This document shows, piece by piece, positions 1 to 64,000 of a stretch of 64,000 bases of DNA. The DNA is from an uncultured Ruminiclostridium sp. Lineage in GTDB: Bacteria > Bacillota > Clostridia > Oscillospirales > Ruminococcaceae. The stretch covers positions 62,001 through 126,000 of the forward strand of contig CANQXF010000002.1 in the NCBI GenBank assembly GCA_947627695.1, written 5' to 3'. Under the pieces are notes generated by a model. The model had not been told where the DNA came from, did no database searches, and worked only from the letters and a program-made list of their open reading frames with translations. The position numbers and the translations under genes were made by a program. How positions within the stretch are numbered: position 1 is the first letter of the stretch; the number at the start of each line of letters is the position of its first letter.

Positions 1-122
1 TTTTGAAGATGCGGGAAATTTGTTTTTTTGCCGCTTACATTATCTATGGACTTGCACTTGTTTAATTGCTTCATCTATAAACGAAAAACAGCAATTTTAA
101 TTGTGCCTGCGAAAAAGAGATA

Positions 123-151
123 TTGAAAAAATGATATAAATGGTATATAAT
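123..151 (+). promoter_or_regulatory. SigmaA-type promoter of the left accessory pair
   Basis: TTGAAA (123-128) and a perfect TATAAT (146-151) are separated by 17 bases and face the gene at 268. The 5' leader would be about 110 bases. No other promoter is seen before 1504, so the two accessory genes probably share this one. Confidence 0.7.
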
Positions 152-267
152 ATAAACTATCGGATAAATGTTGAAAAAACCGGACAAACACATGGATAAA
201 CAGCCCGGTGGTGAATTTGAGCAGACCCGAAGAAATAAAAGACTTACGGTCAGTGAGGTGAACTGTA

Positions 268-1488
268 ATGGAAAATAATAACGTAACGATTATTCCGCAT
301 AGGAACATTCCGTTTGACGTGGGGTGCAGCATAAATCCGACGTTAAAAGACGAAATCGTCAGTTATTTGCTGCACAAGGAACACGCAGCTCAGTTAGACA
401 TTGACAGTTTGCTTAAAGCACTTTCAGGCGACGTGATATGTTCTTTTCAAATAACTCCGAACATCAGATTATATTTATATAAGTATGGAATCGGAGTTTT
501 TACAGTCCAGGATCAGTTAAATCAGTTTGAGCCGGAAAATTATGCGACAGAATACTGTCAGAAAAGGAAAAAAGCTCACGAAGAATACTTAACTGTTGGA
601 AACAAAACAGCCGAACGGCTACATCGGATAGCGGGAGCCCTGAGAGCCATTGCTTCAGCCAATGGCACAGCTTTAAGAATATCTGCCTCAGACAAATGGG
701 AAAATCACGGTTTTTATTATGTCATGACCGTCAGCTGCGTCAACACGCCCGGTTCAAGCTATATTTACAAGGAAATGACAGATATTCAAAAAAAGAATCT
801 TCATATTATGTTGGAGCCCAGCATTGCTCATTTTGAGGATTCCCTTGTTTATTCAATGTCTGCCAAAACGGATGATTCTTTTTTTGACGTTGATCTTGCA
901 GCTATGGAAGAGCCGAAGAATTGGATCAGAAGTTCTGATTTTGCGATTTATATCAGTTGGGCCGCGGTTTTGCTTTATACTTCAAATTCGGATAAGATGA
1001 CCTTTTCAGCGTTAGAATCGCTGGAGGTCGATCTTCAGGCAATGTGGCTTTATACATACTGTTTATATGAAAATTTAAAAAACTATAACTTAAGTCATAA
1101 AATTCTTGTATCTAAATTAAGAAATGATCTATATAAGTTTAAAAGAAAATATAATGAGTTTAAATTTGTTGATGATGCCAGCTCTCCGGCTTACATTACA
1201 AGTCTGCGGGATGAGCTGATACGAACAAGCGGGATAGACTCCTATGCGAATAAATATATTGAATATATAGAGTTTTGCATTAGTGAAACAGAAAGCATAA
1301 ATGCTGAAAAGCAAAAGAAATATGCATGGTTAAATGAAATATTGCTGTTTATTATAGCGTTTATTCAGATAGCGCCTATGATATATGAATTGATGACGGG
1401 CGGCTATAAAGACATTCAGATTTTCCCCGTAGTTGTAATGGTTATATTTGTTATAGCAGCCATTGCTATCATAATTTTGAAAAATTAG
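268..1488 (+). CDS. Hypothetical protein with two C-terminal membrane helices
   Basis: I do not recognise this 406-residue protein. It has a soluble N-terminal part of about 340 residues. A long charged helix rich in Lys, Glu and Tyr follows at about 270-350. Two hydrophobic helices lie near the C-terminus (about 352-374 and 383-403), and the protein ends in Lys-Asn. The topology, a large cytoplasmic domain then a long helix then two membrane helices, recalls RMND1/YagE- or CorA-like proteins, but no GMN motif is visible, so no transport function is assigned. The ATG at 268 follows a GAGGTGA ribosome site. The gene is more AT-rich than the core genes to its right, and its stop lies 15 bases before the cysteine hydrolase at 1504, so the two probably form one operon. 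It looks like accessory DNA. Confidence 0.75.
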   Translation: MENNNVTIIPHRNIPFDVGCSINPTLKDEIVSYLLHKEHAAQLDIDSLLKALSGDVICSFQITPNIRLYLYKYGIGVFTVQDQLNQFEPENYATEYCQKRKKAHEEYLTVGNKTAERLHRIAGALRAIASANGTALRISASDKWENHGFYYVMTVSCVNTPGSSYIYKEMTDIQKKNLHIMLEPSIAHFEDSLVYSMSAKTDDSFFDVDLAAMEEPKNWIRSSDFAIYISWAAVLLYTSNSDKMTFSALESLEVDLQAMWLYTYCLYENLKNYNLSHKILVSKLRNDLYKFKRKYNEFKFVDDASSPAYITSLRDELIRTSGIDSYANKYIEYIEFCISETESINAEKQKKYAWLNEILLFIIAFIQIAPMIYELMTGGYKDIQIFPVVVMVIFVIAAIAIIILKN

Positions 1489-1503
1489 AAAGAGGTACAC
1501 TGT

Positions 1504-2046
1504 ATGAAAAATATTTTGATTTTAGTTGATATGCAAAACGGCTTTGTAAGATACGAACAGACAAAGCAGCTTGGCGATAGGATAGAAGAGCTTTTGAAAA
1601 GCAAGTCTTTTGACTGTGTTGTAGCAACTAAGTTTTTAAATTACGATAACAGCGTATATGAAAAACTGTTTGACTGGCACCGCCTTAAGACAGAGGAAGA
1701 CAGAAAGCTGTATAAAGATTTTGATGAATATGCTGACGTCGTAATAGAAAAGACGGTATACACCTGTGTAAATCAGCATTTTCTTCAGAGAATATGTCAG
1801 CTGAACGGCGGAGCTTATCCCGAGAAGCTGTTTGTCGCCGGGGCGGATACAGATTGTTGTGTGTTAAAAATCGCATCTGATCTGTTCGAACACAATATTC
1901 GTCCCATCGTTCTTACGCATTATTGCGATTCAAACGGCGGACCCGAGTCGCATAATGCGGGAGTAATATGTATGAAGAGACTGATCGGAGAAAAACAGCT
2001 TTATTCCGGCGAAATACGATCAGCTGATGATCTTCTTGATTTGTAA
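1504..2046 (+). CDS. Isochorismatase/nicotinamidase-like cysteine hydrolase
   Basis: This 180-residue protein has the isochorismatase-like fold signatures. An N-terminal hydrophobic strand ends in the catalytic Asp of ILVDMQNGF (about residues 6-14). A central segment carries the ADTDCC motif, whose first or second Cys near residue 118 is the expected nucleophile. The family hydrolyses amides or vinyl ethers, for example nicotinamide or isochorismate, through an Asp-Lys-Cys triad; the substrate here is unknown. GAAAGAGGTACACT precedes the ATG. It lies directly behind the two-TM protein at 268 and shares its AT-rich composition. This suggests a two-gene accessory operon, possibly one consuming a nucleotide-related metabolite. 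That role is inference only. Confidence 0.82.
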   Translation: MKNILILVDMQNGFVRYEQTKQLGDRIEELLKSKSFDCVVATKFLNYDNSVYEKLFDWHRLKTEEDRKLYKDFDEYADVVIEKTVYTCVNQHFLQRICQLNGGAYPEKLFVAGADTDCCVLKIASDLFEHNIRPIVLTHYCDSNGGPESHNAGVICMKRLIGEKQLYSGEIRSADDLLDL

Positions 2047-2065
2047 TATTCAAAGATAACAATTT

Positions 2066-2156
2066 AAAAGCGGCGGGAAGATATCCGGGCTTTGTATATA
2101 AAAAATTGTTTGTATCAGCGAGATACCTTGCAGATCTATCTGACTGCCGCTTTTTT
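2066..2156 (+). ncRNA. Structured 3' RNA, candidate small RNA or complex terminator
   Basis: An outer 9-bp stem (AAAAGCGGC at 2066-2074 with GCCGCTTTT at 2146-2154) encloses two perfect small hairpins: GTATC/GATAC with a five-base loop at 2112-2126, and CAGAT/ATCTG with a two-base loop at 2131-2142. A run of six T ends the structure. A plain terminator would not need the internal arms, so a processed small RNA is possible. No known RNA family was recognised. Confidence 0.45.
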
Positions 2157-2175
2157 CTTATAGTATGATCCAATG

Positions 2176-2217
2176 AAAAGATATAGCTTTGTGCAGTTTG
2201 CAAAAACTATATCTTTT
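2176..2217. repeat. 11-bp perfect inverted repeat at the catalase junction
   Basis: AAAAGATATAG (2176-2186) is perfectly complementary to CTATATCTTTT (2207-2217), with a 20-base loop and extra T at the right arm. It could be a terminator. Its right arm ends exactly where similarity to the Mn catalase begins, so it also marks a probable recombination or insertion boundary. Confidence 0.55.
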
Positions 2218-2696
2218 TGGCATTCGGAGGACCCGACGGCGAGCTTGCCGCCTCTCTTCGCTACCTCTCCCAGCGCTTCACTATGCCTGACAATATGGGA
2301 ATAGCGCTGCTCACTGATATAGGCACCGAAGAGCTCGCTCACCTTGAGATAGTGGGCTCGGTAGTTTCCCAGCTCACCTCAGGCGAGGGCGCAAAATCCT
2401 TTGACCGCTACGGCAAGGGGGATTATTACGTCGACCATTCCAACGCCGTTTATCCCGCAAGCGCCGCAGGCGTGCCCTTCACCGCCGCATATATCCAGAG
2501 CAAGGGCGACCCTATCGCCGATATTATGGAGGACCTGGCGGCAGAGCAGAAAGCCCGCGCAACCTATGACAACATTCTCCGTCTTTCCGACGACCCTGAC
2601 GTGAACAACGTGATGAAATTCCTCAGAGAGCGTGAGATAGTACACTTCCAGAGGTTCGGCGAGCTGCTTGACGCATATCAGAGCAAGATAAAATAA
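2217..2696 (+). pseudogene. CotJC-like manganese catalase, 5'-truncated
   Basis: The reading frame encodes about 159 residues matching the di-manganese catalase family, closest to spore-coat CotJC. It starts inside the domain at GGPDGELAASLRYLSQ. CotJC proteins are about 190 residues, so roughly 30 N-terminal residues are missing; the sequence upstream is unrelated and a stop lies at 2184-2186. The Mn ligands expected from the family are all present: Glu in PDGEL, Glu and His in GTEELAH, Glu in AAEQKA, and His in REIVHF. The only available start is a TTG without a ribosome site. The downstream coding part is intact and GC-rich like core genes. The gene was probably beheaded by the DNA now to its left. 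It may be a pseudogene, or be expressed from a fused transcript. Confidence 0.75.
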
Positions 2697-2703
2697 CAAA
2701 AAA

Positions 2704-2735
2704 CAAGCCGCTGTCAAAGCGGCTTGCTTTTCTTT
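2704..2735 (+). terminator. Intrinsic terminator after the catalase remnant
   Basis: CAAGCCGCT (2704-2712) pairs with AGCGGCTTG (2718-2726) around a short loop and is followed by CTTTTCTTT. It also has A-rich sequence on its left side, so it could act weakly in the opposite direction for the HTH gene ending at 2778. Confidence 0.75.
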
Positions 2736-2777
2736 ATTGAGAGGAAATCAGTCCTTAAACGTCTTTTAAAAGTAAAC

Positions 2778-3035
2778 TCAGCTCTCCTGCTCCACATCGG
2801 CAGGAGCGTCTTCCTTTTCCCGTTTTACAACGTACCCTTTTTTCACCCTGTCATAGACCACCTGCCCCTGAAAGGCGATCTTTTTCATAAATTTTCTTAT
2901 ATCGTCAATGTCCCTTTGTATGCTGCGCTCGTTCACGCCGCTGCTTTTCGCTGCGATCGACTTGTTTATGACTTCTCCGTTCATCAGCCTTGTGTACAGG
3001 TCGAGAACGCGCATTATCTTGTCGTCTTTTTCCAT
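2778..3035 (-). CDS. HTH-only regulator resembling the WYL-protein N-terminus
   Basis: The 85-residue protein matches the N-terminal winged-helix part of WYL-domain transcription factors. The segment LMNGEVINKSIAAKSSGVNERSIQRDID (about residues 17-44) is typical of that family's DNA-binding domain. The usual ligand-sensing WYL domain (about 200 residues) is absent, and the protein ends in a charged Lys/Glu tail. The ATG at 3035 is chosen over upstream in-frame starts because GGGAGG lies nine bases before it. It is divergent from the XRE gene at 3202, and the shared intergenic region carries repeated TATAGTATA motifs. It may be a naturally short regulator or an old C-terminal truncation. Confidence 0.75.
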   Translation of the reverse strand: MEKDDKIMRVLDLYTRLMNGEVINKSIAAKSSGVNERSIQRDIDDIRKFMKKIAFQGQVVYDRVKKGYVVKREKEDAPADVEQES

Positions 3036-3065
3036 TTCCCATATCCTCCCGCCGAAAAATAAGAA

Positions 3066-3168
3066 TTTATAGTATAATTTATCACAAAAACTGTATTTAT
3101 AGTATATCACAACTTTTATAAAATATCAATAGGCTCTGTATAATCTTTTTTAATATTTATATACTATA
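3066..3168. repeat. Repeated TATAGTATA motifs between divergent HTH genes
   Basis: TTTATAGTATA occurs at 3066-3076 and 3096-3106, exactly 30 bases apart and each followed by TATCAC-type sequence. The inverted form TATACTATA occurs at 3160-3168. The arrangement suits operator sites for one of the two flanking regulators. A TATAAT box at 3139-3144 may be the -10 of the rightward gene. Confidence 0.4.
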
Positions 3169-3201
3169 TATAGAATACAGAAAAAGAAAGGCGGAGCAGG
3201 T

Positions 3202-3534
3202 ATGAGCAGTTTGTCGGTAGAGATCGGTCGCAGGATAAGAAATTACCGCTTACAGCAAGGATTGAGCCAGGAGGAGCTTGCGGAAAGGTGCGGGCTCCAC
3301 CCCACATATATCGGGCAGGTGGAGCGCGGCGAAAAGAACGCTACCTTGGAAAGCGTCAGCAGGATAGCGGGCGGACTTTCGCTTTCTCTCAGCAGACTTT
3401 TTGAAAATCTGGGAGGAAGCAATACGCAGGACGACATTCCCGCCATGGCTTATGAGCTTATGCTGTCCGTACCTGTCGACAAACAGCGGATAATGCTTGA
3501 GATACTAAAGCAGATTATCCGCCTTCATTCATAG
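3202..3534 (+). CDS. XRE-family HTH transcriptional regulator
   Basis: This 110-residue protein carries a classic Cro/CI helix-turn-helix at about residues 10-65, including GLSQEELAERCGLHPTYIGQ and the recognition-helix context VERGEKNATLESVSRIA. A short C-terminal tail of about 40 residues looks helical and may mediate dimerisation. The ATG at 3202 follows GGCGGAGCAGGT. It is divergently transcribed from the HTH-only regulator at 2778 and sits 97 bases before the start of the zinc-ribbon membrane gene. Its targets are unknown; the repeated motifs at 3066-3168 are candidates. The domain assignment is certain, the regulated function is not. Confidence 0.9.
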   Translation: MSSLSVEIGRRIRNYRLQQGLSQEELAERCGLHPTYIGQVERGEKNATLESVSRIAGGLSLSLSRLFENLGGSNTQDDIPAMAYELMLSVPVDKQRIMLEILKQIIRLHS

Positions 3535-3553
3535 CCAGTTCCACCTTTTATGC

Positions 3554-3582
3554 TTGACAAATATCCTGCGATATGTTATATT
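3554..3582 (+). promoter_or_regulatory. SigmaA-type promoter of the zinc-ribbon membrane gene
   Basis: A perfect TTGACA (3554-3559) and TATATT (3577-3582) are separated by 17 bases and lie about 50 bases before the ATG at 3632. Confidence 0.7.
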
Positions 3583-3631
3583 TAAAACAAATACCGACGA
3601 AAAACGTCGAAACAGGAGAGGAGTTTTAATT

Positions 3632-4501
3632 ATGTTTTGCCCCAACTGCGGAACAAAGCTGGAGGAAAATGCGCTGTGCTGTCCCTTCTGCGGAACGGCT
3701 GTACCGCCTGAAAAACCCGTACAGCAAGCCGATTCCTTGTTCCCCGACCCCACAGTGATACCGCAGGAGACACCTGAAGTCGACCCCTCCACCCTGGTGG
3801 AAGACCTTGCTCCGAAAGAGGCGGAACAGACCACCGCTTTTGATCAGCAGCCGCCTGTTTATCCCACCCAGAACCCCTATCCCTCACAGAACCCTTACCC
3901 CGCACCCAACGCCTTCGGACAGGATAATCAAGGCTTTCCCACCGTGCAGAACCCTCAGAATATCCCGCCTTATCAGAATGTAGTTCCCATAGAGATACCC
4001 AAAAGATCAAACATTCCCATGGGCATTTTAGGCGCAATTCTGTTTTCCCTTATCGCCTGCGTTATCTGGGTGATAATCGGTACATTGGGCTTTATCTCAT
4101 ACATTGGCGGTCTGGCAATGGGCTTTTGCTGTGTTATCGGCTACAAGACTCTTGGCAAGAAGTTCGACATTTACGGCGTTATCACCTGCATAGTGGTCAT
4201 TCTTGCGGCAGTCCTCGCCTGCAACATCTTTGTTGAGGTAATGTCGATATTCAACGACGCCGACGCCGCCGATATAGCAAGGCAGTTCGGCTACAACGGC
4301 TTTGCCGACGTTTATTTCCACTTCTTTGAATTTATGAGCACCATTGATTACGCCCTGACCTATGTTGGAGAGACACAGACCCTCACCTCAATGTTCGTGC
4401 GCGACCTGCTGATAAGCTACGTTTTCTCGGGAATTGCCTTTGCAGTGGTCGCAATTCCCGCTTTCAAAGCCAGAAACGACCTCCCCGGCTTAAAGCGTTG
4501 A
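3632..4501 (+). CDS. Membrane protein with N-terminal zinc ribbon
   Basis: The 289-residue protein opens with a double CxxC zinc ribbon (CPNCGTKLEENALCCPFCG, residues 3-21). A Pro/Gln/Asn-rich low-complexity linker follows to about residue 125. The C-terminal half has four hydrophobic segments, the first near 132-155, so it is an integral membrane protein with a cytoplasmic metal-binding head. The ATG at 3632 is preferred to an upstream frame extension because AGGAGAGGAG lies just before it and the ribbon then starts at the N-terminus, as is usual. The role is unknown. The same fold type, with the ribbon at the other end, recurs in the array at 28.4-32.5 kb. Confidence 0.85.
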   Translation: MFCPNCGTKLEENALCCPFCGTAVPPEKPVQQADSLFPDPTVIPQETPEVDPSTLVEDLAPKEAEQTTAFDQQPPVYPTQNPYPSQNPYPAPNAFGQDNQGFPTVQNPQNIPPYQNVVPIEIPKRSNIPMGILGAILFSLIACVIWVIIGTLGFISYIGGLAMGFCCVIGYKTLGKKFDIYGVITCIVVILAAVLACNIFVEVMSIFNDADAADIARQFGYNGFADVYFHFFEFMSTIDYALTYVGETQTLTSMFVRDLLISYVFSGIAFAVVAIPAFKARNDLPGLKR

Positions 4502-4511
4502 GCTTCTGTTA

Positions 4512-4558
4512 CATAAAAAAATTCCGCCGTCTGTTCGCAGACGGCGGATTTTTATGTA
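4512..4558. terminator. Bidirectional intrinsic terminator
   Basis: CCGCCGTCTG (4524-4533), a TTCG loop and CAGACGGCGG (4538-4547) form a ten-pair stem with A-tract on the left and T-tract on the right. It serves the converging genes ending at 4501 and 4576. Confidence 0.9.
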
Positions 4559-4575
4559 ACAAAAAGTTTTTGCAA

Positions 4576-5553
4576 TTACTTGCGCTTTCTTGAAATGATA
4601 ACGCCTGCGGCGGCAAATGCGGCAGGGAGCAAAGCGAGAACAACGCCAGTGGGCTCGTTCTTGTCAGTACTTGTGCTGTTTTGTGTATTGCCGTTTTCAG
4701 CGTTCGTGCTTGTTGTGGTTTCGGCGGGGTCAGCGATTTCATCGGAAGAAGTGCTTTCATCTGAAGCTTCAGGAGCTGTCGTATCATCGGAGTTTGCGGG
4801 GTCGTTATCTTCGTCTTCATTGTCAAGAGCCACAAAGTTGTAATTATTGTCTTTTGCGTAAGCTTCGGCAAAAGAATTTTTGTAACCATAAATAGTGAGG
4901 TCGTCGGGACAGCCGTAAAATGCCGAATCTCCTATTTCTGTCACGCTGTCAGGAATAGTTACAGATGTTAATTGACTAAAGTAAAAAGCTTCACCGCCTA
5001 TTTCTGTTACAGTGTCAGGAATAGTTACAGATGTTAATTTGCTACGGTAAAACGCTCCTTTTCCTATGCCCTCCACCCCGTCAGGTATTTCATATGACGC
5101 ATTTGTTTTTCCGGCAGGATAAACACATAACTCACTCATATCTTTACTGAAAAGAACACCATCTACGGATTTAAAATTTTCATTTTTTTCATCAACTGTT
5201 ATGCTGACTAATTTTTCTGCGCCATAGAAAGGATGACTGTATTCTAGTGCCATTCCTCCCATAAATTCAATTGAAGCGGGTACATAAACAGTTTCTATAT
5301 CGCCATCCATCATAAATGTACCCCAAAGATCAGTAACTTTTTTGCCGTTTATCTCTTCGGGAATAACAACATTGACGTCTTCACCTGAATAACCCAAAAG
5401 AGCAATTGAGTCTCCAAGGTCAATGCATCCCCACTCATCTGTTTCAAAGTAATGATCATCCTCTGCTTCTGCAAATGCTGTCTGCGGTATGACCACTGCC
5501 GCAACAGCCAGAGATACGGCGCAAGCCATCAATTTTTTAAATTTCATCTTCAT
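4576..5553 (-). CDS. BspA-like leucine-rich repeat surface protein with EPTGVV tail
   Basis: The 325-residue protein has a Sec signal peptide (about 1-28, ending AFAEA). Irregular BspA/TpLRR repeats follow at about 65-220, with units such as LTSVTIPDTVTEIGGEAFY and LTSVTIPDSVTEIGDSAFY. A Ser/Thr/Asp/Glu-rich stalk covers about 235-290. It ends in KNEPTGVVLALLPAAF followed by a hydrophobic stretch and SRKRK. That tail looks like a sortase-type signal with EPTGV in place of LPxTG, and it is shared with the protein at 17565. This suggests a cell-wall-anchored adhesin or protein-binding surface protein. A perfect consensus promoter lies just upstream. The LRR fold is clear; the ligand is unknown. 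Confidence 0.85.
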   Translation of the reverse strand: MKMKFKKLMACAVSLAVAAVVIPQTAFAEAEDDHYFETDEWGCIDLGDSIALLGYSGEDVNVVIPEEINGKKVTDLWGTFMMDGDIETVYVPASIEFMGGMALEYSHPFYGAEKLVSITVDEKNENFKSVDGVLFSKDMSELCVYPAGKTNASYEIPDGVEGIGKGAFYRSKLTSVTIPDTVTEIGGEAFYFSQLTSVTIPDSVTEIGDSAFYGCPDDLTIYGYKNSFAEAYAKDNNYNFVALDNEDEDNDPANSDDTTAPEASDESTSSDEIADPAETTTSTNAENGNTQNSTSTDKNEPTGVVLALLPAAFAAAGVIISRKRK

Positions 5554-5598
5554 AAGCTCCTCTCAAAAAATTAAAATACAAGCATATCGCTTTCTTGA

Positions 5599-5627
5599 AT
5601 TATAACATTATATTTTCATTTTGTCAA
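5599..5627 (-). promoter_or_regulatory. Perfect SigmaA promoter of the LRR gene
   Basis: Read on the minus strand, TTGACA (5627-5622) is followed after 17 bases by TATAAT (5604-5599). Both boxes match the consensus exactly, so strong expression or tight repression is expected. Operator-like repeats lie immediately upstream at 5634-5662. Confidence 0.85.
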
Positions 5628-5633
5628 GTATAA

Positions 5634-5662
5634 TTATCATAAATGATAAATAATATTATCAT
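5634..5662. promoter_or_regulatory. Three alternating operator half-sites
   Basis: TTATCAT (5634-5640), ATGATAA (5643-5649) and TTATCAT (5656-5662) form two overlapping perfect inverted repeats with 2- and 6-base spacers. They lie between the divergent LRR promoter and the XRE gene at 5701, and probably bind that regulator. Confidence 0.5.
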
Positions 5663-5700
5663 CAACATTGATACAATAAATATCAAAGAAGGTGAAAAAA

Positions 5701-6014
5701 TGAGCGAAATATCAACTATTTATACGCTTTGCGAAAGTATAGTAAAATTGCGGACAAACCTCGGAATAACTCAGTCCCAGCTTGGCAAAAGGCTTGGCGT
5801 TACTCGTGCCGCCGTCAACTCTTGGGAAATGGGCTTATCTATTCCTCAACTAAAGCACATTGTCGAGATGTCCAAAATCTTCAACACCACCGTTGACGGC
5901 TTGCTCAACACCTCTCAGCGAGTGGTGATAGACATCACCGACCTTTCCGAAAAGGAGCAGCAGGCGGTATTCGGCATAGTGGACTGCCTGAAGAACAAAG
6001 CCGAACAACAGTAA
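5701..6014 (+). CDS. XRE-family HTH regulator
   Basis: This 104-residue protein has a Cro/CI helix-turn-helix at about residues 13-65 (LGITQSQLGKRLGVTRAAVNSWE). A short C-terminal helix, SEKEQQAVFGIVDCLKNK, is typical of small Firmicutes repressors. The ATG at 5701 is chosen over one at 5643 because AAGGTG lies just before it and the upstream extension is AT-rich and unconserved in character. It is divergent from the LRR surface-protein gene, with three operator half-sites in the shared intergenic DNA. It may therefore control the LRR gene and itself (inference). Confidence 0.88.
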
Positions 6015-6048
6015 AACAGCCGGGCATTTTAAATGACGGCTGTTTTTT
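6013..6048 (+). terminator. Intrinsic terminator after the XRE gene
   Basis: AAAACAGCCG (6013-6022) pairs with CGGCTGTTTT (6037-6046) around a 14-base loop and runs into a T-tract. The left arm overlaps the XRE stop codon. Confidence 0.8.
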
Positions 6049-6051
6049 ATA

Positions 6052-6080
6052 TTGATTTTTTTCCAAAATAGTATTATACT
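6052..6080 (+). promoter_or_regulatory. Promoter of the moxR operon
   Basis: TTGATT (6052-6057) and TATACT (6075-6080) are separated by 17 bases and lie 28 bases before the moxR ATG. Confidence 0.65.
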
Positions 6081-6108
6081 GAAATAAGAAACAAAAGGAG
6101 GCGTTCCT

Positions 6109-7056
6109 ATGGACCCGTCAAAAGCTCACAACGTCACCGCCCAGGTGAACAAGGTCATTCTCGGCAAGGAAAAAGAGGTGGAGGAGGTAATGCTCACCTT
6201 TCTTGCCGACGGACATATTTTGCTTGAGGACATTCCGGGCGTGGGAAAAACAACCCTTGCCCTTGCCTTTTCAAAGGCTATGGCCTTGGACTGCCGCCGT
6301 GTGCAGTTCACTCCCGACGTAATGCCCTCGGACCTGACGGGATTTTCCGTCTACCGCCGAGACGAGGAACGCTTTGTTTATCAGCAGGGAAGCGTGTTCT
6401 GCAATCTGCTCCTTGCCGACGAGATAAACAGGACTTCACCAAAGACACAGTCCGCCCTGCTTGAGGTCATGGAGGAACGGCGTGTTTCGGTGGAGGGAGT
6501 GACCCGTGACGTCCCAAAGCCTTTTCTTGTAATAGCCACCCAGAACCCGTTCGGCACGGCGGGAACACAGCTCCTGCCTCCCGCGCAGGTGGACCGCTTT
6601 ATGTCCACGCTGACCTTAGGCTATCCCGACAGGGAACACGAGCTTGAAATGGCTATGACCGTGGGAGAGGAACAGCGTGCCGACAGCGTCGTTCCCGTTA
6701 TGACAAGGGAAGAATTATTGCAGGCACAGCACGATATACACACCGTTTTCATAAAAGAAGAGGTGGGGAACTACATACTTGATTTAGTTACCGCCACCAG
6801 AGCCCACCGCTATATTGAACGGGGCGCAAGCCCCAGAGCGACAATCGCCCTTGTAAAGCTGTCAAAAAGCGCCGCATGGTACAAGGGACGCGATTACGTC
6901 ACTCCCGCCGATGTTGCGGAGCAGTTCGTCTACGCCGTTTCCCACAGGATAACGCTTAATTCCTCCGCCAGAATGGACGGAATGACAAAGTCGGCGGTGC
7001 TGAACGAAATACTTTCTTCTGTTAAAAAGCCGCCTATGGGAGAAAAGGGCAGATGA
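6109..7056 (+). CDS. moxR: MoxR-family AAA+ ATPase
   Basis: The 315-residue protein is a complete MoxR ATPase. It has a Walker A motif GVGKTT near residue 44, Walker B LLLADEINR near 103, the sensor region VIATQNPFGTAGTQLLPPAQVDRF, and the C-terminal lid domain. MoxR proteins act as ATP-driven chaperones or inserters, usually with a neighbouring DUF58 protein. AAAGGAGG precedes the ATG. Its stop overlaps the DUF58 start by four bases, which indicates translational coupling in a three-gene operon ending with a transglutaminase. The family role in envelope or enzyme maturation is known; the client here is not. Confidence 0.95.
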   Translation: MDPSKAHNVTAQVNKVILGKEKEVEEVMLTFLADGHILLEDIPGVGKTTLALAFSKAMALDCRRVQFTPDVMPSDLTGFSVYRRDEERFVYQQGSVFCNLLLADEINRTSPKTQSALLEVMEERRVSVEGVTRDVPKPFLVIATQNPFGTAGTQLLPPAQVDRFMSTLTLGYPDREHELEMAMTVGEEQRADSVVPVMTREELLQAQHDIHTVFIKEEVGNYILDLVTATRAHRYIERGASPRATIALVKLSKSAAWYKGRDYVTPADVAEQFVYAVSHRITLNSSARMDGMTKSAVLNEILSSVKKPPMGEKGR

Positions 7057-8090
7057 GCAGGATAGTTTTCGGACTGCTTGCCGTTCTCACCTATTATCTT
7101 GCGGGAATGTACCTTTCGTTGCCGCTGATGATACTCGGCTTTGCGGAGCTTTTCCTGCTGATATTTCTCATATTCCTGCCCCGCTATCTGAAAAAACATA
7201 TTTCCGTTGAATTTATCAAGAAAAGCGAAACTGCGGAGCTTGGCGGCGAAATGCACTGTCACCTTGTGATACATAACACAGGAAAGCTCCCCGTCAGCAG
7301 AGCAAGACTTCGCTTAAAGCTGAAATATGCGGGGGAGCAAAAGGAAGTCACCCGCCGCCTTTATCTTGGGGCGGAAAAGGGCGACAGTGAAACGGAATTT
7401 TCTTTCCGAACCGAATATTGCGGCTTGATACAGATAAAGGCGGATAAACTGCGGGTATATGATTATATGTCCCTTTACTCCTCCTCAAAGCCGCTGGACG
7501 CATACATGGAGGCGGCGGTTTTCCCCGTAAGCAGTCCGCTTGCCATAGACCTGCCCGCCGAGGCGTTTGACAACACAGGAGTTTCAGAGCTTACAGCGGA
7601 CAAAACGGGAGAAAACAACGACGAGATACGCCAGATACGGGAGTACCGCATGGGCGACTCCAACCGCCACGTCCACTGGAACCTGAGCGCCAAGACCGAC
7701 AAGCTGTGGATAAAGGAATATCAGAAGGACACCGACCTTACGGCGGGGATATTACTTTCCTGCGGCGGTGAGACCACAACTCAGCAGCAAAGCGCATTTT
7801 ACAGCCTTTTCTTTTCCCTTGCGCTGGGACTTTTGCAAAGCGCTGCTTTGGTGAAGGTCTGCTGGTACGACGGCGGGAAAGGCGGCTATATCTTCGACGA
7901 AGCGGCAAACCCTGAGCAGTTGCAGGAATTGCTGGTAAGGCTTTACAGAAGTAATTTATCCAAGGCGGACAACGCTCCCGCCTTTGAATATCTTTTCAGA
8001 CTGACAACCGACCTTGAGCTTTACGACAAGGAAAAGCAGATACGCCGCTTTACAGCGGAGGAGATACTGGCAGGAAATATCACCCTTTGA
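7053..8090 (+). CDS. DUF58 membrane-anchored protein
   Basis: The 345-residue protein has two N-terminal membrane helices (about 5-45). An immunoglobulin-like segment follows, then the DUF58 signature region MGDSNRHVHWNLSAKTDKLW at about 198-217. DUF58 proteins have a von Willebrand A-like fold and work with MoxR ATPases; a transglutaminase normally follows, as here. The ATG overlaps the moxR stop (ATGA). Its own stop lies 15 bases before the next gene, with AAAGGAGGAG in the gap. A role in maturation or control of the transglutaminase-like protein is inferred from this conserved trio. Confidence 0.93.
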   Translation: MSRIVFGLLAVLTYYLAGMYLSLPLMILGFAELFLLIFLIFLPRYLKKHISVEFIKKSETAELGGEMHCHLVIHNTGKLPVSRARLRLKLKYAGEQKEVTRRLYLGAEKGDSETEFSFRTEYCGLIQIKADKLRVYDYMSLYSSSKPLDAYMEAAVFPVSSPLAIDLPAEAFDNTGVSELTADKTGENNDEIRQIREYRMGDSNRHVHWNLSAKTDKLWIKEYQKDTDLTAGILLSCGGETTTQQQSAFYSLFFSLALGLLQSAALVKVCWYDGGKGGYIFDEAANPEQLQELLVRLYRSNLSKADNAPAFEYLFRLTTDLELYDKEKQIRRFTAEEILAGNITL

Positions 8091-8105
8091 GAAAGGAGGA
8101 GCAAA

Positions 8106-10376
8106 ATGGCAAAATTCAAGCTGAACCCCGACGTATCACGAAAAAAAGAAAACGAACCCCTGCCTCTCGTTATGCTTATTTTCCTGCTTGCGGGAGTTTT
8201 GGGAATACTTTTGCTTTTTCGCTCCCCCGCCGCCAACGATTACAGCGCGGCATTGGTACTGCCGTTCACTGCCGTTCTCTGCTGGGCGATATGGTTCACT
8301 TACAACAAAAGCAAAACGGCTTTCTGGCTGCTTGCGGCTGCCTGTACGATCGGCTGTTTTCTTGCGCTATTTATTTTTCACAGGACCTTCGGACTTCAGA
8401 TCTTTCACACGGTGCGCCTGCTTTTTACCGACGATTCCCTTGCAACGACGGACCTTACCGCCCTTGCTATGCTTTTGTCCGTCCTTTTATCATTCGGGAT
8501 TTTCGGGATAGAATGTCCCGGGCGCAGTCACGCCCTGCTTTATCTTTTCACCACGGCTTTGCTGCTGTTCGCTCCCATAATCGACATAAAGGCGAATATT
8601 GAAACTGCATTTTTGCTTTTGCTGTTTCAGCTTTCTTTCTGGGCGGTAATGTCCGTTACTCAGGAAAATAAAAAGAGAACGCTTTTCACCAAGGGCAGAC
8701 TTCGCCTTGCGGGAAACAGTGCCCTTGCCCTGACCCTTGCTCTGGTAATAGCTTTCCTTGCCGCATTTCCTCTTGTGGCGTCATCATCTTCATTGTTTTT
8801 CGATTCCGTTTATACTGTGGAGGGATTTATCTACCGTTCCTTTGACAACCTGACAGGACGTTCCGAGCAGCTTGTTGCGGGAGGACAGATAAATAACGGC
8901 AACAACTACCCCACAGGCACTCCTCACCTTGAGGTAACAGTTGACAGTCTTCCCACCGAGAGCATATATCTTCGCGGCTTCAGCGGCGGAGACTACATAA
9001 ACGGAAACTGGACAAACGTAAGCGATTTCATTCCCATGTCCGTCTATTACCACGATGAAGACGTTGATTATCCCGCCGATCTGGAGACGATGATGTACGA
9101 GCTGAACCGCAGCGAGGACAAGGAGCACACTGTTACTATCCGTCACCTAAGCGGAGATTACAGCGTATTTTACAGACCGTATTTCAGCTCCGACCTGCTT
9201 TCTTATGATTATGCGGATAATTATTTTAATGACACTGTTGCATTGGGAGAAAACACAGGATATTCCTACAACTACACGGAGCAGAAGGACCTTCTCGCCT
9301 ATAATGATTATGACAGATTGGACGATACGGAGCTGTCGCAGCTGCTTGAGAGAAGAAGAGACTATATGGAATATGCTGAAAGCCGATTTACCGCATATCC
9401 TAAAGATGATCTGCCCAGGCTTTACGCTCTTGTGGAGGCAAATCCACTTACCGAGCTTGACGACATAACCGCCTTTATCCTGTATACGCTGAACAGCAAC
9501 GCCGAGTACAGCCTTACTCCCGGCTGGACGCCCTGGGGAAAGGAGATAGCGGAATATTTCCTGTTCGAGCGAAAGGCGGGCTATTGCCAGCACTTTGCGC
9601 TGGTGGCAACGCTGATGTACAGAATGTACGGTGTTCCCGCCCGTTACGTCACGGGATACAGAGTTGACCCCGACGATTTTTATTCTGCTTCCGACAATGA
9701 GTTTAAGGCAACTGTCACCGACGCCTCCGCACACGCCTGGGTGGAGATATATCTAATGCAGTACGGCTGGGTGCCTGTGGAGGTAACTCCCGCCGCCAAC
9801 GCTTCGACCCTCTATCCCGGGCTCAGCGGCATAAGGCTGAATATGCTGATGTTCCAGCACGGCTGGGGTCAATCAGGCTCAGTCCAGCAGTCCTCCGACA
9901 GCGGGAATATCGCTCAGCAGTCCGACATAACCTCTCTCCTTTCAGGAATGAACATTGATCTTGACGCTTTATTACCGCCGCTGGGTATAGCCCTTGGGGT
10001 ATGCGTGCTTATTGCGGCGCCGCTGTTCATTATCCTGCGGCGCAGGCGAAAGCTGAAAAAGCGGGAAACGGAAGATTGCCGCGCGGCATTTTACCGAATG
10101 ACCCAAGCGCTGGACTTCTGCGGTGAAATGACAGATTACGACGGCTGGGAAACGGACTACGCACAGCGCCTCTCCCAAACCGTTCCCGACGTGACCGACG
10201 AGGAAGCAAAGCAAATGCTTTCCGCCGTCAGCAAAGCCGCCTGCGGAAACACCCCCGTGAACGCCGAGGAAGAAACCATCACCAGAAGCGTCGCCTGCCG
10301 AGTCTGCGACTACGCCTATCAGCATATAAACCTGCCTAAAAAGCTGTTTTTCAAGTATATTAAGGCATATGTTTAA
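8106..10376 (+). CDS. Transglutaminase-like membrane protein (TgpA type)
   Basis: The 756-residue protein has about six N-terminal membrane helices (to about residue 235) and then an extracytoplasmic region with a transglutaminase-like core. The core carries GYCQHFA with nucleophile Cys494, and AHAWVEI with His543. The third position lies in GWVPVEVTP, where Glu stands in place of the commoner Asp. A further membrane helix at about 620-645 leads to a charged cytoplasmic tail of about 110 residues (DUF4129-like position). This matches TgpA-family proteins that pair with MoxR and DUF58. The reaction is probably cross-linking or proteolysis at the outer face of the membrane; the substrate is unknown. 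It is the last gene of the operon. Confidence 0.92.
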   Translation: MAKFKLNPDVSRKKENEPLPLVMLIFLLAGVLGILLLFRSPAANDYSAALVLPFTAVLCWAIWFTYNKSKTAFWLLAAACTIGCFLALFIFHRTFGLQIFHTVRLLFTDDSLATTDLTALAMLLSVLLSFGIFGIECPGRSHALLYLFTTALLLFAPIIDIKANIETAFLLLLFQLSFWAVMSVTQENKKRTLFTKGRLRLAGNSALALTLALVIAFLAAFPLVASSSSLFFDSVYTVEGFIYRSFDNLTGRSEQLVAGGQINNGNNYPTGTPHLEVTVDSLPTESIYLRGFSGGDYINGNWTNVSDFIPMSVYYHDEDVDYPADLETMMYELNRSEDKEHTVTIRHLSGDYSVFYRPYFSSDLLSYDYADNYFNDTVALGENTGYSYNYTEQKDLLAYNDYDRLDDTELSQLLERRRDYMEYAESRFTAYPKDDLPRLYALVEANPLTELDDITAFILYTLNSNAEYSLTPGWTPWGKEIAEYFLFERKAGYCQHFALVATLMYRMYGVPARYVTGYRVDPDDFYSASDNEFKATVTDASAHAWVEIYLMQYGWVPVEVTPAANASTLYPGLSGIRLNMLMFQHGWGQSGSVQQSSDSGNIAQQSDITSLLSGMNIDLDALLPPLGIALGVCVLIAAPLFIILRRRRKLKKRETEDCRAAFYRMTQALDFCGEMTDYDGWETDYAQRLSQTVPDVTDEEAKQMLSAVSKAACGNTPVNAEEETITRSVACRVCDYAYQHINLPKKLFFKYIKAYV

Positions 10377-10383
10377 TAAACAA

Positions 10384-10410
10384 AAATGCGCTCTGCACAG
10401 AGCGCATTTT
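10384..10410 (+). terminator. Terminator of the moxR operon
   Basis: TGCGCTCTG pairs with CAGAGCGCA around a two-base loop (10387-10406), with A-tract before and T-tract after. It closes the moxR-DUF58-transglutaminase operon. The 303-base gene-free stretch from 10377 to 10679 holds this terminator, the dispersed repeat at 10478-10582 and the tRNA-Arg terminator. Confidence 0.9.
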
Positions 10411-10477
10411 ATTTATTATTTAAAAATCACTTGATTTATAACAGCCAAAATCGCACATCTTCCCTAAACCCCCTGCT

Positions 10478-10582
10478 CGCGATTTTTCGGTTTTGCGCAG
10501 CAAAATGAATTTCCTTAAGGGAAATTCAAGAAAAATTTCGGCAGAAAAAGAGCTGAGGACGAGCCGACAGGCGACTGACGAA
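10478..10582 (-). repeat. Dispersed 105-bp tRNA-associated repeat, copy 1
   Basis: About 105 bases match 41687-41791 at roughly 88% identity by eye, in inverted orientation in the window. Both copies lie just downstream of a tRNA terminator and have the same orientation relative to the tRNA. Each includes an internal palindrome made of a GAATTTCC arm and a GGAAATTC arm, and GAGCTGAGGACGAGCC. No protein is encoded. Confidence 0.8.
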
Positions 10583-10627
10583 ACTTTTTTTAATTTATTA
10601 TCACCAAGATTTTTGGGTGGTAAACAT

Positions 10628-10656
10628 AAAAAACACGCTCCCGTCAAATGGGAGCG
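10628..10656 (-). terminator. tRNA-Arg terminator
   Basis: Read leftwards, CGCTCCC (10656-10650) pairs with GGGAGCG (10642-10636) and is followed by GTGTTTTTT. The stem, the T-run and the following TTTACCACCCAAAAA segment recur after the tRNA-fMet remnant at 61751-61912. This is a shared terminator module. Confidence 0.85.
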
Positions 10657-10679
10657 CGCTGAGTCCGGCGTCACGCCGG

Positions 10680-10755
10680 TGGCCTGCCCGGTCGGAGTCG
10701 AACCGGCAGTCTTCGGAGTCGGAGTCCGACGCATTATCCATTGTGCTACGGGCAG
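10680..10755 (-). tRNA. tRNA-Arg(CCG)
   Basis: The cloverleaf reads on the minus strand. A seven-pair acceptor stem is formed by CTGCCCG and CGGGCAG. The D-arm starts GCAC, and an anticodon stem TCGGA/TCCGA holds the loop CTCCGAC, giving anticodon CCG for Arg codon CGG. The T-loop is TTCGACT, the discriminator is G, and CCA is encoded. The T-stem has one mismatch. Confidence 0.93.
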
Positions 10756-10816
10756 AAATAAAGGCGGCTTTGTGGCCGCCTTTTATTTTACCATAAAATC
10801 AGCTGAAATGCAAGCC

Positions 10817-12088
10817 TTATTTCTCCAGCGCTTCGATAGCCGCCAGCTTTGCGGAGGTGCAGAAAATATCCATCGCCTTTGCAAGCTCCTCAACAGTGGG
10901 GAAAGTGGGCGCAATTCTTATGTTATTGTCCTGCGGGTCTTTTCCGTATGGGAAGGTAGCCCCCGCATTGGTCAGCACGACCCCCGCCTCCTTACAAAGC
11001 TGAACAGTCCTCTTTGCCGTTCCCGGCAGTCCGTTGAAGGACACGAAATACCCGCCGTTAGGCTTGTGCCATTGACCGATACCAAGCGGCTCTATCTGCC
11101 TTTCCAAAGCGTAAAGCACCACCTTGAACTTAGGCTCGATTATCGCCCTGTGCATTTTCATATGCTTTTGTATTCCCTCGTAGTCCTTGAAAAATCTTGC
11201 GTGGCGCAGCTGGTTCAGCTTGTCGTAGCCGATAGTCTGATAGCTCATCTGTTCTTTTATGAAATTTATGTTCGCCTCGCTTGCAGCAAGCACCGCAAGT
11301 CCGCCCCCTGGGAAACTTATCTTCGAGGTGGAAGTAAATATGTACACCATATTTTCCTTGCCCGTTTTCTTGCATTCGTCAAGAATGTTCAGCAGCTTGT
11401 CTGGAGTATCGGTGAGATGATGAACGCAGTAGGCGTGATCCCAGAATATCCTGAAATCGTCCGCCTTCGGGTTCAGGTTCGCAAACCGCCTTACCACCTC
11501 GTCGGAATAGGTTATGCCCGAGGGATTTGAGTACATTGGAACGCACCAGATACCCTTTATCTCCTCGTCCTCGCTCACCAGCTTTTCCACCATATCCATA
11601 TCGGGACCGTCGCTCTTGTAAGGCACGGTTATCATCTCAATGCCCATACTTTCGCATATTGCGAAATGCCTGTCATATCCGGGAGCAGGGCAGAGGAATT
11701 TAACGTGTTCGTATTTGCCCCAAGGCTTTTTCCCGCCCAGAACGCCCAGGAGCATAGCCCTTGCGATACTGTCGTACATCATACAAAGGCTGGAATTTCC
11801 GCCTACGATAAGCTCATACCTTCCCACGCCCAGCATAGGCATAAACAGCCTCTTCGCCTCGTAAATGCCGTCAAGCACGCCGTAGTTGCGGCAGTCGATA
11901 CCGTTTTCGCTGACAAATTCGCCGTCAAGACAGTGCAAAAGCATATCCTCGCTGAGATCCAGCTGTATCGGCGCAGGCTTGCCCCTTGACATATCCAGCT
12001 TCAACCCCATAGCCTTGTACTTCTCATACTGCTCAAGGACCGATTTCTTTTCCTTTTGCAGCTCTTCCTTTGTCATATCCTTATACAT
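10817..12088 (-). CDS. Class I aminotransferase, Aminotran_MocR (PF12897) type
   Basis: The 423-residue protein matches the PLP-dependent aspartate/alanine-type aminotransferases of the Aminotran_MocR family. The N-terminal segment LDMSRGKPAPIQLDLSEDML is family-typical. The PLP-binding lysine lies in TSTSKISFPGGG near residue 257, and the NAGATFPYG motif is near the end. It transfers an amino group between an amino acid, probably aspartate, and 2-oxoglutarate in the cytoplasm. The ATG at 12088 is chosen because GGGAGG lies seven bases upstream; the longer in-frame start has no ribosome site. It is monocistronic, downstream of no obvious partner, and next to tRNA-Arg. Confidence 0.9.
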   Translation of the reverse strand: MYKDMTKEELQKEKKSVLEQYEKYKAMGLKLDMSRGKPAPIQLDLSEDMLLHCLDGEFVSENGIDCRNYGVLDGIYEAKRLFMPMLGVGRYELIVGGNSSLCMMYDSIARAMLLGVLGGKKPWGKYEHVKFLCPAPGYDRHFAICESMGIEMITVPYKSDGPDMDMVEKLVSEDEEIKGIWCVPMYSNPSGITYSDEVVRRFANLNPKADDFRIFWDHAYCVHHLTDTPDKLLNILDECKKTGKENMVYIFTSTSKISFPGGGLAVLAASEANINFIKEQMSYQTIGYDKLNQLRHARFFKDYEGIQKHMKMHRAIIEPKFKVVLYALERQIEPLGIGQWHKPNGGYFVSFNGLPGTAKRTVQLCKEAGVVLTNAGATFPYGKDPQDNNIRIAPTFPTVEELAKAMDIFCTSAKLAAIEALEK

Positions 12089-12450
12089 AAAAATTCCTCC
12101 CGAAATCATTTTTTACTAAATAACATTATATTTCATAAACGGAAAAATTGCAAGTTATTTTTCCAAATCCTGCAAAATTTATTTTCCATGACAGAAAAAG
12201 TCCTTGTGAAGCGCATATGGCGAGAAATGGCGAAAAATCCGCCGTTTTGCCGAATGCGTTCAGCAGATTTAAGGGGTCGGAACAAACGAAGTTGACAATT
12301 TTATACTGTTTGCACAGCCATTTTTACACATTCCTGCCAAATTTCGTGAAAATGTGCAAAAATGCTTTACAAAATAAAAATTTTGTACTATAATAAATCA
12401 CAAGGAACGCAAACAAAGAATGCCTTATACGGCTGTAAGGAGCGTAAAAA
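12089..12450. other. Gene-free spacer before the polysaccharide locus
   Basis: This 362-base AT-rich stretch holds an inverted repeat (TTTGCACA near 12309 and TGTGCAAA near 12354) just upstream of the promoter at 12366. No reading frame with a ribosome site was seen. The repeat could be a regulator site for the sugar-transferase gene (inference). Confidence 0.4.
12366..12394 (+). promoter_or_regulatory. Promoter of the priming sugar transferase
   Basis: TTTACA (12366-12371) and TATAAT (12389-12394) are separated by 17 bases. The TTG start of the gene lies about 56 bases downstream of the -10 box. Confidence 0.75.
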
Positions 12451-13167
12451 TTGTATCTGGAAAAAGAGATACCGCTGACGAGAAGCGAAGTGCAGACGGT
12501 CGCTGAAAAGCCCGCAGCGCCTCAGCAGACCAAAGCGGTGGTTGAACCCAAGCCCGTATATGATTTTTTCAAGCGGGCGTTTGACATATTTTGCGCTGTT
12601 GTCGGACTTGTACTGTCAAGCCCGTTCTTTTTGGTGTTTACGATCCTCGTCGCTGCGGAACGAAGCGGAAAGCATATTTTCTTCAGCCAGAGGCGGCTGG
12701 GAAAGGGCGGAAAAATAATACACGTCTACAAATTCCGCAGTATGGTGGACGACGCCGAAAACGTTGAGAGGTGGCTGAACAAGGCTCAGCTGAAGCAATA
12801 TTACAGCGAATACAAGGTGGAAAACGACCCCCGCGTCACAAAGGTGGGGCATTTTCTCCGCAGAACGGGACTTGACGAGCTGCCCCAATTGATAAATATA
12901 CTCAAAGGCGATCTCAGCCTTGTGGGACCAAGACCGATACAGGAATCGGAGACCGCGCTTTACGGTGCGGACAAGGATCTGCTCCTTTCAGTAAAGCCGG
13001 GACTGACAGGATACTGGCAGGCATACTGCTCAGGCGACACTACATATACAAACAAAAAACGTCAGCGTATGGAGCTTTTTTACGTCAAGCACCGCAACTT
13101 CGGCTGGGATATAAAGATATGCTTCGCCACGGCAGGCGCTATCATAAGAAAGATAAAGCGCGGCTAA
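12451..13167 (+). CDS. Undecaprenyl-phosphate priming sugar transferase
   Basis: The 238-residue protein is a bacterial sugar transferase (PF02397). It has one membrane helix (about 47-69) and the hallmark stretches SQRRLGKGGKIIHVYKFRSM, FLRRTGLDELPQLINILKGD and LSLVGPRPI. The C-terminal part includes KPGLTGYWQ. Such enzymes place the first sugar-1-phosphate on undecaprenyl phosphate at the inner membrane face and so start capsule or exopolysaccharide repeat units. It starts with TTG; GGAG lies eight bases upstream and no better ATG precedes the membrane helix. It opens the polysaccharide locus that runs to 23937 and has its own promoter and terminators. Confidence 0.92.
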   Translation: MYLEKEIPLTRSEVQTVAEKPAAPQQTKAVVEPKPVYDFFKRAFDIFCAVVGLVLSSPFFLVFTILVAAERSGKHIFFSQRRLGKGGKIIHVYKFRSMVDDAENVERWLNKAQLKQYYSEYKVENDPRVTKVGHFLRRTGLDELPQLINILKGDLSLVGPRPIQESETALYGADKDLLLSVKPGLTGYWQAYCSGDTTYTNKKRQRMELFYVKHRNFGWDIKICFATAGAIIRKIKRG

Positions 13168-13182
13168 AAAAACAAAAAGTAA

Positions 13183-13206
13183 AGGCGCAGGCTGCGGTCT
13201 GCGCCT
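13183..13206 (+). terminator. GC-rich hairpin after the sugar transferase
   Basis: GGCGCAG and CTGCGCC form a seven-pair stem about 16 bases after the stop codon. The T-tract is poor (TTGAG), so it may act together with the stronger hairpin at 13231. Confidence 0.55.
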
Positions 13207-13230
13207 TGAGTGTATCGAGGGTACCGTAAA

Positions 13231-13271
13231 CTTTATGAGGGAACCGCAGCGGGTTCCCTCATAAAGCATTT
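13231..13271. terminator. Fifteen-pair terminator between converging genes
   Basis: CTTTATGAGGGAACC (13231-13245) pairs perfectly with GGTTCCCTCATAAAG (13252-13266) across a six-base loop and is followed by CATTTTT. It is placed to stop the sugar-transferase transcript and the leftward Big2 gene. Confidence 0.85.
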
Positions 13272-13285
13272 TTGTAAATTCAGCG

Positions 13286-14860
13286 TTATTCTATATCGTG
13301 CAGGTCGTCGTCTTCATCTTCGTCGTCCAACGAGTTTACCATAGCTTTTTTGTAGCGCTTGTACAGGAATATCGTTATTCCCGCCGCAGCGATACAGATA
13401 AGGCTTTCGATAATTATTATCAGCGGGCTGAAAACGGTGCTTTCCTTGGGATTGACTGTTATCGTGCAGGTAGCTTCCGCCTGACCGCCGTTCAGCAGCA
13501 GCGTTATAATTGCTTCGCCGGGGGTCTTGGCGATGACTACTCCGTCTATCTGGCCGACCGCCGCCACAAGGGGATTTGAGCTTTCATAGCTTATATCGGT
13601 GACAGAAGCGTCCTTCGGTTCATACAGGTAGTTAAGCGCATATTCCTCTCCCGCCGTAAGCACTACTGTGGGGAAGGAAAAGTTCACCGTGTTTATCGCA
13701 AGCTGTCCTACCAGATCTTCATAGCTATCCATTCTGGTAAGTGTGTTATTGTTGAACAGCAGGAACATTACCGTATCTCCGCCCAGCGTGAACTGACAAG
13801 GGGCATTTTCCGCACCCTGGATATAAATAGACAACGCTTTTTGCTCTACCTGCTGGAACAGGAAGTATCCGTTAAGGTCGGTTACCGTGCTGAGATTATC
13901 CACCACAAGATGTACGCCTGCAATGGGCTTTCCGTTTCCGTCATACAAATATCCAGAAAGGGAAGCGGTGACGAACGCCACGTCTGCCGAAACGGTAACG
14001 TTGACGTAAGCGCTTTGTCCGCCGCCCTCTATGTGTATTCTCGTCTGACCCTCGCCGACGGCGGTCATAAGTCCGTTTCCGTCAACGGTCACAACGGCGG
14101 TATTTTCGGAAGTATAGATTATCGCATATCCTTCCGCGGCGTCTTCAGGGAGCAGTCTTGCGTTTATCTGCGCCGCCGCGCCTACGTTAAGGGTAAATTC
14201 AGACTGCTCCACCTCCAAGGAATCAGGCGCCTTGACAGGGTCAGTAACTCCTATGATCGCAGAAGCGTTCAGCCCTCCCGTAACGACATAAACAGTCGCA
14301 ATACCCGGTCCTACCGCGGTTATGTATCCTAAATCGTCAACTGTCACCACGCTCGTGTCAGAGCTGGAAAACGTAACGGGAGGATACCCTTCCGCATTTT
14401 CAAGCTGATACGTAAGCTGTACGCTGTCGCCTGTCAGCATATTGTACTCGTAAAATCCCAAAGCAATAGTTGCATATACTACGGGAGGAGTTGTCGTATC
14501 CGAACCCGAATCAGACGGCGTCGTGGTATCGCTCACGGGAGGAGGGTCTGTCACAGGCGGCGGAGTTGTGGGAGGAGTCACAGGTGGCGGAGGCGTGGGA
14601 GTAGTAGTGACAGGCGGCTCAATGGGAGGAGTCGTGGTAGGCGGCTCAGGGTCGGTTACGGGCGGCTCTGTTTCCTCTGTGGTGCTTTCTTCAGGCGGCT
14701 CGTCCTCTGTCGTTTCACTGGTGATGTGAGGAAAAGGTCCGAAAAAGTTCGGCTCAGACGGCTCCGAATATGCATATACCGACGCTGATATCCCTGCCAG
14801 CAAAGCGGCTGCGGTGATAACGGGCAGTACGCGGTTCAGTTTTTTCCTAAATTTCAGCAT
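13286..14860 (-). CDS. Membrane-anchored surface protein with Big2 domains
   Basis: The 524-residue protein has a signal peptide (about 1-30, ending SVYA). A Pro/Thr/Glu-rich stalk covers about 40-130. Two Big2-like domains follow, recognisable by VTVDDLGYITAVGPG and VTVDGNGLMTAVGEG. Then comes a carboxypeptidase-regulatory-like domain (GYLYDGNGKPIAGVHL) and a third Big2-like domain near 400-470. It ends with a membrane helix (about 478-500) and a very acidic cytoplasmic tail, DEDEDDDLHDIE. It should be a cell-surface stalk protein facing outward. It lies divergently next to the GT4 gene, at the edge of the polysaccharide locus. A partner with similar plan is at 24095. Confidence 0.85.
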   Translation of the reverse strand: MLKFRKKLNRVLPVITAAALLAGISASVYAYSEPSEPNFFGPFPHITSETTEDEPPEESTTEETEPPVTDPEPPTTTPPIEPPVTTTPTPPPPVTPPTTPPPVTDPPPVSDTTTPSDSGSDTTTPPVVYATIALGFYEYNMLTGDSVQLTYQLENAEGYPPVTFSSSDTSVVTVDDLGYITAVGPGIATVYVVTGGLNASAIIGVTDPVKAPDSLEVEQSEFTLNVGAAAQINARLLPEDAAEGYAIIYTSENTAVVTVDGNGLMTAVGEGQTRIHIEGGGQSAYVNVTVSADVAFVTASLSGYLYDGNGKPIAGVHLVVDNLSTVTDLNGYFLFQQVEQKALSIYIQGAENAPCQFTLGGDTVMFLLFNNNTLTRMDSYEDLVGQLAINTVNFSFPTVVLTAGEEYALNYLYEPKDASVTDISYESSNPLVAAVGQIDGVVIAKTPGEAIITLLLNGGQAEATCTITVNPKESTVFSPLIIIIESLICIAAAGITIFLYKRYKKAMVNSLDDEDEDDDLHDIE

Positions 14861-14889
14861 AAAAAATTCTTCCTTTTTAACGGTGATTT

Positions 14890-15972
14890 ATGAAAAAAAT
14901 TTTAATGATCGCTTCAGCGGTTTCCCATTTTGAAAACTTCCATATTCCGTATATCAAAGCTCTCAGCGAGCAGGGAAACGTCATACACACTGCGGCTTTG
15001 GAAAGCTATAAGAACCCCTTTGTGCAGCGGCACGTACAGCTTCCTTTCCGCAAAAAGCTGTTCCACCCCAGCAATATAAAGGTGATATTCGTTCTTGCAA
15101 AGCTTATGCGTAAGGAAAAGTATGACGTCGTATGCACTAACTCAACTCTTGCAGGCTTTTGCGGGCGTATGGCGCTGATACTTTCAGGCTGTAAAAGCAC
15201 TGCCGCGCTCCACATCTGCCACGGCTATCTGTTTTCCGACGGCAAGGGGCTTAAAAACAAAGTGTATTTGTTTTTCGAGAAGCTGGTCCGCCGCCGCACG
15301 GACCGCCTTGCGGTGATGAACGGCGAGGATCTTGCCATAGCGGAAAAATATTCCCTGGGCAGGAGCATTATATATATAAATGGTATGGGACTTGACGGTT
15401 CAAAATTTCCTCAATTGCCTGCACAAAAGACTTCAGCCCTGCGAAAAGAGCTTGGCGCAGGAGAGAATACCACGCTTTTCCTTTGCGCCGCGGAATTTTC
15501 CCCCCGCAAAAATCAGCGGGTGATACTTCATGCCTGCTCCCTGCTGAAAGACAAGGACTATATCATAGCTTTCGCAGGTAACGGAGAACTGCTTGAAGAC
15601 TGCAAGGCGCTTGCTAAGGAGCTTGACGTTGAAAAGCACGTCCGCTTTCTGGGACTTCGCAGCGATATGAACTGCCTTTTCCGCGCCGCCGACTGTCTCG
15701 TTTCCGCCAGCATTTACGAAGGAATGCCTTTCAACGTTATGGAAGCGCTTTACTGCGGCGACAACGTTATCCTCAGCGACGCAAAGGGCAATCGTGACCT
15801 TGCGGACGGATCGCAGCTTTATCCCTGCGGCGACTTTAAGGCGCTGTCCCTGCTTATGGAAAAGGCAAGCCCCATTGCCGAGCATAAAAACCGTCTTGAT
15901 AAAAAATATCTTCTTGCCGATGCCCTGGAAAAAAATATGGGACTTTACGGCGGGGAAAATATTTCACCCTGA
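14890..15972 (+). CDS. Family 1/4 glycosyltransferase
   Basis: This 360-residue GT-B enzyme has an N-terminal acceptor domain with ICHGYLFSDG and a C-terminal nucleotide-sugar domain. The latter carries the EX7E signature in EGMPFNVMEAL (about 280-290) and the usual FLGLRSDMNCLFRAADCLVS preceding it. It transfers a sugar from an activated donor to a lipid-linked intermediate in the cytoplasm; donor and linkage cannot be read from sequence. The gene is divergent from the Big2 gene, with a 29-base gap. The ribosome site (GGTGAT) is weak. It belongs to the polysaccharide locus. Confidence 0.9.
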   Translation: MKKILMIASAVSHFENFHIPYIKALSEQGNVIHTAALESYKNPFVQRHVQLPFRKKLFHPSNIKVIFVLAKLMRKEKYDVVCTNSTLAGFCGRMALILSGCKSTAALHICHGYLFSDGKGLKNKVYLFFEKLVRRRTDRLAVMNGEDLAIAEKYSLGRSIIYINGMGLDGSKFPQLPAQKTSALRKELGAGENTTLFLCAAEFSPRKNQRVILHACSLLKDKDYIIAFAGNGELLEDCKALAKELDVEKHVRFLGLRSDMNCLFRAADCLVSASIYEGMPFNVMEALYCGDNVILSDAKGNRDLADGSQLYPCGDFKALSLLMEKASPIAEHKNRLDKKYLLADALEKNMGLYGGENISP

Positions 15973-15973
15973 C

Positions 15974-16017
15974 AAAATATGTCAATCGCCGCAAATGCTT
16001 TCAGAATGACATATTTT
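15974..16017 (+). terminator. AT-rich hairpin after the GT4 gene
   Basis: AAAATATGTCA (15974-15984) pairs with TGACATATTTT (16007-16017), an 11-pair stem starting next to the stop codon. The T-run of the right arm may aid termination. The 319-base stretch up to 16291 holds this hairpin and the repeat-bearing promoter at 16189. Confidence 0.55.
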
Positions 16018-16188
16018 AGCATTTTCCCGTATATATAATTATACACTAAAAATATACTTTTGTCCAGTACCTTGAAGAAAAAGGAAAAATCAAAAAAGTT
16101 TCACAGCATTTTTCACAAATTGAAAAAAGAAAAATTGTTTATTTATAATGCAATTTAACAATTTTGAGTCAAAATTGAAAAAAGGGTA

Positions 16189-16234
16189 TTGACTATCAAA
16201 AACGATGGTGTTATAATCAAACTATCAAAAACGA
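16189..16234 (+). promoter_or_regulatory. EpsG-gene promoter with two direct repeats
   Basis: TTGACT (16189-16194) and a perfect TATAAT (16212-16217) have 17-base spacing. The 14-base word ACTATCAAAAACGA occurs at 16192-16205, overlapping the -35 box, and again at 16221-16234 just after the -10. The placement suits a transcription factor controlling polymerase expression. Confidence 0.65.
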
Positions 16235-16291
16235 CCGAGGTATTTACATACGGTCTTGACGAAAAAGAAAGTGGTGACGGGTGGGTAGCTG

Positions 16292-17515
16292 ATGCTTGTA
16301 TACTTGATAAACATTCTCCTTATTATGGTATGGGCATTAGTCTTCCGCATCGGCAAGCGCACAGCATTAAAAAAGATACTTTACGTTTGCGTCTGCTTTA
16401 TCCAGCTTTACCTCATATCTGCAGTAAGAGACGGGGTCGGCGGAGACTTTGATATGTACACTTCAGGCTTTTTCAGCATGGTAGTGGATACGTCAAGATT
16501 TGGTTTTTTTGAATCGCTGTCCTACAAGGACTGGGAAATAGGATATATTTTCGTTTGCAAGCTCATTGGTCTGTTCACAGCAGATTACAAGATCTTCATA
16601 ATGATAATATCCATCTTCCCGCTGATAGGTCCCGCCTATCTGATAGCGAGATATTCAAAAAATGCTTTCGTTTCAATGTTTTTGTACGTCAACCTTTACC
16701 TCTTCTATATGGATATGAACTTTGTCCGTCAGGCGATAGCGATGTCCATTATGTGCTTTGCGTACAGCTTCATAGTTGAGAAAAAGTTCTGGCGTTTCCT
16801 GCTGTTGACAGCAATTGCGGCGTTGTTCCACCTCACAGTGCTTTATATGATACCCGTATTCATAATGTGCATACTGAAGGTGAACACAAGAAAGCTGCTG
16901 CTGTACCTTTTCGGATTGCTTTTCTACTACATTCTTTCCGACGGACTTCTGAACATAGTGCTTTCAAAGTTCCATATGGAATACAGCAATTCGATTTTCA
17001 TCGAAAACGGCGTTTATGTGTACTACGCATTCTATCCGCTGCTGATATGCGCGGCGATGGTTCTCCTTTCCTACTACCTGAAGAACATCACTCCTCAGAT
17101 GAACGTTCTCATTCATATGACCCTGCTGATGGGCTTCTGGCAGATAGTAATGACCAAGCACGCATTGTTCGAGCGATTTTCATACTACACGATGCTTTTC
17201 GTAGTGATCGCGGTTCCCGAAGCGATAAGAGAATTTACCTTACAGTACAGGGAAAACTTAACTGCGCAATATTCGGAAAAGTATCATGGAGCCGAGGAGG
17301 ACAAGACCCGAAGAGTCAAAGCAAAGGTCAATGCCAAGGCAAACAAAGCGGTGGCGATAATAACCACTGCGGTTCTGGTTCTGGCGTTTGCCTACAATAT
17401 GATGGGTCTTATCGTTCCGGAAAAGGGAGTTCACAGCGTTCTCCCGTATAAGACCAGCTTAGGTTGGGATATCCCCAGCATAGACGGTCTGTTTAAATCA
17501 GGTAATAGCGTTTAA
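16292..17515 (+). CDS. EpsG-family polysaccharide polymerase
   Basis: The 407-residue protein is mostly hydrophobic, with about ten predicted membrane helices. Its early segment AVRDGVGGDFDMYTSGFF resembles the conserved D(Y) loop of EpsG-type proteins, which are Wzy-like enzymes joining repeat units outside the membrane. The C-terminal third has a charged cytoplasmic loop (about 315-355) and a last helix. The ATG at 16292 follows GGTGACGGGTGGG. It lies in the polysaccharide locus between the GT4 gene and a secreted protein, and is expressed from its own repeat-bearing promoter. The family assignment is good; the polymerised glycan is unknown. Confidence 0.85.
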   Translation: MLVYLINILLIMVWALVFRIGKRTALKKILYVCVCFIQLYLISAVRDGVGGDFDMYTSGFFSMVVDTSRFGFFESLSYKDWEIGYIFVCKLIGLFTADYKIFIMIISIFPLIGPAYLIARYSKNAFVSMFLYVNLYLFYMDMNFVRQAIAMSIMCFAYSFIVEKKFWRFLLLTAIAALFHLTVLYMIPVFIMCILKVNTRKLLLYLFGLLFYYILSDGLLNIVLSKFHMEYSNSIFIENGVYVYYAFYPLLICAAMVLLSYYLKNITPQMNVLIHMTLLMGFWQIVMTKHALFERFSYYTMLFVVIAVPEAIREFTLQYRENLTAQYSEKYHGAEEDKTRRVKAKVNAKANKAVAIITTAVLVLAFAYNMMGLIVPEKGVHSVLPYKTSLGWDIPSIDGLFKSGNSV

Positions 17516-17564
17516 AAAGCGTTATTCGATAAAACAAAAAATATTTTTTGGAGGAATACTTACG

Positions 17565-18149
17565 ATGAAGAAAGTTCTTTCCGCTGCAATTGCTCTGACT
17601 GCTGTTGCAGCAATGAGCGTTTCTGCTTTTGCAGTAGACGCAGGTTCCACTAACGGTTCTGCTAACGGCGTTGCTGGCGACGACGGTAAGGTAGAAACCT
17701 CTGTTGGTACTGTTGAAGGTCTTGGCGCAGGCACAAATGTAACCATTGAAGTTCAGCCCACTGACACTGTTGATAACGAAGTTTCCGATGCAGTTAAGGA
17801 AAAGCTCGGCGACGGCGTAACTTTCAACACAACGGTTAAGGTTACTGTTGACGTACAGCCCAATGGTTCTGCAACTGTTACTGTTGCTTGGGACGGTCAG
17901 TCCAACAGAGCTGTTTATGTAGGTGAAGATGGTGTTGAGACCTTTGACCTGAAGGTTTCTGACGATCAGAAGACCGCTTCTTTCAGCACTACTCACTTCT
18001 CTACCTTCTATCTGGTAACCGTTCCTGAGAATGGTCAGCCCGGCACTGATAATGAGGGCGACAAGAACGAACCTACCGGCGTTGTTCTGGCTATCGTTCC
18101 TGCTGCTGTAGCTGCTGCCGCAGTAGTTGTTTCCAAGAAGAGAAAGTAA
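17565..18149 (+). CDS. Small secreted protein with EPTGVV anchor-like tail
   Basis: This 194-residue protein has a clear Sec signal (about 1-24, ending SAFA). A Thr/Val-rich beta-type domain of about 130 residues follows that I cannot assign. The tail is KNEPTGVVLAIVPAAV, then an Ala/Val helix and SKKRK. The tail is almost the same as that of the LRR protein at 4576, although the bodies differ. This points to a common anchoring signal. GGAGGAATACTTACG precedes the ATG, a strong site. A strong terminator follows, so it can be expressed alone. It sits inside the polysaccharide locus, so it may be displayed together with the polymer (inference). Confidence 0.8.
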   Translation: MKKVLSAAIALTAVAAMSVSAFAVDAGSTNGSANGVAGDDGKVETSVGTVEGLGAGTNVTIEVQPTDTVDNEVSDAVKEKLGDGVTFNTTVKVTVDVQPNGSATVTVAWDGQSNRAVYVGEDGVETFDLKVSDDQKTASFSTTHFSTFYLVTVPENGQPGTDNEGDKNEPTGVVLAIVPAAVAAAAVVVSKKRK

Positions 18150-18179
18150 TTTCCCGAATAAGGAATAACTGAACAAACA

Positions 18180-18217
18180 ACAGTGCAGTGCACAATAAGC
18201 ACTGCACTGTTTTTTTA
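18180..18217 (+). terminator. Strong intrinsic terminator
   Basis: CAGTGCAGTGC (18181-18191) pairs with GCACTGCACTG (18199-18209) across a seven-base loop, followed by eight T. Confidence 0.92.
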
Positions 18218-18238
18218 AGAGAAAAGCTAAGGCGCACC

Positions 18239-18264
18239 GCCCGTTCCCGCCTGCGGGAACGGGC
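18239..18264 (+). other. Twelve-pair GC hairpin in the leader of the COG5610-like gene
   Basis: GCCCGTTCCCGC and GCGGGAACGGGC form a perfect stem with only a two-base loop and no T-tract. It ends 28 bases before the ATG at 18293. It may be a processing site, an RNA-stability element or a leftover insertion-end repeat; its function is unknown. Confidence 0.4.
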
Positions 18265-18292
18265 AGGGACTGCCTTACGTTCAAGGATCTAT

Positions 18293-19549
18293 ATGCAGGT
18301 TACATATAATAACACGGTAATAACCGAAAAGGACCCGGTGGCTCAGGCGGTCACCCAAAGCGTGACTGCGCCCGTTATGTGCGATTTTATCGGCTGGGTG
18401 CTGAAAAGCGCCGAGCAAAAAGGCATAAAACGGCTGTACTTCCTTGCGAGGGACGGCTGGATAATGCACAAAACCGCACAAAAAATTGCTGAAAAGTCGG
18501 GACTTGACATTGAACTGAGCTATCTCTACTGCTCGAGAATGTCCCTGCGTAACGCCGCCCTCTGCGATTTAGGCGAGGAGGCGTACCGCTACCTGCTGGA
18601 GGGAGGCTTTGCCCTGACCCCCGCGGTGATACTCGGCAGATTAAGGCTCAGCGACGAACAGCGCCAAAGCGTATATCTTGATGTAAACTATGACGGCGAT
18701 GAGAATACGGAAATGGGAAAAGCGGCGGCGGCCGATTTTTGCGGCAAGTTGAGAAAAAGCGCCGTGTACAACGCCCTTATGAGAGAAATTTCCCTTTCCT
18801 GCAAAGAAAACGCACTTTTTTACCTGCGTCAGGAGGGACTTATGTCCGACGTTCCCTACGCATTGGTAGACAGCGGCTGGACGGGTTCTGTCCAGCGTAT
18901 GCTGAGAGTGCTGACGGGAAGACCGCAAACAGGCTTTTACTTCGGCTTGTACGGCAGACCTGACAGCGCAGACGGCGAATTCAACGCCTATCTTTTTGAC
19001 AAAAGCACAGATGTGCGCCTTGTTTCCCGCTTCAACAACCACCTGTTCGAGGCGGTATGCGGTGCTCCCCACGGAATGACCGTGGGATACGAGGTGAGAG
19101 AGGGAAGGGCATATCCCGTTTTCAACAATGAGAACAGCCTCAATTCCCAAAGCTCATTACTGCTCACCCAGGAGCAAACAATTTACGACTACATAGAGGG
19201 CGGATTTACCCTGCCCGATGAAATAAAGACTATGAAACAGCGGCAGAGCTTTGCGTTCCCCCTGCTTGACAAGCTGATGTTCAACCCCGAAAGGGAGGTT
19301 GCGGAACGGTACGGCTCTCTGCTCTTTTCCGACGACCCCGCCGAGCTGTACAGCTTTCCCCTTGCGGCAAGGTTGGAGGACACCAAAAGACTGTACCTTC
19401 TCCCCAGACTGAAAGAGAAATATTTCCGCAAAGACAAGCTGACAAGACCCGTATACTGGGGCTACGCCACGGCGATACTCAGCGGAAAAGGCGGCTTTTG
19501 CCGATTTAATCTGCGGCTGTGGGAGATATTGTGGCTGCTCAAACGATAA
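18293..19549 (+). CDS. Standalone COG5610-type C-terminal domain protein
   Basis: The 418-residue protein shares its motifs with the C-terminal half of the HAD-containing protein at 20384. The common motifs are FLARDG near residue 46, a following SR dipeptide, and a DSGWTGSVQRML segment matching DVGWAGSGAEAI. It lacks the N-terminal HAD phosphatase domain. COG5610-type proteins are common in polysaccharide loci but their reaction is not established; transfer or hydrolysis of a phosphorylated sugar intermediate is only a guess. The ATG at 18293 is chosen because AAGGA lies just upstream; the longer frame reads through the GC hairpin. It is the first gene of a tight run ending with the ABC exporter. 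Confidence 0.75.
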   Translation: MQVTYNNTVITEKDPVAQAVTQSVTAPVMCDFIGWVLKSAEQKGIKRLYFLARDGWIMHKTAQKIAEKSGLDIELSYLYCSRMSLRNAALCDLGEEAYRYLLEGGFALTPAVILGRLRLSDEQRQSVYLDVNYDGDENTEMGKAAAADFCGKLRKSAVYNALMREISLSCKENALFYLRQEGLMSDVPYALVDSGWTGSVQRMLRVLTGRPQTGFYFGLYGRPDSADGEFNAYLFDKSTDVRLVSRFNNHLFEAVCGAPHGMTVGYEVREGRAYPVFNNENSLNSQSSLLLTQEQTIYDYIEGGFTLPDEIKTMKQRQSFAFPLLDKLMFNPEREVAERYGSLLFSDDPAELYSFPLAARLEDTKRLYLLPRLKEKYFRKDKLTRPVYWGYATAILSGKGGFCRFNLRLWEILWLLKR

Positions 19550-19562
19550 ATTGGAGAGAACG

Positions 19563-20363
19563 ATGAAGATTTCCGTTATAATGCCTGTTTACGACCCCGA
19601 CAGGGACCAGCTCAGGCGAGCCGTAAGCTCCGTTCTGGAGCAGGATATGAGGGACTTTGAGTTTATCATCTGCGACGACGGCTCAAAGCCTTACGTCAGG
19701 GAAATAATAACGGAAGAATTTTCCGACAGCAGGATAAAATACCTGCGAAACGAAAAAAACGGCGGCTGCGCCTACGCCCTTAACCGCTGCATAGAGGCGG
19801 CTCAAGGGGAGCTTCTGATACGCCAGGACGCCGACGATTATTCTCTTCCGGGAAGATTTTCCGCCTTGAAACAGGCGTACGAGCAGACAAACTTTGACAT
19901 TATAGCCACCAACATAATTTTGTTTGATGAAAACGGCGAGTGGGGACACAGGGATTATCCCTCCACTCCCGATAAGAACGATTTTCTTTTTGCAGTGCCT
20001 TTTATGCACGGCGCCTGCGCTCTTAAAAGATCGTCGGCGGTAAAGGCGGGAATGTACCCCGTATCCGAAAAGACCGCCAGATGCGAGGAATACGCCTTGT
20101 TTATGACTATGTATTCCATGGGAGCAAGGGGAATGAACCTTCCGCAGCGCCTTTACGCCTTTCGTGAGGACAGCGCCGCCGCACAGCGCCGCCGTTACTC
20201 CGACAAGATAAAGGAAGTAAGGGTCAAGGCGGAGGGCTTCAAAAAGCTGAAGCTGTACCCTAAAGGCATAGTTTACCTTGCCAAGCCGCTGATAGTGGGA
20301 CTGATACCCCGCAAGCCGCTTGCATGGATAAAGGACAAGGTATTTCATAGACGAAGCGACTGA
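19563..20363 (+). CDS. Family 2 glycosyltransferase
   Basis: The 266-residue protein has the GT2 start KISVIMPVYDPDRDQLRRAV, the nucleotide-binding ICDDGS, and the metal-binding DxD in RQDADDYS near residue 90. The C-terminal part is basic and may contact the membrane. GT2 enzymes add sugars with inversion from nucleotide donors. GGAGAGAACG precedes the ATG at 19563, and the gene follows the preceding stop by 13 bases. It forms a cluster with the two COG5610-type genes and the exporter. The sugar specificity is unknown. Confidence 0.92.
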   Translation: MKISVIMPVYDPDRDQLRRAVSSVLEQDMRDFEFIICDDGSKPYVREIITEEFSDSRIKYLRNEKNGGCAYALNRCIEAAQGELLIRQDADDYSLPGRFSALKQAYEQTNFDIIATNIILFDENGEWGHRDYPSTPDKNDFLFAVPFMHGACALKRSSAVKAGMYPVSEKTARCEEYALFMTMYSMGARGMNLPQRLYAFREDSAAAQRRRYSDKIKEVRVKAEGFKKLKLYPKGIVYLAKPLIVGLIPRKPLAWIKDKVFHRRSD

Positions 20364-20383
20364 TAAGGAAAGGGGGAAGAACG

Positions 20384-22384
20384 GTGAGCCTGAAGCAGGG
20401 ACTTTACAATGCTTTGGTAGCAAAACAGCCGCCTATCAAGCGGCTTTATATCCGCTATAAAAAGCAGGGCGCATCTCCTGTTCAAAAGGCGATCTATCTT
20501 TTCAAGCTGAACTTCTCCTACTATATTTTAGGCGACAAGCGGCTCGCCCGCTATTCCCATATCTCAAAGCCGTACTGCAAAGGACCCGAATCCGCCAAGG
20601 ACGGCATAATTCCCCCCAAAGAGCTTGCGGAGCAGCTCTGCAAATTTGACGCGGTTTCCTTTGACATTTTCGACACTCTGATATACAGACCCTTTGCCGA
20701 CCCCACAGACCTTTTTCACATTGTGGGAGCAAATGCGGGAATACTGAACTTTGCGGAAACAAGGATACTTTTCGAGCAGAAAGCGAGAGAGGAAAAATTC
20801 AGACAAAGCGGCACTTACGAAATAAACATAGACGATATATACAGCCTTATGGGAAGCTACGGCAGCCGCTTTTCCAAAGCAAAGGATATCGAGCTTGAAG
20901 CGGAAACCGACCTTTGTTTTCCAAATCCTTATATGAAAAAGGTGTGGGACATTTTAAGAGAAAAAAAGACCCGCCTTGTCATCACTTCCGATATGTACTT
21001 AAAGGCTGATTTTCTGGAAAATCTTCTTATAAAAAACGGCTTTGACGGATTTGAAAAGCTGTTCGTTTCCAACGAATACGGACTTTCAAAATATGAGGGT
21101 GGACTTTACGCAAAGGTAAAGGAATATCTTAAATCAGACAACGTCGCCCACGTAGGGGACAATGAGAAAAGCGATATTGAAAACAGCAAAAAATACGACT
21201 TCACCCCTTTCCTCTCGTTAAATCCCAACACGGCGGGAGACCCGTTCCGTCCTCTTGATCTGATGAGCAGGATAACAGGCTCCGCCTATGCGGGACTGGT
21301 GAACGCCCGTTTTCACAGCGGGCTTGAAAGCTATCCTATGCTTTACGAGTACGGCTATGCTTACAGCGGTATATTTGCGCTGGGCTACTGCAATTATATA
21401 CGAAAACTCCGGCTTGAAACGGGAGCCGACAAGGTGCTTTTCCTTGCAAGAGACGGCGACCTGCTGAAAAAAATATATGATAAGCTATACCCCGACAGCG
21501 ATACCGAATACTTTTTGTGGTCACGGCTTGCGGCAGTGAAGCTGTGTTTTGAGGAAAATACTCTTGACTTTATCCGCCGTTTCGTATATCATAAGTGTAA
21601 AGGTGTTTACACTGTAAAACAAATATTTGATGATATGGAGCTTTCCGAGCTGCAAAGCGGATTTTCCTCAGAGGACAGGATAGCGGAAAAAAGCGATGCC
21701 CCCGCCATTGCGGAATATCTTATACAAAACCGTGACAGGATAAAGGAAATATATGTTTCTATGGCGAAAGGTGCAATGTCGTACTTCTCCCAAAAGCTGA
21801 ACGGCAGCAAAAAAGCCCTTGCGGCAGACGTGGGCTGGGCGGGAAGCGGCGCAGAAGCTATTTCCGTTCTTGCAAAAAAGTGGGGTATAGATACCGAGAT
21901 AATCGGAGTCATCGCAGGCACGAACGACAGCTTTTCTCAGCAGACAGATGCCTGCGAGCCGCTGCTCCAAAGCGGGAAGCTGTATTCCTACTGCTTTTCT
22001 CAGCGACACAACAGAAATATTTATCTCAGACACGATTCCTCGGCGGGACACAATGTGTTTTTTGAAATGCTGTTAGGCTCGCCTTCGCCGTCGCTGAAAG
22101 GCTTTGACGAAAGCGGAGCCCCTGTTTACTCCCCGAACGAGGAGGGAAACGAGGAAACAGTAAAGCTGATACACAAGGGAGCTATGGACTTTGCGGAGGA
22201 CTTTTCCGCCATATTTAAAAATTACCCGTATATGCTTGATATAAGCGGAAGCGACGCATACGCTCCGTTTTTAAATGCAATAGAGGACGGCGGAAAATAT
22301 TTCAGAGCCGTTTTGGGAAACTGTAAATTCAATATGGACGTGAGCGTTCAGAACGATGAAACCGTAAACGCCCAGCTTAAATGA
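20384..22384 (+). CDS. HAD phosphatase fused to a COG5610-type domain
   Basis: The 666-residue protein has a HAD domain at about 80-285. Its motif I is SFDIFDTL with the DxD pair, motif II is VITSDMY, and motif III is AHVGDNEKSD. It is followed by a COG5610-like region from about 310 with FLARDGDLLKK, WSRLAAVK and DVGWAGSGAEA. It may dephosphorylate or remodel a sugar intermediate during polymer assembly; this is inferred from the HAD motifs and context. It starts with GTG behind GGGGGAAGAACG. The second half is paralogous to the gene at 18293, so one locus carries the domain both alone and fused. Confidence 0.85.
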   Translation: MSLKQGLYNALVAKQPPIKRLYIRYKKQGASPVQKAIYLFKLNFSYYILGDKRLARYSHISKPYCKGPESAKDGIIPPKELAEQLCKFDAVSFDIFDTLIYRPFADPTDLFHIVGANAGILNFAETRILFEQKAREEKFRQSGTYEINIDDIYSLMGSYGSRFSKAKDIELEAETDLCFPNPYMKKVWDILREKKTRLVITSDMYLKADFLENLLIKNGFDGFEKLFVSNEYGLSKYEGGLYAKVKEYLKSDNVAHVGDNEKSDIENSKKYDFTPFLSLNPNTAGDPFRPLDLMSRITGSAYAGLVNARFHSGLESYPMLYEYGYAYSGIFALGYCNYIRKLRLETGADKVLFLARDGDLLKKIYDKLYPDSDTEYFLWSRLAAVKLCFEENTLDFIRRFVYHKCKGVYTVKQIFDDMELSELQSGFSSEDRIAEKSDAPAIAEYLIQNRDRIKEIYVSMAKGAMSYFSQKLNGSKKALAADVGWAGSGAEAISVLAKKWGIDTEIIGVIAGTNDSFSQQTDACEPLLQSGKLYSYCFSQRHNRNIYLRHDSSAGHNVFFEMLLGSPSPSLKGFDESGAPVYSPNEEGNEETVKLIHKGAMDFAEDFSAIFKNYPYMLDISGSDAYAPFLNAIEDGGKYFRAVLGNCKFNMDVSVQNDETVNAQLK

Positions 22385-22402
22385 CAGAACAGGAAGGGAA
22401 AA

Positions 22403-23176
22403 ATGTTTAAGTTAGAAGAACAAATGAAATATTTCGGCTTTTTAAAGGAAGTCGTAAAAAGGGACATCAAAAGAAAATATTACCAGTCGGTGCTGGGCAT
22501 TTTGTGGACGGTGCTGAACCCCCTGCTTTCAATGCTGGTAATGACGATAGTATTTTCAACGCTGTTTAAGAGGAACATAGAAAACTACCCCATATATCTC
22601 CTTTGCGGACAGCTTATGATGGGGTTTATCAGCGGAGCAGGCAGAAGCGGTTTGTCCGCAATACTCGGCAACGCAGGGTATATCCGTGTAGTATATCTGC
22701 CTAAATATATATTCGTGCTTTCCAAAGTTGTAGAGGGCTTTGTGGATCTGCTGTTCTCACTGGTAGCATTAGTGCTGGTAATGCTGTTTACAGGAGCGCC
22801 TATAACCTGGAATCTGCTGATATTGCCGCTGCTTTTCGTACTGGCGTTTATGTTCGCATTCGGCTGGGCACTTTTATTTGCCACCTACGGAACATTCCTA
22901 CGTGACCTTCATCATCTTTACAACATTTTCAGCACCTTGTGGATGTGGGTATCCGCCATATTCTACCCCATAACCATTATACCCTCAACTTACAGATTTC
23001 TTTTTGACCTTAACCCTGCTCTTCACTATATCACAATAATGAGGAACATATGTCACGAGGGCGTTATGCCTACTGAAAAATCCCTGATAATCGCCTCCTG
23101 CTACTCGATATTGATGCTGGCTATGGGAATATCGGTATTCAAGGCAAACGAAAACAAATTCCTGCTGTACGTATAA
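22403..23176 (+). CDS. ABC-2 polysaccharide export permease
   Basis: The 257-residue protein has the TagG/RfbD-type layout. An amphipathic N-terminus with VKRDIKRKYYQSVLGILWTVLNP leads into six membrane helices. The motif FLRDLHHLYNI lies in the second half. It forms the membrane channel of an ABC exporter that moves lipid-linked polysaccharide or teichoic-acid-like polymer across the membrane. GGAAGGGAAAA precedes the ATG. The ATPase follows after 20 bases. Without a separate flippase gene in the window, this pair is the likely export route for the locus product. Confidence 0.93.
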   Translation: MFKLEEQMKYFGFLKEVVKRDIKRKYYQSVLGILWTVLNPLLSMLVMTIVFSTLFKRNIENYPIYLLCGQLMMGFISGAGRSGLSAILGNAGYIRVVYLPKYIFVLSKVVEGFVDLLFSLVALVLVMLFTGAPITWNLLILPLLFVLAFMFAFGWALLFATYGTFLRDLHHLYNIFSTLWMWVSAIFYPITIIPSTYRFLFDLNPALHYITIMRNICHEGVMPTEKSLIIASCYSILMLAMGISVFKANENKFLLYV

Positions 23177-23196
23177 TTGAAAAAGAGGTAATTAAA

Positions 23197-23937
23197 ATGA
23201 GCGATACTGCCGTAAAGGTGGAAAATGTTTCCATGATGTTCAACCTCAGCCGCGAGCGTGAGGAACGTCTGAAGGAATACGTTATCAACCTTCTGAAAAA
23301 AAAGCTGTTTTTCGATGAATTCTGGGCGCTCCAGGATATTTCCTTCGAGGTGAAAAAGGGCGATACCTTGGGTATTGTCGGGACAAACGGTTCAGGCAAA
23401 ACGACCTTGCTTCGCCTTGTAGCGGGAATCATGCAGCCCACCAAGGGCAAGATAACCACGGAAGGCTCAATAGCTCCGCTGTTTGCTATGGGAACGGGCT
23501 TTGACTCCTCCCTGTCCGCCAGGGAAAACATTTATCTTGTAGGCGCGCTTCGGGGATATTCAAGGGCATATATGAAAAAGCGCTTTGACGAGATAATAGA
23601 TTTTGCAGAGCTTGAGGATTTTGTTGACGTTCCCGTCAAGAATTTTTCCTCAGGTATGACCTCAAGGCTTGCCTTTGCAATAGCCACGCTGGTGCAGACC
23701 GATATACTGATAGCCGACGAGGTCTTAGCGGTGGGCGACGCCAAATTCCACAAAAAAAGCGAGGAAAGAATGGCAAAAATGCGCTCCAACGGAGCCACGG
23801 TGCTGTTCGTTTCCCACTCACCCGGACAGGTCCAGAAGATATGCCGCAACGCAATATGGCTCGACCACGGCAAGCTGGTGATGTCTGGCACTTCAAAAGA
23901 GGTGTGCGAGGCTTACGCCAAGCACTGCGCTTCGTAA
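23197..23937 (+). CDS. ABC exporter ATPase, TagH/RfbE type
   Basis: The 246-residue ATPase has Walker A GTNGSGKTT (about 67-75), the signature FSSGMTSRLAFAIA (about 148-161), Walker B DILIADEVLAVGD and switch His in FVSHSPGQ. The N-terminal extension VENVSMMFNLSREREERLKEY is typical of polysaccharide exporters. It lacks the long C-terminal carbohydrate-binding domain of Wzt proteins, so export is probably not coupled to a chain-end cap. It powers the permease encoded just before it and closes the polysaccharide locus, with a terminator downstream. Confidence 0.95.
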   Translation: MSDTAVKVENVSMMFNLSREREERLKEYVINLLKKKLFFDEFWALQDISFEVKKGDTLGIVGTNGSGKTTLLRLVAGIMQPTKGKITTEGSIAPLFAMGTGFDSSLSARENIYLVGALRGYSRAYMKKRFDEIIDFAELEDFVDVPVKNFSSGMTSRLAFAIATLVQTDILIADEVLAVGDAKFHKKSEERMAKMRSNGATVLFVSHSPGQVQKICRNAIWLDHGKLVMSGTSKEVCEAYAKHCAS

Positions 23938-23941
23938 AAAT

Positions 23942-23975
23942 GATCCCGCTTCCCGCTTTGAAGCGGGATCTTTAA
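23942..23975 (+). terminator. Terminator of the polysaccharide locus
   Basis: GATCCCGCTT (23942-23951) pairs with AAGCGGGATC (23961-23970) and is followed by TTTAATATTATC. Confidence 0.85.
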
Positions 23976-24014
23976 TATTATCTTTTGGCAACAATGAATT
24001 TGTCCCTTACCGTC

Positions 24015-24044
24015 TTGACAAAAAACAGCGCATTGTGCTAAAAT
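24015..24044 (+). promoter_or_regulatory. Promoter of the Thr/Ser-rich surface gene
   Basis: TTGACA (24015-24020) and TAAAAT (24039-24044) are separated by 18 bases, 50 bases before the ATG at 24095. Confidence 0.65.
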
Positions 24045-24094
24045 ATATAAAGAATATGCCGTGCAAAAAAACTTTGAGCCCATCGAAAGGACTG

Positions 24095-24724
24095 ATGAAA
24101 CAAGTGAAAAAGCTCAAGCCTTTTATATATATGCTGGCGGTCGCATTAGCAGTGACGTTTGCGGTATGCGCTTACGCCGAGGACGCTCCCGATCCTGAAG
24201 CGTCGGATTCAAGCAGCAGCGAGGTCACTCCTGCTGACGAGCCCGAGCCTGAAGTTACCACGCCCGAATCGAGCGAATCTTCCGTAACTCCTGAACCAAC
24301 TCCCGAGCCTACCCCTGAGCCTACTACCACTCCTGAGCCCGAGCCCACCACAACTCCCGAACCGCAGATATCTCTGGACACCGACCCTGTTGTCACTGAA
24401 ACCTCTACCACTACCACTACTCAGACCACAGCGGCGGACACGTCGGATACCACCACCTTGGAAACCTCCGACACTTCTGACACGTCAGATACGTCAGACA
24501 CCTCCGACACAAGCGATACGTCAGATACATCGCTGACGTCCGACAACAGCACCACTCCACCTGTGGTAAGCGCCGCCCCCACAACTCCTATGGCGGGAAA
24601 TCCCGACGATTATATGGGAACTTCGCTTCTGATAGGCGGCATCGTTCTGCTGCTTGTCCTTGCGGTAGCAATTCCTCCTATCGTGAGAAAAATACGCAAG
24701 AGCATAATTTACAAATACGACTGA
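24095..24724 (+). CDS. Membrane-anchored Thr/Ser/Pro-rich surface stalk protein
   Basis: The 209-residue protein has a signal peptide ending AYAED, then about 130 residues of low-complexity Pro/Glu/Thr (PTPEPTPEPTT) and Ser-Asp-Thr repeats (SDTSDTSDT). A membrane helix lies at about 177-198, followed by a short basic cytoplasmic tail. It has no recognisable domain, so it is probably a spacer or stalk, possibly O-glycosylated. The ATG at 24095 is chosen because GAAAGGACTG precedes it and the signal peptide then starts correctly. Its plan, stalk then membrane helix then charged tail, repeats that of the Big2 protein at 13286, and the two genes bracket the polysaccharide locus. Confidence 0.75.
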   Translation: MKQVKKLKPFIYMLAVALAVTFAVCAYAEDAPDPEASDSSSSEVTPADEPEPEVTTPESSESSVTPEPTPEPTPEPTTTPEPEPTTTPEPQISLDTDPVVTETSTTTTTQTTAADTSDTTTLETSDTSDTSDTSDTSDTSDTSDTSLTSDNSTTPPVVSAAPTTPMAGNPDDYMGTSLLIGGIVLLLVLAVAIPPIVRKIRKSIIYKYD

Positions 24725-24727
24725 TAA

Positions 24728-24765
24728 AAATAAAGCCTTGATTTAATCAAGGCTTTATTTTTATG
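24728..24765. terminator. Bidirectional terminator
   Basis: AAATAAAGCCTTGAT and ATCAAGGCTTTATTT pair across a three-base loop. It lies between the stalk gene and the leftward spmB, whose stop it overlaps. Confidence 0.88.
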
Positions 24766-25288
24766 CCCCCAGAAAGATACGCACCGCCGCGGCGCTGAGT
24801 ATCCACCCGCAAACATCTCCCACCAGCGCCGCCGCCAGAGCGTAGCGTATTTTTTTCACCTTCGTTGCGGAAAAGTACACCGCTATGGTGTAAAACGTAG
24901 TTTCACTGCTCCCCAGCATGACGGAGGCAACTCTCCCCGCAAAGCTGTCTGCTCCCGTTTGGGTGAGAATGTTTTCGTAAAGCGCAACAGCTCCACTCCC
25001 CGAAAAGGGACGGAGTATCACCAGCGGAGTACATTCTGCGGGAAATCCGAAAAGCTCCGTGACAGGCTTCAGCCATTCTGTCAGCAATTCCACCCCGCCG
25101 CAGGCTCTGAACATTCCCACGCAGGTCACCAGAGCCATAAGTGAGGGGAAAATGTCCCTGACCGTCCCAAGCCCTTCCTCAACGCCCTTGAGAAATTCGC
25201 TGAAAACGTCCGTCTTTTTTGCCAGACCGAATATGAAAACAGCGGCAAATATCAAAGGGACCGCATAATCGCCTATATTGAAGTTCAA
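24761..25288 (-). CDS. spmB: Spore maturation protein B
   Basis: The 175-residue membrane protein matches SpmB, with a nucleoside-recognition (Gate) domain. The typical segments are MRPFSGSGA-like ILRPFSGSGAVALYEN and VMLGSSETTFYTIAVYF. In Bacillus and Clostridium, SpmA and SpmB act together in spore-core dehydration and heat resistance. The start overlaps the spmA stop by four bases, so the genes are coupled. Their presence suggests that the organism, or a recent ancestor, forms spores. Confidence 0.92.
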   Translation of the reverse strand: MNFNIGDYAVPLIFAAVFIFGLAKKTDVFSEFLKGVEEGLGTVRDIFPSLMALVTCVGMFRACGGVELLTEWLKPVTELFGFPAECTPLVILRPFSGSGAVALYENILTQTGADSFAGRVASVMLGSSETTFYTIAVYFSATKVKKIRYALAAALVGDVCGWILSAAAVRIFLGA

Positions 25289-25890
25289 AGCCCTGCACCC
25301 CTTCTGCGGGCGGCAGCCCCCATTATTTTAGCGGCAGTTACCGTCAGCGCCGCGTTTATCAATGATACCGCCCACACAGCTGGAAGTATCTCCATAGGCG
25401 CAGCCGAGCCGTGCTGGAGCCGCAAAGCCGCTACTGTAGTGGGAATAAGCTGAAGGCTTGCGGTATTAAGAACTACGAACAGTATCATATTGTCCGTCGC
25501 CCTTTCTCCTGACTTTTCCTCCTTTTCAAGTGCCCTCATCGCCGCCAGACCGAAAGGAGTTGAAGCGTTCCCCAAGCCCAGCAGGTTCGCCGTGATGTTC
25601 AGCACGATGAACTGCATAGCTTCTCCTTTAGGTGAAATCCCGTGAAAAAGCCGCCGCAAAACAGGGCTGAGCGCCTTTGCCGTCAGCTTTGTAAGCCCCG
25701 ATGTCTGCGCCACCCGCATTACCCCACTCCAAAGGCAGATTATCCCGCAAAGGGTTATGCACAGAGTTACCGCCTCGCCGCAGGCGGAAACTGCGGCGTT
25801 GCTCACTGCTGCCGCGTCGCCCCGTATAAATCCTATAATTACCGACAGAATGATAAGTCCACCGAAAACCCATTTCATCATAACGCTCAC
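25285..25890 (-). CDS. spmA: Spore maturation protein A
   Basis: The 201-residue membrane protein matches SpmA. It has the conserved ANLLGLGNASTPFGLAAM segment and five or so membrane helices, and it pairs with SpmB downstream. The GTG at 25890 is chosen because GAGGAG lies seven bases upstream; ATG codons a few residues later are too far from that site. No promoter with both boxes was found on this strand. Its neighbours do not belong to a sporulation operon, as is common for spmAB. Confidence 0.9.
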   Translation of the reverse strand: MSVMMKWVFGGLIILSVIIGFIRGDAAAVSNAAVSACGEAVTLCITLCGIICLWSGVMRVAQTSGLTKLTAKALSPVLRRLFHGISPKGEAMQFIVLNITANLLGLGNASTPFGLAAMRALEKEEKSGERATDNMILFVVLNTASLQLIPTTVAALRLQHGSAAPMEILPAVWAVSLINAALTVTAAKIMGAAARRRGAGL

Positions 25891-25943
25891 TTCCGTTCTC
25901 CTCAAAATTTATGCGGAAAAAGGCGGCTGTATGCCGAAAAACA

Positions 25944-25972
25944 TTGACTTTAAGGGCGGATTGTGATAAAAT
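25944..25972 (+). promoter_or_regulatory. Promoter of the reductase-galactosidase genes
   Basis: TTGACT (25944-25949) and TAAAAT (25967-25972) are separated by 17 bases, about 50 bases before the aldo/keto reductase ATG. Confidence 0.65.
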
Positions 25973-26023
25973 TAAAAATGGATTATTATGCATATTCCTA
26001 TAAAACGAAAGGAAGAAACCCCT

Positions 26024-27025
<1,002 letters not shown>

Positions 27026-27069
27026 ACACTGTTTTGCAAAAAATACAACAAACAAGGAGAAATAAAAAA

Positions 27070-28245
27070 ATGAGCACACCTCTTGCACAAAGACCGCCTA
27101 TGGGCTGGAACAGCTGGAACACTTTCGGATTTAACGTCAGCGAGGAGCTGATAAAGGGCATAGCCGACAAATTCATCGAGCTGGGACTTAAGGACGCAGG
27201 CTATGAATACATAGTTATAGACGACTGCTGGAGCGAAAGAGAACGCGATGAAAACGGCAGGATAGTCCCCGACAAAAACAAATTCCCCAACGGAATAAAA
27301 GCCGTCGCAGACTATGTTCACTCAAAAGGACTGAAGTTCGGTATCTATTCCTGTGCAGGAACTCATACCTGCGCAGGCTTCCCGGGCAGCTTTGACCACG
27401 AATTTGTTGACGCCGCCACCTTTGCGGAGTGGGGAGTAGATTATCTGAAATACGATTACTGCTATCGTCCTATCCATTCGGTAGGCGAAAATCTTTACAA
27501 GCGTATGGGAATGGCTCTGCGCAACTGCGGACGCGACATAGTCCTTTCCGCCTGCAACTGGGGCAACGACGACGTATGGCGCTGGATAAGAGAGAGTGGC
27601 GCGCAGCTTTACCGTTCCACAGGCGACATTCAGGACAACTGGCAGTCGATAAAGCACATCGTCCTCAGCCAGCTTGACCGTGAGTGCTATGGCGGCACCT
27701 ACTGCTGGAACGATATGGATATGCTGGTAGTGGGAATGCACGGCAAGGGCGACAACGCCGAGGTTTTAGGCGGAGCTGGCAAGCTGGCAGGCTGCACCGA
27801 CACCGAGTACAAGACCCACTTTGCTCTCTGGGCAATTATGAACAGCGCGCTTATGATAGGCTGTGACGTCAGGAACGCCAGCGAGGAAGCGCTGAATATA
27901 CTGAAAAACAAAGATATAATCGCAATAAATCAGGACGCCGAGGGCAGAGGACCCTACTGCATAAGGCAGTGGAACAATCCCGACAACGTTTTCGCCCTTA
28001 TCAGACCCCTTTTCGGCGGCGATTACGCTATCGGAATGTTTAATCTCAGCGATAACCCCTCCGAGATGTCCCTCCAGTTCTTTGATATAGGACTTCCCGT
28101 TGCCAGCGGCTTCGGACTGCAATTCTACAACTGCCATACAGGCAAGGACGAGGGCATATTCACCGAGCGCCGTTCAGTGAGAGTTGAGCCTCACGACTGC
28201 TATATGTACCGCTGCAAGCTGGTAAAACTTAATAAAGAAAGCTGA
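27070..28245 (+). CDS. GH27 alpha-galactosidase
   Basis: The 391-residue protein has the GH27 start RPPMGWNSWNTFG. The nucleophile Asp lies in DYLKYDYC near residue 134, and the acid/base Asp in STGDIQD near 185. A small C-terminal beta domain covers the last 80 residues. No signal peptide is seen, so it acts in the cytoplasm on imported alpha-galactosides such as melibiose or galactomannan fragments. AAGGAG precedes the ATG at 27070. It complements the extracellular cellulases and CE2 esterase elsewhere in the window. A small zinc-binding protein gene follows after six bases. Confidence 0.94.
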   Translation: MSTPLAQRPPMGWNSWNTFGFNVSEELIKGIADKFIELGLKDAGYEYIVIDDCWSERERDENGRIVPDKNKFPNGIKAVADYVHSKGLKFGIYSCAGTHTCAGFPGSFDHEFVDAATFAEWGVDYLKYDYCYRPIHSVGENLYKRMGMALRNCGRDIVLSACNWGNDDVWRWIRESGAQLYRSTGDIQDNWQSIKHIVLSQLDRECYGGTYCWNDMDMLVVGMHGKGDNAEVLGGAGKLAGCTDTEYKTHFALWAIMNSALMIGCDVRNASEEALNILKNKDIIAINQDAEGRGPYCIRQWNNPDNVFALIRPLFGGDYAIGMFNLSDNPSEMSLQFFDIGLPVASGFGLQFYNCHTGKDEGIFTERRSVRVEPHDCYMYRCKLVKLNKES

Positions 28246-28250
28246 TAAAA

Positions 28251-28445
28251 ATGCAGTGCAAAAAATGCGGCAAGCCCGAGCTTTCAGGCGACGAGCTTGC
28301 CATATACCGAAAGCTGGTGAACAGGGGAGCCACCGAGTTTCTCTGTATCGACTGCCTTGCGGAATTTTTCAAGTGCGACCGCGCGGACATTGAGGAGCGC
28401 ATAAGATACTACCGTGAAAGCGGCACCTGCACTCTTTTCGTGTGA
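28251..28445 (+). CDS. Small double-CxxC zinc-binding protein
   Basis: The 64-residue protein has CKKC near the start and CIDC in the middle, with a helical segment after each, which is enough for one zinc site. It has no membrane helix. The family is not one I can name. It lies between the GH27 gene and the array of membrane zinc-ribbon proteins, and may be the soluble first member of that array. No strong ribosome site is seen; translation may depend on coupling to the GH27 stop. Confidence 0.7.
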   Translation: MQCKKCGKPELSGDELAIYRKLVNRGATEFLCIDCLAEFFKCDRADIEERIRYYRESGTCTLFV

Positions 28446-28454
28446 GAATTGCCT

Positions 28455-29285
28455 ATGGACAAAAACGTATTCTCTTTCAAGCAATTGTTTTTGATAGTCT
28501 TCACCTTCACTCTTACCATAGCGACTTTAGTGATGAAGCTGGTGGGCAAAACGGTGCTGATAGACTATTATCTCTATCTCCTGTTCCTCCACGTTTATCA
28601 CATAGCGCTGTGCTATATTATAAACAACCGCCTGAACGACGTGATAAACAAGCTGGACGCTGACGCCCTCACAGGCGTGCGTCGCTTTCTCGGTCATATG
28701 GAAATGCTGACGGCGCTTATCGTCGTGAACGTAGTTACCGAGGGGATAGTTCAGCTTCCGATAGCCTTGTACCGAATAGGCGAGGACCCCGCCCACGGGC
28801 TTTCAATGATATTGTTTATCCCCTGGCTTTTGGAATCCTTTATCGGAAACGTGACCTATGCGGGTGAAATGTATTACGCTTGGTATCTGCCCTACTGCAT
28901 AGCTATGCTTTTCATCAGTATGCACATTATCGGAAAATATCATAAAGCGCGCAAGATAATCGCCGCTATGGAGCTTGACGAGCTTATCAGCAAAAACGCC
29001 CCTTGGCGCAAAGAGATAAGGGAAAAGGAGCGTCTGCTTGCAGAAACAGGTCTTTCCGACACGGAAAAAAGCGCAGTCGACCCCGCCCTGCTTGCCAAGA
29101 TACCCCAAGAGGAGCTTGTCCCCGACGAAGAAGAGCTTCAATACATTTTACAGCAAAGAAAGCGCCCCGATGACCCCAATGAAATAGAGCAGAACTGGAC
29201 CTGTCAGATGTGCGGCTCGGATAATCCCGCCAAAGCGGAGGAATGTGTTTTCTGCGGTGCAAAACGGGAGAAGGGGGAGAGTTAA
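28455..29285 (+). CDS. Membrane zinc-ribbon protein, array member 1
   Basis: The 276-residue protein has four membrane helices within the first 160 residues. A cytoplasmic part follows with the motif LLAKIPQEELVPDEEELQ near 215-232. It ends in a double-CxxC zinc ribbon (CQMCGSDNPAKAEECVFCG). The same KIPxDELVP motif and a similar ribbon recur in the next genes, so these are tandem paralogues. The ATG at 28455 is preferred to the TTG six bases earlier. The function is unknown; the plan, membrane part plus motif plus cytoplasmic ribbon, suggests assembly of a membrane complex. No enzyme motif is seen. Confidence 0.78.
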   Translation: MDKNVFSFKQLFLIVFTFTLTIATLVMKLVGKTVLIDYYLYLLFLHVYHIALCYIINNRLNDVINKLDADALTGVRRFLGHMEMLTALIVVNVVTEGIVQLPIALYRIGEDPAHGLSMILFIPWLLESFIGNVTYAGEMYYAWYLPYCIAMLFISMHIIGKYHKARKIIAAMELDELISKNAPWRKEIREKERLLAETGLSDTEKSAVDPALLAKIPQEELVPDEEELQYILQQRKRPDDPNEIEQNWTCQMCGSDNPAKAEECVFCGAKREKGES

Positions 29286-29290
29286 AGCTT

Positions 29291-30019
29291 ATGTTCAGCA
29301 TTAAAAGTTTTATTCCTATATTACTCTCTGTTCTCCTTTGTATCGTTATGAATAACGCCGTCTATCTGCTGGGCGTTATGGCGTGCCTTGTTGAGGTGCC
29401 GTTCATAATAATGGCGATAGAGGGCTGCAAAAAATATAAAAAGCACGCAGGGAGCGTTTCTTATATAAAAAACGTAATATCCTGCTACGAAGTGGCGGGA
29501 ACGTGTTTTGCGATATCGGCTGTGGCAGCCGTATTCTCCCTTATATGGTTTATCTTTCAGATGTTTTCAGACTTCCTCGGCATTTTTATCGACCCCAACT
29601 TCTGGTACGTTTTGCTGACGGTGGGAAACGTTTATCTGTTCATTAAAACGGGAGATTATATCCAGCATATGAAACGGGAAAAGACTGAGCTGGAACACCC
29701 TGCCATTTCCAAATCGGACGAATTTTTCTCCGAAATAGTCGGACAAAAGGAAGTGTCAGTTGACGACGACGAGATAGGCAGAGCCGCTGTCAGCGAAAAG
29801 CTGCTTTCAAAAATCCCCCGGGACGAGCTTGTCCCCGACCTTCAGGAGGTAAGAGAGCTTTTGCAGAAAAGCGTCGGTCCCCTTGAAACACCTGAAAAAG
29901 AGAAAGAAAAAGAAATATGGATATGTCCCATATGTGGTACAGAAAATAACGCAGCCGAGAGCGACTGCTCCGTTTGCGGCACAGAAAGAGAACAGGGAAA
30001 GGAAAGACGAAATGTTTAA
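29291..30019 (+). CDS. Membrane zinc-ribbon protein, array member 2
   Basis: The 242-residue protein has four membrane helices (to about 130). The cytoplasmic segment contains HPAISKSDEFFSEI and LLSKIPRDELVPDLQEV, and a terminal ribbon has CPICGTENNAAESDCSVCG. It closely parallels the interrupted gene at 30012, whose HISNSDEYFSAI matches its first motif. GGGAGAG precedes the ATG at 29291. The stop overlaps the next start by eight bases, so member 3 was translated by coupling. Confidence 0.78.
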   Translation: MFSIKSFIPILLSVLLCIVMNNAVYLLGVMACLVEVPFIIMAIEGCKKYKKHAGSVSYIKNVISCYEVAGTCFAISAVAAVFSLIWFIFQMFSDFLGIFIDPNFWYVLLTVGNVYLFIKTGDYIQHMKREKTELEHPAISKSDEFFSEIVGQKEVSVDDDEIGRAAVSEKLLSKIPRDELVPDLQEVRELLQKSVGPLETPEKEKEKEIWICPICGTENNAAESDCSVCGTEREQGKERRNV

Positions 30020-30767
30020 ACTGCGAAATCTTATTGCAGCGGTCGTCACAATAGTGTTCTGTTTTATGGCAGACCCAAGCGGAGGACCTCCGGGCAGCCT
30101 TGCTACCACAATGGGGTATCTGATGTTCGTGTATATAATGATATTTGTCGGTCTTACGGTGTACAGAGCAAGGCACTTTGACGAGCATATCACAGACAGC
30201 GACTATTTAAAAAGGACTGAAAAATATCATGAGGCGGCGGGCTCGGGACTTATAATAATGGCGATATTAGCCTTGAATGGGCTTATATGGCTGTTCCCGC
30301 TGGTAATGTTCCTCAACCTGCCCGCAGTCGTTATGAACGCGCGCTTCTGGTAGGCAATTCTCACCATAGCCGCTTTATTTATTTTTATAAGATCAAGCGA
30401 CGTCGTTCACGAGATGAAAAAGAAAAAAGCGCTGTATGAAAATCCCCACATTTCAAATTCTGACGAATATTTCTCAGCCATAGCCGCCGACAAGGATATT
30501 TCCTACCAGGACAGCGCCGAGATAGGAAAGATAAAGGCAAGCGGCGAGCTGCTTTCTCAGATAACGGACGACGAGCTTGTCCCGCAGGCTAACTCCGACG
30601 AGCCGAAGCAGGACGATACCCTATTTGTCAGCAATATAAGCGAGGCAGACGAAGAAAAGCCTGCCGAGCCTCAGCAGGAGGAAAAGACCGTGCATTGCAA
30701 AGTATGCGGCTCCGAAAATCCCGACACGTTCAGCGAATGTGTTTTTTGCGGAGCAGCGTTGAAATAA
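30012..30767 (+). pseudogene. Membrane zinc-ribbon protein, array member 3, with in-frame amber stop
   Basis: The frame from 30012 is open to TAG at 30351-30353 and then continues in the same phase without another stop to 30767. The joined product is 251 positions long and mirrors member 2. RFW-TAG-AILTIAALFIF aligns with NFWYVLLTVGNVYLFI, so the stop replaces a Tyr and falls at the last membrane helix. The C-terminal half retains HISNSDEYFSAI, LLSQITDDELVPQ and the ribbon CKVCGSENPDTFSECVFCG. One base change would restore it. It is a recent pseudogene, a sequencing error or an amber-suppressed gene. Confidence 0.8.
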
Positions 30768-30798
30768 AAGAAAAAGCGTTAAGCTGAAAGGAATTACT

Positions 30799-31902
30799 AT
30801 GTTCTCATTCAAAGAAACAGCCCTTCTGATAGGGTCGCTGGCGTTAGTCATCATCTATTCCACAATAAGACTTATCTGGGGCGACGAGATAAATACCCTG
30901 CCGCTGTGTTTGTTTATCCTGCTTGTGATAATAGCGTTTGCGGTATTTGCCTTTGCGCTCCTCAACAGGTCGAAAAAACTGCTCAAGACCCATAAGCGGG
31001 AGGTGTTTGAAAACGCCGCCAAGACTATGAGCATTATGGAAACGCTGTTCACAGTCATTATAGTAAATCTTCTTTTCTGCATAATCGATTTGATAAAGGG
31101 CATAGCGTTCCCGTCGGAAAGCCTTGACTTTATGCTGAAAATGACCCTGTTCCTGCCCTGGCTGTCTGAGGTGATGAAAGGGAACAATGTCGCTTTTTCC
31201 TACTCCTTTACATGGCAGATAGTGCTGACGCTTTTTTCAATGCTGCTTATGACTGCGACCTCCGCAAAATATTTCAAGGCGAGAAAGATATACAACGCCC
31301 TCGTTTCCGTCCCCGAAAAGCCTCAGCAGGAAAAGGTTTTTGCAGAGGCTGAACAGCAAAACGGCATAGTCCTTGTTTCTGATGAATTTAAAGAGACCGA
31401 GGAACAGCTTATCGCCGAGATACCCCACGAGGAGATGATACCCAACGAAGCGTATTTCAAGCGCCGTATGAGAGAGGTGTCCGACACGATACAGGTGCCT
31501 GAAATAAAAGCAAAGACCTGCCCCGTCTGCGGCTCAGAAAACGATGGCTATAAAACGGTTTGCGAATTTTGCGGAGCAAAGCTTGACGAGCTGGACGGCG
31601 ACCTTTTGTATACCGCCGAGGAGGAAAAGGAGCAGGCTCCCGCCCCCGTCAGGGAAAAGGCGGACGACGGCATTTCCTTCTCACACCTTATGGTGGACGA
31701 CAGCGAGGAGCAGACCGAAGAAACGCCTGCTCCCGCCGAAGAGGAAGACGTTTCAATTGAAAGCCTGATGATATCCGACGAGGAAAAAACGGAAGAAGCT
31801 CCGCAGGAGGAAGCTCAGCCCGAACAGCCGCAAACCCCCGATACATACGACGACGTTTCAATAGACGAGTTTATTGCTGACAACAACGAAAAAGAAAATT
31901 AA
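30799..31902 (+). CDS. Membrane zinc-ribbon protein, array member 4, with acidic tail
   Basis: The 367-residue protein has four membrane helices in the first 150 residues. The family motif appears as LIAEIPHEEMIPNEAYF near 208-224. A zinc ribbon (CPVCGSENDGYKTVCEFCG) lies near 242-260, and a long Glu/Asp/Pro-rich tail of about 100 residues follows. That tail repeats a short unit, FSHLMVDDSEE, VSIESLMISDEE and VSIDEFIADNNE. The tail is unique in the array and may recruit partners. AAAGGAATTACT precedes the ATG. It lies 31 bases after member 3 and 10 bases before member 5. Confidence 0.78.
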   Translation: MFSFKETALLIGSLALVIIYSTIRLIWGDEINTLPLCLFILLVIIAFAVFAFALLNRSKKLLKTHKREVFENAAKTMSIMETLFTVIIVNLLFCIIDLIKGIAFPSESLDFMLKMTLFLPWLSEVMKGNNVAFSYSFTWQIVLTLFSMLLMTATSAKYFKARKIYNALVSVPEKPQQEKVFAEAEQQNGIVLVSDEFKETEEQLIAEIPHEEMIPNEAYFKRRMREVSDTIQVPEIKAKTCPVCGSENDGYKTVCEFCGAKLDELDGDLLYTAEEEKEQAPAPVREKADDGISFSHLMVDDSEEQTEETPAPAEEEDVSIESLMISDEEKTEEAPQEEAQPEQPQTPDTYDDVSIDEFIADNNEKEN

Positions 31903-31912
31903 AGAGGTAATT

Positions 31913-32461
31913 ATGAGTATTTTTAACGACGGCTTTTCTATCCTGACGTTTTTTTCGCTGATATTCTGCCTTATCATTGTGGGAGCAGCGGCGGCGGTAT
32001 TTGTGAATTTCCGTTCCCGCACCGAACGCTTTCTTGACCAGCCAAGTCAGCAGAATTATTCGACCGCAAAGGACCTTTACGTCATCTCTATCGTCTGCAT
32101 TGTACTGCTTTCGATTTACCTACTGAATAACGCTCTCGGCGTGCTTTTTGACTTTTTCCGCCTGCTGATGGGAGCAGATGAAATGGTCGAAAAATCCGAG
32201 CTGTTTATAAGCGTGGCAAAATGCGCCGCCTCCGTGACCTTACTTGTGATAGGAGCAAAGTCGGTAACGTCATTTTCCGAAGCAAAGGCGCTTTATTTCA
32301 GGCTTTACCCGCCGCTGATACCGAAAGGTCAGCCTGCGGACAGCTCCGAAAAGATCTACACCACCGCCGCCGTTTACGATGAAAAGATATGCCCAACCTG
32401 CGGCAAGGCAAACGACGGCAGAAGCAACTTCTGCGTTTCCTGCGGCACGGAGCTGAAATAA
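31913..32461 (+). CDS. Membrane zinc-ribbon protein, array member 5
   Basis: The 182-residue protein has three membrane helices (about 8-32, 56-80 and 98-122). It ends in the double-CxxC ribbon CPTCGKANDGRSNFCVSCG. It lacks the KIPxDELVP motif found in members 1-4. AAAGAGGTAATT precedes the ATG at 31913. A strong bidirectional-type terminator follows, so it is the last gene of the array. The function is unknown. Confidence 0.75.
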   Translation: MSIFNDGFSILTFFSLIFCLIIVGAAAAVFVNFRSRTERFLDQPSQQNYSTAKDLYVISIVCIVLLSIYLLNNALGVLFDFFRLLMGADEMVEKSELFISVAKCAASVTLLVIGAKSVTSFSEAKALYFRLYPPLIPKGQPADSSEKIYTTAAVYDEKICPTCGKANDGRSNFCVSCGTELK

Positions 32462-32484
32462 ATACCCTACAACGATCCCCAACG

Positions 32485-32516
32485 AAAAAACCGTTCACCA
32501 AAGTGAACGGTTTTTT
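32485..32516. terminator. Terminator of the zinc-ribbon array
   Basis: AAAAAACCGTTCAC (32485-32498) pairs perfectly with GTGAACGGTTTTTT (32503-32516) across a four-base loop. Confidence 0.93.
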
Positions 32517-32618
32517 ATTTTCCGTACAACTATCGCATTAACGTTTTGAGAATACACTGATAGTGGGCAAAAAGAATTTGCGTTATGCCCGAAAAATCAG
32601 AAAAGGAAAGGATAAGCG

Positions 32619-33560
32619 ATGAATTTACTTAAACGGCGGCTCTCATGCGTTGTGATGGCAATAATAGTCCTGCTCACAGCGTCCTGCGTTCCCGCCGAAA
32701 ATAAAAAGGAGGATAAGCTGAACGTGACGGTCACCACCACTATGCTTTACGATCTTGCAAGGCAGATAGGCGGGAAGTACGTCAACGTTCAGGGACTTAT
32801 GGGAAGCGGAGTTGACCCGCACCAGTACCGCGCCTCGGCGGGGGATATTGTGAAAATGCAGAGAGCTGACGTAGTCGTTTACAACGGACTTCACCTTGAG
32901 GGGAAAATGGGCGACGTTTTCGCCTCCCTTGAGGATTACGGCAAAACGGTAATATGCGCCGCCGACGGCATAGAGGAATCAATGCTGATAAAGCACGACG
33001 GCGTTTACGACCCGCACATATGGTTCGACGTTTCTTTGTGGAAGCTGGCGGCAAAAGAAGTGGCAAACGGCCTTTCCAAAGCCGACCCCCACAACGCCGC
33101 CCATTATGCGGAAAATTTTGAACTGTACGATAAACAGCTCACCGAGCTTGACAAGTACATCAGGAAAAGAGCAGAGGAGCTTGATGAAAACCAGCGTGTG
33201 CTCATCACTGCTCACGATGCGTTCAGCTATTTCGGCAAGGCTTACGGCTTTAAGGTAATGGGCATACAGGGCGTCAGCACCGCCGCCGAGGCGGGAACGG
33301 CGGACGTTATCGCCCTGGCTCAGTTCATAGCCGACAACAGGATAAAGGCTGTCTTTGTTGAAACCAGCCTGCCTGTAAAGGCAATAGAAGCGCTGTGCGA
33401 GGCGGTAAGGGCAAGGGGCTTTGAAACCTCCCTTGGCGGCAGCCTTTACAGCGACTCTCTCGGAGACGAGACCGACGGAACTAACACCTATATCGGAGCG
33501 TTCCGACACAATACGGACACTGTAATAGACGGACTTAAAGGAGATGATGAAATTGAATGA
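32619..33560 (+). CDS. Mn/Zn ABC importer, substrate-binding lipoprotein
   Basis: The 313-residue protein is a cluster A-I metal-binding lipoprotein (ZnuA/TroA/MntA family). It has a lipobox LTASC near residue 27. Likely metal ligands are His in DPHQY, His in DPHIWFD and the TAHDAFSYFGKAYG segment, with a late Asp/Glu. There is no His-rich loop of the kind seen in many Zn-specific ZnuA proteins, so Mn is slightly favoured. GGAAAGGATAAGCG precedes the ATG. It opens a four-gene importer operon whose members all overlap. Confidence 0.93.
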   Translation: MNLLKRRLSCVVMAIIVLLTASCVPAENKKEDKLNVTVTTTMLYDLARQIGGKYVNVQGLMGSGVDPHQYRASAGDIVKMQRADVVVYNGLHLEGKMGDVFASLEDYGKTVICAADGIEESMLIKHDGVYDPHIWFDVSLWKLAAKEVANGLSKADPHNAAHYAENFELYDKQLTELDKYIRKRAEELDENQRVLITAHDAFSYFGKAYGFKVMGIQGVSTAAEAGTADVIALAQFIADNRIKAVFVETSLPVKAIEALCEAVRARGFETSLGGSLYSDSLGDETDGTNTYIGAFRHNTDTVIDGLKGDDEIE

Positions 33561-34278
33561 GGAATATGCGGTGAACGTGAGGGGACTGACCGTTGCTTAC
33601 GACTCAAGGGCGGTGCTGTCCGACGTTGATATAGATATAAAAAGAGGAAAAATAACCGCCATAATGGGTCCCAACGGGGCGGGAAAAACCACTCTTTTAA
33701 AGGCAATGCTTAAACTCATACCAAAGTCCTGCGGCTCGGTAATCTGGAACGAGGTGGACGGCAGACCGCCCGTCATAGGTTACGTTCCCCAGAGCGAAAG
33801 CGTGGACTGGGACTTTCCCGCTACCGTATGGGACGTGGTGACTATGGGCTGTTATAAAAGGCTGGGCTGGATAAAACGCCCGAAAAAAGAGGACAGGGAG
33901 CTGAGCCTTCAGATGCTGAAAAAAATGGGAATGGAAAAATGCGCCGACAGGCAGATAAACTGTCTTTCAGGCGGACAGCAGCAGCGCGCCTTCATCGCCA
34001 GAGCGCTTGTTCAGCAGGCGGATATTTACTTTATGGATGAACCCTTCAAGGGCGTGGACGTCGCCACGGAAAAAACGATAGTGGAGCTTTTCAGAGAGCT
34101 GAAAAAAGAGGGGAAAACGGTAGTCGCCGTACATCACGACCTTTCCACCGCCGCAGATTATTTTGACGAGGCTGTGCTGATAAACCGCAGAGTGATAATG
34201 CAGGGAAACGTCAAATCGGCGCTGACTCAGGAGAACCTGTCCCTTACATACCGAGGAACGACAGGAGGAGAGCCGTGA
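33544..34278 (+). CDS. Mn/Zn ABC importer ATPase
   Basis: The 244-residue ATPase has Walker A GPNGAGKTT (about 42-50), signature LSGGQQQRAFIARAL (about 141-155), Walker B IYFMDEPFKGVD and switch His in VAVHHDLS. GYVPQSESVDWDFPATV is characteristic of the MntA/ZnuC group. Two adjacent ATG codons lie at 33544 and 33547; AAAGGAG sits immediately before them. The start overlaps the binding-protein gene by 17 bases and the stop overlaps the next start by four, which indicates strong coupling. Confidence 0.93.
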   Translation: MMKLNEEYAVNVRGLTVAYDSRAVLSDVDIDIKRGKITAIMGPNGAGKTTLLKAMLKLIPKSCGSVIWNEVDGRPPVIGYVPQSESVDWDFPATVWDVVTMGCYKRLGWIKRPKKEDRELSLQMLKKMGMEKCADRQINCLSGGQQQRAFIARALVQQADIYFMDEPFKGVDVATEKTIVELFRELKKEGKTVVAVHHDLSTAADYFDEAVLINRRVIMQGNVKSALTQENLSLTYRGTTGGEP

Positions 34279-35180
34279 ATATTTTTGAACTTCTTTGCGA
34301 CCACACCGTTCTGGTGGTGGTATTCGGCTCGGCGCTCCTCGGTATGGTAAGCGGACTGCTGGGCACGTTTTCCGTCCTCCGCCGTCAGAGCCTTCTGGGG
34401 GACGGAGTGAGCCACGCGGCGCTTCCCGGCGTTGCGGCAGCGTTCCTGCTCACGGGAACTAAGGACAGCGGAACGCTTTTGCTTGGTGCGCTTTTATCGG
34501 GACTTACCGCGGCGGGACTTATCTTTTCCTCAGTGAAAAAGTCGAAGGTGAAATTCGACGCCGCGCTCGCCACGGTGATGTCCTCCTTCTTCGGCTTGGG
34601 AACGGTACTGCTCACCTGCGCGCAAAAGCTCCCCAACGCAACGCAGGCGGGACTTCACAGCTTTATTTACGGGCAGGCGTCCTCAATGCTGGAGCGTGAC
34701 GCTCTGGTAACGATAATTTGCGGAGGAGCGATACTTGCCGTCGTTCTTCTGCTCTGGAAGGAAATAAAGGTGTTCGTTTTCGACAGGGATTTTGCCTTGC
34801 AGCTGGGAATACCCTGCGGCAGGATAAATCTTATCCTCTCGTTTCTCACCGTCCTCGGCGTGATAATAGGCATACAAACTGTAGGAGTAGTGCTGATGAG
34901 CGCAATGCTCATCGCTCCTGCCGCCGCCGCAAGACAGTGGTGCGACAAGCTGTGGCTTATGGCTGCGCTTTCCGCCCTGTTCGGCGGGATATCGGGGGCG
35001 GCGGGAGCCTTTGCAGGAGCATTAGCGCCTGGGATACCCACAGGTCCGTCAATAGTTATAGCGGCGTCGGCATTGGCAGTATTCAGCCTTTTGTTTGCCC
35101 CTAAAAGAGGAGTTTTGTACCGCATATACCTGCGGCACAAGGCTATGAAAAAGGAGGAAAGCTATGGATGCGGGAATTGA
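34275..35180 (+). CDS. Mn/Zn ABC importer permease 1
   Basis: The 301-residue protein is an ABC-3 family permease with about eight membrane helices. It has the typical FSVLRRQSLLGDGVSHAALPG loop early and GVVLMSAMLIAPAAAARQW late. It starts with GTG, coupled to the ATPase stop. Two different permeases in one operon match the TroC/TroD or MntC/MntD arrangement of manganese importers rather than the single-permease ZnuB plan. Confidence 0.92.
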   Translation: MNIFELLCDHTVLVVVFGSALLGMVSGLLGTFSVLRRQSLLGDGVSHAALPGVAAAFLLTGTKDSGTLLLGALLSGLTAAGLIFSSVKKSKVKFDAALATVMSSFFGLGTVLLTCAQKLPNATQAGLHSFIYGQASSMLERDALVTIICGGAILAVVLLLWKEIKVFVFDRDFALQLGIPCGRINLILSFLTVLGVIIGIQTVGVVLMSAMLIAPAAAARQWCDKLWLMAALSALFGGISGAAGAFAGALAPGIPTGPSIVIAASALAVFSLLFAPKRGVLYRIYLRHKAMKKEESYGCGN

Positions 35181-36027
35181 GATACAGCTTATAGCAGCAT
35201 TAACGGCGGCAGGCTGTGCGATACCGGGTAGCTTTCTGGTACTGCGCCGAATGAGTATGACCGCCGACAGCATAACTCACACCATACTTTTAGGGATAGT
35301 CCTCGCCTTTTTCGTGACAAACGACCTTTCCTCCCCGTTCCTCATTATAGGTGCGGCTTTGACAGGACCTGTCACGGTATGGCTGACTGAGCTTATCGTA
35401 AAAACAAGGCTTCTGTCCGAGGACAGCGCCACGGGGATAGTTTTCCCCCTGCTTTTCTCCATAGCGGTGATACTGATAACCCGCTATGCAGGCTCCGCCC
35501 ACCTTGACACGGATTCGGTGCTTTTGGGGGAGCTTGCCTTCGCTCCCTTTGACAGAATGATAATTTTCGGCACGGATATAGGAGCAAAGGGCGTTTACCT
35601 CAGCGGCGGACTTTTACTGCTGAATATCCTGCTTACCGTCCTGTTTTTCAAGGAGTTGAAAATAGTTTCCTTTGACCCCGTTATTGCGGCGGTAATGGGC
35701 TTTTCCCCCACGTTGATAAATTACGGACTTATGACTATGGCGTCCCTTACGGCAGTGGGAGCATTTGAGGCTGTGGGCTCGGTATTGGTGACTGCGTTTA
35801 TGACAGCGCCGCCCGCCGCCGCTTACCTATTAACTCACGATCTGAAAAAACTGCTGATAATTTCCTGCTCTATCGGCGGTGCAAGCGGGATACTTGGCTA
35901 CAACACCGCAATGCTCCTGGACGTTTCAATAGCGGGCTGTATGGCGGTGTGGACAGGTTTATTCTTTATGGCGGCATTTGTGTACAGCGTCGTCAGAAAA
36001 AAGCGGGGAGCAGCGGCAAAATGTTGA
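35164..36027 (+). CDS. Mn/Zn ABC importer permease 2
   Basis: The 287-residue ABC-3 permease is paralogous to the preceding one. It has SFLVLRRMSMTADSITHTIL near residue 22 and VGSVLVTAFMTAPPAAAYLL near 210. AAGGAGGAAAGCT precedes the ATG, and the start overlaps the previous gene by 17 bases. It probably forms a heterodimeric channel with permease 1. No metal-responsive repressor gene lies next to the operon. Confidence 0.92.
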   Translation: MDAGIEIQLIAALTAAGCAIPGSFLVLRRMSMTADSITHTILLGIVLAFFVTNDLSSPFLIIGAALTGPVTVWLTELIVKTRLLSEDSATGIVFPLLFSIAVILITRYAGSAHLDTDSVLLGELAFAPFDRMIIFGTDIGAKGVYLSGGLLLLNILLTVLFFKELKIVSFDPVIAAVMGFSPTLINYGLMTMASLTAVGAFEAVGSVLVTAFMTAPPAAAYLLTHDLKKLLIISCSIGGASGILGYNTAMLLDVSIAGCMAVWTGLFFMAAFVYSVVRKKRGAAAKC

Positions 36028-36076
36028 AATTTTTGAATTTTTACCAAATTTTAACCAAATTGTAACCGTTTTGTAA

Positions 36077-36105
36077 TTGTATTTCACCCTCCTATATGAT
36101 ATAAT
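36077..36105 (+). promoter_or_regulatory. Promoter of the four-helix membrane gene
   Basis: TTGTAT (36077-36082) and a perfect TATAAT (36100-36105) are separated by 17 bases; the ATG at 36128 is close by. Confidence 0.7.
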
Positions 36106-36127
36106 CAGATTTAAAGGAGGAATTGCA

Positions 36128-36523
36128 ATGAAAAAACGAATTACATTGATCATCATGACCCTCGCCGCATTAACGCTGGAATGTCTGCCATGGGGCGTAG
36201 TTCTTAATTTCGCTTCCTCGCCTGACGCTTCAGTGACCGAAACGTTTTCTTATTTTTCGCTTACACCCTTCGGCTACGCTGTTTTCGGACCTCTTGCGGC
36301 CGCAGTGCTGACCTGCGTTTTGCTGATACTGACGATAATTTACGCGGCTGTTCAGAATAAAGGACTTAAAACAACCGCCGCCGTTATCTCTTTGTTATCA
36401 GCTCTGCTGTCTGTTTCCCCGATTTTATACGGGCGGAAATCTCTGACTGCGATAAACGTTGCAGTGGCTTTGATACTGCTTGCTCAGGGAATATTGCTCC
36501 TTATAAAGGAAAAGACCGTCTGA
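36128..36523 (+). CDS. Hypothetical four-helix membrane protein
   Basis: The 131-residue protein has four hydrophobic segments (about 5-27, 47-72, 82-98 and 103-124) with short loops and no recognised motif. AAAGGAGG precedes the ATG at 36128 and supports that start over an upstream in-frame ATG. It has its own promoter and terminator, so it is monocistronic between the metal importer and the convergent small membrane gene. Confidence 0.75.
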   Translation: MKKRITLIIMTLAALTLECLPWGVVLNFASSPDASVTETFSYFSLTPFGYAVFGPLAAAVLTCVLLILTIIYAAVQNKGLKTTAAVISLLSALLSVSPILYGRKSLTAINVAVALILLAQGILLLIKEKTV

Positions 36524-36530
36524 AAAAGAT

Positions 36531-36575
36531 CCGCCGTTCAACACAAGTTGAACGGCGGTAATTTTTATTTTTTTA
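36531..36575. terminator. Bidirectional terminator
   Basis: CCGCCGTTCAA (36531-36541) pairs with TTGAACGGCGG (36548-36558) around a six-base loop, with A-rich sequence on the left and TTTTTATTTTTTT on the right. It serves both converging genes and overlaps the end of the leftward one. Confidence 0.88.
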
Positions 36576-36897
36576 CTTTTTCATCAGCCTGTCTGTATAA
36601 TCTCTGCAATTTCTGCACCCCGTTTTCCAGACGGTAATAATGAAACACATACGGCACCGTCAGCGCCAGAAACAGCAAAAACAGGATAATCAGCGGCATC
36701 TGCGCCGTTATCAAAGCCATAGCCAACGTTACTATCGTCATTATCGCAAAAGCCAGCGTTACCAGCAGATGAATAAGCCTTTCGTGCTGAAAGAACTTAA
36801 TATTCACCAGCAGGGAATAAAGCTGTTCTTTAGTTACGCTTTCGTTCTGAACAAGCTGTTCCGTCTGACTTATGTATTCAAGAAGTTCGTTTTTCAT
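36565..36897 (-). CDS. Small two-helix membrane protein after the cellulase
   Basis: The 110-residue protein has a charged N-terminal helix, two membrane helices (about 40-62 and 66-88) and a charged C-terminal helix. Both ends are probably cytoplasmic. It is not recognised. AAAGGACAGAAT precedes the ATG, and only 15 bases separate it from the GH9 stop, so it is probably co-transcribed with the cellulase. Confidence 0.72.
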   Translation of the reverse strand: MKNELLEYISQTEQLVQNESVTKEQLYSLLVNIKFFQHERLIHLLVTLAFAIMTIVTLAMALITAQMPLIILFLLFLALTVPYVFHYYRLENGVQKLQRLYRQADEKVKK

Positions 36898-36912
36898 ATT
36901 CTGTCCTTTCGC

Positions 36913-39657
36913 TTAGAACGGAGTTTTTCCGCAGATCAGCTTTCCACCCGAATACACTGCGATATTGCCCGCATTGTTAAAGGAAAAGTCGTTACTGAAA
37001 TCAAAATTGCTCCAGTCCTCCTTGTTGACTCTGCCCTGTATCCTCCACACTGCTCCCGCAGGAAGCGTCCCCGAGGGACAGGTTATCTTAAGCACGGTGT
37101 CGCATTTCGTGCCGTTTTTTGAAACAAAAGTCCCAGCAACGCCGCTTAGCGTGTCGTAAGAGCTGCTGCTCTGCACTGCGCTGTGGTCGCAGGTGAACAC
37201 CAGCCCAGCATTGCCGTCCTTTGTGAAGAAATAATCAACTTCAAGCCCCGCCAGATCAACAGCCGTACTGCCGTTGTTGGTTATCTCAATATTGAGATTT
37301 ATGGAGCTTCCCGAAGAAGCGCCGTCCCCCGTCACGGTGACGATAAGTCCTCCTGCCGCCGCAGAGCCGCCTGTTACAGGCTGAGTTGTGGTCACGGGAG
37401 GAGTAGTTGTATCGGACGGACCGTCATCATTCGGCGTGGTGGTGACTACGGGAGTTCCCGCCTTGCCGTCAGGCTCTTTTCCGTCCACTAACTTTCCGTT
37501 GTCATACACCGCAAGGCAGTCAACTAACTTTGCCGTACCCTGCTGTGAGCCAAGCCCCTGATATGACGGGTCGTTGGTGGGGTCCCACGCTCCCGTTGAG
37601 CTTATCCTGAACTGCACCTCACGCCTGTAAGCGTCCTGCCCGCCCGGGTAAATCAGCGCATTTCCGTAAGTCACCTCAACGCAGTAAATATTTTTTCCTG
37701 CGTCCCATTGGATTATCTTACATTCAGCTCCTCCCTGGGAATAGCCCATTTTAACGCTCACCGCCGAGGGGTCCACCTCCGACAGGTCGATGAAATATCT
37801 TAACGTCAGATTTTTGCTTACTCTTGCTGGCCAGCCCGTTTTGTTGTAAACGATAGCCTTTATCTCGGTAAAATCGTTTCCTGCGGCATTAACGCAGGCT
37901 TCCACCTCATATTCGTCCCCCACCTTTTCAACAGCGCCGAAATTCTTTATAGTCTGCCCGCCGTATTTCCCGTACAGCTTTGCCAAAGCGCAGGTGTACC
38001 CTGCGTTGTAATCGCAGGCGACCTCGTTGTTTGTGTAGTTGGAAACCACGTCCTGATAGCTGTCGCTTGAATCAGGACCTCCCACCAATGCGCCGTAAAG
38101 GGTATGGCGTGCAGTCGAGGGTGTATTCATATTGTCGCAGTATGAACCCTGAGCGTTCCTGTGATGGGGATTTACAGGATAATTTTCACCAAAGCCGCAC
38201 ACAAAGCTCCTGCCTGTACTGCCCAGAGCATAGTTCACCTGACTTACCGCAAAATCCCAGTACGTAGACTTTTTCCCCGAGGGGCAATACTTGCTCTCAC
38301 TGTAACAAGCGGCAATAAACGCCTGCGTGGTGGCATATCTCAGACTTCCCCATGTGTCCAGCCAGGCAAGCCCTTTCGGAGTATAGGTTATCCTCTCTCC
38401 GTTATAGCCTGTGGTCCAGTAGTCCAGAGTTTTCTCTATGAATGAAGTATACGCGCTGTCCCCCGTTATCAAAGCCAGCCTTAACGCCGCCCCTATGGAA
38501 ACGTCGTCCCAGCACATCGCCCACTTGTAGTCCGCCGACGCGGAGGAAAAAGCGGTCTTCGCCTTGCTTAAGTAAGAGTTGTCGTTCGTTGCGGTGTAAA
38601 GCCACGTTCCCGCCCACGCAAGCTCGTCGTTGAACCCACTCCAGCTGTTGTAAAAGCCGTTTGCAGCGGTATAGCCGCTGTCGCTCTTTGTCTTTTCCGC
38701 AAAGGAATACAGCTGTTTCGCGTGGGTAAGGCACTTTGAAGAATACGCCGAGTCGATATTTTTGAACACCACAGCCGCCGCCGCAAGCGAAGCCGCCGCC
38801 TCAGCCACCACCGTTGAGCCCGGGTTTGACATAGTGACCTTGTAGGAGGGTCTGTTCATCTGCATTACCTCAGGCGCACCCCACCAGGCGTGGTCAAGGT
38901 TGCCGTCCCCCACCTGATAGTAAAATTCGTTCTCCGCCGTATGGCACTTTATCAGATAATCGTTTATCCACCGTATCGTATCAAGTATGTATTCCAGCTG
39001 ACCGCTTTTGTCATAGCTGTCATAGTCCTCGTAAACGCTCCATGAAAGCATTGCGGCGGTATAAGCCATAGGCAGGTTGAACTTCACGTTGTCCCCTGCG
39101 TCGTACAAGCCGCCCGTCAGGTCAACTCCGTTGTCTGCCCCGTCCTTCAGTCCCGAATCGCCCCTCCAGTTGGTGCGCTCCTTGCCGCTGAGCTTTCCCG
39201 AACGCTGAAGCTCGTAGAAGATGAGGGATTTTTGCAGAGCCTCTCCGTAATTGTATTTTCCGCTTGCGTTCGTCCCCTCATATTGCGACGCGTTTTCGGA
39301 ATAGCCGTTTCCGCCGTTGCCATTGCTTCCGCCGCCATTACCGCCATTGCCGCCGTTATTGCTTCCACCGCTTCCGCCGTTCCCGTTCCCAGAGCCGTCT
39401 GAATTTTCTCCGCTTTGGGAGCCGTCCGTATTGGGATCGTCCGTCTGCTGTCCGCCCGTTTCGCTTTCTTCAGGGGAAGTTGATGGAACGGTTGACGTTT
39501 CCTCGCCCGGCTCGGCAGTTTCATCACTGCTGAAAAAATGAAAATTAAAGTTAAACGGAAATACAGGTTCTCCCTCCTGCGCCGCACTGCACCCGCAAAA
39601 TGTAATTGCGGCGCAAAGCGCCAGCGCCGTGAACCGTCCCGATCTGCCTGCTCTCAT
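36913..39657 (-). CDS. GH9 cellulase lipoprotein with two CBM3-type modules
   Basis: The 914-residue enzyme starts with a signal and probable lipobox (TFCGC), then an acidic Ser/Thr stalk and a Gly/Asn linker to about 125. The GH9 catalytic domain covers about 136-575. It shows the GGLYDAGDNVKF motif with catalytic Asp residues, the PHHRNAQGS motif and NEVACDYNAGYTCAL with the acid Glu. A CBM3c module follows, identifiable by EIKAIVYNKTGWPARVS. A Thr/Pro linker and a second CBM3-like module (about 765-914) complete it. This is the processive-endoglucanase plan, but tethered by lipid instead of a dockerin. It hydrolyses crystalline cellulose at the cell surface. Confidence 0.93.
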   Translation of the reverse strand: MRAGRSGRFTALALCAAITFCGCSAAQEGEPVFPFNFNFHFFSSDETAEPGEETSTVPSTSPEESETGGQQTDDPNTDGSQSGENSDGSGNGNGGSGGSNNGGNGGNGGGSNGNGGNGYSENASQYEGTNASGKYNYGEALQKSLIFYELQRSGKLSGKERTNWRGDSGLKDGADNGVDLTGGLYDAGDNVKFNLPMAYTAAMLSWSVYEDYDSYDKSGQLEYILDTIRWINDYLIKCHTAENEFYYQVGDGNLDHAWWGAPEVMQMNRPSYKVTMSNPGSTVVAEAAASLAAAAVVFKNIDSAYSSKCLTHAKQLYSFAEKTKSDSGYTAANGFYNSWSGFNDELAWAGTWLYTATNDNSYLSKAKTAFSSASADYKWAMCWDDVSIGAALRLALITGDSAYTSFIEKTLDYWTTGYNGERITYTPKGLAWLDTWGSLRYATTQAFIAACYSESKYCPSGKKSTYWDFAVSQVNYALGSTGRSFVCGFGENYPVNPHHRNAQGSYCDNMNTPSTARHTLYGALVGGPDSSDSYQDVVSNYTNNEVACDYNAGYTCALAKLYGKYGGQTIKNFGAVEKVGDEYEVEACVNAAGNDFTEIKAIVYNKTGWPARVSKNLTLRYFIDLSEVDPSAVSVKMGYSQGGAECKIIQWDAGKNIYCVEVTYGNALIYPGGQDAYRREVQFRISSTGAWDPTNDPSYQGLGSQQGTAKLVDCLAVYDNGKLVDGKEPDGKAGTPVVTTTPNDDGPSDTTTPPVTTTQPVTGGSAAAGGLIVTVTGDGASSGSSINLNIEITNNGSTAVDLAGLEVDYFFTKDGNAGLVFTCDHSAVQSSSSYDTLSGVAGTFVSKNGTKCDTVLKITCPSGTLPAGAVWRIQGRVNKEDWSNFDFSNDFSFNNAGNIAVYSGGKLICGKTPF

Positions 39658-39706
39658 AGTTTTTTCCTCTCTTGAACTTATGTAAATACAGAATACTCTT
39701 TACTTG

Positions 39707-39735
39707 ATTATACAATTTTCCTGCTTTTATGTCAA
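39707..39735 (-). promoter_or_regulatory. Perfect SigmaA promoter of the GH9 gene
   Basis: On the minus strand, TTGACA (39735-39730) and TATAAT (39712-39707) are separated by 17 bases. No operator or cre-like site was obvious nearby. Confidence 0.85.
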
Positions 39736-39772
39736 CAGAAAAAACGCCTTTGCATTTCAAAAAAATTGTTTC

Positions 39773-39801
39773 TTGCAAAACCCCTTTTTATATGTTACAA
39801 T
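39773..39801 (+). promoter_or_regulatory. Promoter of the K+/H+ antiporter gene
   Basis: TTGCAA (39773-39778) and TACAAT (39796-39801) have 17-base spacing and lie 31 bases before the ATG. Confidence 0.65.
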
Positions 39802-39831
39802 AAAACAAATATCTGAGAAAGGGTAATAGGT

Positions 39832-41442
39832 ATGGAAGTCGTACTGCTGATAGCGGCCGTGGTCATTCTCATATGCATATTTGCCAACCGTGTTTCGGGC
39901 AGATTTGGCATACCTGTTCTTCTTGCGTTTATCGCAGTGGGAATGTTCTTCGGCTCAGACGGCGTGGTGAAGATCCCCTTTGACGATTACGGCCTTGCGG
40001 AAACAGGCTGTTCTGTGGCGCTTATCTTCATTATGTTTTACGGCGGCTTTGGCACTAACTGGAACAAGGCGAAGCCCGTCGCGGTGAAATCTATGCTCCT
40101 GTCCTCCCTCGGCGTTGTCTGCACTGCCGTCCTGACAGGGCTTTTCTGCCATTTTGTGCTGAATATGGACCTGCTTCTCGGTATGCTGGTGGGAGCCTGC
40201 CTCGGCTCCACCGACGCCGCCACTGTCTTTTCAATACTCCGCAGCAAGCGTCTAAACCTGAAATACAACACCGCATCTCTCCTTGAAGTTGAAAGCGGCA
40301 GCAACGACCCTTTCGCCTATATGATGACTATGATAATTCTTTCGATAGCGCAGGGTCAGAGCAGCTCTCCCCTTGACGTAGCTTATATGTTGTTTGCCCA
40401 GCTTGTTTACGGCGCATTTTTCGGCGCTGTCATCGCAGTTTCGGCAGGACTCGTTTTCAAAAAATTCAAAAACGCCATAGCGGGACTTGAGGCGGTATTT
40501 ATGGTAGCGGTTGCGCTGCTCGCCTATGCCGCTCCTGCCGCAGTGGGAGGGAACGGCTACCTCAGCGCCTATATCGTGGGTATATATCTTGGCAACCGCC
40601 CCATAAGCGGCAAGCGCACTCTTGTGCATTTCTTTGACGGCGTGACGGGACTTTTGCAAATGCTGGTATTCTTTATGCTGGGACTGCTGGCGTTCCCCTC
40701 AAAGCTGCCGGAGGTTCTGCTCCCCGGAATACTTATCGCTTTGTTTATGACCTTTGTCGCCCGCCCCATCTCAGTGTTCGGCATACTTGCGCCGTTTCGC
40801 TGTAAGCTGAACCAGATGCTGCTGGTCTCCTGGGCGGGACTTCGTGGAGTGGCGTCTATAGTTTTTGCCATAATGGCGTCCGCCGCCTTTGATTTTCAGC
40901 ATTACGACCTGTTCCACACGGTATTTCTTGCGGTAATGTTCTCCCTGCTCCTGCAAGGCTCGCTTATCCCGCTTTTTGCAAAGAAGCTGAAAATGATAGA
41001 CGACACCAATAACGTTCTCACTACGTTTAATGATTATTCCGAGGAATTGCCCGTGCAGTTCATACGCCTCAGCGTCAGCGAGGGCGACCGCTGGGACGGC
41101 AGACAGATAAAGGATATAGACCTTCCTCCCGAAACGCTTATCGCGCTTGTGATAAGGGAAAATTCCCGCATAGTCCCCAAAGGTAACACACGGCTTAAAG
41201 CGGGGGACGTGGCGGTATTGTGCGCTCCCGCCTGCGCCGACACCGTGGGGATAAACCTCACCGAGATAGCCGTCACCGCAGAAAGCGTGTACCTGGGACT
41301 TCGGCTCAGCGAGCTTCCGCCTGACAACGGTCATCTTGTGATATTGATAAAGCGCGGCTCTCACGTTGTTATCCCAAGAGGGAACACCACGTTCAAAGAG
41401 GGGGACGTGCTGGTGGTAAATTCGGCGGCGGAAAGCACCTGA
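39832..41442 (+). CDS. CPA1 potassium/proton antiporter with RCK_C domains
   Basis: The 536-residue protein has about 12-13 membrane helices (to about 385). It contains GSTDAATVFSILRSK and ESGSNDPFAYM, the CPA1 motif with the ND pair for cation exchange. The C-terminal 140 residues carry two RCK_C (TrkA-C) domains, ALVIRENSRIVPKGNTRLKAGDV and HLVILIKRGSHVVIPRGNTTFKEGD, which sense nucleotides or ligands. This is the NhaP2/CvrA arrangement that expels K+ or Na+ in exchange for H+. AGAAAGGGTAATAGGT precedes the ATG. Confidence 0.93.
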   Translation: MEVVLLIAAVVILICIFANRVSGRFGIPVLLAFIAVGMFFGSDGVVKIPFDDYGLAETGCSVALIFIMFYGGFGTNWNKAKPVAVKSMLLSSLGVVCTAVLTGLFCHFVLNMDLLLGMLVGACLGSTDAATVFSILRSKRLNLKYNTASLLEVESGSNDPFAYMMTMIILSIAQGQSSSPLDVAYMLFAQLVYGAFFGAVIAVSAGLVFKKFKNAIAGLEAVFMVAVALLAYAAPAAVGGNGYLSAYIVGIYLGNRPISGKRTLVHFFDGVTGLLQMLVFFMLGLLAFPSKLPEVLLPGILIALFMTFVARPISVFGILAPFRCKLNQMLLVSWAGLRGVASIVFAIMASAAFDFQHYDLFHTVFLAVMFSLLLQGSLIPLFAKKLKMIDDTNNVLTTFNDYSEELPVQFIRLSVSEGDRWDGRQIKDIDLPPETLIALVIRENSRIVPKGNTRLKAGDVAVLCAPACADTVGINLTEIAVTAESVYLGLRLSELPPDNGHLVILIKRGSHVVIPRGNTTFKEGDVLVVNSAAEST

Positions 41443-41474
41443 CACAAAAACGGACAAATTATTTGAAAAAGCTG

Positions 41475-41503
41475 TTGACAAAACCCGCCCACCGTGGTAT
41501 AAT
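41475..41503 (+). promoter_or_regulatory. Perfect SigmaA promoter of tRNA-Ser
   Basis: TTGACA (41475-41480), 17 bases, TATAAT (41498-41503). The tRNA starts 33 bases after the -10 box. Confidence 0.9.
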
Positions 41504-41536
41504 ATCTAAGTCAATCCGAAAGAAAGTTTCGACCAT

Positions 41537-41627
41537 GGAGATGTCGCCTAGCTGGTCGAGGGCGCATGATTGGAAATCATGTAAACGCGAAAGTGTTTCG
41601 AGAGTTCGAATCTCTCCATCTCCGCCA
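41537..41627 (+). tRNA. tRNA-Ser(GGA)
   Basis: The 91-base class II tRNA has acceptor stem GGAGATG/CATCTCC. The anticodon loop TTGGAAA within stem ATGAT/ATCAT gives anticodon GGA. The long variable arm contains GCGAAAGTGT, as expected for Ser. The T-loop is TTCGAAT, the discriminator is G, and CCA is encoded. Confidence 0.95.
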
Positions 41628-41632
41628 GCCCA

Positions 41633-41679
41633 CCATATACAAAAATACCCTCGTTTTACGAGGGTATTTTTGTATATGG
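41633..41679 (+). terminator. tRNA-Ser terminator
   Basis: A long perfect stem has core CCCTCGT (41648-41654) and ACGAGGG (41658-41664). It is extended by complementary A-rich and T-rich arms, CCATATACAAAAATA and TATTTTTGTATATGG, around a three-base loop. Confidence 0.93.
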
Positions 41680-41686
41680 GAAAAGG

Positions 41687-41791
41687 CTTCGTCCGTCGCC
41701 TTTGGCTCGTCCTCAGCTCTTTTCCATGTGCAATTTTTCTTGAATTTCCCTAAAGGAAATTCATTTTGCTTACGCAAAACCGAAAAATCGC
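41687..41791 (+). repeat. Dispersed 105-bp tRNA-associated repeat, copy 2
   Basis: It matches 10478-10582 in reverse complement at roughly 88% by eye. It begins just after the tRNA-Ser terminator and ends in the CGAAAAATCG block. Its orientation relative to the tRNA is the same as for copy 1, which argues against chance. Confidence 0.8.
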
Positions 41792-41855
41792 AGCGCGCTC
41801 CCAAGGAGGGAAGAGCATATTCTGACGCCGCCCCATATAGCACTTACCGACATAG

Positions 41856-41881
41856 AAAAAGCACCCGATCGGGTGCTTTTT
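41856..41881. terminator. Terminator of the phosphatase operon
   Basis: The palindrome GCACCCGATCGGGTGC with AAAAA before and TTTTT after lies 20 bases beyond the leftward phosphatase stop. Confidence 0.88.
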
Positions 41882-41900
41882 AACATATATCAGACGCAAA

Positions 41901-44450
41901 TCAGAAATTTTTCCTGATCGTCAGAACGTTCTGACCGTCTTTGTACTCGTAAGTCACCTTGTCCATCGTCTTTTTCACCATAAAGATTCCAAGTCCTCCA
42001 ATCGGACGATCTTCGGCGGAGAGGGTGACGTCTGGGTCGGGTTTGGCAAGAGGATCGTATGGCTTGCCGTGGTCAATGAAGGTGACGCACGCCGCCGCGG
42101 GCGCTTCTTTCATACTTACCCGCACCGTTGCCGAGCCTATGACATCGTCATAGGCGTAACGGGCAATATTGCCGAAAAGCTCATCGACTGCAACGCTGAA
42201 CAGCGTTCTTGTCTTGATCGGACAGCCCAGCGCCTCCAGCCGTTCCTCCACAAAGGCTGTGACTTGAGGGATATTTTCGGTCGCCGCCGTTATGGTCAGT
42301 TCATTTGGAGCAGAAAGTTTTTTCTTAAATTCCAAAGAGAGCATAGTGATGTCGTCAAATTGTGGAGATGAGCCGACAAAGGAGTCAATATCCGCTTTTA
42401 CCGCAGGGATCAGCGCATTGGGCGCGGCGTCGGCATTTCGGTTCAAAACGGCCGCAAGCCGCTGCATGCCGTAAAGCTCGTTTTCTGCATTTGTGGCCTC
42501 AGTCACGCCGTCTGTATATTGGAATAGCTTATCGCCGGGCTGCAGCATAACGCTTCCCATTTTGTAGCGGGTGTTTTCCATACCGGCAAGCACAAAACCG
42601 GTGCGGATCTTGTACGGCTCATACTGTCCGCCCGCATGGTAGATAAAGGGCGTTTCATGCCCCGCGTTGACAAAGCGCAATTCACCCGTTTCAAGATCCA
42701 GCACGCCCTCAAAGGCGGTGATGAACATTTCCTCGGCGTTCCCTTCGCAGAGAAGCCTATTTACTTCCATAAACACTTCCCCCAGATCCTTTCCCGGGGT
42801 AGTGTGATCTTTTATCAGAGTCTTGCCTATGACCATAAAGAGCGCCGCAGGCACGCCTTTGCCTGACACGTCCGCGACTACTACGGCAAGATGTGTGTCG
42901 TCCACCAGGAAAAAGTCGTAAAAATCGCCTCCCACCTCTTTGGCGGGATCCATAGAGGCGAAAACGTCAAATTCTTCTCGATTAGGGAATGGCGGGAAGA
43001 TACAGGGCAGCATTGACGCCTGAATATGCGTGGCGACGTCAAGCTCCGCACCGATACGCTCTTTTTCCGCCGTCATAGCCGTCAGATCGCGAATGTAGTG
43101 GTCGAGCGCACCTGCCATGGCATTAAAAGCCGCGGCCAGATCTCCAATCTCGTCATTTCGGTGAACCGTCGCCTGACGGGTTATCTCGCCGCCGCTGATG
43201 TGTTCCACGTCTTCGCGCAGTTCAAGAAGCGGTCCTGTGAGCCTGCGGGAGAATGAGCCGCTAAGCAGGACTACGACCCCCACAATGATCGCAAAAACCG
43301 CAAGGGAGATAAGCCCTGTCTGCAGTATGCTTTTGTCTATGGTATCAGCCGTGCCGTCGGTGCGCGCCGCGATATTTTCACGGATATTTTCCGCAGGCTC
43401 GGTCACCATATCCGCAGGCATATGAACCACCAGCGTCCAGTCAGCGGCGGAAATTGGCGCGTAAGCATAATAAATGTCGTCCGAAACGGTCGTCACTCCG
43501 TTCTGACCGCTTAGAATGCTGTCCGCCGCCTCATGAGCAGGGCAGTCGGGATCGCTGACTTTTTGAAACGTCCCGTCGTACTCCATATTCGGAGAGACGA
43601 TGATATCCCCCGTTTTATCCACGAGAAAGCCGTAGGAGCCCGAGCCGAAATCTATGTCCAGCACCGTTTTGCTCAAGTCCGCCACCATCATATCAAGGGC
43701 TATAACGCCTGCAAAACGATCAGCTTCGTCATAGACGGGGGCGGCGCAGGTGAGCATAAGACCGCGCCCAAAGGTGTCCATATAAGGCGTTGTAAAAATT
43801 ACGCCGTCCGTCTCTTTGGCTGACTTATACCAGTAGGCGGTCGTGTAATCCCAAAATTCAGGGGCAAGGTCGGCTCGCTCGTCGTAGTTCAACATCAGCC
43901 CGTTTTCCGTACAAAGATAAATGGAGGCGATGTTGCCCGCATTCTCCTGCATAACAGGCTCCCAAAGATCAACAAGATTAGCCAGAAGACCTGCCTGTGC
44001 GGCAGCGTCCTCTCGGCTTACCTCTTCGTTTTGCAGGATAAGCTGCATAGTGTAGGTATTGACGTTCGCCGCATCGGGCGGAAGGACCTCCTTGGGCAGG
44101 TAAGCGTCAGGCTCTTCGTAGATCCGATGGGCATAAAAGGCAGAATTGCGCACGTACCCTGCAAAGCGCTCCAGCTTTTCGTCCACCACGGAGGCTTCGC
44201 TCTGCGCGCCTTTGTACAGATTTTGCTCCATTTGATTTAGCAGAGCCTCACTGCCGACCGCCGCCGCATTGTCGCCCAGATTGTGATTATCCCGCTGTAC
44301 TGTGTCCCGCAGCGTGAGCAGACACCCCGTCCACAAAATACCCGTCAAAAGCAGTGCAGCCACACATAACAGAAGAACCATTCGCTGTACCTGACGGCGA
44401 ATGGGTCTGCGCTTTTTATTTTTATCTTTTTCCATAGACGTATCCGTCAC
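41901..44450 (-). CDS. Membrane SpoIIE-type PP2C phosphatase with sensor and RsbW-like kinase domain
   Basis: The 849-residue protein has a membrane helix (about 28-48), an extracellular double-Cache-like sensor (about 60-370), a second helix (about 373-395) and a HAMP domain. A SpoIIE/PP2C domain follows at about 475-690, with VVVADVSGKGVPAALFM, FVNAGHETPF, QYTDGVTEA and FDDITML as metal-binding motifs. The last 130 residues form a GHKL ATPase domain with VAVDELFGNIARYAY (N box) and IGGLGIFMVKKTMD (G box), like RsbW. One chain thus has both phosphatase and kinase-type domains acting on an antagonist. It starts with GTG overlapping the STAS stop. The ligand is unknown. Confidence 0.9.
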   Translation of the reverse strand: MTDTSMEKDKNKKRRPIRRQVQRMVLLLCVAALLLTGILWTGCLLTLRDTVQRDNHNLGDNAAAVGSEALLNQMEQNLYKGAQSEASVVDEKLERFAGYVRNSAFYAHRIYEEPDAYLPKEVLPPDAANVNTYTMQLILQNEEVSREDAAAQAGLLANLVDLWEPVMQENAGNIASIYLCTENGLMLNYDERADLAPEFWDYTTAYWYKSAKETDGVIFTTPYMDTFGRGLMLTCAAPVYDEADRFAGVIALDMMVADLSKTVLDIDFGSGSYGFLVDKTGDIIVSPNMEYDGTFQKVSDPDCPAHEAADSILSGQNGVTTVSDDIYYAYAPISAADWTLVVHMPADMVTEPAENIRENIAARTDGTADTIDKSILQTGLISLAVFAIIVGVVVLLSGSFSRRLTGPLLELREDVEHISGGEITRQATVHRNDEIGDLAAAFNAMAGALDHYIRDLTAMTAEKERIGAELDVATHIQASMLPCIFPPFPNREEFDVFASMDPAKEVGGDFYDFFLVDDTHLAVVVADVSGKGVPAALFMVIGKTLIKDHTTPGKDLGEVFMEVNRLLCEGNAEEMFITAFEGVLDLETGELRFVNAGHETPFIYHAGGQYEPYKIRTGFVLAGMENTRYKMGSVMLQPGDKLFQYTDGVTEATNAENELYGMQRLAAVLNRNADAAPNALIPAVKADIDSFVGSSPQFDDITMLSLEFKKKLSAPNELTITAATENIPQVTAFVEERLEALGCPIKTRTLFSVAVDELFGNIARYAYDDVIGSATVRVSMKEAPAAACVTFIDHGKPYDPLAKPDPDVTLSAEDRPIGGLGIFMVKKTMDKVTYEYKDGQNVLTIRKNF

Positions 44451-44743
44451 ACAATGGTCAGAATGTCTACAAAGCCGGTCACTTCAAAAATTTCCGTGAT
44501 AGTTTCGTTCACATTGTGAATTTCCATCGTGCCCTGCTTATTCATAATTTTCTGTGCGGCGAGAAGCACACGAAGTCCCGCCGAAGAGAGATATTCAAGT
44601 TCGGCAAAGTCAAGGACAAGCTCCGTAACGCCGTCGAGGGACTCCTTCAGCTCCGCCTCCAGCTGAGGCGCTGTCGTAGTGTCAAGGCGTCCCGAGAGCG
44701 CAAGGACAAGGTGGCTGTCTTCTTTAGTTTTGTTGATAGTCAT
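44447..44743 (-). CDS. STAS-domain anti-sigma factor antagonist
   Basis: The 98-residue protein is an RsbV/SpoIIAA-like STAS domain with the phosphorylatable Ser in DFAELEYLSSAGLRVLLAAQ near residue 57. When dephosphorylated it binds an anti-sigma kinase. AAGGAGGAAAAAATA precedes the ATG. It is translationally coupled to the phosphatase-kinase gene downstream, so the two form a partner switch. No sigma factor gene lies next to it, so the output may be something other than sigma release. Confidence 0.92.
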   Translation of the reverse strand: MTINKTKEDSHLVLALSGRLDTTTAPQLEAELKESLDGVTELVLDFAELEYLSSAGLRVLLAAQKIMNKQGTMEIHNVNETITEIFEVTGFVDILTIV

Positions 44744-44763
44744 TATTTTTTCCTCCTTCGTGT

Positions 44764-46062
44764 TTATTCCTCCGGTTCGTCCGGCAGGCGCATTTTGGGT
44801 ACGTGAATGTCAAAGGGACCGTTGACAGTGCAGTAAATTCCCTCTGACTCCAGAAGATCTACAAACGCTTTGAAATATGTATCGTCTTCAAACTCCTGCA
44901 TAAAGCAGTAGTCAAAATAACCGTTGCAGGTGTTTATCTCTATGCAGATACCGCTTCCGTCCGTCGTGACGGAACAGTGGACCGATTCGATCATATTCGC
45001 CATAGAACCCCAGTCGGTCCTACCAACGTAGCTTACCTTGTAGCTTACGGGCGCTGAGGCGGGAAGATTGCCTATGCCTGTTCTGGCGCCAGTAACGATC
45101 GGGCGAAGCAGATCAAACCGTTCCTTCAGCGTCAGCGGTTCCAGTTGCTTTTCAAGCTCTGCCTGCTTTTTCACCACATTCCACACCGTTTCCGGCTGGC
45201 TTTGGAGCATGACCATACCGCGGCTGCAAATTGCCAGACGCTCCATATCCGCCCCTTTCAGACGGGGAGGATAGGCAAGCTCGATGAGCTTTACCATACT
45301 CTGATGAGCAAGCGGCTTGCGCAGTACGTCGCGAATGTTGTGCGCCATACCGCACACTATGGGCTCGGTCATATCGGGGTGCAGGGTATGCAGGGTCTTT
45401 GCCATAAACGCCGAGGTGATGGTGGCGGGACTGCCGTCCTGTGTGCGGGTGTATTTCATAAAGGAGGTTTCGCCTATGCGGATATGCCAGCAGCGCTGTT
45501 TTCCCACGCCTGTGTGATCGGTGATACAAAAGGCGTTTTCCCACTTGGGAGCAGGCGGCGCGTCGGTCTCGGGAATTGTCTCGGGGAAGGGATCTTCAAA
45601 TTCTCCTTCAGGTATCTCCTCTCCTGCCAGTCGTATACCTGTGGGGTCAAGGGTTTTTCCCTCGGTTTCACAAAGATAATAATAAAGTACCGTTTTGATC
45701 CAGTTAAACGCTCCTGCTCCGTCGGTCAGAGCGTGAAAAGCGCCGAATACCACGCTGGTACGCTCATAGCTGACTCCCACCAGATGATAGTTGGACTGCG
45801 CCGTGTTGAGCTTGGCAGGCTCAGGTCCATTCACGATTGATACGGGCAGGGGATTGTCCTCCAATACCAGAGCCTCGCCCTGTACCTTCAGGCGCACGGC
45901 AAAATAGGGGTAGCGCGTCATTGCCTTGTCCAGAGCCCGCCGCAGAGCCTCAGGCTCCACCGGGTTTTTCAGCGTCACACGAACGCTGAACGCATTGGCA
46001 AAGCTACGGTTTGCACCGTAAAACATGGCAAGACTTATCGGCGCTAATTTCGTTACAGACAT
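44764..46062 (-). CDS. HxxxDG acyltransferase (condensation/alcohol acetyltransferase type)
   Basis: The 432-residue protein has the catalytic HxxxDG motif of condensation-superfamily acyltransferases (HALTDG, His110 and Asp114). It also has the usual N-terminal half-domain with PYFAVRLKVQGE and a later PVSYKVSYVGRTDWG region. Such enzymes move acyl groups onto alcohols or amines; the substrate is unknown. The ATG at 46062 is chosen because GGAGG and a purine run precede it. It lies 20 bases before the STAS gene, upstream in the same operon as the partner switch, so its activity or product may be linked to that signalling. Confidence 0.82.
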   Translation of the reverse strand: MSVTKLAPISLAMFYGANRSFANAFSVRVTLKNPVEPEALRRALDKAMTRYPYFAVRLKVQGEALVLEDNPLPVSIVNGPEPAKLNTAQSNYHLVGVSYERTSVVFGAFHALTDGAGAFNWIKTVLYYYLCETEGKTLDPTGIRLAGEEIPEGEFEDPFPETIPETDAPPAPKWENAFCITDHTGVGKQRCWHIRIGETSFMKYTRTQDGSPATITSAFMAKTLHTLHPDMTEPIVCGMAHNIRDVLRKPLAHQSMVKLIELAYPPRLKGADMERLAICSRGMVMLQSQPETVWNVVKKQAELEKQLEPLTLKERFDLLRPIVTGARTGIGNLPASAPVSYKVSYVGRTDWGSMANMIESVHCSVTTDGSGICIEINTCNGYFDYCFMQEFEDDTYFKAFVDLLESEGIYCTVNGPFDIHVPKMRLPDEPEE

Positions 46063-46263
46063 TTCTTTTCCATATCCTCCATTGTATTTCAGTTGACTTT
46101 CCGCCGCCCGTCGCAGGGTCGGGAAAGCAAGCATTGACTTGGTTACAGTATAAAACAAAACGTAAAAAATGTCAAGAGGATATACTTTGGCTGACGAATT
46201 TCACCGCACGCTTACATCATGTTCTATCCCAAATTTTTCCACTAACAAACTGCTGCCCTCATA

Positions 46264-46292
46264 AAAAATCCCCTCAAACCGAGGGGATTTTT
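46264..46292. terminator. Terminator next to the CE2 esterase gene
   Basis: AAAAATCCCCTC pairs with GAGGGGATTTTT around a five-base loop. It lies downstream of the leftward esterase (stop at 46368) and can also act for rightward transcripts. Confidence 0.9.
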
Positions 46293-46367
46293 CATAGACT
46301 AAAACTCTTTGCGCCACTGCGCTTATTATTTCAAATATTAAATCACATAGAATATTTTCAGCGCAGC

Positions 46368-47567
46368 TCACCAGCCCATTATACCCTTTATTTCTCCCAC
46401 CAGTTTATCCGAAACCTTTTCGTGAGTCTTTTCGGTGGGGTGCCAGTCTGCCGCCAGCCCGTCGCGCTGATCCTGCTGATCCAGCTTGAGGTAATGCACG
46501 TTCTTGTCCCCCGTTTCCTCGCTGTAAGCGTTTACCGCCGCTTCAAGATACGGGCAGAGCCCCTGCCCCATAACTCCCAGCGCGGCAATTATAACTGCGT
46601 TTGGATTATTTTCACGAACCACCTTCAGAAAATCAACATAAGCGTTCTGATACTCCTCGCAGCGCTCTTTTATGTTCTTGCAGTAGCTGTCGTCGTTGGT
46701 GCCCAGATTTATCACGACAACGTCAGGCTGACGCCTGCTGAAATCCCAGTCGATATCAGAAGGTACGAACTCGGGATTACTGCTCCAGGTGTAGCCCAGC
46801 TTGGTGTAATATTTAGGCACCTGCTGTTGTTCCACCTTGTTTTCCCCGTCGCTGTAGCCTGAAATTATGCCGTATCCGCTGAAAGAAACCATACTGTAAT
46901 CAACGCCCAGCTTTTCCGCCGTCTTGTAAGCGTACGCCTTTGTGAAATCCTCGGTCTTGGTGGAGAAGTGATGATTTTTGTCCTCGTCTTCCACTCCGTA
47001 GCCGCAGGTTATTGAGTCGCCCACGAATTCTATCAGCTTTTCCTTGTCCTCAAGGGGCTTCAGGTCCTTGCCCTTTATGCTGATATCTGTTATTGCATAG
47101 GTGGAGTGAGGAGCCTCGGACAGCTTTACTATCTTCACCTCCACCGTCTCCTCGCTTTCGCTTTTGAACACCTCATAAGTTTCGGTGGAATGGTCTATCA
47201 TATCATCGATAACTCTCTCGCCGTTGACATATATGCCTATTCTTGCGTGAGCGTCAGCGCTGCCCGAATTTGAGCTTGCGCTGTCCCCCTGTATGGTGAC
47301 GGAGCATTCCGTTCCCGTAAAGGAAAATCCCACGCCTGTACCCGACAGGGCGCAGAATATTTTTCCCTCGTCATAATAGGTGCGGCCCAGCTCCTTGAAA
47401 TTTTCTTCTTTAAGCTCCACAGATGTCATTGTTGTTTCCTCTCCTTGTGTATTTTCCTCTGAGCCTGACTGCTCGCCGCCGTTTTCCTCCGTGCTGTCAG
47501 AGCAGGCGGCGGAAGTCATAAGCATACACCCCGCCAGAATAACGGCAAAAACTCTTTTTATCTCCAT
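46368..47567 (-). CDS. CE2-type SGNH acetylesterase lipoprotein
   Basis: The 399-residue protein has a lipobox (TSAAC near residue 22), an acidic linker and an N-terminal jelly-roll domain (about 55-165). Its SGNH hydrolase domain has the nucleophile in FVGDSITCGYG, the oxyanion Asn in NLGTNDDSY, and the catalytic His in DWHPTEKTH. The two-domain layout is that of carbohydrate esterase family 2, which removes acetyl groups from xylan or mannan. It would support the cellulases and the alpha-galactosidase. AAGGAGAAAATTCA precedes the ATG. Confidence 0.9.
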   Translation of the reverse strand: MEIKRVFAVILAGCMLMTSAACSDSTEENGGEQSGSEENTQGEETTMTSVELKEENFKELGRTYYDEGKIFCALSGTGVGFSFTGTECSVTIQGDSASSNSGSADAHARIGIYVNGERVIDDMIDHSTETYEVFKSESEETVEVKIVKLSEAPHSTYAITDISIKGKDLKPLEDKEKLIEFVGDSITCGYGVEDEDKNHHFSTKTEDFTKAYAYKTAEKLGVDYSMVSFSGYGIISGYSDGENKVEQQQVPKYYTKLGYTWSSNPEFVPSDIDWDFSRRQPDVVVINLGTNDDSYCKNIKERCEEYQNAYVDFLKVVRENNPNAVIIAALGVMGQGLCPYLEAAVNAYSEETGDKNVHYLKLDQQDQRDGLAADWHPTEKTHEKVSDKLVGEIKGIMGW

Positions 47568-47594
47568 TGAATTTTCTCCTTTTCTATTTTATTA

Positions 47595-48656
47595 TCAGTC
47601 TGCATAAACAGACGTTATTCCAAGATATTCCTCTAAAGTCAGCCCGCTGTCGCAAACCGTCTGCGCCAGCTCCTCCCCGAGATAGCGGACGTGCCACGGC
47701 TCATACATATAGCCCGTCACCTCTTCCTTACCCTTTGGATAGCGGATTATGAAGCCGTACCGCTGGCAGTTTGCGGCGAGCCATTTTCCCTCTGCGGTAT
47801 TCTCAAAGGACTGCTCCAGCGAGTTAAGGTCAAAGGCATATCCCGTCTGATGCTCCGAATGTCCCGGACGGGCGGAATATCTGTCCGCCGCCGCTTTGCC
47901 GTCCTGAGCGCAGTAGTTATTGTACAGATTTGTCTGGAGCTCGTAAGAGCGAAAGCCCGATATTATGTACAGATTTATCCCCTCTGCGGCGGCTTCATAC
48001 TGCATTTTGTAAAAAGCGGCGAGAGCGTCAGGCTGAACTCCGGGTGCAAAGTCTGCGGGCAGGGAATAGGTCTTGTTGGCTATCATTATCCCGTTTACAT
48101 AAGTCACGCCGTTCACCTGCGTTATCCCCTCAGGCAGCGGCTCGGTGGTGGTAGTGACCGTTTCCTCTCCGCTGAGATAATCCTTGTGTATGAAATTCCC
48201 GTCGTCCAGTTTGAAATAGTCCGTATCGGTGTACGCCACCACAGTAACAGCGTCGTTCAGCGCATACAGCGTTACCTTTTCGCTGCCCATTATCGCCTTT
48301 TTCCTGCTGTAAACCCCATTCGTGTTGACGTACATCACCGTGCTTTCCATAGGCGTTTCCGTCCAGACCTCCTCCGGAGCGTCAGTGGAGGGAACTGTGA
48401 CAGGCTCCTCCGTGCTTGTAACGTCGGCAGGCTCCGACACGTCGGTGCTCTCAGGCGTTGTCACATCTTCCGAACTTGCCGAGCTCTCAGCGCTTTCCGA
48501 GCTTTCGGATTCGGGAGATTTGTTTCCCACCGTCTGCTGTGTAAGGGGGAACCCGTCGGTAACCACAGCGTTATGACTTGCCCCGCTGCAGCCCGATAAC
48601 AGCAAAGAAAACGCTGACAGCACGGCCGCGGCGGAAACAAAATATTCTTTTTTCAT
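47595..48656 (-). CDS. VanY-family D-Ala-D-Ala carboxypeptidase lipoprotein with SH3-like module
   Basis: The 353-residue protein has a lipobox (LLLSGC), a Ser/Thr/Glu stalk and an SH3-like module at about 98-168. The C-terminal VanY peptidase domain has zinc ligands in SEHQTGYAFD and EPWHVRY. It trims D-Ala from peptidoglycan stems at the cell surface. The module (VMYVNTNGVYSRKKAIMGSE and TDTDYFKLDDGNFIHKDYL) closely matches that of the CAP protein at 48792, although their catalytic domains are unrelated. GAAAGGGATATTGAA precedes the ATG. Confidence 0.92.
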   Translation of the reverse strand: MKKEYFVSAAAVLSAFSLLLSGCSGASHNAVVTDGFPLTQQTVGNKSPESESSESAESSASSEDVTTPESTDVSEPADVTSTEEPVTVPSTDAPEEVWTETPMESTVMYVNTNGVYSRKKAIMGSEKVTLYALNDAVTVVAYTDTDYFKLDDGNFIHKDYLSGEETVTTTTEPLPEGITQVNGVTYVNGIMIANKTYSLPADFAPGVQPDALAAFYKMQYEAAAEGINLYIISGFRSYELQTNLYNNYCAQDGKAAADRYSARPGHSEHQTGYAFDLNSLEQSFENTAEGKWLAANCQRYGFIIRYPKGKEEVTGYMYEPWHVRYLGEELAQTVCDSGLTLEEYLGITSVYAD

Positions 48657-48748
48657 TTCAATATCCCTTTCGTATACAATATTCCTTGCAGTATACGTTA
48701 TGATATAATTTTATACTTTTTGATGAGATTTGTCAATAGATAAGAAAA

Positions 48749-48769
48749 GAGCCTTGAAGGACAAGGCTC
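48749..48769 (-). terminator. Terminator of the CAP lipoprotein gene
   Basis: Read leftwards, GAGCCTTG pairs with CAAGGCTC around a five-base loop and runs into TTTTCTT. Confidence 0.8.
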
Positions 48770-48791
48770 TCAATCCTATATTTTATTTTGA

Positions 48792-49814
48792 TTATGTTAT
48801 ATCTATCATAGCCCAATATACCCATACAAAAGCCCCTGCATCTTCGTCATACATAACGCCAACTGCCATTTGGTTAGGAGAGTCGTATAACAAACTATCT
48901 CTATGTGCAGGGGAGTCTATCCACGATTGAACAGCTATTTGGGGTGTCATTTGTCCCCATGCCAAACATTCGCCTGTATTGCTCACGAGACCTTGACTGG
49001 CAAGTTCTCCAAACTCGTCCAAACTGTCCCAATACCCTAATTCAACAAGTAAGTCAACATCTGTTTCACCATTAGGACGGTCATGGGAAGGATAAATCAA
49101 TTGTTCTTCCGCCCTTATTCTTGTGGCTTGGTGCATTGTTTCATTCCATTCAAGCGCAGGCAGACCGTTTGCCACTCTAAATTCGTTTATTAACCTTGCG
49201 GCTTTCTTTTCGTATTCAAGTCTTAATTCTTCTGTGAATACGATTTCAGGCTTGTTATCAGTAACGGTCCAACTTTGAACGGGTGGTGTAGTGGTAGAAG
49301 CACTTGTAGTAGTGGTGGAAACAGTCACTTTTCCAAGGCTCAGATAATCCTTGTGGATATACGTCCCGTCAGTCAGTTTGTAATAGTCGGTGTCGGTCAG
49401 AGCGACAACGGTAACGGCGGTGTTCAGAGCGTACTGCTTAACGGCTGTGCTGCCTTGTAATGCCTTTTTTCTGCTGTAAATGCCGTTCGTGTTGACGTAC
49501 ATCGTAGTTTTATTGATTGCGTTTTCCGTCCACTCAGGAACAGGCTCACTTTCAGTTACAGGCGTAGTAACGACCTTTTCTGTGGTCGTAGTTTCTGCCG
49601 TTGTGGTAGTTGTTGTCGTACTGTCAGTGTCGCTCTCGCTTGTGGTGTTGCTGACTTTTGTCGTTTCTGTTGTATTCGTCTCAGGCTCCTGCGTTTCTTC
49701 AGAAACCGTAATTTCTTCCGTTCGGTTTACCTCCTCCGACGAGCTGCACCCCGTCAGCAGGAGAGAAACGGCGATACAAAGCGATATCCCTTTTCTTCCG
49801 ATATTTTTCTTCAT
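48792..49814 (-). CDS. CAP/SCP-domain lipoprotein with SH3-like module
   Basis: The 340-residue protein has a lipobox (LLLTGC), a very Thr-rich stalk (TTTTTTAETTTTE) and an SH3-like module at about 96-166. A CAP domain covers about 200-340, with RLINEFRVANGLPALEWN, NTGECLAWGQ and SWIDSPAHRDSLL. CAP proteins in Firmicutes are secreted, and their activity is often unclear. The SH3-like module is nearly that of the neighbouring VanY protein and probably binds the cell wall. GAAAGGACGCCGA precedes the ATG. Confidence 0.9.
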   Translation of the reverse strand: MKKNIGRKGISLCIAVSLLLTGCSSSEEVNRTEEITVSEETQEPETNTTETTKVSNTTSESDTDSTTTTTTTAETTTTEKVVTTPVTESEPVPEWTENAINKTTMYVNTNGIYSRKKALQGSTAVKQYALNTAVTVVALTDTDYYKLTDGTYIHKDYLSLGKVTVSTTTTSASTTTPPVQSWTVTDNKPEIVFTEELRLEYEKKAARLINEFRVANGLPALEWNETMHQATRIRAEEQLIYPSHDRPNGETDVDLLVELGYWDSLDEFGELASQGLVSNTGECLAWGQMTPQIAVQSWIDSPAHRDSLLYDSPNQMAVGVMYDEDAGAFVWVYWAMIDIT

Positions 49815-49834
49815 TCGGCGTCCTTTCTCCGCTT

Positions 49835-51334
49835 TCAGCTTGTACTTGCCGCCTGCTTACCCACTATCAGCTTCCACTTTCCCGAATGATACCTCAGTCC
49901 CATAAGCACCGTCCTCATACACTGATCTGCCACCAGCGCTATCCACGCTCCCCACAGTCCCAGCTGGAACCAGTTTATCAGCGCGATACATATAAGCGTC
50001 CTCACTCCCAGCACAGTCACCGCAGTCACCACGGCGGTGTAGCGGGTATCTCCCGCACCTCTCAGTCCGCCCGCCACAATAAACTGGTCCGACTGGAAGG
50101 GCTGACTTGCGGAAAGCAGGATAAGTATGGGCGCACCCAAAGAAATTACCTCAGGGTCATTTTTGAAAATGCCGATTATCTCTTCATTGAACAGTATCAT
50201 CAATCCCATAAGCACGAATGAGCAGGCGATACCCAGATTTCTCGTCATTCGCATATACACCTCCGACATATCGTACCGTCCTTTTCCGATAGACTGTCCG
50301 ATAAGCGTGGTGGCGGAGCTTGCAAACGCCTGCCCTACCATAAAGGTCATAGCCTGAATATTCATACAAACCTGATGCGTTGCGTATACCGTATCTCCCA
50401 GCCCCGTCACCTGCAAGGTATAAATGATTATTCCCGCACGCATAAAAAGCTGTTCCAGCATTGAGGGAACGCCAATGCTCACCACCTTGCCCATAAGGAT
50501 CTTGTCAAACTTGAATTTCTCCTTGAAATCTATGTAGATATAATGCTTTTTGCTGAAGGACACCCACATCGCTATGAAAAACGCCGTTGTCTGACCGATT
50601 ATGGTAGCCCATGACGCGCCTGCCACGCCCATTTTCGGCACGCCGAAATGCCCGTATATCATAACGTAATTGAAGCCTAAATTTATAACGTTGGCTATCG
50701 TGTTGTATATCATCGGCGTGGTGGTATCGCCTATACCTCTTAGCGCCGCCGTAACGGTTATCCCCATACAAAGCGGGATAAAGCCGTAAAGCTGTATATT
50801 CAGATAGTCTATGCCGAGAGACAGTGTTTCCTCGCTTATTCCCGAGCCGCCCATAAAGCGGATAAGCTGTTCGCTGAACAGCAGTCCCACTGCCATAAAT
50901 ACCGCCGATAATACCAGATTGAGCAGCATAGCGTGCTTGAACACAAGATTTGCCTTTTCTCTGTTCTGTTGCCCTCTGAAACGGGCTATCATAGCGGTCG
51001 CGCCCACGTTCAGCGCCTGCACCATTGTCATCAGCAGGAATTTCGGCTGTGCCGCCAGTCCCACTGCGGCAAGGGCGAGGATACCCTCCTGCCCCGGCAG
51101 ATTTCCCACCATCACCTGATCTGCCATACTTGTAAGCTGAGTCAGCACCAGCTCCACAAGGCTGGGCCAGGCAATAAGCACCACGTCACGGTAAAGCCGT
51201 GACCTGCTTACGCCCTCGGGAATTTTTATCCTTCCCACCTTGCCCCTTGCCTCGGGGGAATTGACGTCACCGTAAGGCAGACTGTCCAAAGCCGTATAAA
51301 CTGTCTTTTCGTTCGTACTGTTTTCTCGTTTCAT
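49835..51334 (-). CDS. MATE-family efflux transporter
   Basis: The 499-residue protein has 12 membrane helices in two homologous halves. The first half begins with LIAWPSLVELVLTQLTSMADQVMVG and the second with IGVPSMLEQLFMRAGIIIYT, both MATE hallmarks. It exports drugs or metabolites using a Na+ or H+ gradient. The N-terminus carries a hydrophilic extension of about 45 residues. The ATG at 51334 is chosen because GGTGAG lies just before it; the TTG seven codons earlier lacks a site. Confidence 0.93.
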   Translation of the reverse strand: MKRENSTNEKTVYTALDSLPYGDVNSPEARGKVGRIKIPEGVSRSRLYRDVVLIAWPSLVELVLTQLTSMADQVMVGNLPGQEGILALAAVGLAAQPKFLLMTMVQALNVGATAMIARFRGQQNREKANLVFKHAMLLNLVLSAVFMAVGLLFSEQLIRFMGGSGISEETLSLGIDYLNIQLYGFIPLCMGITVTAALRGIGDTTTPMIYNTIANVINLGFNYVMIYGHFGVPKMGVAGASWATIIGQTTAFFIAMWVSFSKKHYIYIDFKEKFKFDKILMGKVVSIGVPSMLEQLFMRAGIIIYTLQVTGLGDTVYATHQVCMNIQAMTFMVGQAFASSATTLIGQSIGKGRYDMSEVYMRMTRNLGIACSFVLMGLMILFNEEIIGIFKNDPEVISLGAPILILLSASQPFQSDQFIVAGGLRGAGDTRYTAVVTAVTVLGVRTLICIALINWFQLGLWGAWIALVADQCMRTVLMGLRYHSGKWKLIVGKQAASTS

Positions 51335-51436
51335 ACACTCACCGTTTTCCTTCAAATTGTCAATTATCTATTCATTTATTATACAACTTTGTAAAAATTC
51401 TGTCAATATCGACAGCAAAACCCGTAAAGCAACAAA

Positions 51437-51461
51437 AAAGGACGGTTCAAAACCGTCCTTT
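51437..51461. terminator. Terminator of the GH5 gene
   Basis: AAAGGACGGTT (51437-51447) pairs with AACCGTCCTTT (51451-51461) around a three-base loop. It is placed after the leftward GH5 gene. Confidence 0.88.
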
Positions 51462-51476
51462 CATAATCATAATGTT

Positions 51477-52655
51477 TTACTTGCTCGTATCCATTATCGC
51501 TTTCACAAGATCTTCAGCGTACCATGTGCAGTCGCTGCGGTTGAAGATACCGAACAGCTCTCCGCTGCCGAAATGCGTGCCGTTGTCCCACCAGACGCAG
51601 GGAATGCCCGATTCCTCAGCGCGTCCGATGTACTTTGTCACCCACTTCACGTTCTCGGCGTATCTTGGGTTGGGAACGGTGGCAAAGTCGATTATCTTGT
51701 TCACCGAGCCGTATTCCGTGATGATAACGGGAATATCCTTCGATGTGAAATATTTGTCGATAAGGTCAAACGTCCAGTCTATCGACTGTCCCACCGAGTC
51801 GTCATACTCGAACAGGTTTCTTCCGTCCTCATAAGTGAAATCATAAGGAGTATAGGCGTGCAGGGAAATTATGATGTTAGGGTCGTCGGGTATCTCCAGC
51901 TCGCTCATTGTATTTTCCGCTACCGCCGCCGCAAAGGTGGTTATCAGCAGCGCTCTTGTGGAGTTGTTTCCGCCTGTCGCTCTCACTGTTTCAACGAACG
52001 CCTTGTTGAGTATGTTAAGCGCCTGACGTCCGTCCTCGGTGCCGCCGTTCCACTCGTTTTGCCCGCCTACGATACGGGGTTCGTTCAGTCCCTCGAACAA
52101 CAGCTTGTCGCCGTAGTTCTTGAAGTTCTCAGCAATTTGCGTCCACATCGCCTTATATTTGGGAAGAACGCTGTCCACGTCCGCCATTGTGGGCTTTATC
52201 CAGTCAGTCTCGTGATGGCAGTTGATGATAACGTACATATCGTTGTCAACAGCGTAGTTCACCACCTCGGTGACTCTCGCCATCCACTCTGCGTTTATCG
52301 TGTAGTCTGTCTCGTTGTCGAAATGCTTTTCCCAGGTCACTGGTATTCTTATAAGGTCAAACCCTGCCGCCGCCACAGCGTCTATCATCTCGTGGGTAGT
52401 AACGGGGTTTCCCCAGGAGGTTTCTCCGTCGGTGGCGTCAAATGTGTTGCCTAAGTTCCAGCCCGTTTTCATCTCAGCTACAAGCTCCTGAACGGACAGA
52501 CCTCTCATCTCGCCGTCATAGCTTTTTTCCTCCTCCTGAGGAGTAGAGCTTGCGGAGCTGTCACTGCTGTCCTGAGGATTTTGCTGTTCCGCCGCACAGC
52601 CGCTTATCAGCATTGCTCCCGCCATAAGCAGGGCGATAAGTTTGATTTTTTTCAT
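51477..52655 (-). CDS. GH5 cellulase/hemicellulase lipoprotein
   Basis: The 392-residue protein has a lipobox (LISGC), a short Ser-rich linker and a GH5 barrel. The barrel carries GWNLGNTFDA, FDLIRIPVTW, IINCHHE, the acid/base Glu in FEGLNEPR and the nucleophile Glu in IITEYGS. The GWNLGNTFDA start suggests subfamily 4 (endoglucanase, xyloglucanase or broad specificity); the subfamily is an inference. It is lipid-anchored like the GH9 and CE2 enzymes and has no carbohydrate-binding module or dockerin. AAGGAGGAATTTTTTAT precedes the ATG. Confidence 0.93.
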   Translation of the reverse strand: MKKIKLIALLMAGAMLISGCAAEQQNPQDSSDSSASSTPQEEEKSYDGEMRGLSVQELVAEMKTGWNLGNTFDATDGETSWGNPVTTHEMIDAVAAAGFDLIRIPVTWEKHFDNETDYTINAEWMARVTEVVNYAVDNDMYVIINCHHETDWIKPTMADVDSVLPKYKAMWTQIAENFKNYGDKLLFEGLNEPRIVGGQNEWNGGTEDGRQALNILNKAFVETVRATGGNNSTRALLITTFAAAVAENTMSELEIPDDPNIIISLHAYTPYDFTYEDGRNLFEYDDSVGQSIDWTFDLIDKYFTSKDIPVIITEYGSVNKIIDFATVPNPRYAENVKWVTKYIGRAEESGIPCVWWDNGTHFGSGELFGIFNRSDCTWYAEDLVKAIMDTSK

Positions 52656-52786
52656 ATAAAAAATTCCTCCTTGCGAAGTTATTTTTCTCTCCCTGATTTA
52701 TCTGCTTTGATTATAATTCTTTAAAATCATAAAAGATATTAAAATTTAACTATTTTTATCAGTATTTTGCTCTTAAGAAATCGTTC

Positions 52787-54862
52787 TCACAAATTTATCT
52801 CTAACTCAGCGCAGGGAGTTTGGCACAACTTTTCGCTCAATTCGTCAGGCTGGTGCGTTCCCGCATAAAGCAGACAGCGTCCGCTGACAGGCTTTCTCAC
52901 GCCGTTTTCGTCCACCACCGTGAATGCCTTGTCCCAAAGCGGGATCTGAACTTCAGCGCTCTCTCCCTTTTTCAGCACTATCCTCTTGAACCCGCACAGC
53001 GAAACGTTGGGAACGGCATATTCCGAGAAAATCTTGACGTAGACCTGAACCACTTCCTCGCAATCCCTGTCCCCCTCATTTTTCAGAGAAACAACCGCTT
53101 TTCCGTCCTCATAACGGAGCTTTTCACTTACGACCTTTGAGTAGCTCAGCCCGTACCCGAACGGGAACAGCACGTTATTTTCAGCATAGCGGTAAGTCCT
53201 GTTTTTCATTGAATAATCGGTGAAATCAGGCAGCTTTTCTGCGCTTTCGTAAAACGTGACAGGCAGCTTTCCCGACGGGGAGATGTCCCCGAACAAAATT
53301 TCCGCCAGCGCCTTTCCGCCCTCCGAGCCGGGGTACCAGACATGGAGAAGAGCGTCCGCCTCCGCCTCCGTGTTTACCGAGCTTCCTGCGGCGCAAACTA
53401 TGATAATGGGCTTTCCCGTTTCCTTTATCTTGCTTATCAGCGTCCTCTGGCTTTCAGGCAGACGCAGGTCGTTTTTGTCCCCAGAGGAAAATTCGTTTCC
53501 CGTATCTCCCTCTTCGCCCTCGATAGTGGCGTCAAGTCCCACGCAAAGCACCACCACGTCAGCCGCATTCGCCGCCGCCACAGCCTCAGCGTACCTGTCC
53601 CCCGCCATAGCAAGCCCCGATATTCTGTCCTTATACAGATGACAGCCCTCGGCGTAGATGACGCGCCCCTTGAACCTGTCCTGGATACCCGAAAGGAATG
53701 TGATATACCTGTCTGCGGTGCCGTTGTAGTTGCCCTCAAGCGCCGCCCTGCTGTCGCTGTTTGGACCTATGACGGCAAGGGTCTTTATTTTGCTTTCGTC
53801 AAGAGGAAGAATACCGTTGTTTTTAAGCAGCACCATCGCCCGCCTTGCGCAGTCAAGTGAAACCTCCTTATGCTCCTTGCAGGCGACTTTTTCATAGGGG
53901 ATATCAAAGTGCTTTTCCTCGTCGAACATTCCCAGCCTTATCCTTGTCCTCATCAGATGAACGCAGGCTTTGCGTATGTCCTCTTCGGTTATCTTTCCCT
54001 CCTGCAAAGCGGCAAGAAGATATGTATAGGTGCAGCCGCAGTTCACGTCGCAGCCCGCTTTCAGTGCCATTGCCGCCGATTCGGTGGGAGTCGTTGTAAT
54101 GCGATGGTGCATATGAAAGTCCTGTATCGCCCAGCAGTCGGAAACGAAGTACCCCTCAAATCCCCACTCTTTCAGCTTGTTCATCAGAAATTCACTTGCG
54201 CAGGAGGGCTCTCCGTTAACGCAGTTGTACGCCCCCATAACGCCCTCTACCTTGGCTTCCTTCACAAGCGCCTCAAATGCGGGAAGATAGGTTTCCTCCA
54301 TATCCTTGAGGGAAGCCTCGGCGTTGAACTCGTGGCGCAGGCTCTCAGGACCGCTGTGAACGGCAAAGTGTTTTGCGCAGGCGGCGGTTTTCAGCACATC
54401 GCCTTCACCCTGCAAGCCCCTGACGTAAGCCTTTCCGTTTTCAGCGGTAAGATACGGGTCTTCGCCGTAAGTCTCATGACCACGTCCCCACCGAGGGTCA
54501 CGGAAAATGTTGATATTCGGCGCCCATAAAGTGAGCCCCTTGTAAATATCCCTGTCGCCGTAATCGACGTATGCGTTGTACTTTGCTCTTGTTTCGTCAG
54601 CGGTTATCTCCCCCGCTTTTTTTACACGTTCGGTATCGAACATCGCCGCCATTCCCACAGCCTGAGGGAACATCGTGGCTATCCCTGACCGAGCCAGGCC
54701 GTGAAGCCCCTCGTTCCACCAGTTGTAAGCGGGAACGCCCAGCCTGTCTATCGCGGTAGCGTCATAGCGCAGTTGCCCCGCCATTTCCTCCAGAGTCATT
54801 TCGCTTACCAGCGCTTCCGCCCTTTCCTGCGGGGAAAGAGCCTTGTCAAGATACTTTTTCAT
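52787..54862 (-). CDS. GH3 beta-glucosidase or beta-xylosidase
   Basis: The 691-residue protein has the GH3 N-terminal barrel with RWGRGHETYGEDPYLT and the nucleophile Asp in GYFVSDCWAIQDFHMHH. An alpha/beta sandwich with GDKNDLRLPESQRTLI follows, and then a C-terminal fibronectin III-like domain. There is no signal peptide, so it is cytoplasmic and cleaves imported oligosaccharides. The SDCWA form of the nucleophile loop is commoner in beta-xylosidases than in SDW-type beta-glucosidases, so xylosidase or mixed activity is possible. AGGAGAGAAATT precedes the ATG at 54862. Confidence 0.93.
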   Translation of the reverse strand: MKKYLDKALSPQERAEALVSEMTLEEMAGQLRYDATAIDRLGVPAYNWWNEGLHGLARSGIATMFPQAVGMAAMFDTERVKKAGEITADETRAKYNAYVDYGDRDIYKGLTLWAPNINIFRDPRWGRGHETYGEDPYLTAENGKAYVRGLQGEGDVLKTAACAKHFAVHSGPESLRHEFNAEASLKDMEETYLPAFEALVKEAKVEGVMGAYNCVNGEPSCASEFLMNKLKEWGFEGYFVSDCWAIQDFHMHHRITTTPTESAAMALKAGCDVNCGCTYTYLLAALQEGKITEEDIRKACVHLMRTRIRLGMFDEEKHFDIPYEKVACKEHKEVSLDCARRAMVLLKNNGILPLDESKIKTLAVIGPNSDSRAALEGNYNGTADRYITFLSGIQDRFKGRVIYAEGCHLYKDRISGLAMAGDRYAEAVAAANAADVVVLCVGLDATIEGEEGDTGNEFSSGDKNDLRLPESQRTLISKIKETGKPIIIVCAAGSSVNTEAEADALLHVWYPGSEGGKALAEILFGDISPSGKLPVTFYESAEKLPDFTDYSMKNRTYRYAENNVLFPFGYGLSYSKVVSEKLRYEDGKAVVSLKNEGDRDCEEVVQVYVKIFSEYAVPNVSLCGFKRIVLKKGESAEVQIPLWDKAFTVVDENGVRKPVSGRCLLYAGTHQPDELSEKLCQTPCAELEINL

Positions 54863-54942
54863 AATTTCTCTCCTGTCTGAAGATTGATCTTTGATTTGAT
54901 TATACACTATATTTTGTCAGAACGCAACAGGAAAAAGCAATT

Positions 54943-55197
54943 TCACTCCTTTTCCTCGGTAAGCTCCTCCATAGTCACGCCCAGCAGCTTTGCAAAGGCT
55001 TTCAGCTCAATGTCCGTGACAAAGCGCTGTCCGCTTTCGATCCGCTGGACTGCGTTTTTGTCGATGTCAATGCCCATAAGCTGCATTTTGTCCGCCAGCG
55101 CCCGCTGAGAATTTGGCTTTTTCATCAGCCTGCGAAGCCGCGCGATATTCTCGCCGCAAATATTGTTTCTGCCGCCGTTTGCCTTGTTTTTATACAT
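54943..55197 (-). CDS. XRE-family repressor, divergent from a lipoprotein gene
   Basis: The 84-residue protein has a compact helix-turn-helix (SQRALADKMQLMGIDIDKNAVQRIE) and a C-terminal helix ending LLGVTMEELTEEKE. The ATG at 55197 is used since longer starts would run back through the operator at 55220-55238. The ribosome site (GGGGGC) is weak. Two near-identical 19-base palindromes lie in the divergent promoter region, so this protein very probably represses the lipoprotein gene and itself. Confidence 0.88.
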   Translation of the reverse strand: MYKNKANGGRNNICGENIARLRRLMKKPNSQRALADKMQLMGIDIDKNAVQRIESGQRFVTDIELKAFAKLLGVTMEELTEEKE

Positions 55198-55219
55198 AAA
55201 TTTTGCCCCCGCATTTTGT

Positions 55220-55291
55220 TGACATTTACTGATTGTCATATTTATTATCATATGATATAATAAAAAGAAAAATGACATTTAGTAAATGTCA
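55220..55291. promoter_or_regulatory. Two 19-bp operators in the divergent promoter
   Basis: TGACATTTAGTAAATGTCA (55273-55291) is a perfect palindrome around one base. TGACATTTACTGATTGTCA (55220-55238) has the same arms and length, with mismatches inside. They bracket the consensus promoter at 55233-55261: one covers its -35 box and the other lies just after its start site. This is a classical repression arrangement. Confidence 0.75.
55233..55261 (+). promoter_or_regulatory. Promoter of the lipoprotein gene
   Basis: TTGTCA (55233-55238) and a perfect TATAAT (55256-55261) have 17-base spacing; the -35 box lies within the upstream operator. Confidence 0.8.
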
Positions 55292-55312
55292 AAATTTAGG
55301 AGGACATATAAT

Positions 55313-56758
55313 ATGAAAAGAAAAATTAGGGGCTTGATTGCCTGTTTGCTGGCTTGTGCTGTGACACTGTCGTCAACAGCCTGCGCAGGAGGGGAGAACG
55401 GCGGAGGTTCACAGAGTGAGGGGAGCGCTTCTGCTTCTTCCTCGTCCGAAAAAACCGAGGAAAGCAAGGAACAGTCGGAGGAGAAAACCGATAAGCCTGA
55501 AAAAACGACTCAGAAAGAGCACAAGCCCGCAGAAGATGATGCAACGATAGAAGAAACGGTCCTGGTAGATGAAAAGGACGTTAAGATAACCGCAACAGGT
55601 ATCTCCTATTCGGATTATGACGTGGAGATCAGCATGGTAATTGAAAATAACAGCGATCAGGATCTCAGTTTCATAACAGGCTCGATAAGTCACAGCATAA
55701 ATTCCGTAAACGGCTATATGATCTCTGACGGATATATAAACGCCGATGTGTCGGCAGGGAAAAAGTCGAATGAAAAGATGAGCATAAGTCGGAACAGTCT
55801 GGCTTTGATGGGAATAACACAGATAGCTGACATAGAGATCAGCTTTGTGATAGAAGACGAGGACAATGAGGATTATCTTATCACAAAGCCTGCACAGATA
55901 AAAACGTCAGCGTTTGATAGCCATGACTATTCCAAGGATTATTACGCACAGGCTCTTTCCGACGGCACGTTCGGGGCGGACTATGACGTAAAAATCGACA
56001 GCTTCAGCGAGGAAAAGCTGTTTGACGACAGCGGAATAAGCCTTATATCTCAGGCTTATGTGACCAATTCATCCGATGAAATGATGTTGATGCTTGAATT
56101 TGAAAACACGTCAGATCAGCAGATATATGTGGGCGTAAAAAATATTTCGGTAAGCGGACTTAATGTTTACTCGTCACTCTGGGCATCCCAGACTATAACT
56201 CCCGGAAAGCGTGGAATTATAGGCATAGTCCCCTCTGATACCGTAGATGATTATGTTTGGGAAGCCTTTGGAATAGACAGCTTTACAGACATCGGATTTT
56301 CACTCTTAGGAATAGACGAACAAGATAATGAACTGTTTGAATCCGAAAAAATATACGTTTCAGGCGGCGACAGTCAGTCGTTGGATATGTCAGGCACCGA
56401 GGTGTATAACGAGGACGGGATAAAGGTGATTTGCAAAGGAATTTTTCCCGACCCGTCAGATTACAGCGATGATGTACATATTTTGTTTTATGCAGAAAAC
56501 GGTTATTCTAAGGACATAAAAATAGATGCTGATTATGATTCGGTTTACGTCAACGATTTTTCAAATGACTTCAGTTGCTACGGTGCAAACATTCCGTCGG
56601 GCGATAATGCAGTCTTTGAATTGAACCTTTGGGACAGTTCCCTTGAGGACAACGATATAACTGACATTTCGGAAATAACATCTGTTGAAATGCAGCTTGA
56701 AATAAAGGATACAAAATATAACGACATAGCGCAGCCTAAGGTGAGCATTGATTTTTGA
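55313..56758 (+). CDS. Putative lipoprotein with three repeated beta domains
   Basis: The 481-residue protein has a lipobox (STAC near residue 22) and a Ser/Glu/Lys-rich linker to about 80. Three related beta-rich segments of about 120 residues follow. Each has an ISYSDYDVEISMVIENNSDQ-like strand pattern; the second is marked by MMLMLEFENTSDQQIYVG and the third by VHILFYAENGYSKDIKI. They resemble the extracellular Ig-like domains of DUF4352/DUF5067-type lipoproteins, without a sure assignment. AGGAGGACATATAAT precedes the ATG at 55313. Expression is under the paired operators and the divergent XRE protein. Confidence 0.82.
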   Translation: MKRKIRGLIACLLACAVTLSSTACAGGENGGGSQSEGSASASSSSEKTEESKEQSEEKTDKPEKTTQKEHKPAEDDATIEETVLVDEKDVKITATGISYSDYDVEISMVIENNSDQDLSFITGSISHSINSVNGYMISDGYINADVSAGKKSNEKMSISRNSLALMGITQIADIEISFVIEDEDNEDYLITKPAQIKTSAFDSHDYSKDYYAQALSDGTFGADYDVKIDSFSEEKLFDDSGISLISQAYVTNSSDEMMLMLEFENTSDQQIYVGVKNISVSGLNVYSSLWASQTITPGKRGIIGIVPSDTVDDYVWEAFGIDSFTDIGFSLLGIDEQDNELFESEKIYVSGGDSQSLDMSGTEVYNEDGIKVICKGIFPDPSDYSDDVHILFYAENGYSKDIKIDADYDSVYVNDFSNDFSCYGANIPSGDNAVFELNLWDSSLEDNDITDISEITSVEMQLEIKDTKYNDIAQPKVSIDF

Positions 56759-56762
56759 CCTG

Positions 56763-56790
56763 AAAAAGCCCCGTATATACGGGGCTTTTT
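56763..56790 (+). terminator. Terminator of the lipoprotein gene
   Basis: AAAAAGCCCCGTA and TACGGGGCTTTTT form a perfect stem around two bases, right after the stop codon. Confidence 0.92.
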
Positions 56791-56830
56791 GCTTTTCCAA
56801 AAAATGTCTCAACAAAATTCTCAAAATCCA

Positions 56831-56859
56831 TTGACAAATAAATTCAAATGTGTTATAAT
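56831..56859 (+). promoter_or_regulatory. Perfect SigmaA promoter of tRNA-fMet
   Basis: TTGACA (56831-56836) and TATAAT (56854-56859) have 17-base spacing and lie 38 bases before the tRNA. Confidence 0.9.
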
Positions 56860-56897
56860 TACTCCTTGCCAGACTAAAGAAAGGCAAGAGTAATTAT

Positions 56898-56972
<75 letters not shown>

Positions 56973-56977
56973 AACGT

Positions 56978-57029
56978 AAACCGCCTATTCAAGCCATTTG
57001 TGGTTTTGAATAGGCGGTTTATTTTTATG
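56978..57029. terminator. Terminator between tRNA-fMet and the integrase
   Basis: AAACCGCCTATTCAA pairs with TTGAATAGGCGGTTT around 13 bases and leads to ATTTTTATG. It can end both the tRNA transcript and the leftward integrase transcript. A diverged copy with compensatory base changes lies at 61934-61985. Confidence 0.85.
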
Positions 57030-57041
57030 CAATTTTAGCAA

Positions 57042-57063
57042 TTTGTTCAACGTTTGTTCAACA
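57042..57063. repeat. Left integrase arm-site repeats
   Basis: Two GTTCAAC heptamers in a 22-base segment are identical to 61557-61578 and lie at the integrase stop, near attL. Their position is that expected of integrase arm-binding sites. Confidence 0.6.
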
Positions 57064-57074
57064 CTCTAATATTT

Positions 57075-58253
57075 TTAGGCTTTTTTCAGAATTGTTTCGG
57101 TTAAAATCGAAACGCTTTTTTTATCAGCGTTTGCAAGAACGTGAGCATAAATGTTTGTAGTGGTCGAAGGTGAGGAGTGACCGAGCCTCCCCGCAACCGA
57201 AACGACGTCAACGCCTTCGTGAATCAGCAACGAAGTCATAGTGTGGCGGAAAATGTGAGGGTTTAAGTGTGGAAGTCCATAACGTTCAGAAAACCGACGT
57301 AACCAAACGTTTATGCTGTCTGGGTGCATAGGAGCGCCGTTGTCCTGCTGAAACACAAAGTCTGACCTAATACCTTTTTCAAAATTTATCCTCATTTGCT
57401 CGATTTTGTAACGGTGTAAAAGGTTCATTACGTTTTCAGGCAGTGAAATATGACGGGTGCTTTTTTGAGTTTTGGGTGAAGTTTCGTAAACGCCTCTATC
57501 AGCAGAATAAAGCACGTTGTTACAAATAAAAATTTCACAGTTTTGAAAATCGATATTTTCCCATTTCAGACCTAAAATTTCCCCTCGCCGAGCGCCTGAA
57601 AAAACAAACAAATTGATTAAGGCTTGCCATTTAGGAGGCTCGCTTTCAAGCGCTTTGAGAACGGCTTGAATCTCGTCAATTTGAAGACACTTAACTTCTT
57701 TTCGCTCGACTTTTGGCGGGAGCGCTCTTTCAGCTGGGTTAAACGGAATAATTTGCTCTCGAACGGCGTTTTCAAGAATCACGGAAATGAGGCGGTGATA
57801 TTCCAAAACCGTTTTTGGCGATAGCTTTCCGCCCGTTTTTTCGTTCAGATTTTCGGTTTGCAAATATTCATAAAAACGGTTCAAATGCCGTGCGCTAATT
57901 TCATTGAGACGCAAATAACCTAATTTTTCGTTTATCCGTTTTAGTAGAGAATCATATCTAATCTTCGTCGAATGTTTCAAACCCCGCTGTTCTTTTAAGC
58001 TTATGACGTATTCCGAATAAGCCCCAAAACGCTGACGGCTATCGGAAATTCGACCTTCACGAACCAAAGTTTCAAATCGTGCAGCCGCCTTTTCTGCCTC
58101 TTTCCGTGCGTGCTTTTCTGACCATTCCGCCTTTTTCTTGAGTGACATTGTGTGAACTATCTGTTTTCCGCAACCGTCTCGCCCCGTTGAAATTCTAATC
58201 AAAAACGAGGTTATTTGACCGTTTTTGTTTCGCCTTACAGTAATGTTCGCCAT
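57075..58253 (-). CDS. int: Tyrosine integrase of the tRNA-fMet element
   Basis: The 392-residue protein is a complete phage-type tyrosine recombinase. It has an N-terminal arm-binding domain (about 1-70), a SAM-like core-binding domain (about 75-175) and a catalytic domain. The catalytic residues are Arg in SGARRGEIL, Lys in SPKTQKSTR, His and Arg in HIFRHTMTS, His in LGHSSPSTTT, and Tyr in NIYAHV. It integrates and excises the element at tRNA-fMet. The ATG overlaps the repressor stop by one base (TAATG), so the two are co-expressed. It ends toward attL. Confidence 0.95.
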   Translation of the reverse strand: MANITVRRNKNGQITSFLIRISTGRDGCGKQIVHTMSLKKKAEWSEKHARKEAEKAAARFETLVREGRISDSRQRFGAYSEYVISLKEQRGLKHSTKIRYDSLLKRINEKLGYLRLNEISARHLNRFYEYLQTENLNEKTGGKLSPKTVLEYHRLISVILENAVREQIIPFNPAERALPPKVERKEVKCLQIDEIQAVLKALESEPPKWQALINLFVFSGARRGEILGLKWENIDFQNCEIFICNNVLYSADRGVYETSPKTQKSTRHISLPENVMNLLHRYKIEQMRINFEKGIRSDFVFQQDNGAPMHPDSINVWLRRFSERYGLPHLNPHIFRHTMTSLLIHEGVDVVSVAGRLGHSSPSTTTNIYAHVLANADKKSVSILTETILKKA

Positions 58254-58822
58254 TATTTTTTGTCCTCCTTTTTGTTATCAAATTCTTTTTGTGCGTCTTT
58301 TTTCAAATCTTTCAAAATGTCAAGAAAAACATTTTGAACATTCCACAAAAGAAACGAATTGTTCGCTATTTCCTCGTCCTCCCACTCCGAGCTTGAGGGA
58401 GTTATAAAACGAGACGACAAATAAATAAGCTTTGCAAATTGTTCGTGACAAACGATTTTTTCAAAAGTTTCAAGCGGCATAACGCCGTATTTCAAAAAAT
58501 GAGTAAAACCAAGGTTTTGAATCGATTCCGCTGTTTTTTCATTTTTAAACCCCAGAATTGTACCAGCAAGAGCAGTGTCGATGTCTTGCGTATGAAAGGG
58601 GCTTTGATTTAACAAATAATCAGTGCTTACACCGAAAACTCTTGAAATGTCAACAAGGGTGTAGACGTCAGGAATATTTCCCTTACAGATTCTTGAAATC
58701 GTAGGTTCAGATATTTTCAATTCTACGCTGAGGCTTTTTTGATTAAGGTCTTTTTCCTTTAGGAGTTCTTTGAGCCGTTCTGAAAAGGCGTCGCTAATTA
58801 GATTTTTTTCAACTTCTTTCAT
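58253..58822 (-). CDS. CI-like XRE repressor of the element
   Basis: The 189-residue protein has an N-terminal helix-turn-helix (LNQKSLSVELKISEPTISRICK at about 32-53) and a C-terminal region of about 110 residues that I do not recognise. There is no LexA-type peptidase motif, so induction must differ from SOS cleavage. AAAGGAAACAAA precedes the ATG at 58822, and a longer in-frame start is less well placed. It is divergent from the excisionase-like operon, with AATTTCAAAAAAT repeats in between, and is co-transcribed with the integrase. Confidence 0.85.
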   Translation of the reverse strand: MKEVEKNLISDAFSERLKELLKEKDLNQKSLSVELKISEPTISRICKGNIPDVYTLVDISRVFGVSTDYLLNQSPFHTQDIDTALAGTILGFKNEKTAESIQNLGFTHFLKYGVMPLETFEKIVCHEQFAKLIYLSSRFITPSSSEWEDEEIANNSFLLWNVQNVFLDILKDLKKDAQKEFDNKKEDKK

Positions 58823-58835
58823 TTTGTTTCCTTTC

Positions 58836-58879
58836 AATTTCAAAAAATGGAATTTCTTACTTTTAAAATTTCAAAAAAT
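58836..58879. promoter_or_regulatory. Putative repressor operators of the element
   Basis: The 13-base word AATTTCAAAAAAT occurs at 58836-58848 and 58867-58879, 31 bases apart (three helical turns), just upstream of the repressor. Related GAAATTT sequence lies near the rightward promoter. This suits cooperative binding on one face of DNA. Confidence 0.5.
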
Positions 58880-58909
58880 ATAAAAATCTTATATATGTTG
58901 AAATACGTA

Positions 58910-58938
58910 TTGACAAAGAATTATATAAAAACTATAAT
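58910..58938 (+). promoter_or_regulatory. Perfect SigmaA promoter of the element's rightward operon
   Basis: TTGACA (58910-58915) and TATAAT (58933-58938) are separated by 17 bases. It drives the excisionase-like and Rep-like genes and is the likely target of the repressor. Confidence 0.85.
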
Positions 58939-59006
58939 TATTTTAACAAATTAAATGAAATTTGTCAATAGCAAAATTTTAAAAAATGAAAGGAAATTAA
59001 ATTAAA

Positions 59007-59183
59007 ATGGTTAACGACAACGAAAAAGTTTTTATGACGATTAACGAAATAGGAAGAAAAGGGATTTTACCGACGACAGCGCTCCGCCGCTTAGTAAAGG
59101 AGGAAAAAATCCAAGTAGTCAAAATTGGCTCGAGGCAATACATCAACTATCCTGAACTGAAAAAATCGTTAAACATCGAATAA
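59007..59183 (+). CDS. Excisionase-like small DNA-binding protein
   Basis: The 58-residue protein has the winged-helix pattern of excisionase/MerR-like proteins (FMTINEIGRKGILPTTALRR, then IQVVKIGSRQYINYPEL). AAAGGAAATTAAATTAAA precedes the ATG. It is the first gene after the element's rightward promoter, the usual place for an excisionase or its activator. It may help the integrase during excision; that is inferred from fold and position. Confidence 0.7.
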   Translation: MVNDNEKVFMTINEIGRKGILPTTALRRLVKEEKIQVVKIGSRQYINYPELKKSLNIE

Positions 59184-59193
59184 TTAAATATCT

Positions 59194-59616
59194 ATGATTC
59201 TGTATTCGTTAGAGATTTTCGCAACGGGCTTTTCCGAGAAAGAGGCGCTCTGCCTTTGCGAAATGTTTAGATATCACGCAACAAAAAACCGTTGCAGTTG
59301 GTTTTTGACTTTTTCTAACACTCAAAGCCGAGGCGCAAAGCTGACAGCGGAACGGCTCGGAAAAGTCGGTCGACCGCAAAAAATAGTAATCGGCAAGAAG
59401 GTCGCCCCCCACGTCCACGTCGGCGTTACGGGGAATCTGGCTCACAAAACCGTTTCGGACATTCAGTTCGCCCTTGAAAAAAAAGGAACTCCCTCGAGAA
59501 TCGTTTCAAAAGGCGACCTCGACGGTTCTCACGGACAAAATTATATAAAATACTGTTTTAAACAATCTACTTTTTACCGTCAAGGTGGTGAAAATCGATT
59601 TTTCCCGCCTCAATAA
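59194..59616 (+). CDS. HUH-endonuclease Rep-like protein without helicase
   Basis: The 140-residue protein shows the three motifs of rolling-circle Rep nucleases. These are a motif I-like WFLTFSN near residue 36, the HUH pair in APHVHVGV near 71, and a tyrosine motif NYIKYCFKQ near 116-124. No helicase domain follows. Such enzymes nick one DNA strand through a Tyr-phosphate bond to start replication. It lacks a strong ribosome site and may depend on coupling to the preceding gene. An AT-rich repeat region lies just downstream and could be its origin. The HUH assignment is by motif only and needs structure comparison. Confidence 0.65.
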   Translation: MILYSLEIFATGFSEKEALCLCEMFRYHATKNRCSWFLTFSNTQSRGAKLTAERLGKVGRPQKIVIGKKVAPHVHVGVTGNLAHKTVSDIQFALEKKGTPSRIVSKGDLDGSHGQNYIKYCFKQSTFYRQGGENRFFPPQ

Positions 59617-59627
59617 TTCGATAATTA

Positions 59628-59770
59628 TTTTGTTAAAATTTAAAAACGGTAAAGCCTAAAAAGGCGTTATTAAAAGGCGTTTTTGTTAAAATTTGAAAAG
59701 GTAACGTCGTATTATTAATTAAAATATATATAATTATTATATATTATATATTATAAAATTCACTATGAAA
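59628..59770. other. Putative replication origin: direct repeats and AT-rich tract
   Basis: TTTTGTTAAAATTT followed by a purine run and GGTAA occurs at 59628-59652 and 59681-59704, 53 bases apart. AAGGCGTT repeats lie between them. A nearly pure AT tract of about 60 bases follows. With the Rep-like gene immediately upstream, this looks like an origin with an unwinding element; it also acts as leader of the next operon. Confidence 0.45.
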
Positions 59771-59783
59771 AGGAGGTGAGATT

Positions 59784-60095
59784 TTGACACTTTTTGAACT
59801 TCGAAAAGAGGATTTTAGTTTTCGGGTTTACGAACTTGTAAAAGCGTCGCTCGCTGTGCAAGATGAACGCATTGTAGAAATTTTGAGGCTTGACAACTAT
59901 AAAACCCAAAAAAGCAAGTTTGTCCTTGTCAAGAAGAAAAACCACGAATCGAAAGGGTCTTTCCGTGTTTCGACAAAAAGCTACGTAATTCCGCTTGAGG
60001 ACGCTGTTTTTTTTACAAGCTGGATAGCCAACGACAGCCCACTCGCAAAAATAAATTATATGAGCGATAAAAAAGAAACGGAGGACAACGAATGA
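59784..60095 (+). CDS. Hypothetical element protein, 103 residues
   Basis: I do not recognise this protein. It has an alpha/beta look, with KSKFVLVKKKNHESKG and FRVSTKSYVIPLEDAV as the clearest segments, and a charged C-terminus. It starts with TTG behind a perfect AAAGGAGGTGAG site. Its stop overlaps the TerS-like start by four bases. It could be a single-strand-binding or replication accessory protein by position, but no sequence feature proves this. Confidence 0.7.
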   Translation: MTLFELRKEDFSFRVYELVKASLAVQDERIVEILRLDNYKTQKSKFVLVKKKNHESKGSFRVSTKSYVIPLEDAVFFTSWIANDSPLAKINYMSDKKETEDNE

Positions 60096-60457
60096 AAGTA
60101 ACAGATGACGACCTAATACAAACGCTTTTGACATCATCGAGCGCTGCCGAGGCGGCAAAAGCGCTCGGCATATCTCGGCAAAGCGTTTGTAAACGCCTAA
60201 AAAATCCAATTTTGAGGGAAAAATTTTCAAATCTGAGGCGGCAGGCTCTTGAAAGTTCGGCGACCGTGCTTTCCCAAAATTCAACGGCGGCGGCGGAACG
60301 GCTTGCGGAACTTTCAAAGTCGGCAAACGAGCAAATCGCTCTGGCGGCGGCGACACGAATTTTACAATTGAGCGCTGCCGCTGTCGACCGAATCGACATT
60401 CTTGAACGGCTTGACAATCTTGAAATGTTGACAGAAAATGACAATGAAAGGGGGTAA
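60092..60457 (+). CDS. TerS-like helix-turn-helix protein
   Basis: The 121-residue protein has an N-terminal helix-turn-helix (SAAEAAKALGISRQSVCKRL). A long Ala/Ser-rich helical region with repeated ATRILQLS-type segments follows. This resembles small terminase subunits and the related HTH proteins of phages and integrative elements. A TerS-like protein in a satellite could redirect a helper phage's packaging; here that is inference. It overlaps the previous gene (ATGA) and precedes the 53-residue gene by two bases. Confidence 0.65.
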   Translation: MKVTDDDLIQTLLTSSSAAEAAKALGISRQSVCKRLKNPILREKFSNLRRQALESSATVLSQNSTAAAERLAELSKSANEQIALAAATRILQLSAAAVDRIDILERLDNLEMLTENDNERG

Positions 60458-60459
60458 AA

Positions 60460-60621
60460 ATGAACGGCAACGACATAAAAAAGCGCCTGAAAACGCTTGA
60501 AAACAGGTTTAAACCTAAAACAATTGACGTAAAAATAATTCTGCTCGATTATGACAATTCGACTTTTTTTACAATCGAGCAGCACTATAAGCAAAAAAAA
60601 GAAAGGAAAACAAAAAAATGA
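60460..60621 (+). CDS. Small basic element protein, 53 residues
   Basis: The frame ATG to TGA encodes a very Lys-rich protein beginning MNGNDIKKRLKTLENRF and ending QKKERKTKK. GAAAGGGGGTAAAA precedes the ATG. Its stop overlaps the next ATG by three bases (ATGA), so it is clearly part of the operon. The function is unknown; the charge suits nucleic-acid binding. Confidence 0.65.
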   Translation: MNGNDIKKRLKTLENRFKPKTIDVKIILLDYDNSTFFTIEQHYKQKKERKTKK

Positions 60622-61277
60622 AAAATTATTATATCAATCGTCTTAAAAACGTTTCGACAAACTTTTTTAATGAAACGTCAGCGCTGAGACGTGAGCAGGA
60701 ACGAAATAAAGCGATGTACTCCGAAAAAATTGCAGAAGAAAAAAATCAGCTGATTGAGCAGGAAATTAGTGAAAAGCATAAAGCGTCTAGAAAAGTCGTT
60801 TATGATACTTTCGACCGTGTTCGGCGTGGGCTTGGTAGAGAGAGTTTCCCAAAAATTGAGGAACTCGCTCCAGAACGCCTTTTTCTGAGTGCTGATTCTC
60901 CGTTAAAGCTTTCGGAAAATGAGGTTCGGAGTATGATTCTTTATTATCAAAACAACCCAACAATGAGTAGACTTCTGTTCGACTTTGCGACAAAAAATTA
61001 TCCCTATTTAACGGCGGAAATCGTTTTACCGTCTGACAAGTTACAAGTTTACAAAGAATTTTGCGAAGGTTCGCTATCACTTTTAGAAAAGACAATTTGC
61101 GGAAAAGCTGATTCCACTTTAATTGAAGGGTTTGCCGACGAAGATTTTTGCGGAGACTTGCTTGAAAAAATCGGAACAGGCGGAGACATCGACACAAATC
61201 TTGAAAACTCCTCGATTCCACAAAACACTGAGACAACCTTTGAAAATGTATTGATTAATGAGCATAACGGTCGTTGA
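60618..61277 (+). CDS. Hypothetical element protein with coiled-coil N-terminus
   Basis: The 219-residue protein starts with a long charged helix (about 10-65: SALRREQERNKAMYSEKIAEE). An alpha-helical domain and an acidic, Ser/Asn-rich end follow. It has no recognised motif. The layout recalls phage scaffold or minor virion proteins, but this is only a resemblance. It is the last gene of the element's rightward operon and is coupled to the 53-residue gene. A gene-free 429 bases follow to attR. Confidence 0.7.
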   Translation: MKNYYINRLKNVSTNFFNETSALRREQERNKAMYSEKIAEEKNQLIEQEISEKHKASRKVVYDTFDRVRRGLGRESFPKIEELAPERLFLSADSPLKLSENEVRSMILYYQNNPTMSRLLFDFATKNYPYLTAEIVLPSDKLQVYKEFCEGSLSLLEKTICGKADSTLIEGFADEDFCGDLLEKIGTGGDIDTNLENSSIPQNTETTFENVLINEHNGR

Positions 61278-61490
61278 TAATATAGTAACACTACTGACGA
61301 ATTAGGTATTCAAAAACACAATTGCGTTATTAGGTGGCTGAGAGGCTCTGTGTTGAATTTTGACAGGTCGGCAGTATAGTTTGACTACCAAAAAATAAAA
61401 ACGTCTTAAAACGCATTTTTGAAGGTCTGACGTTTAAAGAATTAAAAAAGAATTAAAATCAGAAAAATTGTTCAACATTTTAAAAAAAAT

Positions 61491-61525
61491 AAAGTCGCTT
61501 TGCAGTCGTAAAGCGGCTTTAATTT
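61491..61525 (+). terminator. Terminator of the element's rightward operon
   Basis: AAAGTCGCTTT pairs with AAAGCGGCTTT (one G-T pair) around eight bases and is followed by AATTTTG. Confidence 0.75.
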
Positions 61526-61556
61526 TGTGTTTGCCTTACGTTGAACATTTTAAATT

Positions 61557-61578
61557 TTTGTTCAACGTTTGTTCAACA
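61557..61578. repeat. Right integrase arm-site repeats
   Basis: The 22 bases are identical to 57042-57063 at the left end. Further GTTCAACA sequences lie at about 61469, and the inverse GTTGAACA at about 61540. Their clustering at both ends supports integrase arm binding. Confidence 0.6.
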
Positions 61579-61706
61579 AAAGATAAAAAATCATATAAAA
61601 TGATAACAAATGAAAAAGAACGAAAAAGAACGCAAATTCTTTTGTAAAGCCATTTTATGAAAAATTATCAAAAGATAAAAAATGATAAAAATCCCTATTC
61701 GTAGAA

Positions 61707-61750
<44 letters not shown>

Positions 61751-61751
<1 letters not shown>

Positions 61752-61912
61752 GCGGCTGAGCCGCTTCAACACGCTCCCAGAACGCGGGAGCGTGTTTTTA
61801 TATTTACCACCCAAAAAGCTTTTTGGTCACAACATCACAGCGGCTGAGCCGCTTCAGCACGCTCCCAGAACACGGGAGCGTGTTTTTATATCCACCGCCC
61901 AAACATCTTTCC
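61751..61912 (+). repeat. Tandem tRNA-terminator module, two copies
   Basis: Two copies start at 61751 and 61839, 88 bases apart. Each has GCGGCTGAGCCGC, then an ACGCTCCC/GGGAGCGTG hairpin, a T-run and TTTACCACCCAAA or a close variant. The second part matches the tRNA-Arg terminator at 10600-10656. It probably was the natural terminator of tRNA-fMet before integration. Confidence 0.75.
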
Positions 61913-61933
61913 AGCAGCAAAATCACCAAATTC

Positions 61934-61985
61934 AAACCGCCTGTTCAACCCATTTACGGCATTGAACAGGCGGTTTATTTTTATG
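61934..61985. repeat. Relic of an earlier integration: diverged element terminator
   Basis: The 52 bases match 56978-57029 with about seven changes, and the stem change is compensated (CTATTCAA/TTGAATAG becomes CTGTTCAA/TTGAACAG). ATTCAAC-type sequences follow, as GTTCAAC does at the live left end. No integrase or attachment repeat remains on this side. Confidence 0.6.
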
Positions 61986-62268
61986 TTTTAAGTGAAAAAT
62001 TCAACAATAATTCAACCCTCCGCTGATCACATCTCGTCAAGCGAACGTCAGGTTTATGCTTGCGTGACATATGCCCGCCGCATAATACTGCTGAACTTCT
62101 TTTATTGAAATTTTTTTTTCAAAACGAATCCCCACCGTTGTAACTGACGGCGAATTGACGGCTGTTATCAGAAAATCGGGAGTAAAAAAATCCACCTGCT
62201 GAACATTTCAGCCGTACCATGCAAAAGATTTATTGGCGAATAAATCCACAGAGGCAAGCAAATAAAAC
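61986..62268. other. Gene-free spacer between integration relic and invertible switch
   Basis: I see no supported reading frame, tRNA or strong repeat here. Its left end carries degenerate ATTCAAC words; the rest is unremarkable AT-rich DNA that may be decayed element sequence. Confidence 0.4.
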
Positions 62269-62297
62269 AAAGAGGCTGATATAAGATCAACCTCTTT
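62269..62297 (-). terminator. Terminator facing the invertible promoter
   Basis: AAAGAGG-C-TGAT and ATCA-A-CCTCTTT pair around five bases. Read leftwards it is followed by GTTTTATTTG. It would stop transcripts leaving the invertible segment in the orientation read here. Confidence 0.7.
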
Positions 62298-62314
62298 TTA
62301 TTTCTGTTATAGGT

Positions 62315-62336
62315 TCGCTTATTGTTCCCATAAGCG
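62315..62336 (+). repeat. Left inverted repeat (recombination site)
   Basis: Arms CGCTTAT and ATAAGCG flank the asymmetric seven-base spacer TGTTCCC. This is the architecture of a tyrosine-recombinase core site. The same 22 bases occur in reverse at 63634-63655. Confidence 0.85.
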
Positions 62337-62364
62337 GTCCTAAAACTGTACATTCCTTTTTATA

Positions 62365-62393
62365 ATTTTATCACAAAACACTGTCATTGTCAA
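62365..62393 (-). promoter_or_regulatory. Invertible outward-facing promoter
   Basis: On the minus strand, a perfect TTGACA (62393-62388) and TAAAAT (62370-62365) are separated by 17 bases. Transcription would start near 62358 and cross the left repeat. No gene lies to its left in this orientation; a terminator does. Confidence 0.75.
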
Positions 62394-62494
62394 TATGATT
62401 TTTCTGACACAAAGCCTTTTTTTTATTAATAAAAAATTCAGCCATACAGTCCTCCGTCATTGTATAATTAAGAAAAAACGAGAGGTGACTTATT

Positions 62495-63568
62495 ATGTCA
62501 AGAAAAGGTACAAACATTTACAAACGCAGGGACGGACGCTGGGAAGCGAGATATGTTAAAAGCGTTGATTCAGGCGGAAAAAAGCATTATGGGTCGGTTT
62601 ACGGGAGGACTTACCGTGAAGTACGGGACAAGCAGGTAAGCTGCATAAACAATTCCGGCTCAGACTTCGGGCAGACGCATATAACCTTGTCGCAGCTTAT
62701 GAGAGAGTGGCTTTTTTCCGTTTCTCTCACCGTAAAAAATTCCACCTATCGCAAGTATGAATGCCTTGTACGCAACCATATCGAGCATACACATCTGGGA
62801 GATATGCAGGTCAGATCTATTACGGGGAAGGATATCAGCGCCCTGGCGTCCGAACTGCTTCTGACTCTCAGCGAAAAAAGCGTGAACGACGTTCTCACGA
62901 CTGTAAATTCGGCTTTGTCATATGGGGAGGAGATCTATGGGATACCGAAAATAAAGCTGCACTATGTAAAAGAGGTACAAAAGGAAATGCGTGTGCTTTC
63001 CGTAGCCGAGCAAAAGCGGCTGGAGGCTTATCTTACAACCGATACCGACACCTGCAAATTCGGCGTCCTGCTGGCTCTTTATACGGGATTAAGATTGGGG
63101 GAGCTTTGCGCCCTGCGCTGGGAAGATGTGGGCAGGAACGAGCTTGTCGTCAGCAAAACTCTCCACAGGGTAAAGAGCGACAAGGGAACAGTCCTGGAGG
63201 TGACCACTCCCAAAACCAAAAGCTCATACCGAGTTATTCCGCTTCCCGAATTTCTCCTCCCGCTTACGGAGCAGTTCAGAAGCAGCGGCGCCGTTTTGAA
63301 AAATCATAACGGCGATTCGGTCGAGCCAAGGCTTATGCAGTACAGGTTTGAAACGTACATCAGGGAATGCGGTCTGCCTAAAACAAATTTTCACGCTTTG
63401 CGCCACACCTTTGCCACAAGGTGCGTGGAGGCGGGCTTCGACATAAAATCTCTGTCGGAGATTTTGGGGCACAGCGATGTAAAGACCACGCTGAACAGAT
63501 ACGTCCATTCATCATTTGAGCAGAAGAAAAAGAATATGGACCTTTTACAGCCTGCAAGTGAGTTATAA
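62495..63568 (+). CDS. Tyrosine recombinase of the invertible switch
   Basis: The 357-residue enzyme has an AP2-like arm-binding N-terminus (NIYKRRDGRWEARYV), a SAM-like core-binding domain (about 65-155) and a catalytic domain. The active-site set is complete: Arg in TGLRLGELC, Lys in TPKTKSSYR, His-x-x-Arg in HALRHTFAT, His in LGHSDVKTT and Tyr in NRYVHSS. GAGAGGTGACTTATT precedes the ATG. It is unlike the element integrase at 57075 in sequence. Because it lies inside its own inverted repeats, it is most likely a DNA invertase instead of an integrase. An old integrated element that lost its other genes is the alternative. Confidence 0.92.
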   Translation: MSRKGTNIYKRRDGRWEARYVKSVDSGGKKHYGSVYGRTYREVRDKQVSCINNSGSDFGQTHITLSQLMREWLFSVSLTVKNSTYRKYECLVRNHIEHTHLGDMQVRSITGKDISALASELLLTLSEKSVNDVLTTVNSALSYGEEIYGIPKIKLHYVKEVQKEMRVLSVAEQKRLEAYLTTDTDTCKFGVLLALYTGLRLGELCALRWEDVGRNELVVSKTLHRVKSDKGTVLEVTTPKTKSSYRVIPLPEFLLPLTEQFRSSGAVLKNHNGDSVEPRLMQYRFETYIRECGLPKTNFHALRHTFATRCVEAGFDIKSLSEILGHSDVKTTLNRYVHSSFEQKKKNMDLLQPASEL

Positions 63569-63587
63569 CACGTCAATATTCTGGTCA

Positions 63588-63618
63588 GGGCAGTGCGGAA
63601 ACTCCGCACTGCCCTGCT
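63588..63618 (+). terminator. Terminator of the switch recombinase
   Basis: GGGCAGTGCGGA pairs perfectly with TCCGCACTGCCC around three bases and is followed by TGCTTTT. It insulates the downstream lipoprotein gene from recombinase read-through in this orientation. Confidence 0.92.
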
Positions 63619-63633
63619 TTTGCACAGATCTTG

Positions 63634-63655
63634 CGCTTATGGGAACAATAAGCGA
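63634..63655 (-). repeat. Right inverted repeat (recombination site)
   Basis: The 22 bases are the exact reverse complement of 62315-62336, so the TGTTCCC spacer points the other way. Recombination would invert and not delete the DNA between them. Confidence 0.85.
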
Positions 63656-63722
63656 CAACACAGAACGCATTCTTTACTTTATAGTATTTCCGAAAATAAA
63701 AAAATAATTAGGGAGAATGCAT

Positions 63723-64000
63723 ATGAAAGAGAAAATAAAAACAATTACCTTTTTGTTTATTGTCACAGCGTTTTTGCTGTGCGGCTGTAACGCCGAAAAA
63801 ACGGTTGAAGATGAACGGGAACAGGGAAATTCCTCTCCGGAAAGCTCTGCTTCGCAGGAAGAAACCACCACGACGACGCAAGAGATCTTAACAACGCCGA
63901 GCGTAAGCGACACCGTTGCTGATGATGAACAACTGCAAACCGACCTGACAAACTTTGTTTCAATATTTACAGAACATGATCTGGAAATAACCGATATGCA
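63723..64000 (+). CDS. Putative phase-variable lipoprotein (partial)
   Basis: The gene runs off the window; 92 residues are visible. It has a signal peptide and lipobox (LLCGC near residue 20), then a Ser/Glu/Thr-rich stalk (ETTTTTQ), and the beginning of a globular part (LTNFVSIFTEHDLEITDM). AGGGAGAATGCAT precedes the ATG. The 67 bases between the right repeat and the ATG hold no convincing promoter, so expression may depend on inversion of the segment to its left. The body of the protein cannot be assigned. Confidence 0.8.
   Translation, partial: MKEKIKTITFLFIVTAFLLCGCNAEKTVEDEREQGNSSPESSASQEETTTTTQEILTTPSVSDTVADDEQLQTDLTNFVSIFTEHDLEITDM

Follow-up and report, generated by a model that had tools for sequence, protein, structure and literature searches.

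The right-hand end of the window, the whole stretch of 64,000 nucleotides analysed here, carries a tyrosine recombinase gene enclosed by two inverted sites, a predicted outward promoter, two hairpins and, beyond the right-hand site, a putative lipoprotein gene cut by the window edge (Table 1). The segment bounded by the sites, 62315-63655, is 1341 bp long and contains a single gene. The sites form the sole perfect inverted repeat of at least 16 bp at 200-3000 bp spacing in the whole 64 kb, and the 21-bp site occurs in exactly 2 copies in the 2.7-Mb genome. As the earlier note had described, they are identical over all 22 bp, with 7-bp arms around an asymmetric core that both copies share, as in invertons; strand exchange would be located in this core, TGTTCCC. 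One further match in the genome has 3 mismatches and, as judged by eye, lies inside a coding gene; it resembles chance, and a third copy acting in trans was rejected on this ground. A chance origin of the repeat itself was also rejected, given that it is unique in the window and that the layout is kept in relatives. A search for the flipped form of the locus gave no match to the window site in viral contigs.

Table 1. Features of the cassette and its surroundings, in window positions
Feature	Position	Strand	Remarks
Terminator-like hairpin	62297-62269	-	In the present path of the outward promoter; 12 pairs, only 4 G-C; fold z -5.6
Left recombination site	62315..62336	+	TCGCTTATTGTTCCCATAAGCG; exact 22-bp inverted copy at 63634-63655; 7-bp arms CGCTTAT/ATAAGCG, asymmetric core TGTTCCC between
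Outward promoter (predicted)	62393-62365	-	TTGACA-N17-TAAAAT, TG before -10, 11/12 matches; reads out through left arm
Two GTCA motifs, candidate arm-type sites	62383..62392	+	Second overlaps -35 of outward promoter
GTCA motif near recombinase start, candidate arm-type site	62456..62459	+	
Tyrosine recombinase gene	62495..63568	+	357 aa, inside invertible segment; Pfam Phage_integrase, Phage_int_SAM_3
Paired GTCA repeats, candidate arm-type sites	63572..63587	+	GTCA at 63572 and 63584, 12 bp apart, after recombinase stop
Hairpin 3' of recombinase	about 63586-63616	+	-32.7 kcal/mol, z -6.1; short, poor T-run
Right recombination site	63634..63655	-	Exact reverse complement of left site
Shine-Dalgarno-like AGGGAGA of lipoprotein gene	63710..63716	+	Outside invertible segment; read from sequence
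Lipoprotein gene	63723..64000, cut by window edge	+	343 aa from ATG 63723, 345 from 63717; lipobox-like LCGC

The recombinase matches two Pfam families, Phage_integrase (E 3e-24) and Phage_int_SAM_3 (E 2e-7). Residues R200, K240, H300, R303, H326 and Y336, presumably of the catalytic type, are invariant in two alignments (A1 and A2, 12 and 23 sequences), and the catalytic domain with its R-K-H-R-H-Y set places the protein among the tyrosine recombinases; the open reading frame is intact, in line with the earlier claim. The nearest solved structures are 6en0/6emy ("Int protein", E about 2e-29), which we take to be Tn1549 Int.

The stretch searched for promoters holds 4 promoter-like sites against 2.2 expected by shuffling, among which the outward one scored best. 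As judged from the sequence, it lies inside the segment and is placed to leave through one site toward a target, as an inverton promoter does; its orientation is the one previously described, aimed left at a hairpin. On the plus strand, the stretch from the right arm to the start of the lipoprotein gene has no promoter-like site of at least 9/12, which agrees with the lack of a convincing promoter proposed for this gene. The hairpin following the recombinase is likely to insulate the lipoprotein gene from the recombinase gene. Of the insulating terminator proposed earlier, the strong fold is confirmed and the T-run is poor, which is why a simple terminator scan leaves this hairpin unlisted. 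To note, the left hairpin is A+T-rich and the right one T-poor. As assembled, the window cassette would thus fit the OFF state originally read from it, with its promoter meeting a hairpin.

The lipoprotein gene heads four same-strand genes that reach position 13537 of L003, about 5.5 kb past the window edge, and are followed by a T-tailed hairpin (identified by eye). Genes 2 to 4 encode a zinc-ribbon membrane protein, an 821-aa ricin-lectin and dockerin protein, and a 433-aa cohesin protein with an LPXTG-like tail. The dockerin match is of type I (1.9e-8), the cohesin match (2.3e-5) is just above the cut-off and the sortase-like tail is below it. No carbohydrase domain was found in the proteins of the run, in which a lectin (RicinB) is present; neighbour proteins in relatives harbor leucine-rich repeats. 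The lipoprotein is rare, being found in 3 of 71 genomes of the genus, its own included. The four-gene run with its dockerin and cohesin domains is probably the controlled unit: the lipoprotein gene does adjoin the right arm, as the target proposed earlier should, and the target is larger than this gene and extends beyond the window.

A search for related recombinases located beside inverted repeats of their own was positive. Counting shorter flanks, 100 of 125 related recombinases (at least 200 bits) lie within such repeats, a tally that omits L001-L033 except L003, nearly all of which either repeat later loci in shorter form or are distant integrases; L010 (41% identity, 20-bp repeat), which has no later copy, falls outside the 100. 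A repeat scoring at least 16 is missing from the other 25/125. In the full-flank subset at the same bit score, 91/111 lie within inverted repeats scoring at least 16, compared to 2/400 and 4/551 in swapped-flank controls and 6/111 in a direct-repeat test on the same flanks. Below 200 bits, inverted repeats are found in 4/34. Several of the family counts take related sequences as independent. Mapped on the recombinase tree, repeat presence requires 26 changes versus 47 with shuffled labels: possession of repeats is clustered, but they have been gained, lost or missed often. The window cassette belongs, by its sequence, to a large family of putative self-flipping switches in gut Clostridia and their relatives, of which no description was found in the literature.

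The conserved and diverse parts of these cassettes can be distinguished readily. An outward promoter scoring at least 11 is present at the recombinase-start end in 75/100 cassettes and never (0/100) at the opposite end, with a spacer of 17 in 73/75; the figure of 75 omits the promoters of L035, L074 and L081, which are seen there and scored low from a misplaced start of the stretch (L036 is the same locus as L074, and L069 the same as L081). By the measure used here, clear dyad arms are present in 50/96 sites and absent from 46/96. Within the 50, both copies agree at all positions from -2 to +5 around the centre, and the cores are identical in 49/50 and self-palindromic in 0/50, a mismatch pattern that is partly built in because the repeats were found by matching. 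The site sequences are diverse, with 97 different strings among the 100 cassettes. A private site for every switch is nevertheless wrong for part of the family: 36 locus pairs have a 14-mer in common, some of them within one genome. A terminator after the recombinase was also considered as a family trait and is not universal, a hairpin with z<-2 being found in only 28/92 cassettes. A single genome may contain several cassettes, as do G042 (seven) and G017 (six), and they are also found on plasmids, in R. albus 7 and Vescimonas. Their neighbour genes encode dockerin/cohesin surface proteins, giant sortase-anchored-like proteins and LytTR regulators, and include signal-peptidase-like genes and a restriction-modification-like operon.

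Short GTCA repeats flank the recombinase genes, a feature that has not been reported before. Paired GTCA motifs within 45 nt of the stop codon occur in 37/100 cassettes versus 0/35 control integrases. A GTCA at most 45 nt after the stop is present in 72/94 cassettes with the N-terminal stretch in their recombinase versus 0/6 lacking it (Fisher p 0.0003), and a GTCA before the start in 76/94 versus 0/6 (p 0.0001); this N-terminal split was corrected by eye, not blind, the pattern having missed L123, L127, L135 and L140. In L070, L071 and L081, stop and arm are no more than 12 nt apart; restricted to cassettes with at least 25 nt between the two, the counts are 74/89 versus 0/3 (p 0.006). In L037, the start was taken too far inside the gene, and the true upstream stretch has GTCA only in the -35. 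Pfam gave no arm-binding domain match in the window recombinase at E<=1, and a weak AP2 match (0.03) was found in L244. The GTCA repeats look like arm-type sites because they are missing from all 6 cassettes without the N-terminal stretch, and are probably bound as such by the N-terminal domain of the recombinase.

Two relatives illustrate the inversion at the DNA level. L050 and L084, both in genome G028, have a common flank of 981 bp at 93.6% identity, and their 1250-bp cassettes, 85.7% identical, lie on opposite strands. The earlier note would have been weakened had no relative ever been found inverted; this pair is inverted. Comparison of strains, also proposed there and carried out here on relatives, revealed no flip: on plasmids, three pairs of Enterococcus raffinosus strains were compared, and the members of each pair are alike in orientation. 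Across the family, orientation agrees in 18 of the 22 locus pairs with alignable shared flanks and is opposite in 4, all 4 involving L050. Homologous targets, signal-peptidase-like genes, are also found on opposite cassette sides, and the window's own genome harbors 48%-identical giant surface proteins on opposite sides of two further cassettes, L062 and L064. As judged from neighbouring genes, 59/100 cassettes are OFF-like and 8/100 ON-like, which is consistent with the OFF reading of the window; the five loci nearest to it (L003, L034, L035, L036/L074 and L037) are all OFF-like, a point against inversion. In the plasmid collection, the cassettes of E. faecalis and R. albus each occur only once, and the exact site from L111 is absent from viral contigs.

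Together, these features suggest with high probability that 62315-63655 is a self-contained invertible promoter cassette, OFF as assembled and run by the enclosed recombinase. The enzyme would pair both inverted sites for strand exchange within their asymmetric 7-bp core, and the inversion would carry the recombinase gene along with the segment. In the OFF orientation, the outward promoter would fire left at its hairpin, and the second hairpin would part the recombinase from the surface genes. In the ON orientation, the promoter would occupy 63577-63605, with the -10 ending 117 nt upstream of the lipoprotein ATG (close to the distance of about 100 bases given earlier), and the four-gene run would be transcribed. 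Since both the recombinase start and whatever promoter may serve this gene are inside the segment, the switch can be expected to work both ways. The N-terminal domain may hold the GTCA arm-type sites flanking its gene, and as one of these shares positions with the -35 element of the outward promoter, occupancy by the enzyme may compete with transcription.

Three other readings of the locus were weighed. The segment might be a minimal mobile element inserting before genes, its inversion incidental and its promoter merely activating neighbours, as some insertion sequences do. An integrase-like recombinase whose nearest solved relatives are integrases would suit such an element, as would plasmid-borne cassettes and repeats held in common within a genome: the same 20-bp repeat in L078, L088 and L057 of G017, the same 20 bp in L010 and L045 of G042, and at least 14 bp in L050/L084 of G028 and L035/L074 of G048. 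L109, L110 and L111, from three differently named genomes, are even identical in both their cassette and its 1.2-kb flanks. This common stretch, however, runs past the cassette, and repeat-sharing copies often share neighbouring DNA (the T-side flanks of L057/L078/L088 are about 89% identical over 956-996 bp) and are therefore explained by larger duplications. Furthermore, the number of different repeat strings is nearly that of the cassettes, the window site is present only as one pair in its own genome, and an asymmetric core within inverted sites is the geometry of inversion. The ends are inverted and enclose one gene, as opposed to the direct-repeat ends or attachment site and the transfer genes of integrative mobile elements, and this origin is considered unlikely.

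Slightly less probable again is that the recombinase gene and the lipoprotein run are cotranscribed, by read-through from the recombinase promoter at present, and that inversion turns the run off. In favour of this, the first ORF past the recombinase 3' end points away in 85/96 cassettes and often starts less than 100 bp from the arm. Against this, a near-consensus promoter is aimed the opposite way in three quarters of the cassettes, an inward promoter at the recombinase start reaches that score in 1/100, and a strong hairpin separates the two genes in the window and likewise in L034, L035, L074 and L037, which are close relatives. The least probable reading is that of a degenerate or locked relic, in which the repeats remain and inversion has ceased at the window locus. 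The uniformly OFF-like state of the closest relatives, the E. raffinosus strain pairs being alike, and an in-frame stop in the recombinase reading frame of the R. bromii YE282 relative (L090) point in this direction; drift would nonetheless be expected to erode such a locus, and the window recombinase has an unbroken reading frame, its two sites match at all 22 bp, core included, and the promoter retains 11/12 matches.

A broader proposal, to which we give somewhat less than an even chance, is that these cassettes represent a widespread unnamed class of portable bistable switches. Each would combine an integrase-type recombinase, its own inverted sites, a near-consensus outward promoter at the recombinase-start end and promoter-overlapping GTCA arm-type sites that make recombinase occupancy and target transcription mutually exclusive. 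With several cassettes per genome, their sites mostly different and some common, many surface states would result, including phase-variable cohesin-dockerin assemblies. As the cassette is recognisable and self-contained, the switched gene, the enzyme and the state could be predicted from an assembly. The surface, regulator and restriction-modification-like neighbours suggest possible roles of the switch in attachment, adhesion, signalling and phage defence, and the family may supply independent recombinases for laboratory circuits, because most members have their own site sequence.

Dockerins and cohesins are components of the cellulosome and amylosome of Ruminococcus, which the run described here resembles by its dockerin protein and by a cohesin protein that ends in a putative sortase-like tail; it differs in carrying a lectin, or leucine-rich repeats in relatives, in place of a carbohydrase domain. 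A literature search for phase variation in connection with dockerin or cellulosome gave nothing but one review. Integrases of the Tn916/Tn1549 type, a class characterized by arm-type sites bound by the N-terminal domain, belong to the same recombinase superfamily as the window enzyme. In contrast to these elements, the segment measures 1.3 kb, holds the recombinase gene only and has inverted rather than direct sites, an arrangement kept in 100/125 relatives.

Invertible promoters (invertons) with tyrosine recombinases were reportedly described in gut bacteria by Jiang et al. 2019; these share the promoter between inverted repeats, the tyrosine recombinases nearby and the surface-gene targets. 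According to the accessible part of PMC11892184, invertases near invertons generally cannot regulate them, and Clostridia-like gut genomes have few invertons (median 3). Compared with the invertons in that part of the survey, the window recombinase lies inside the flipping segment and not merely nearby. In E. coli fimS, tyrosine recombinases (FimB/FimE) also flip a promoter flanked by short inverted repeats; this element measures about 0.3 kb, and its recombinase genes lie outside and encode two enzymes differing in direction bias.

The closest layout is that of the Salmonella Hin segment (hin, hixL/hixR and the fljBA promoter), in which a recombinase gene and an outward promoter are also enclosed by two short inverted sites, and Hin itself is a serine recombinase working with an enhancer and Fis. 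The Hin promoter drives the adjoining operon in one orientation only, as predicted for the window cassette. The history of the Hin segment is recounted in PMC11868660, as far as its accessible part goes. The window cassette differs from Hin by its integrase-type tyrosine recombinase and candidate arm-type sites, and its family by site sequences that differ at most loci and by targets that are largely cell-surface proteins or regulators of Clostridia. As the window enzyme is a tyrosine and not a resolvase/invertase serine recombinase, the cassette would work like Hin without being a member of its class: its layout resembles that of Hin, and its enzyme is predicted to be an integrase-type tyrosine recombinase.

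The window cassette consists of a tyrosine recombinase gene and an outward promoter held between two inverted arms (table), with a lipoprotein gene beyond the right arm. The promoter points leftward, across the left arm, toward a hairpin, and a further hairpin lies 3' of the recombinase (-32.7 kcal/mol, z -6.1 by folding). The interval from the right arm to the lipoprotein start contains no plus-strand promoter-like site of at least 9/12. This layout, with the target on the recombinase 3' side and the promoter facing away, is termed OFF-like; a target on the promoter side is termed ON-like. The 64 kb of the window hold no second perfect inverted repeat of at least 16 bp with a spacing of 200-3000 bp. 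The 21-bp site has exactly two copies in the source genome (2.7 Mb, 67 contigs), and allowing up to three mismatches adds one match, located by eye within a coding gene.

Features of the window cassette
Feature	Position	Strand	Description
Left arm	62315-62336	+	TCGCTTATTGTTCCCATAAGCG
Right arm	63634-63655	-	exact reverse complement of left arm
Tyrosine recombinase	62495-63568	+	357 aa, between the arms
Outward promoter	62393-62365	opposite to recombinase	TTGACA-N17-TAAAAT, TG preceding the -10
Left hairpin	62297-62269		reached by the promoter; fold z -5.6
GTCA motifs	62383, 62389 (in -35), 62456, 63572, 63584		

The DNA adjoining the cassette (window 56898-61751) is an integrative element: the 3' end of a tRNA-Met (56898-56972) is copied exactly (40 bp) at 61712, and an integrase (57075-58253, minus strand) and more small ORFs lie in between. 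At 61751-61892, two copies of a direct repeat of ~50 bp (cagcggctgagccgcttca...cgggagcgtgttttt) appear terminator-like by eye.

Related recombinases were searched for in 99 relatives of the source genome and 71 genomes of the genus (overlapping sets), in genome contigs (the best 80 of 583 confirmed stretches were used), in viral contigs (74 loci) and, with the window protein, in plasmid and phage collections. The counted set, comprising the window locus (L003) together with loci L034 onward, contains 213 recombinase ORFs, or 186 without identical ones. Of these, 128 score 200 bits or more when compared with the window protein; 3 of them are cut off and 14 have short flanks, leaving 111. With repeats scored +1 per match and -2 per mismatch, inverted repeats of at least 16 enclose 91 of these 111 recombinases. 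As controls, the same 111 flanks compared as direct repeats yield 6, and flanks combined from different loci yield 2 of 400 and 4 of 551; recombinases below 200 bits yield 4 of 34. When shorter flanks are included, 100 of 125 recombinases lie in such repeats, and these 100 cassettes display 97 different repeat strings. A 14-mer or longer is common to 36 locus pairs, and is shared inside one genome by L078, L088 and L057 (G017), by L050 and L084 (G028) and by L035 and L074 (G048). Cassettes are also carried by plasmid pRUMAL02 of R. albus 7 (perfect 20-bp repeat), by a Vescimonas fastidiosa plasmid (perfect 29-bp repeat), which is ON-like since an annotated dockerin gene is second on its promoter side, and by an E. 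faecalis plasmid (25-bp repeat, one mismatch). E. gilvus and E. raffinosus exhibit weak repeats only, scoring 12 and 15.

The best outward TTGACA/TATAAT pair was scored at both ends of the 100 cassettes: at the end nearest the recombinase start it reaches at least 11 in 75 and at least 10 in 87, compared with 0 and 4 at the other end, 1 and 16 for inward pairs at the start end, and 1.3% and 10.3% of letter-shuffled start-end sequences. Of the 75, 73 have a spacer of 17. Three loci are undercounted for a technical reason, the promoter being present in all three. The stretch scored is shorter at the other end (median 97.5 bases vs 160), which favours the start end somewhat and cannot produce 75 vs 0.

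Clear dyad arms are found in 50 of 96 sites. Among these 50, mismatches between the two copies are absent from -2 to +5 around the centre; they affect 0-28% of sites at -13 to -3 and +6 to +12, 46% at +13, and 56-86% at 14 bp from the centre and beyond. Their cores are identical in 49 of 50 and self-palindromic in none. This pattern is the one that inversion by a core-exchanging tyrosine recombinase would require, and it is partly built in by the repeat detection.

Inversion is seen at the DNA level between L050 and L084, both of which lie in genome G028: a 981-bp flank is 93.6% identical on the same strand, while the 1250-bp alignment of the two cassettes (85.7%) pairs opposite strands, the boundary falling at the repeats. 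Among 70 recombinase gene pairs compared, flanks are alignable in 22 (one over 28 bp only); orientation is the same in 18 and opposite in 4, all involving L050. It is also identical in the three genomes of L109-L111 and agrees in each of three E. raffinosus strain pairs. L112 (122 bp) and L039 (584 bp) have a signal-peptidase-like homologue on the promoter side, and L142, L133 and L156 have one on the opposite side. The source genome itself holds two more cassettes, L062 (ON-like; its repeat scores only 14, outside the 100) and L064 (OFF-like), each beside a giant surface-type protein; the two proteins share 48% identity across 2490 aligned columns. These proteins (L062:7961-14956, contig C9; L064:7897-14775, contig C12) are about 2300 aa long with LPXTG-like tails.

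The two states are unequally represented. When the state is called from the closest outward-pointing ORF within 350 bp, with the true target judged by position only, OFF-like only applies to 59 of the 100 cassettes and ON-like only to 8; in 22 there is such an ORF on each side and in 11 on neither. On the recombinase 3' side the first ORF is outward-pointing in 85 of 96 cases, on the promoter side in 39 of 91. Assemblies therefore mostly show the promoter facing away. Our interpretation is a switch with a bias to OFF among the sequenced cells, where a mechanical bias and selection are indistinguishable.

Behind the window switch, the lipoprotein ORF (345 aa; 343 from the ATG at 63723) has only a sub-threshold Pfam match (Lysis_col, 0.05) and no NCBIfam match. 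The next three genes on the same strand encode, in order, a zinc-ribbon protein of 278 aa with hydrophobic stretches, a protein of 821 aa combining a ricin-type lectin (2e-23) with a dockerin (1.9e-8), and a protein of 433 aa that has a cohesin domain (2.3e-5; 25.0 bits at a cut-off of 24.1) and an LPXTG-like tail below cut-off (0.0088). A T-tailed hairpin, seen by eye, lies 3' of the run; spacing and strand suggest that the four genes form one transcript. Surface-type proteins are likewise faced by the cassettes of four relatives whose recombinases are 60-75% identical to the window's. A leucine-rich-repeat protein with a C-terminal dockerin is faced in L035 and L037, and in L034 a leucine-rich-repeat ORF with a dockerin-bearing ORF after it; the second gene of L035 (lectin and dockerin) resembles the window's third, and L036, the second copy in G048, has by eye a dockerin-like sequence at its end.

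Across the family, 89 cassettes have a near ORF pointing away, and the 79 with an ORF of 110-1600 aa were scanned against Pfam. The scan gave 10 integrases, corresponding to a subfamily in which a second recombinase stands in tandem, along with 6 LytTR, 6 response regulators, 5 BspA-type leucine-rich-repeat proteins, 4 signal peptidases, 4 HTH, 3 dockerins, 2 List_Bact_rpt, 2 sigma factors and others. In the subfamily (L048-L057; G017, G028, G029, G035), to which the flipped pair L050/L084 belongs, a different second recombinase is the first neighbour just beyond the cassette. Phage-defence-like genes follow two cassettes: a type II/IIG restriction-modification-like operon (L091:2561-7887) and Leo-like genes (L157:7567-11883). 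L109, L110 and L111, from Butyricicoccus, Blautia and Agathobaculum records, have identical cassettes and 1.2-kb flanks, with an erm(B)-like gene past the 3' arm in L111. The Ruminococcus bromii YE282 relative (L090:5753-7168; 54% identity) carries 27-bp repeats that differ by one mismatch, as well as a GTCA pair; an in-frame stop lies early in its recombinase frame, and it is perhaps a locked switch.

GTCA repeats, candidate arm-type sites, recur in the family. The motif occurs at least twice 3' of the recombinase stop in 47 of 91 stretches vs 2.3 in shuffles, spaced by 12 or 13 bp in 38 of 48. In the 45 nt after the stop, 37 of the 100 cassettes have paired GTCA; the pair is seen in 4 of the 25 relatives that lack a good repeat and in none of 35 distant integrases. 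One strand is preferred, and clusters also occur near the recombinase start and at the outward promoter -35. Six recombinases (L035, L074, L037, L070, L071, L081) miss an N-terminal DGRWE-type stretch, a split made partly by eye, and perhaps represent four independent losses, also judged by eye. GTCA within 45 nt after the stop is found in 0 of these 6 vs 72 of the 94 with the stretch (p 0.0003), and before the start, outside the -35, in 0 of 6 vs 76 of 94 (p 0.0001); the outward promoter is kept in all six. Three of the six (L070, L071, L081) leave at most 12 nt from stop to arm; when at least 25 nt is required there, the comparison becomes 0 of 3 vs 74 of 89 (p 0.006). The simplest reading is that the candidate GTCA repeats would be bound by the recombinase N-terminal domain. 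Pfam calls no arm-binding domain in the window recombinase.

In an open-access collection that covers few subscription papers and no preprints, the searches listed no title or abstract beginning on recombinase-inside invertible promoter cassettes in Clostridia or on phase-variable dockerin or cohesin genes; absence from such a collection is weak evidence. The Salmonella Hin segment carries a recombinase gene and an outward promoter inside the inverted segment, and the cassette shares this layout. Its enzyme, however, belongs to another recombinase family, that of the tyrosine recombinases; the cassette is therefore Hin-like in its working and not a member of the Hin system.
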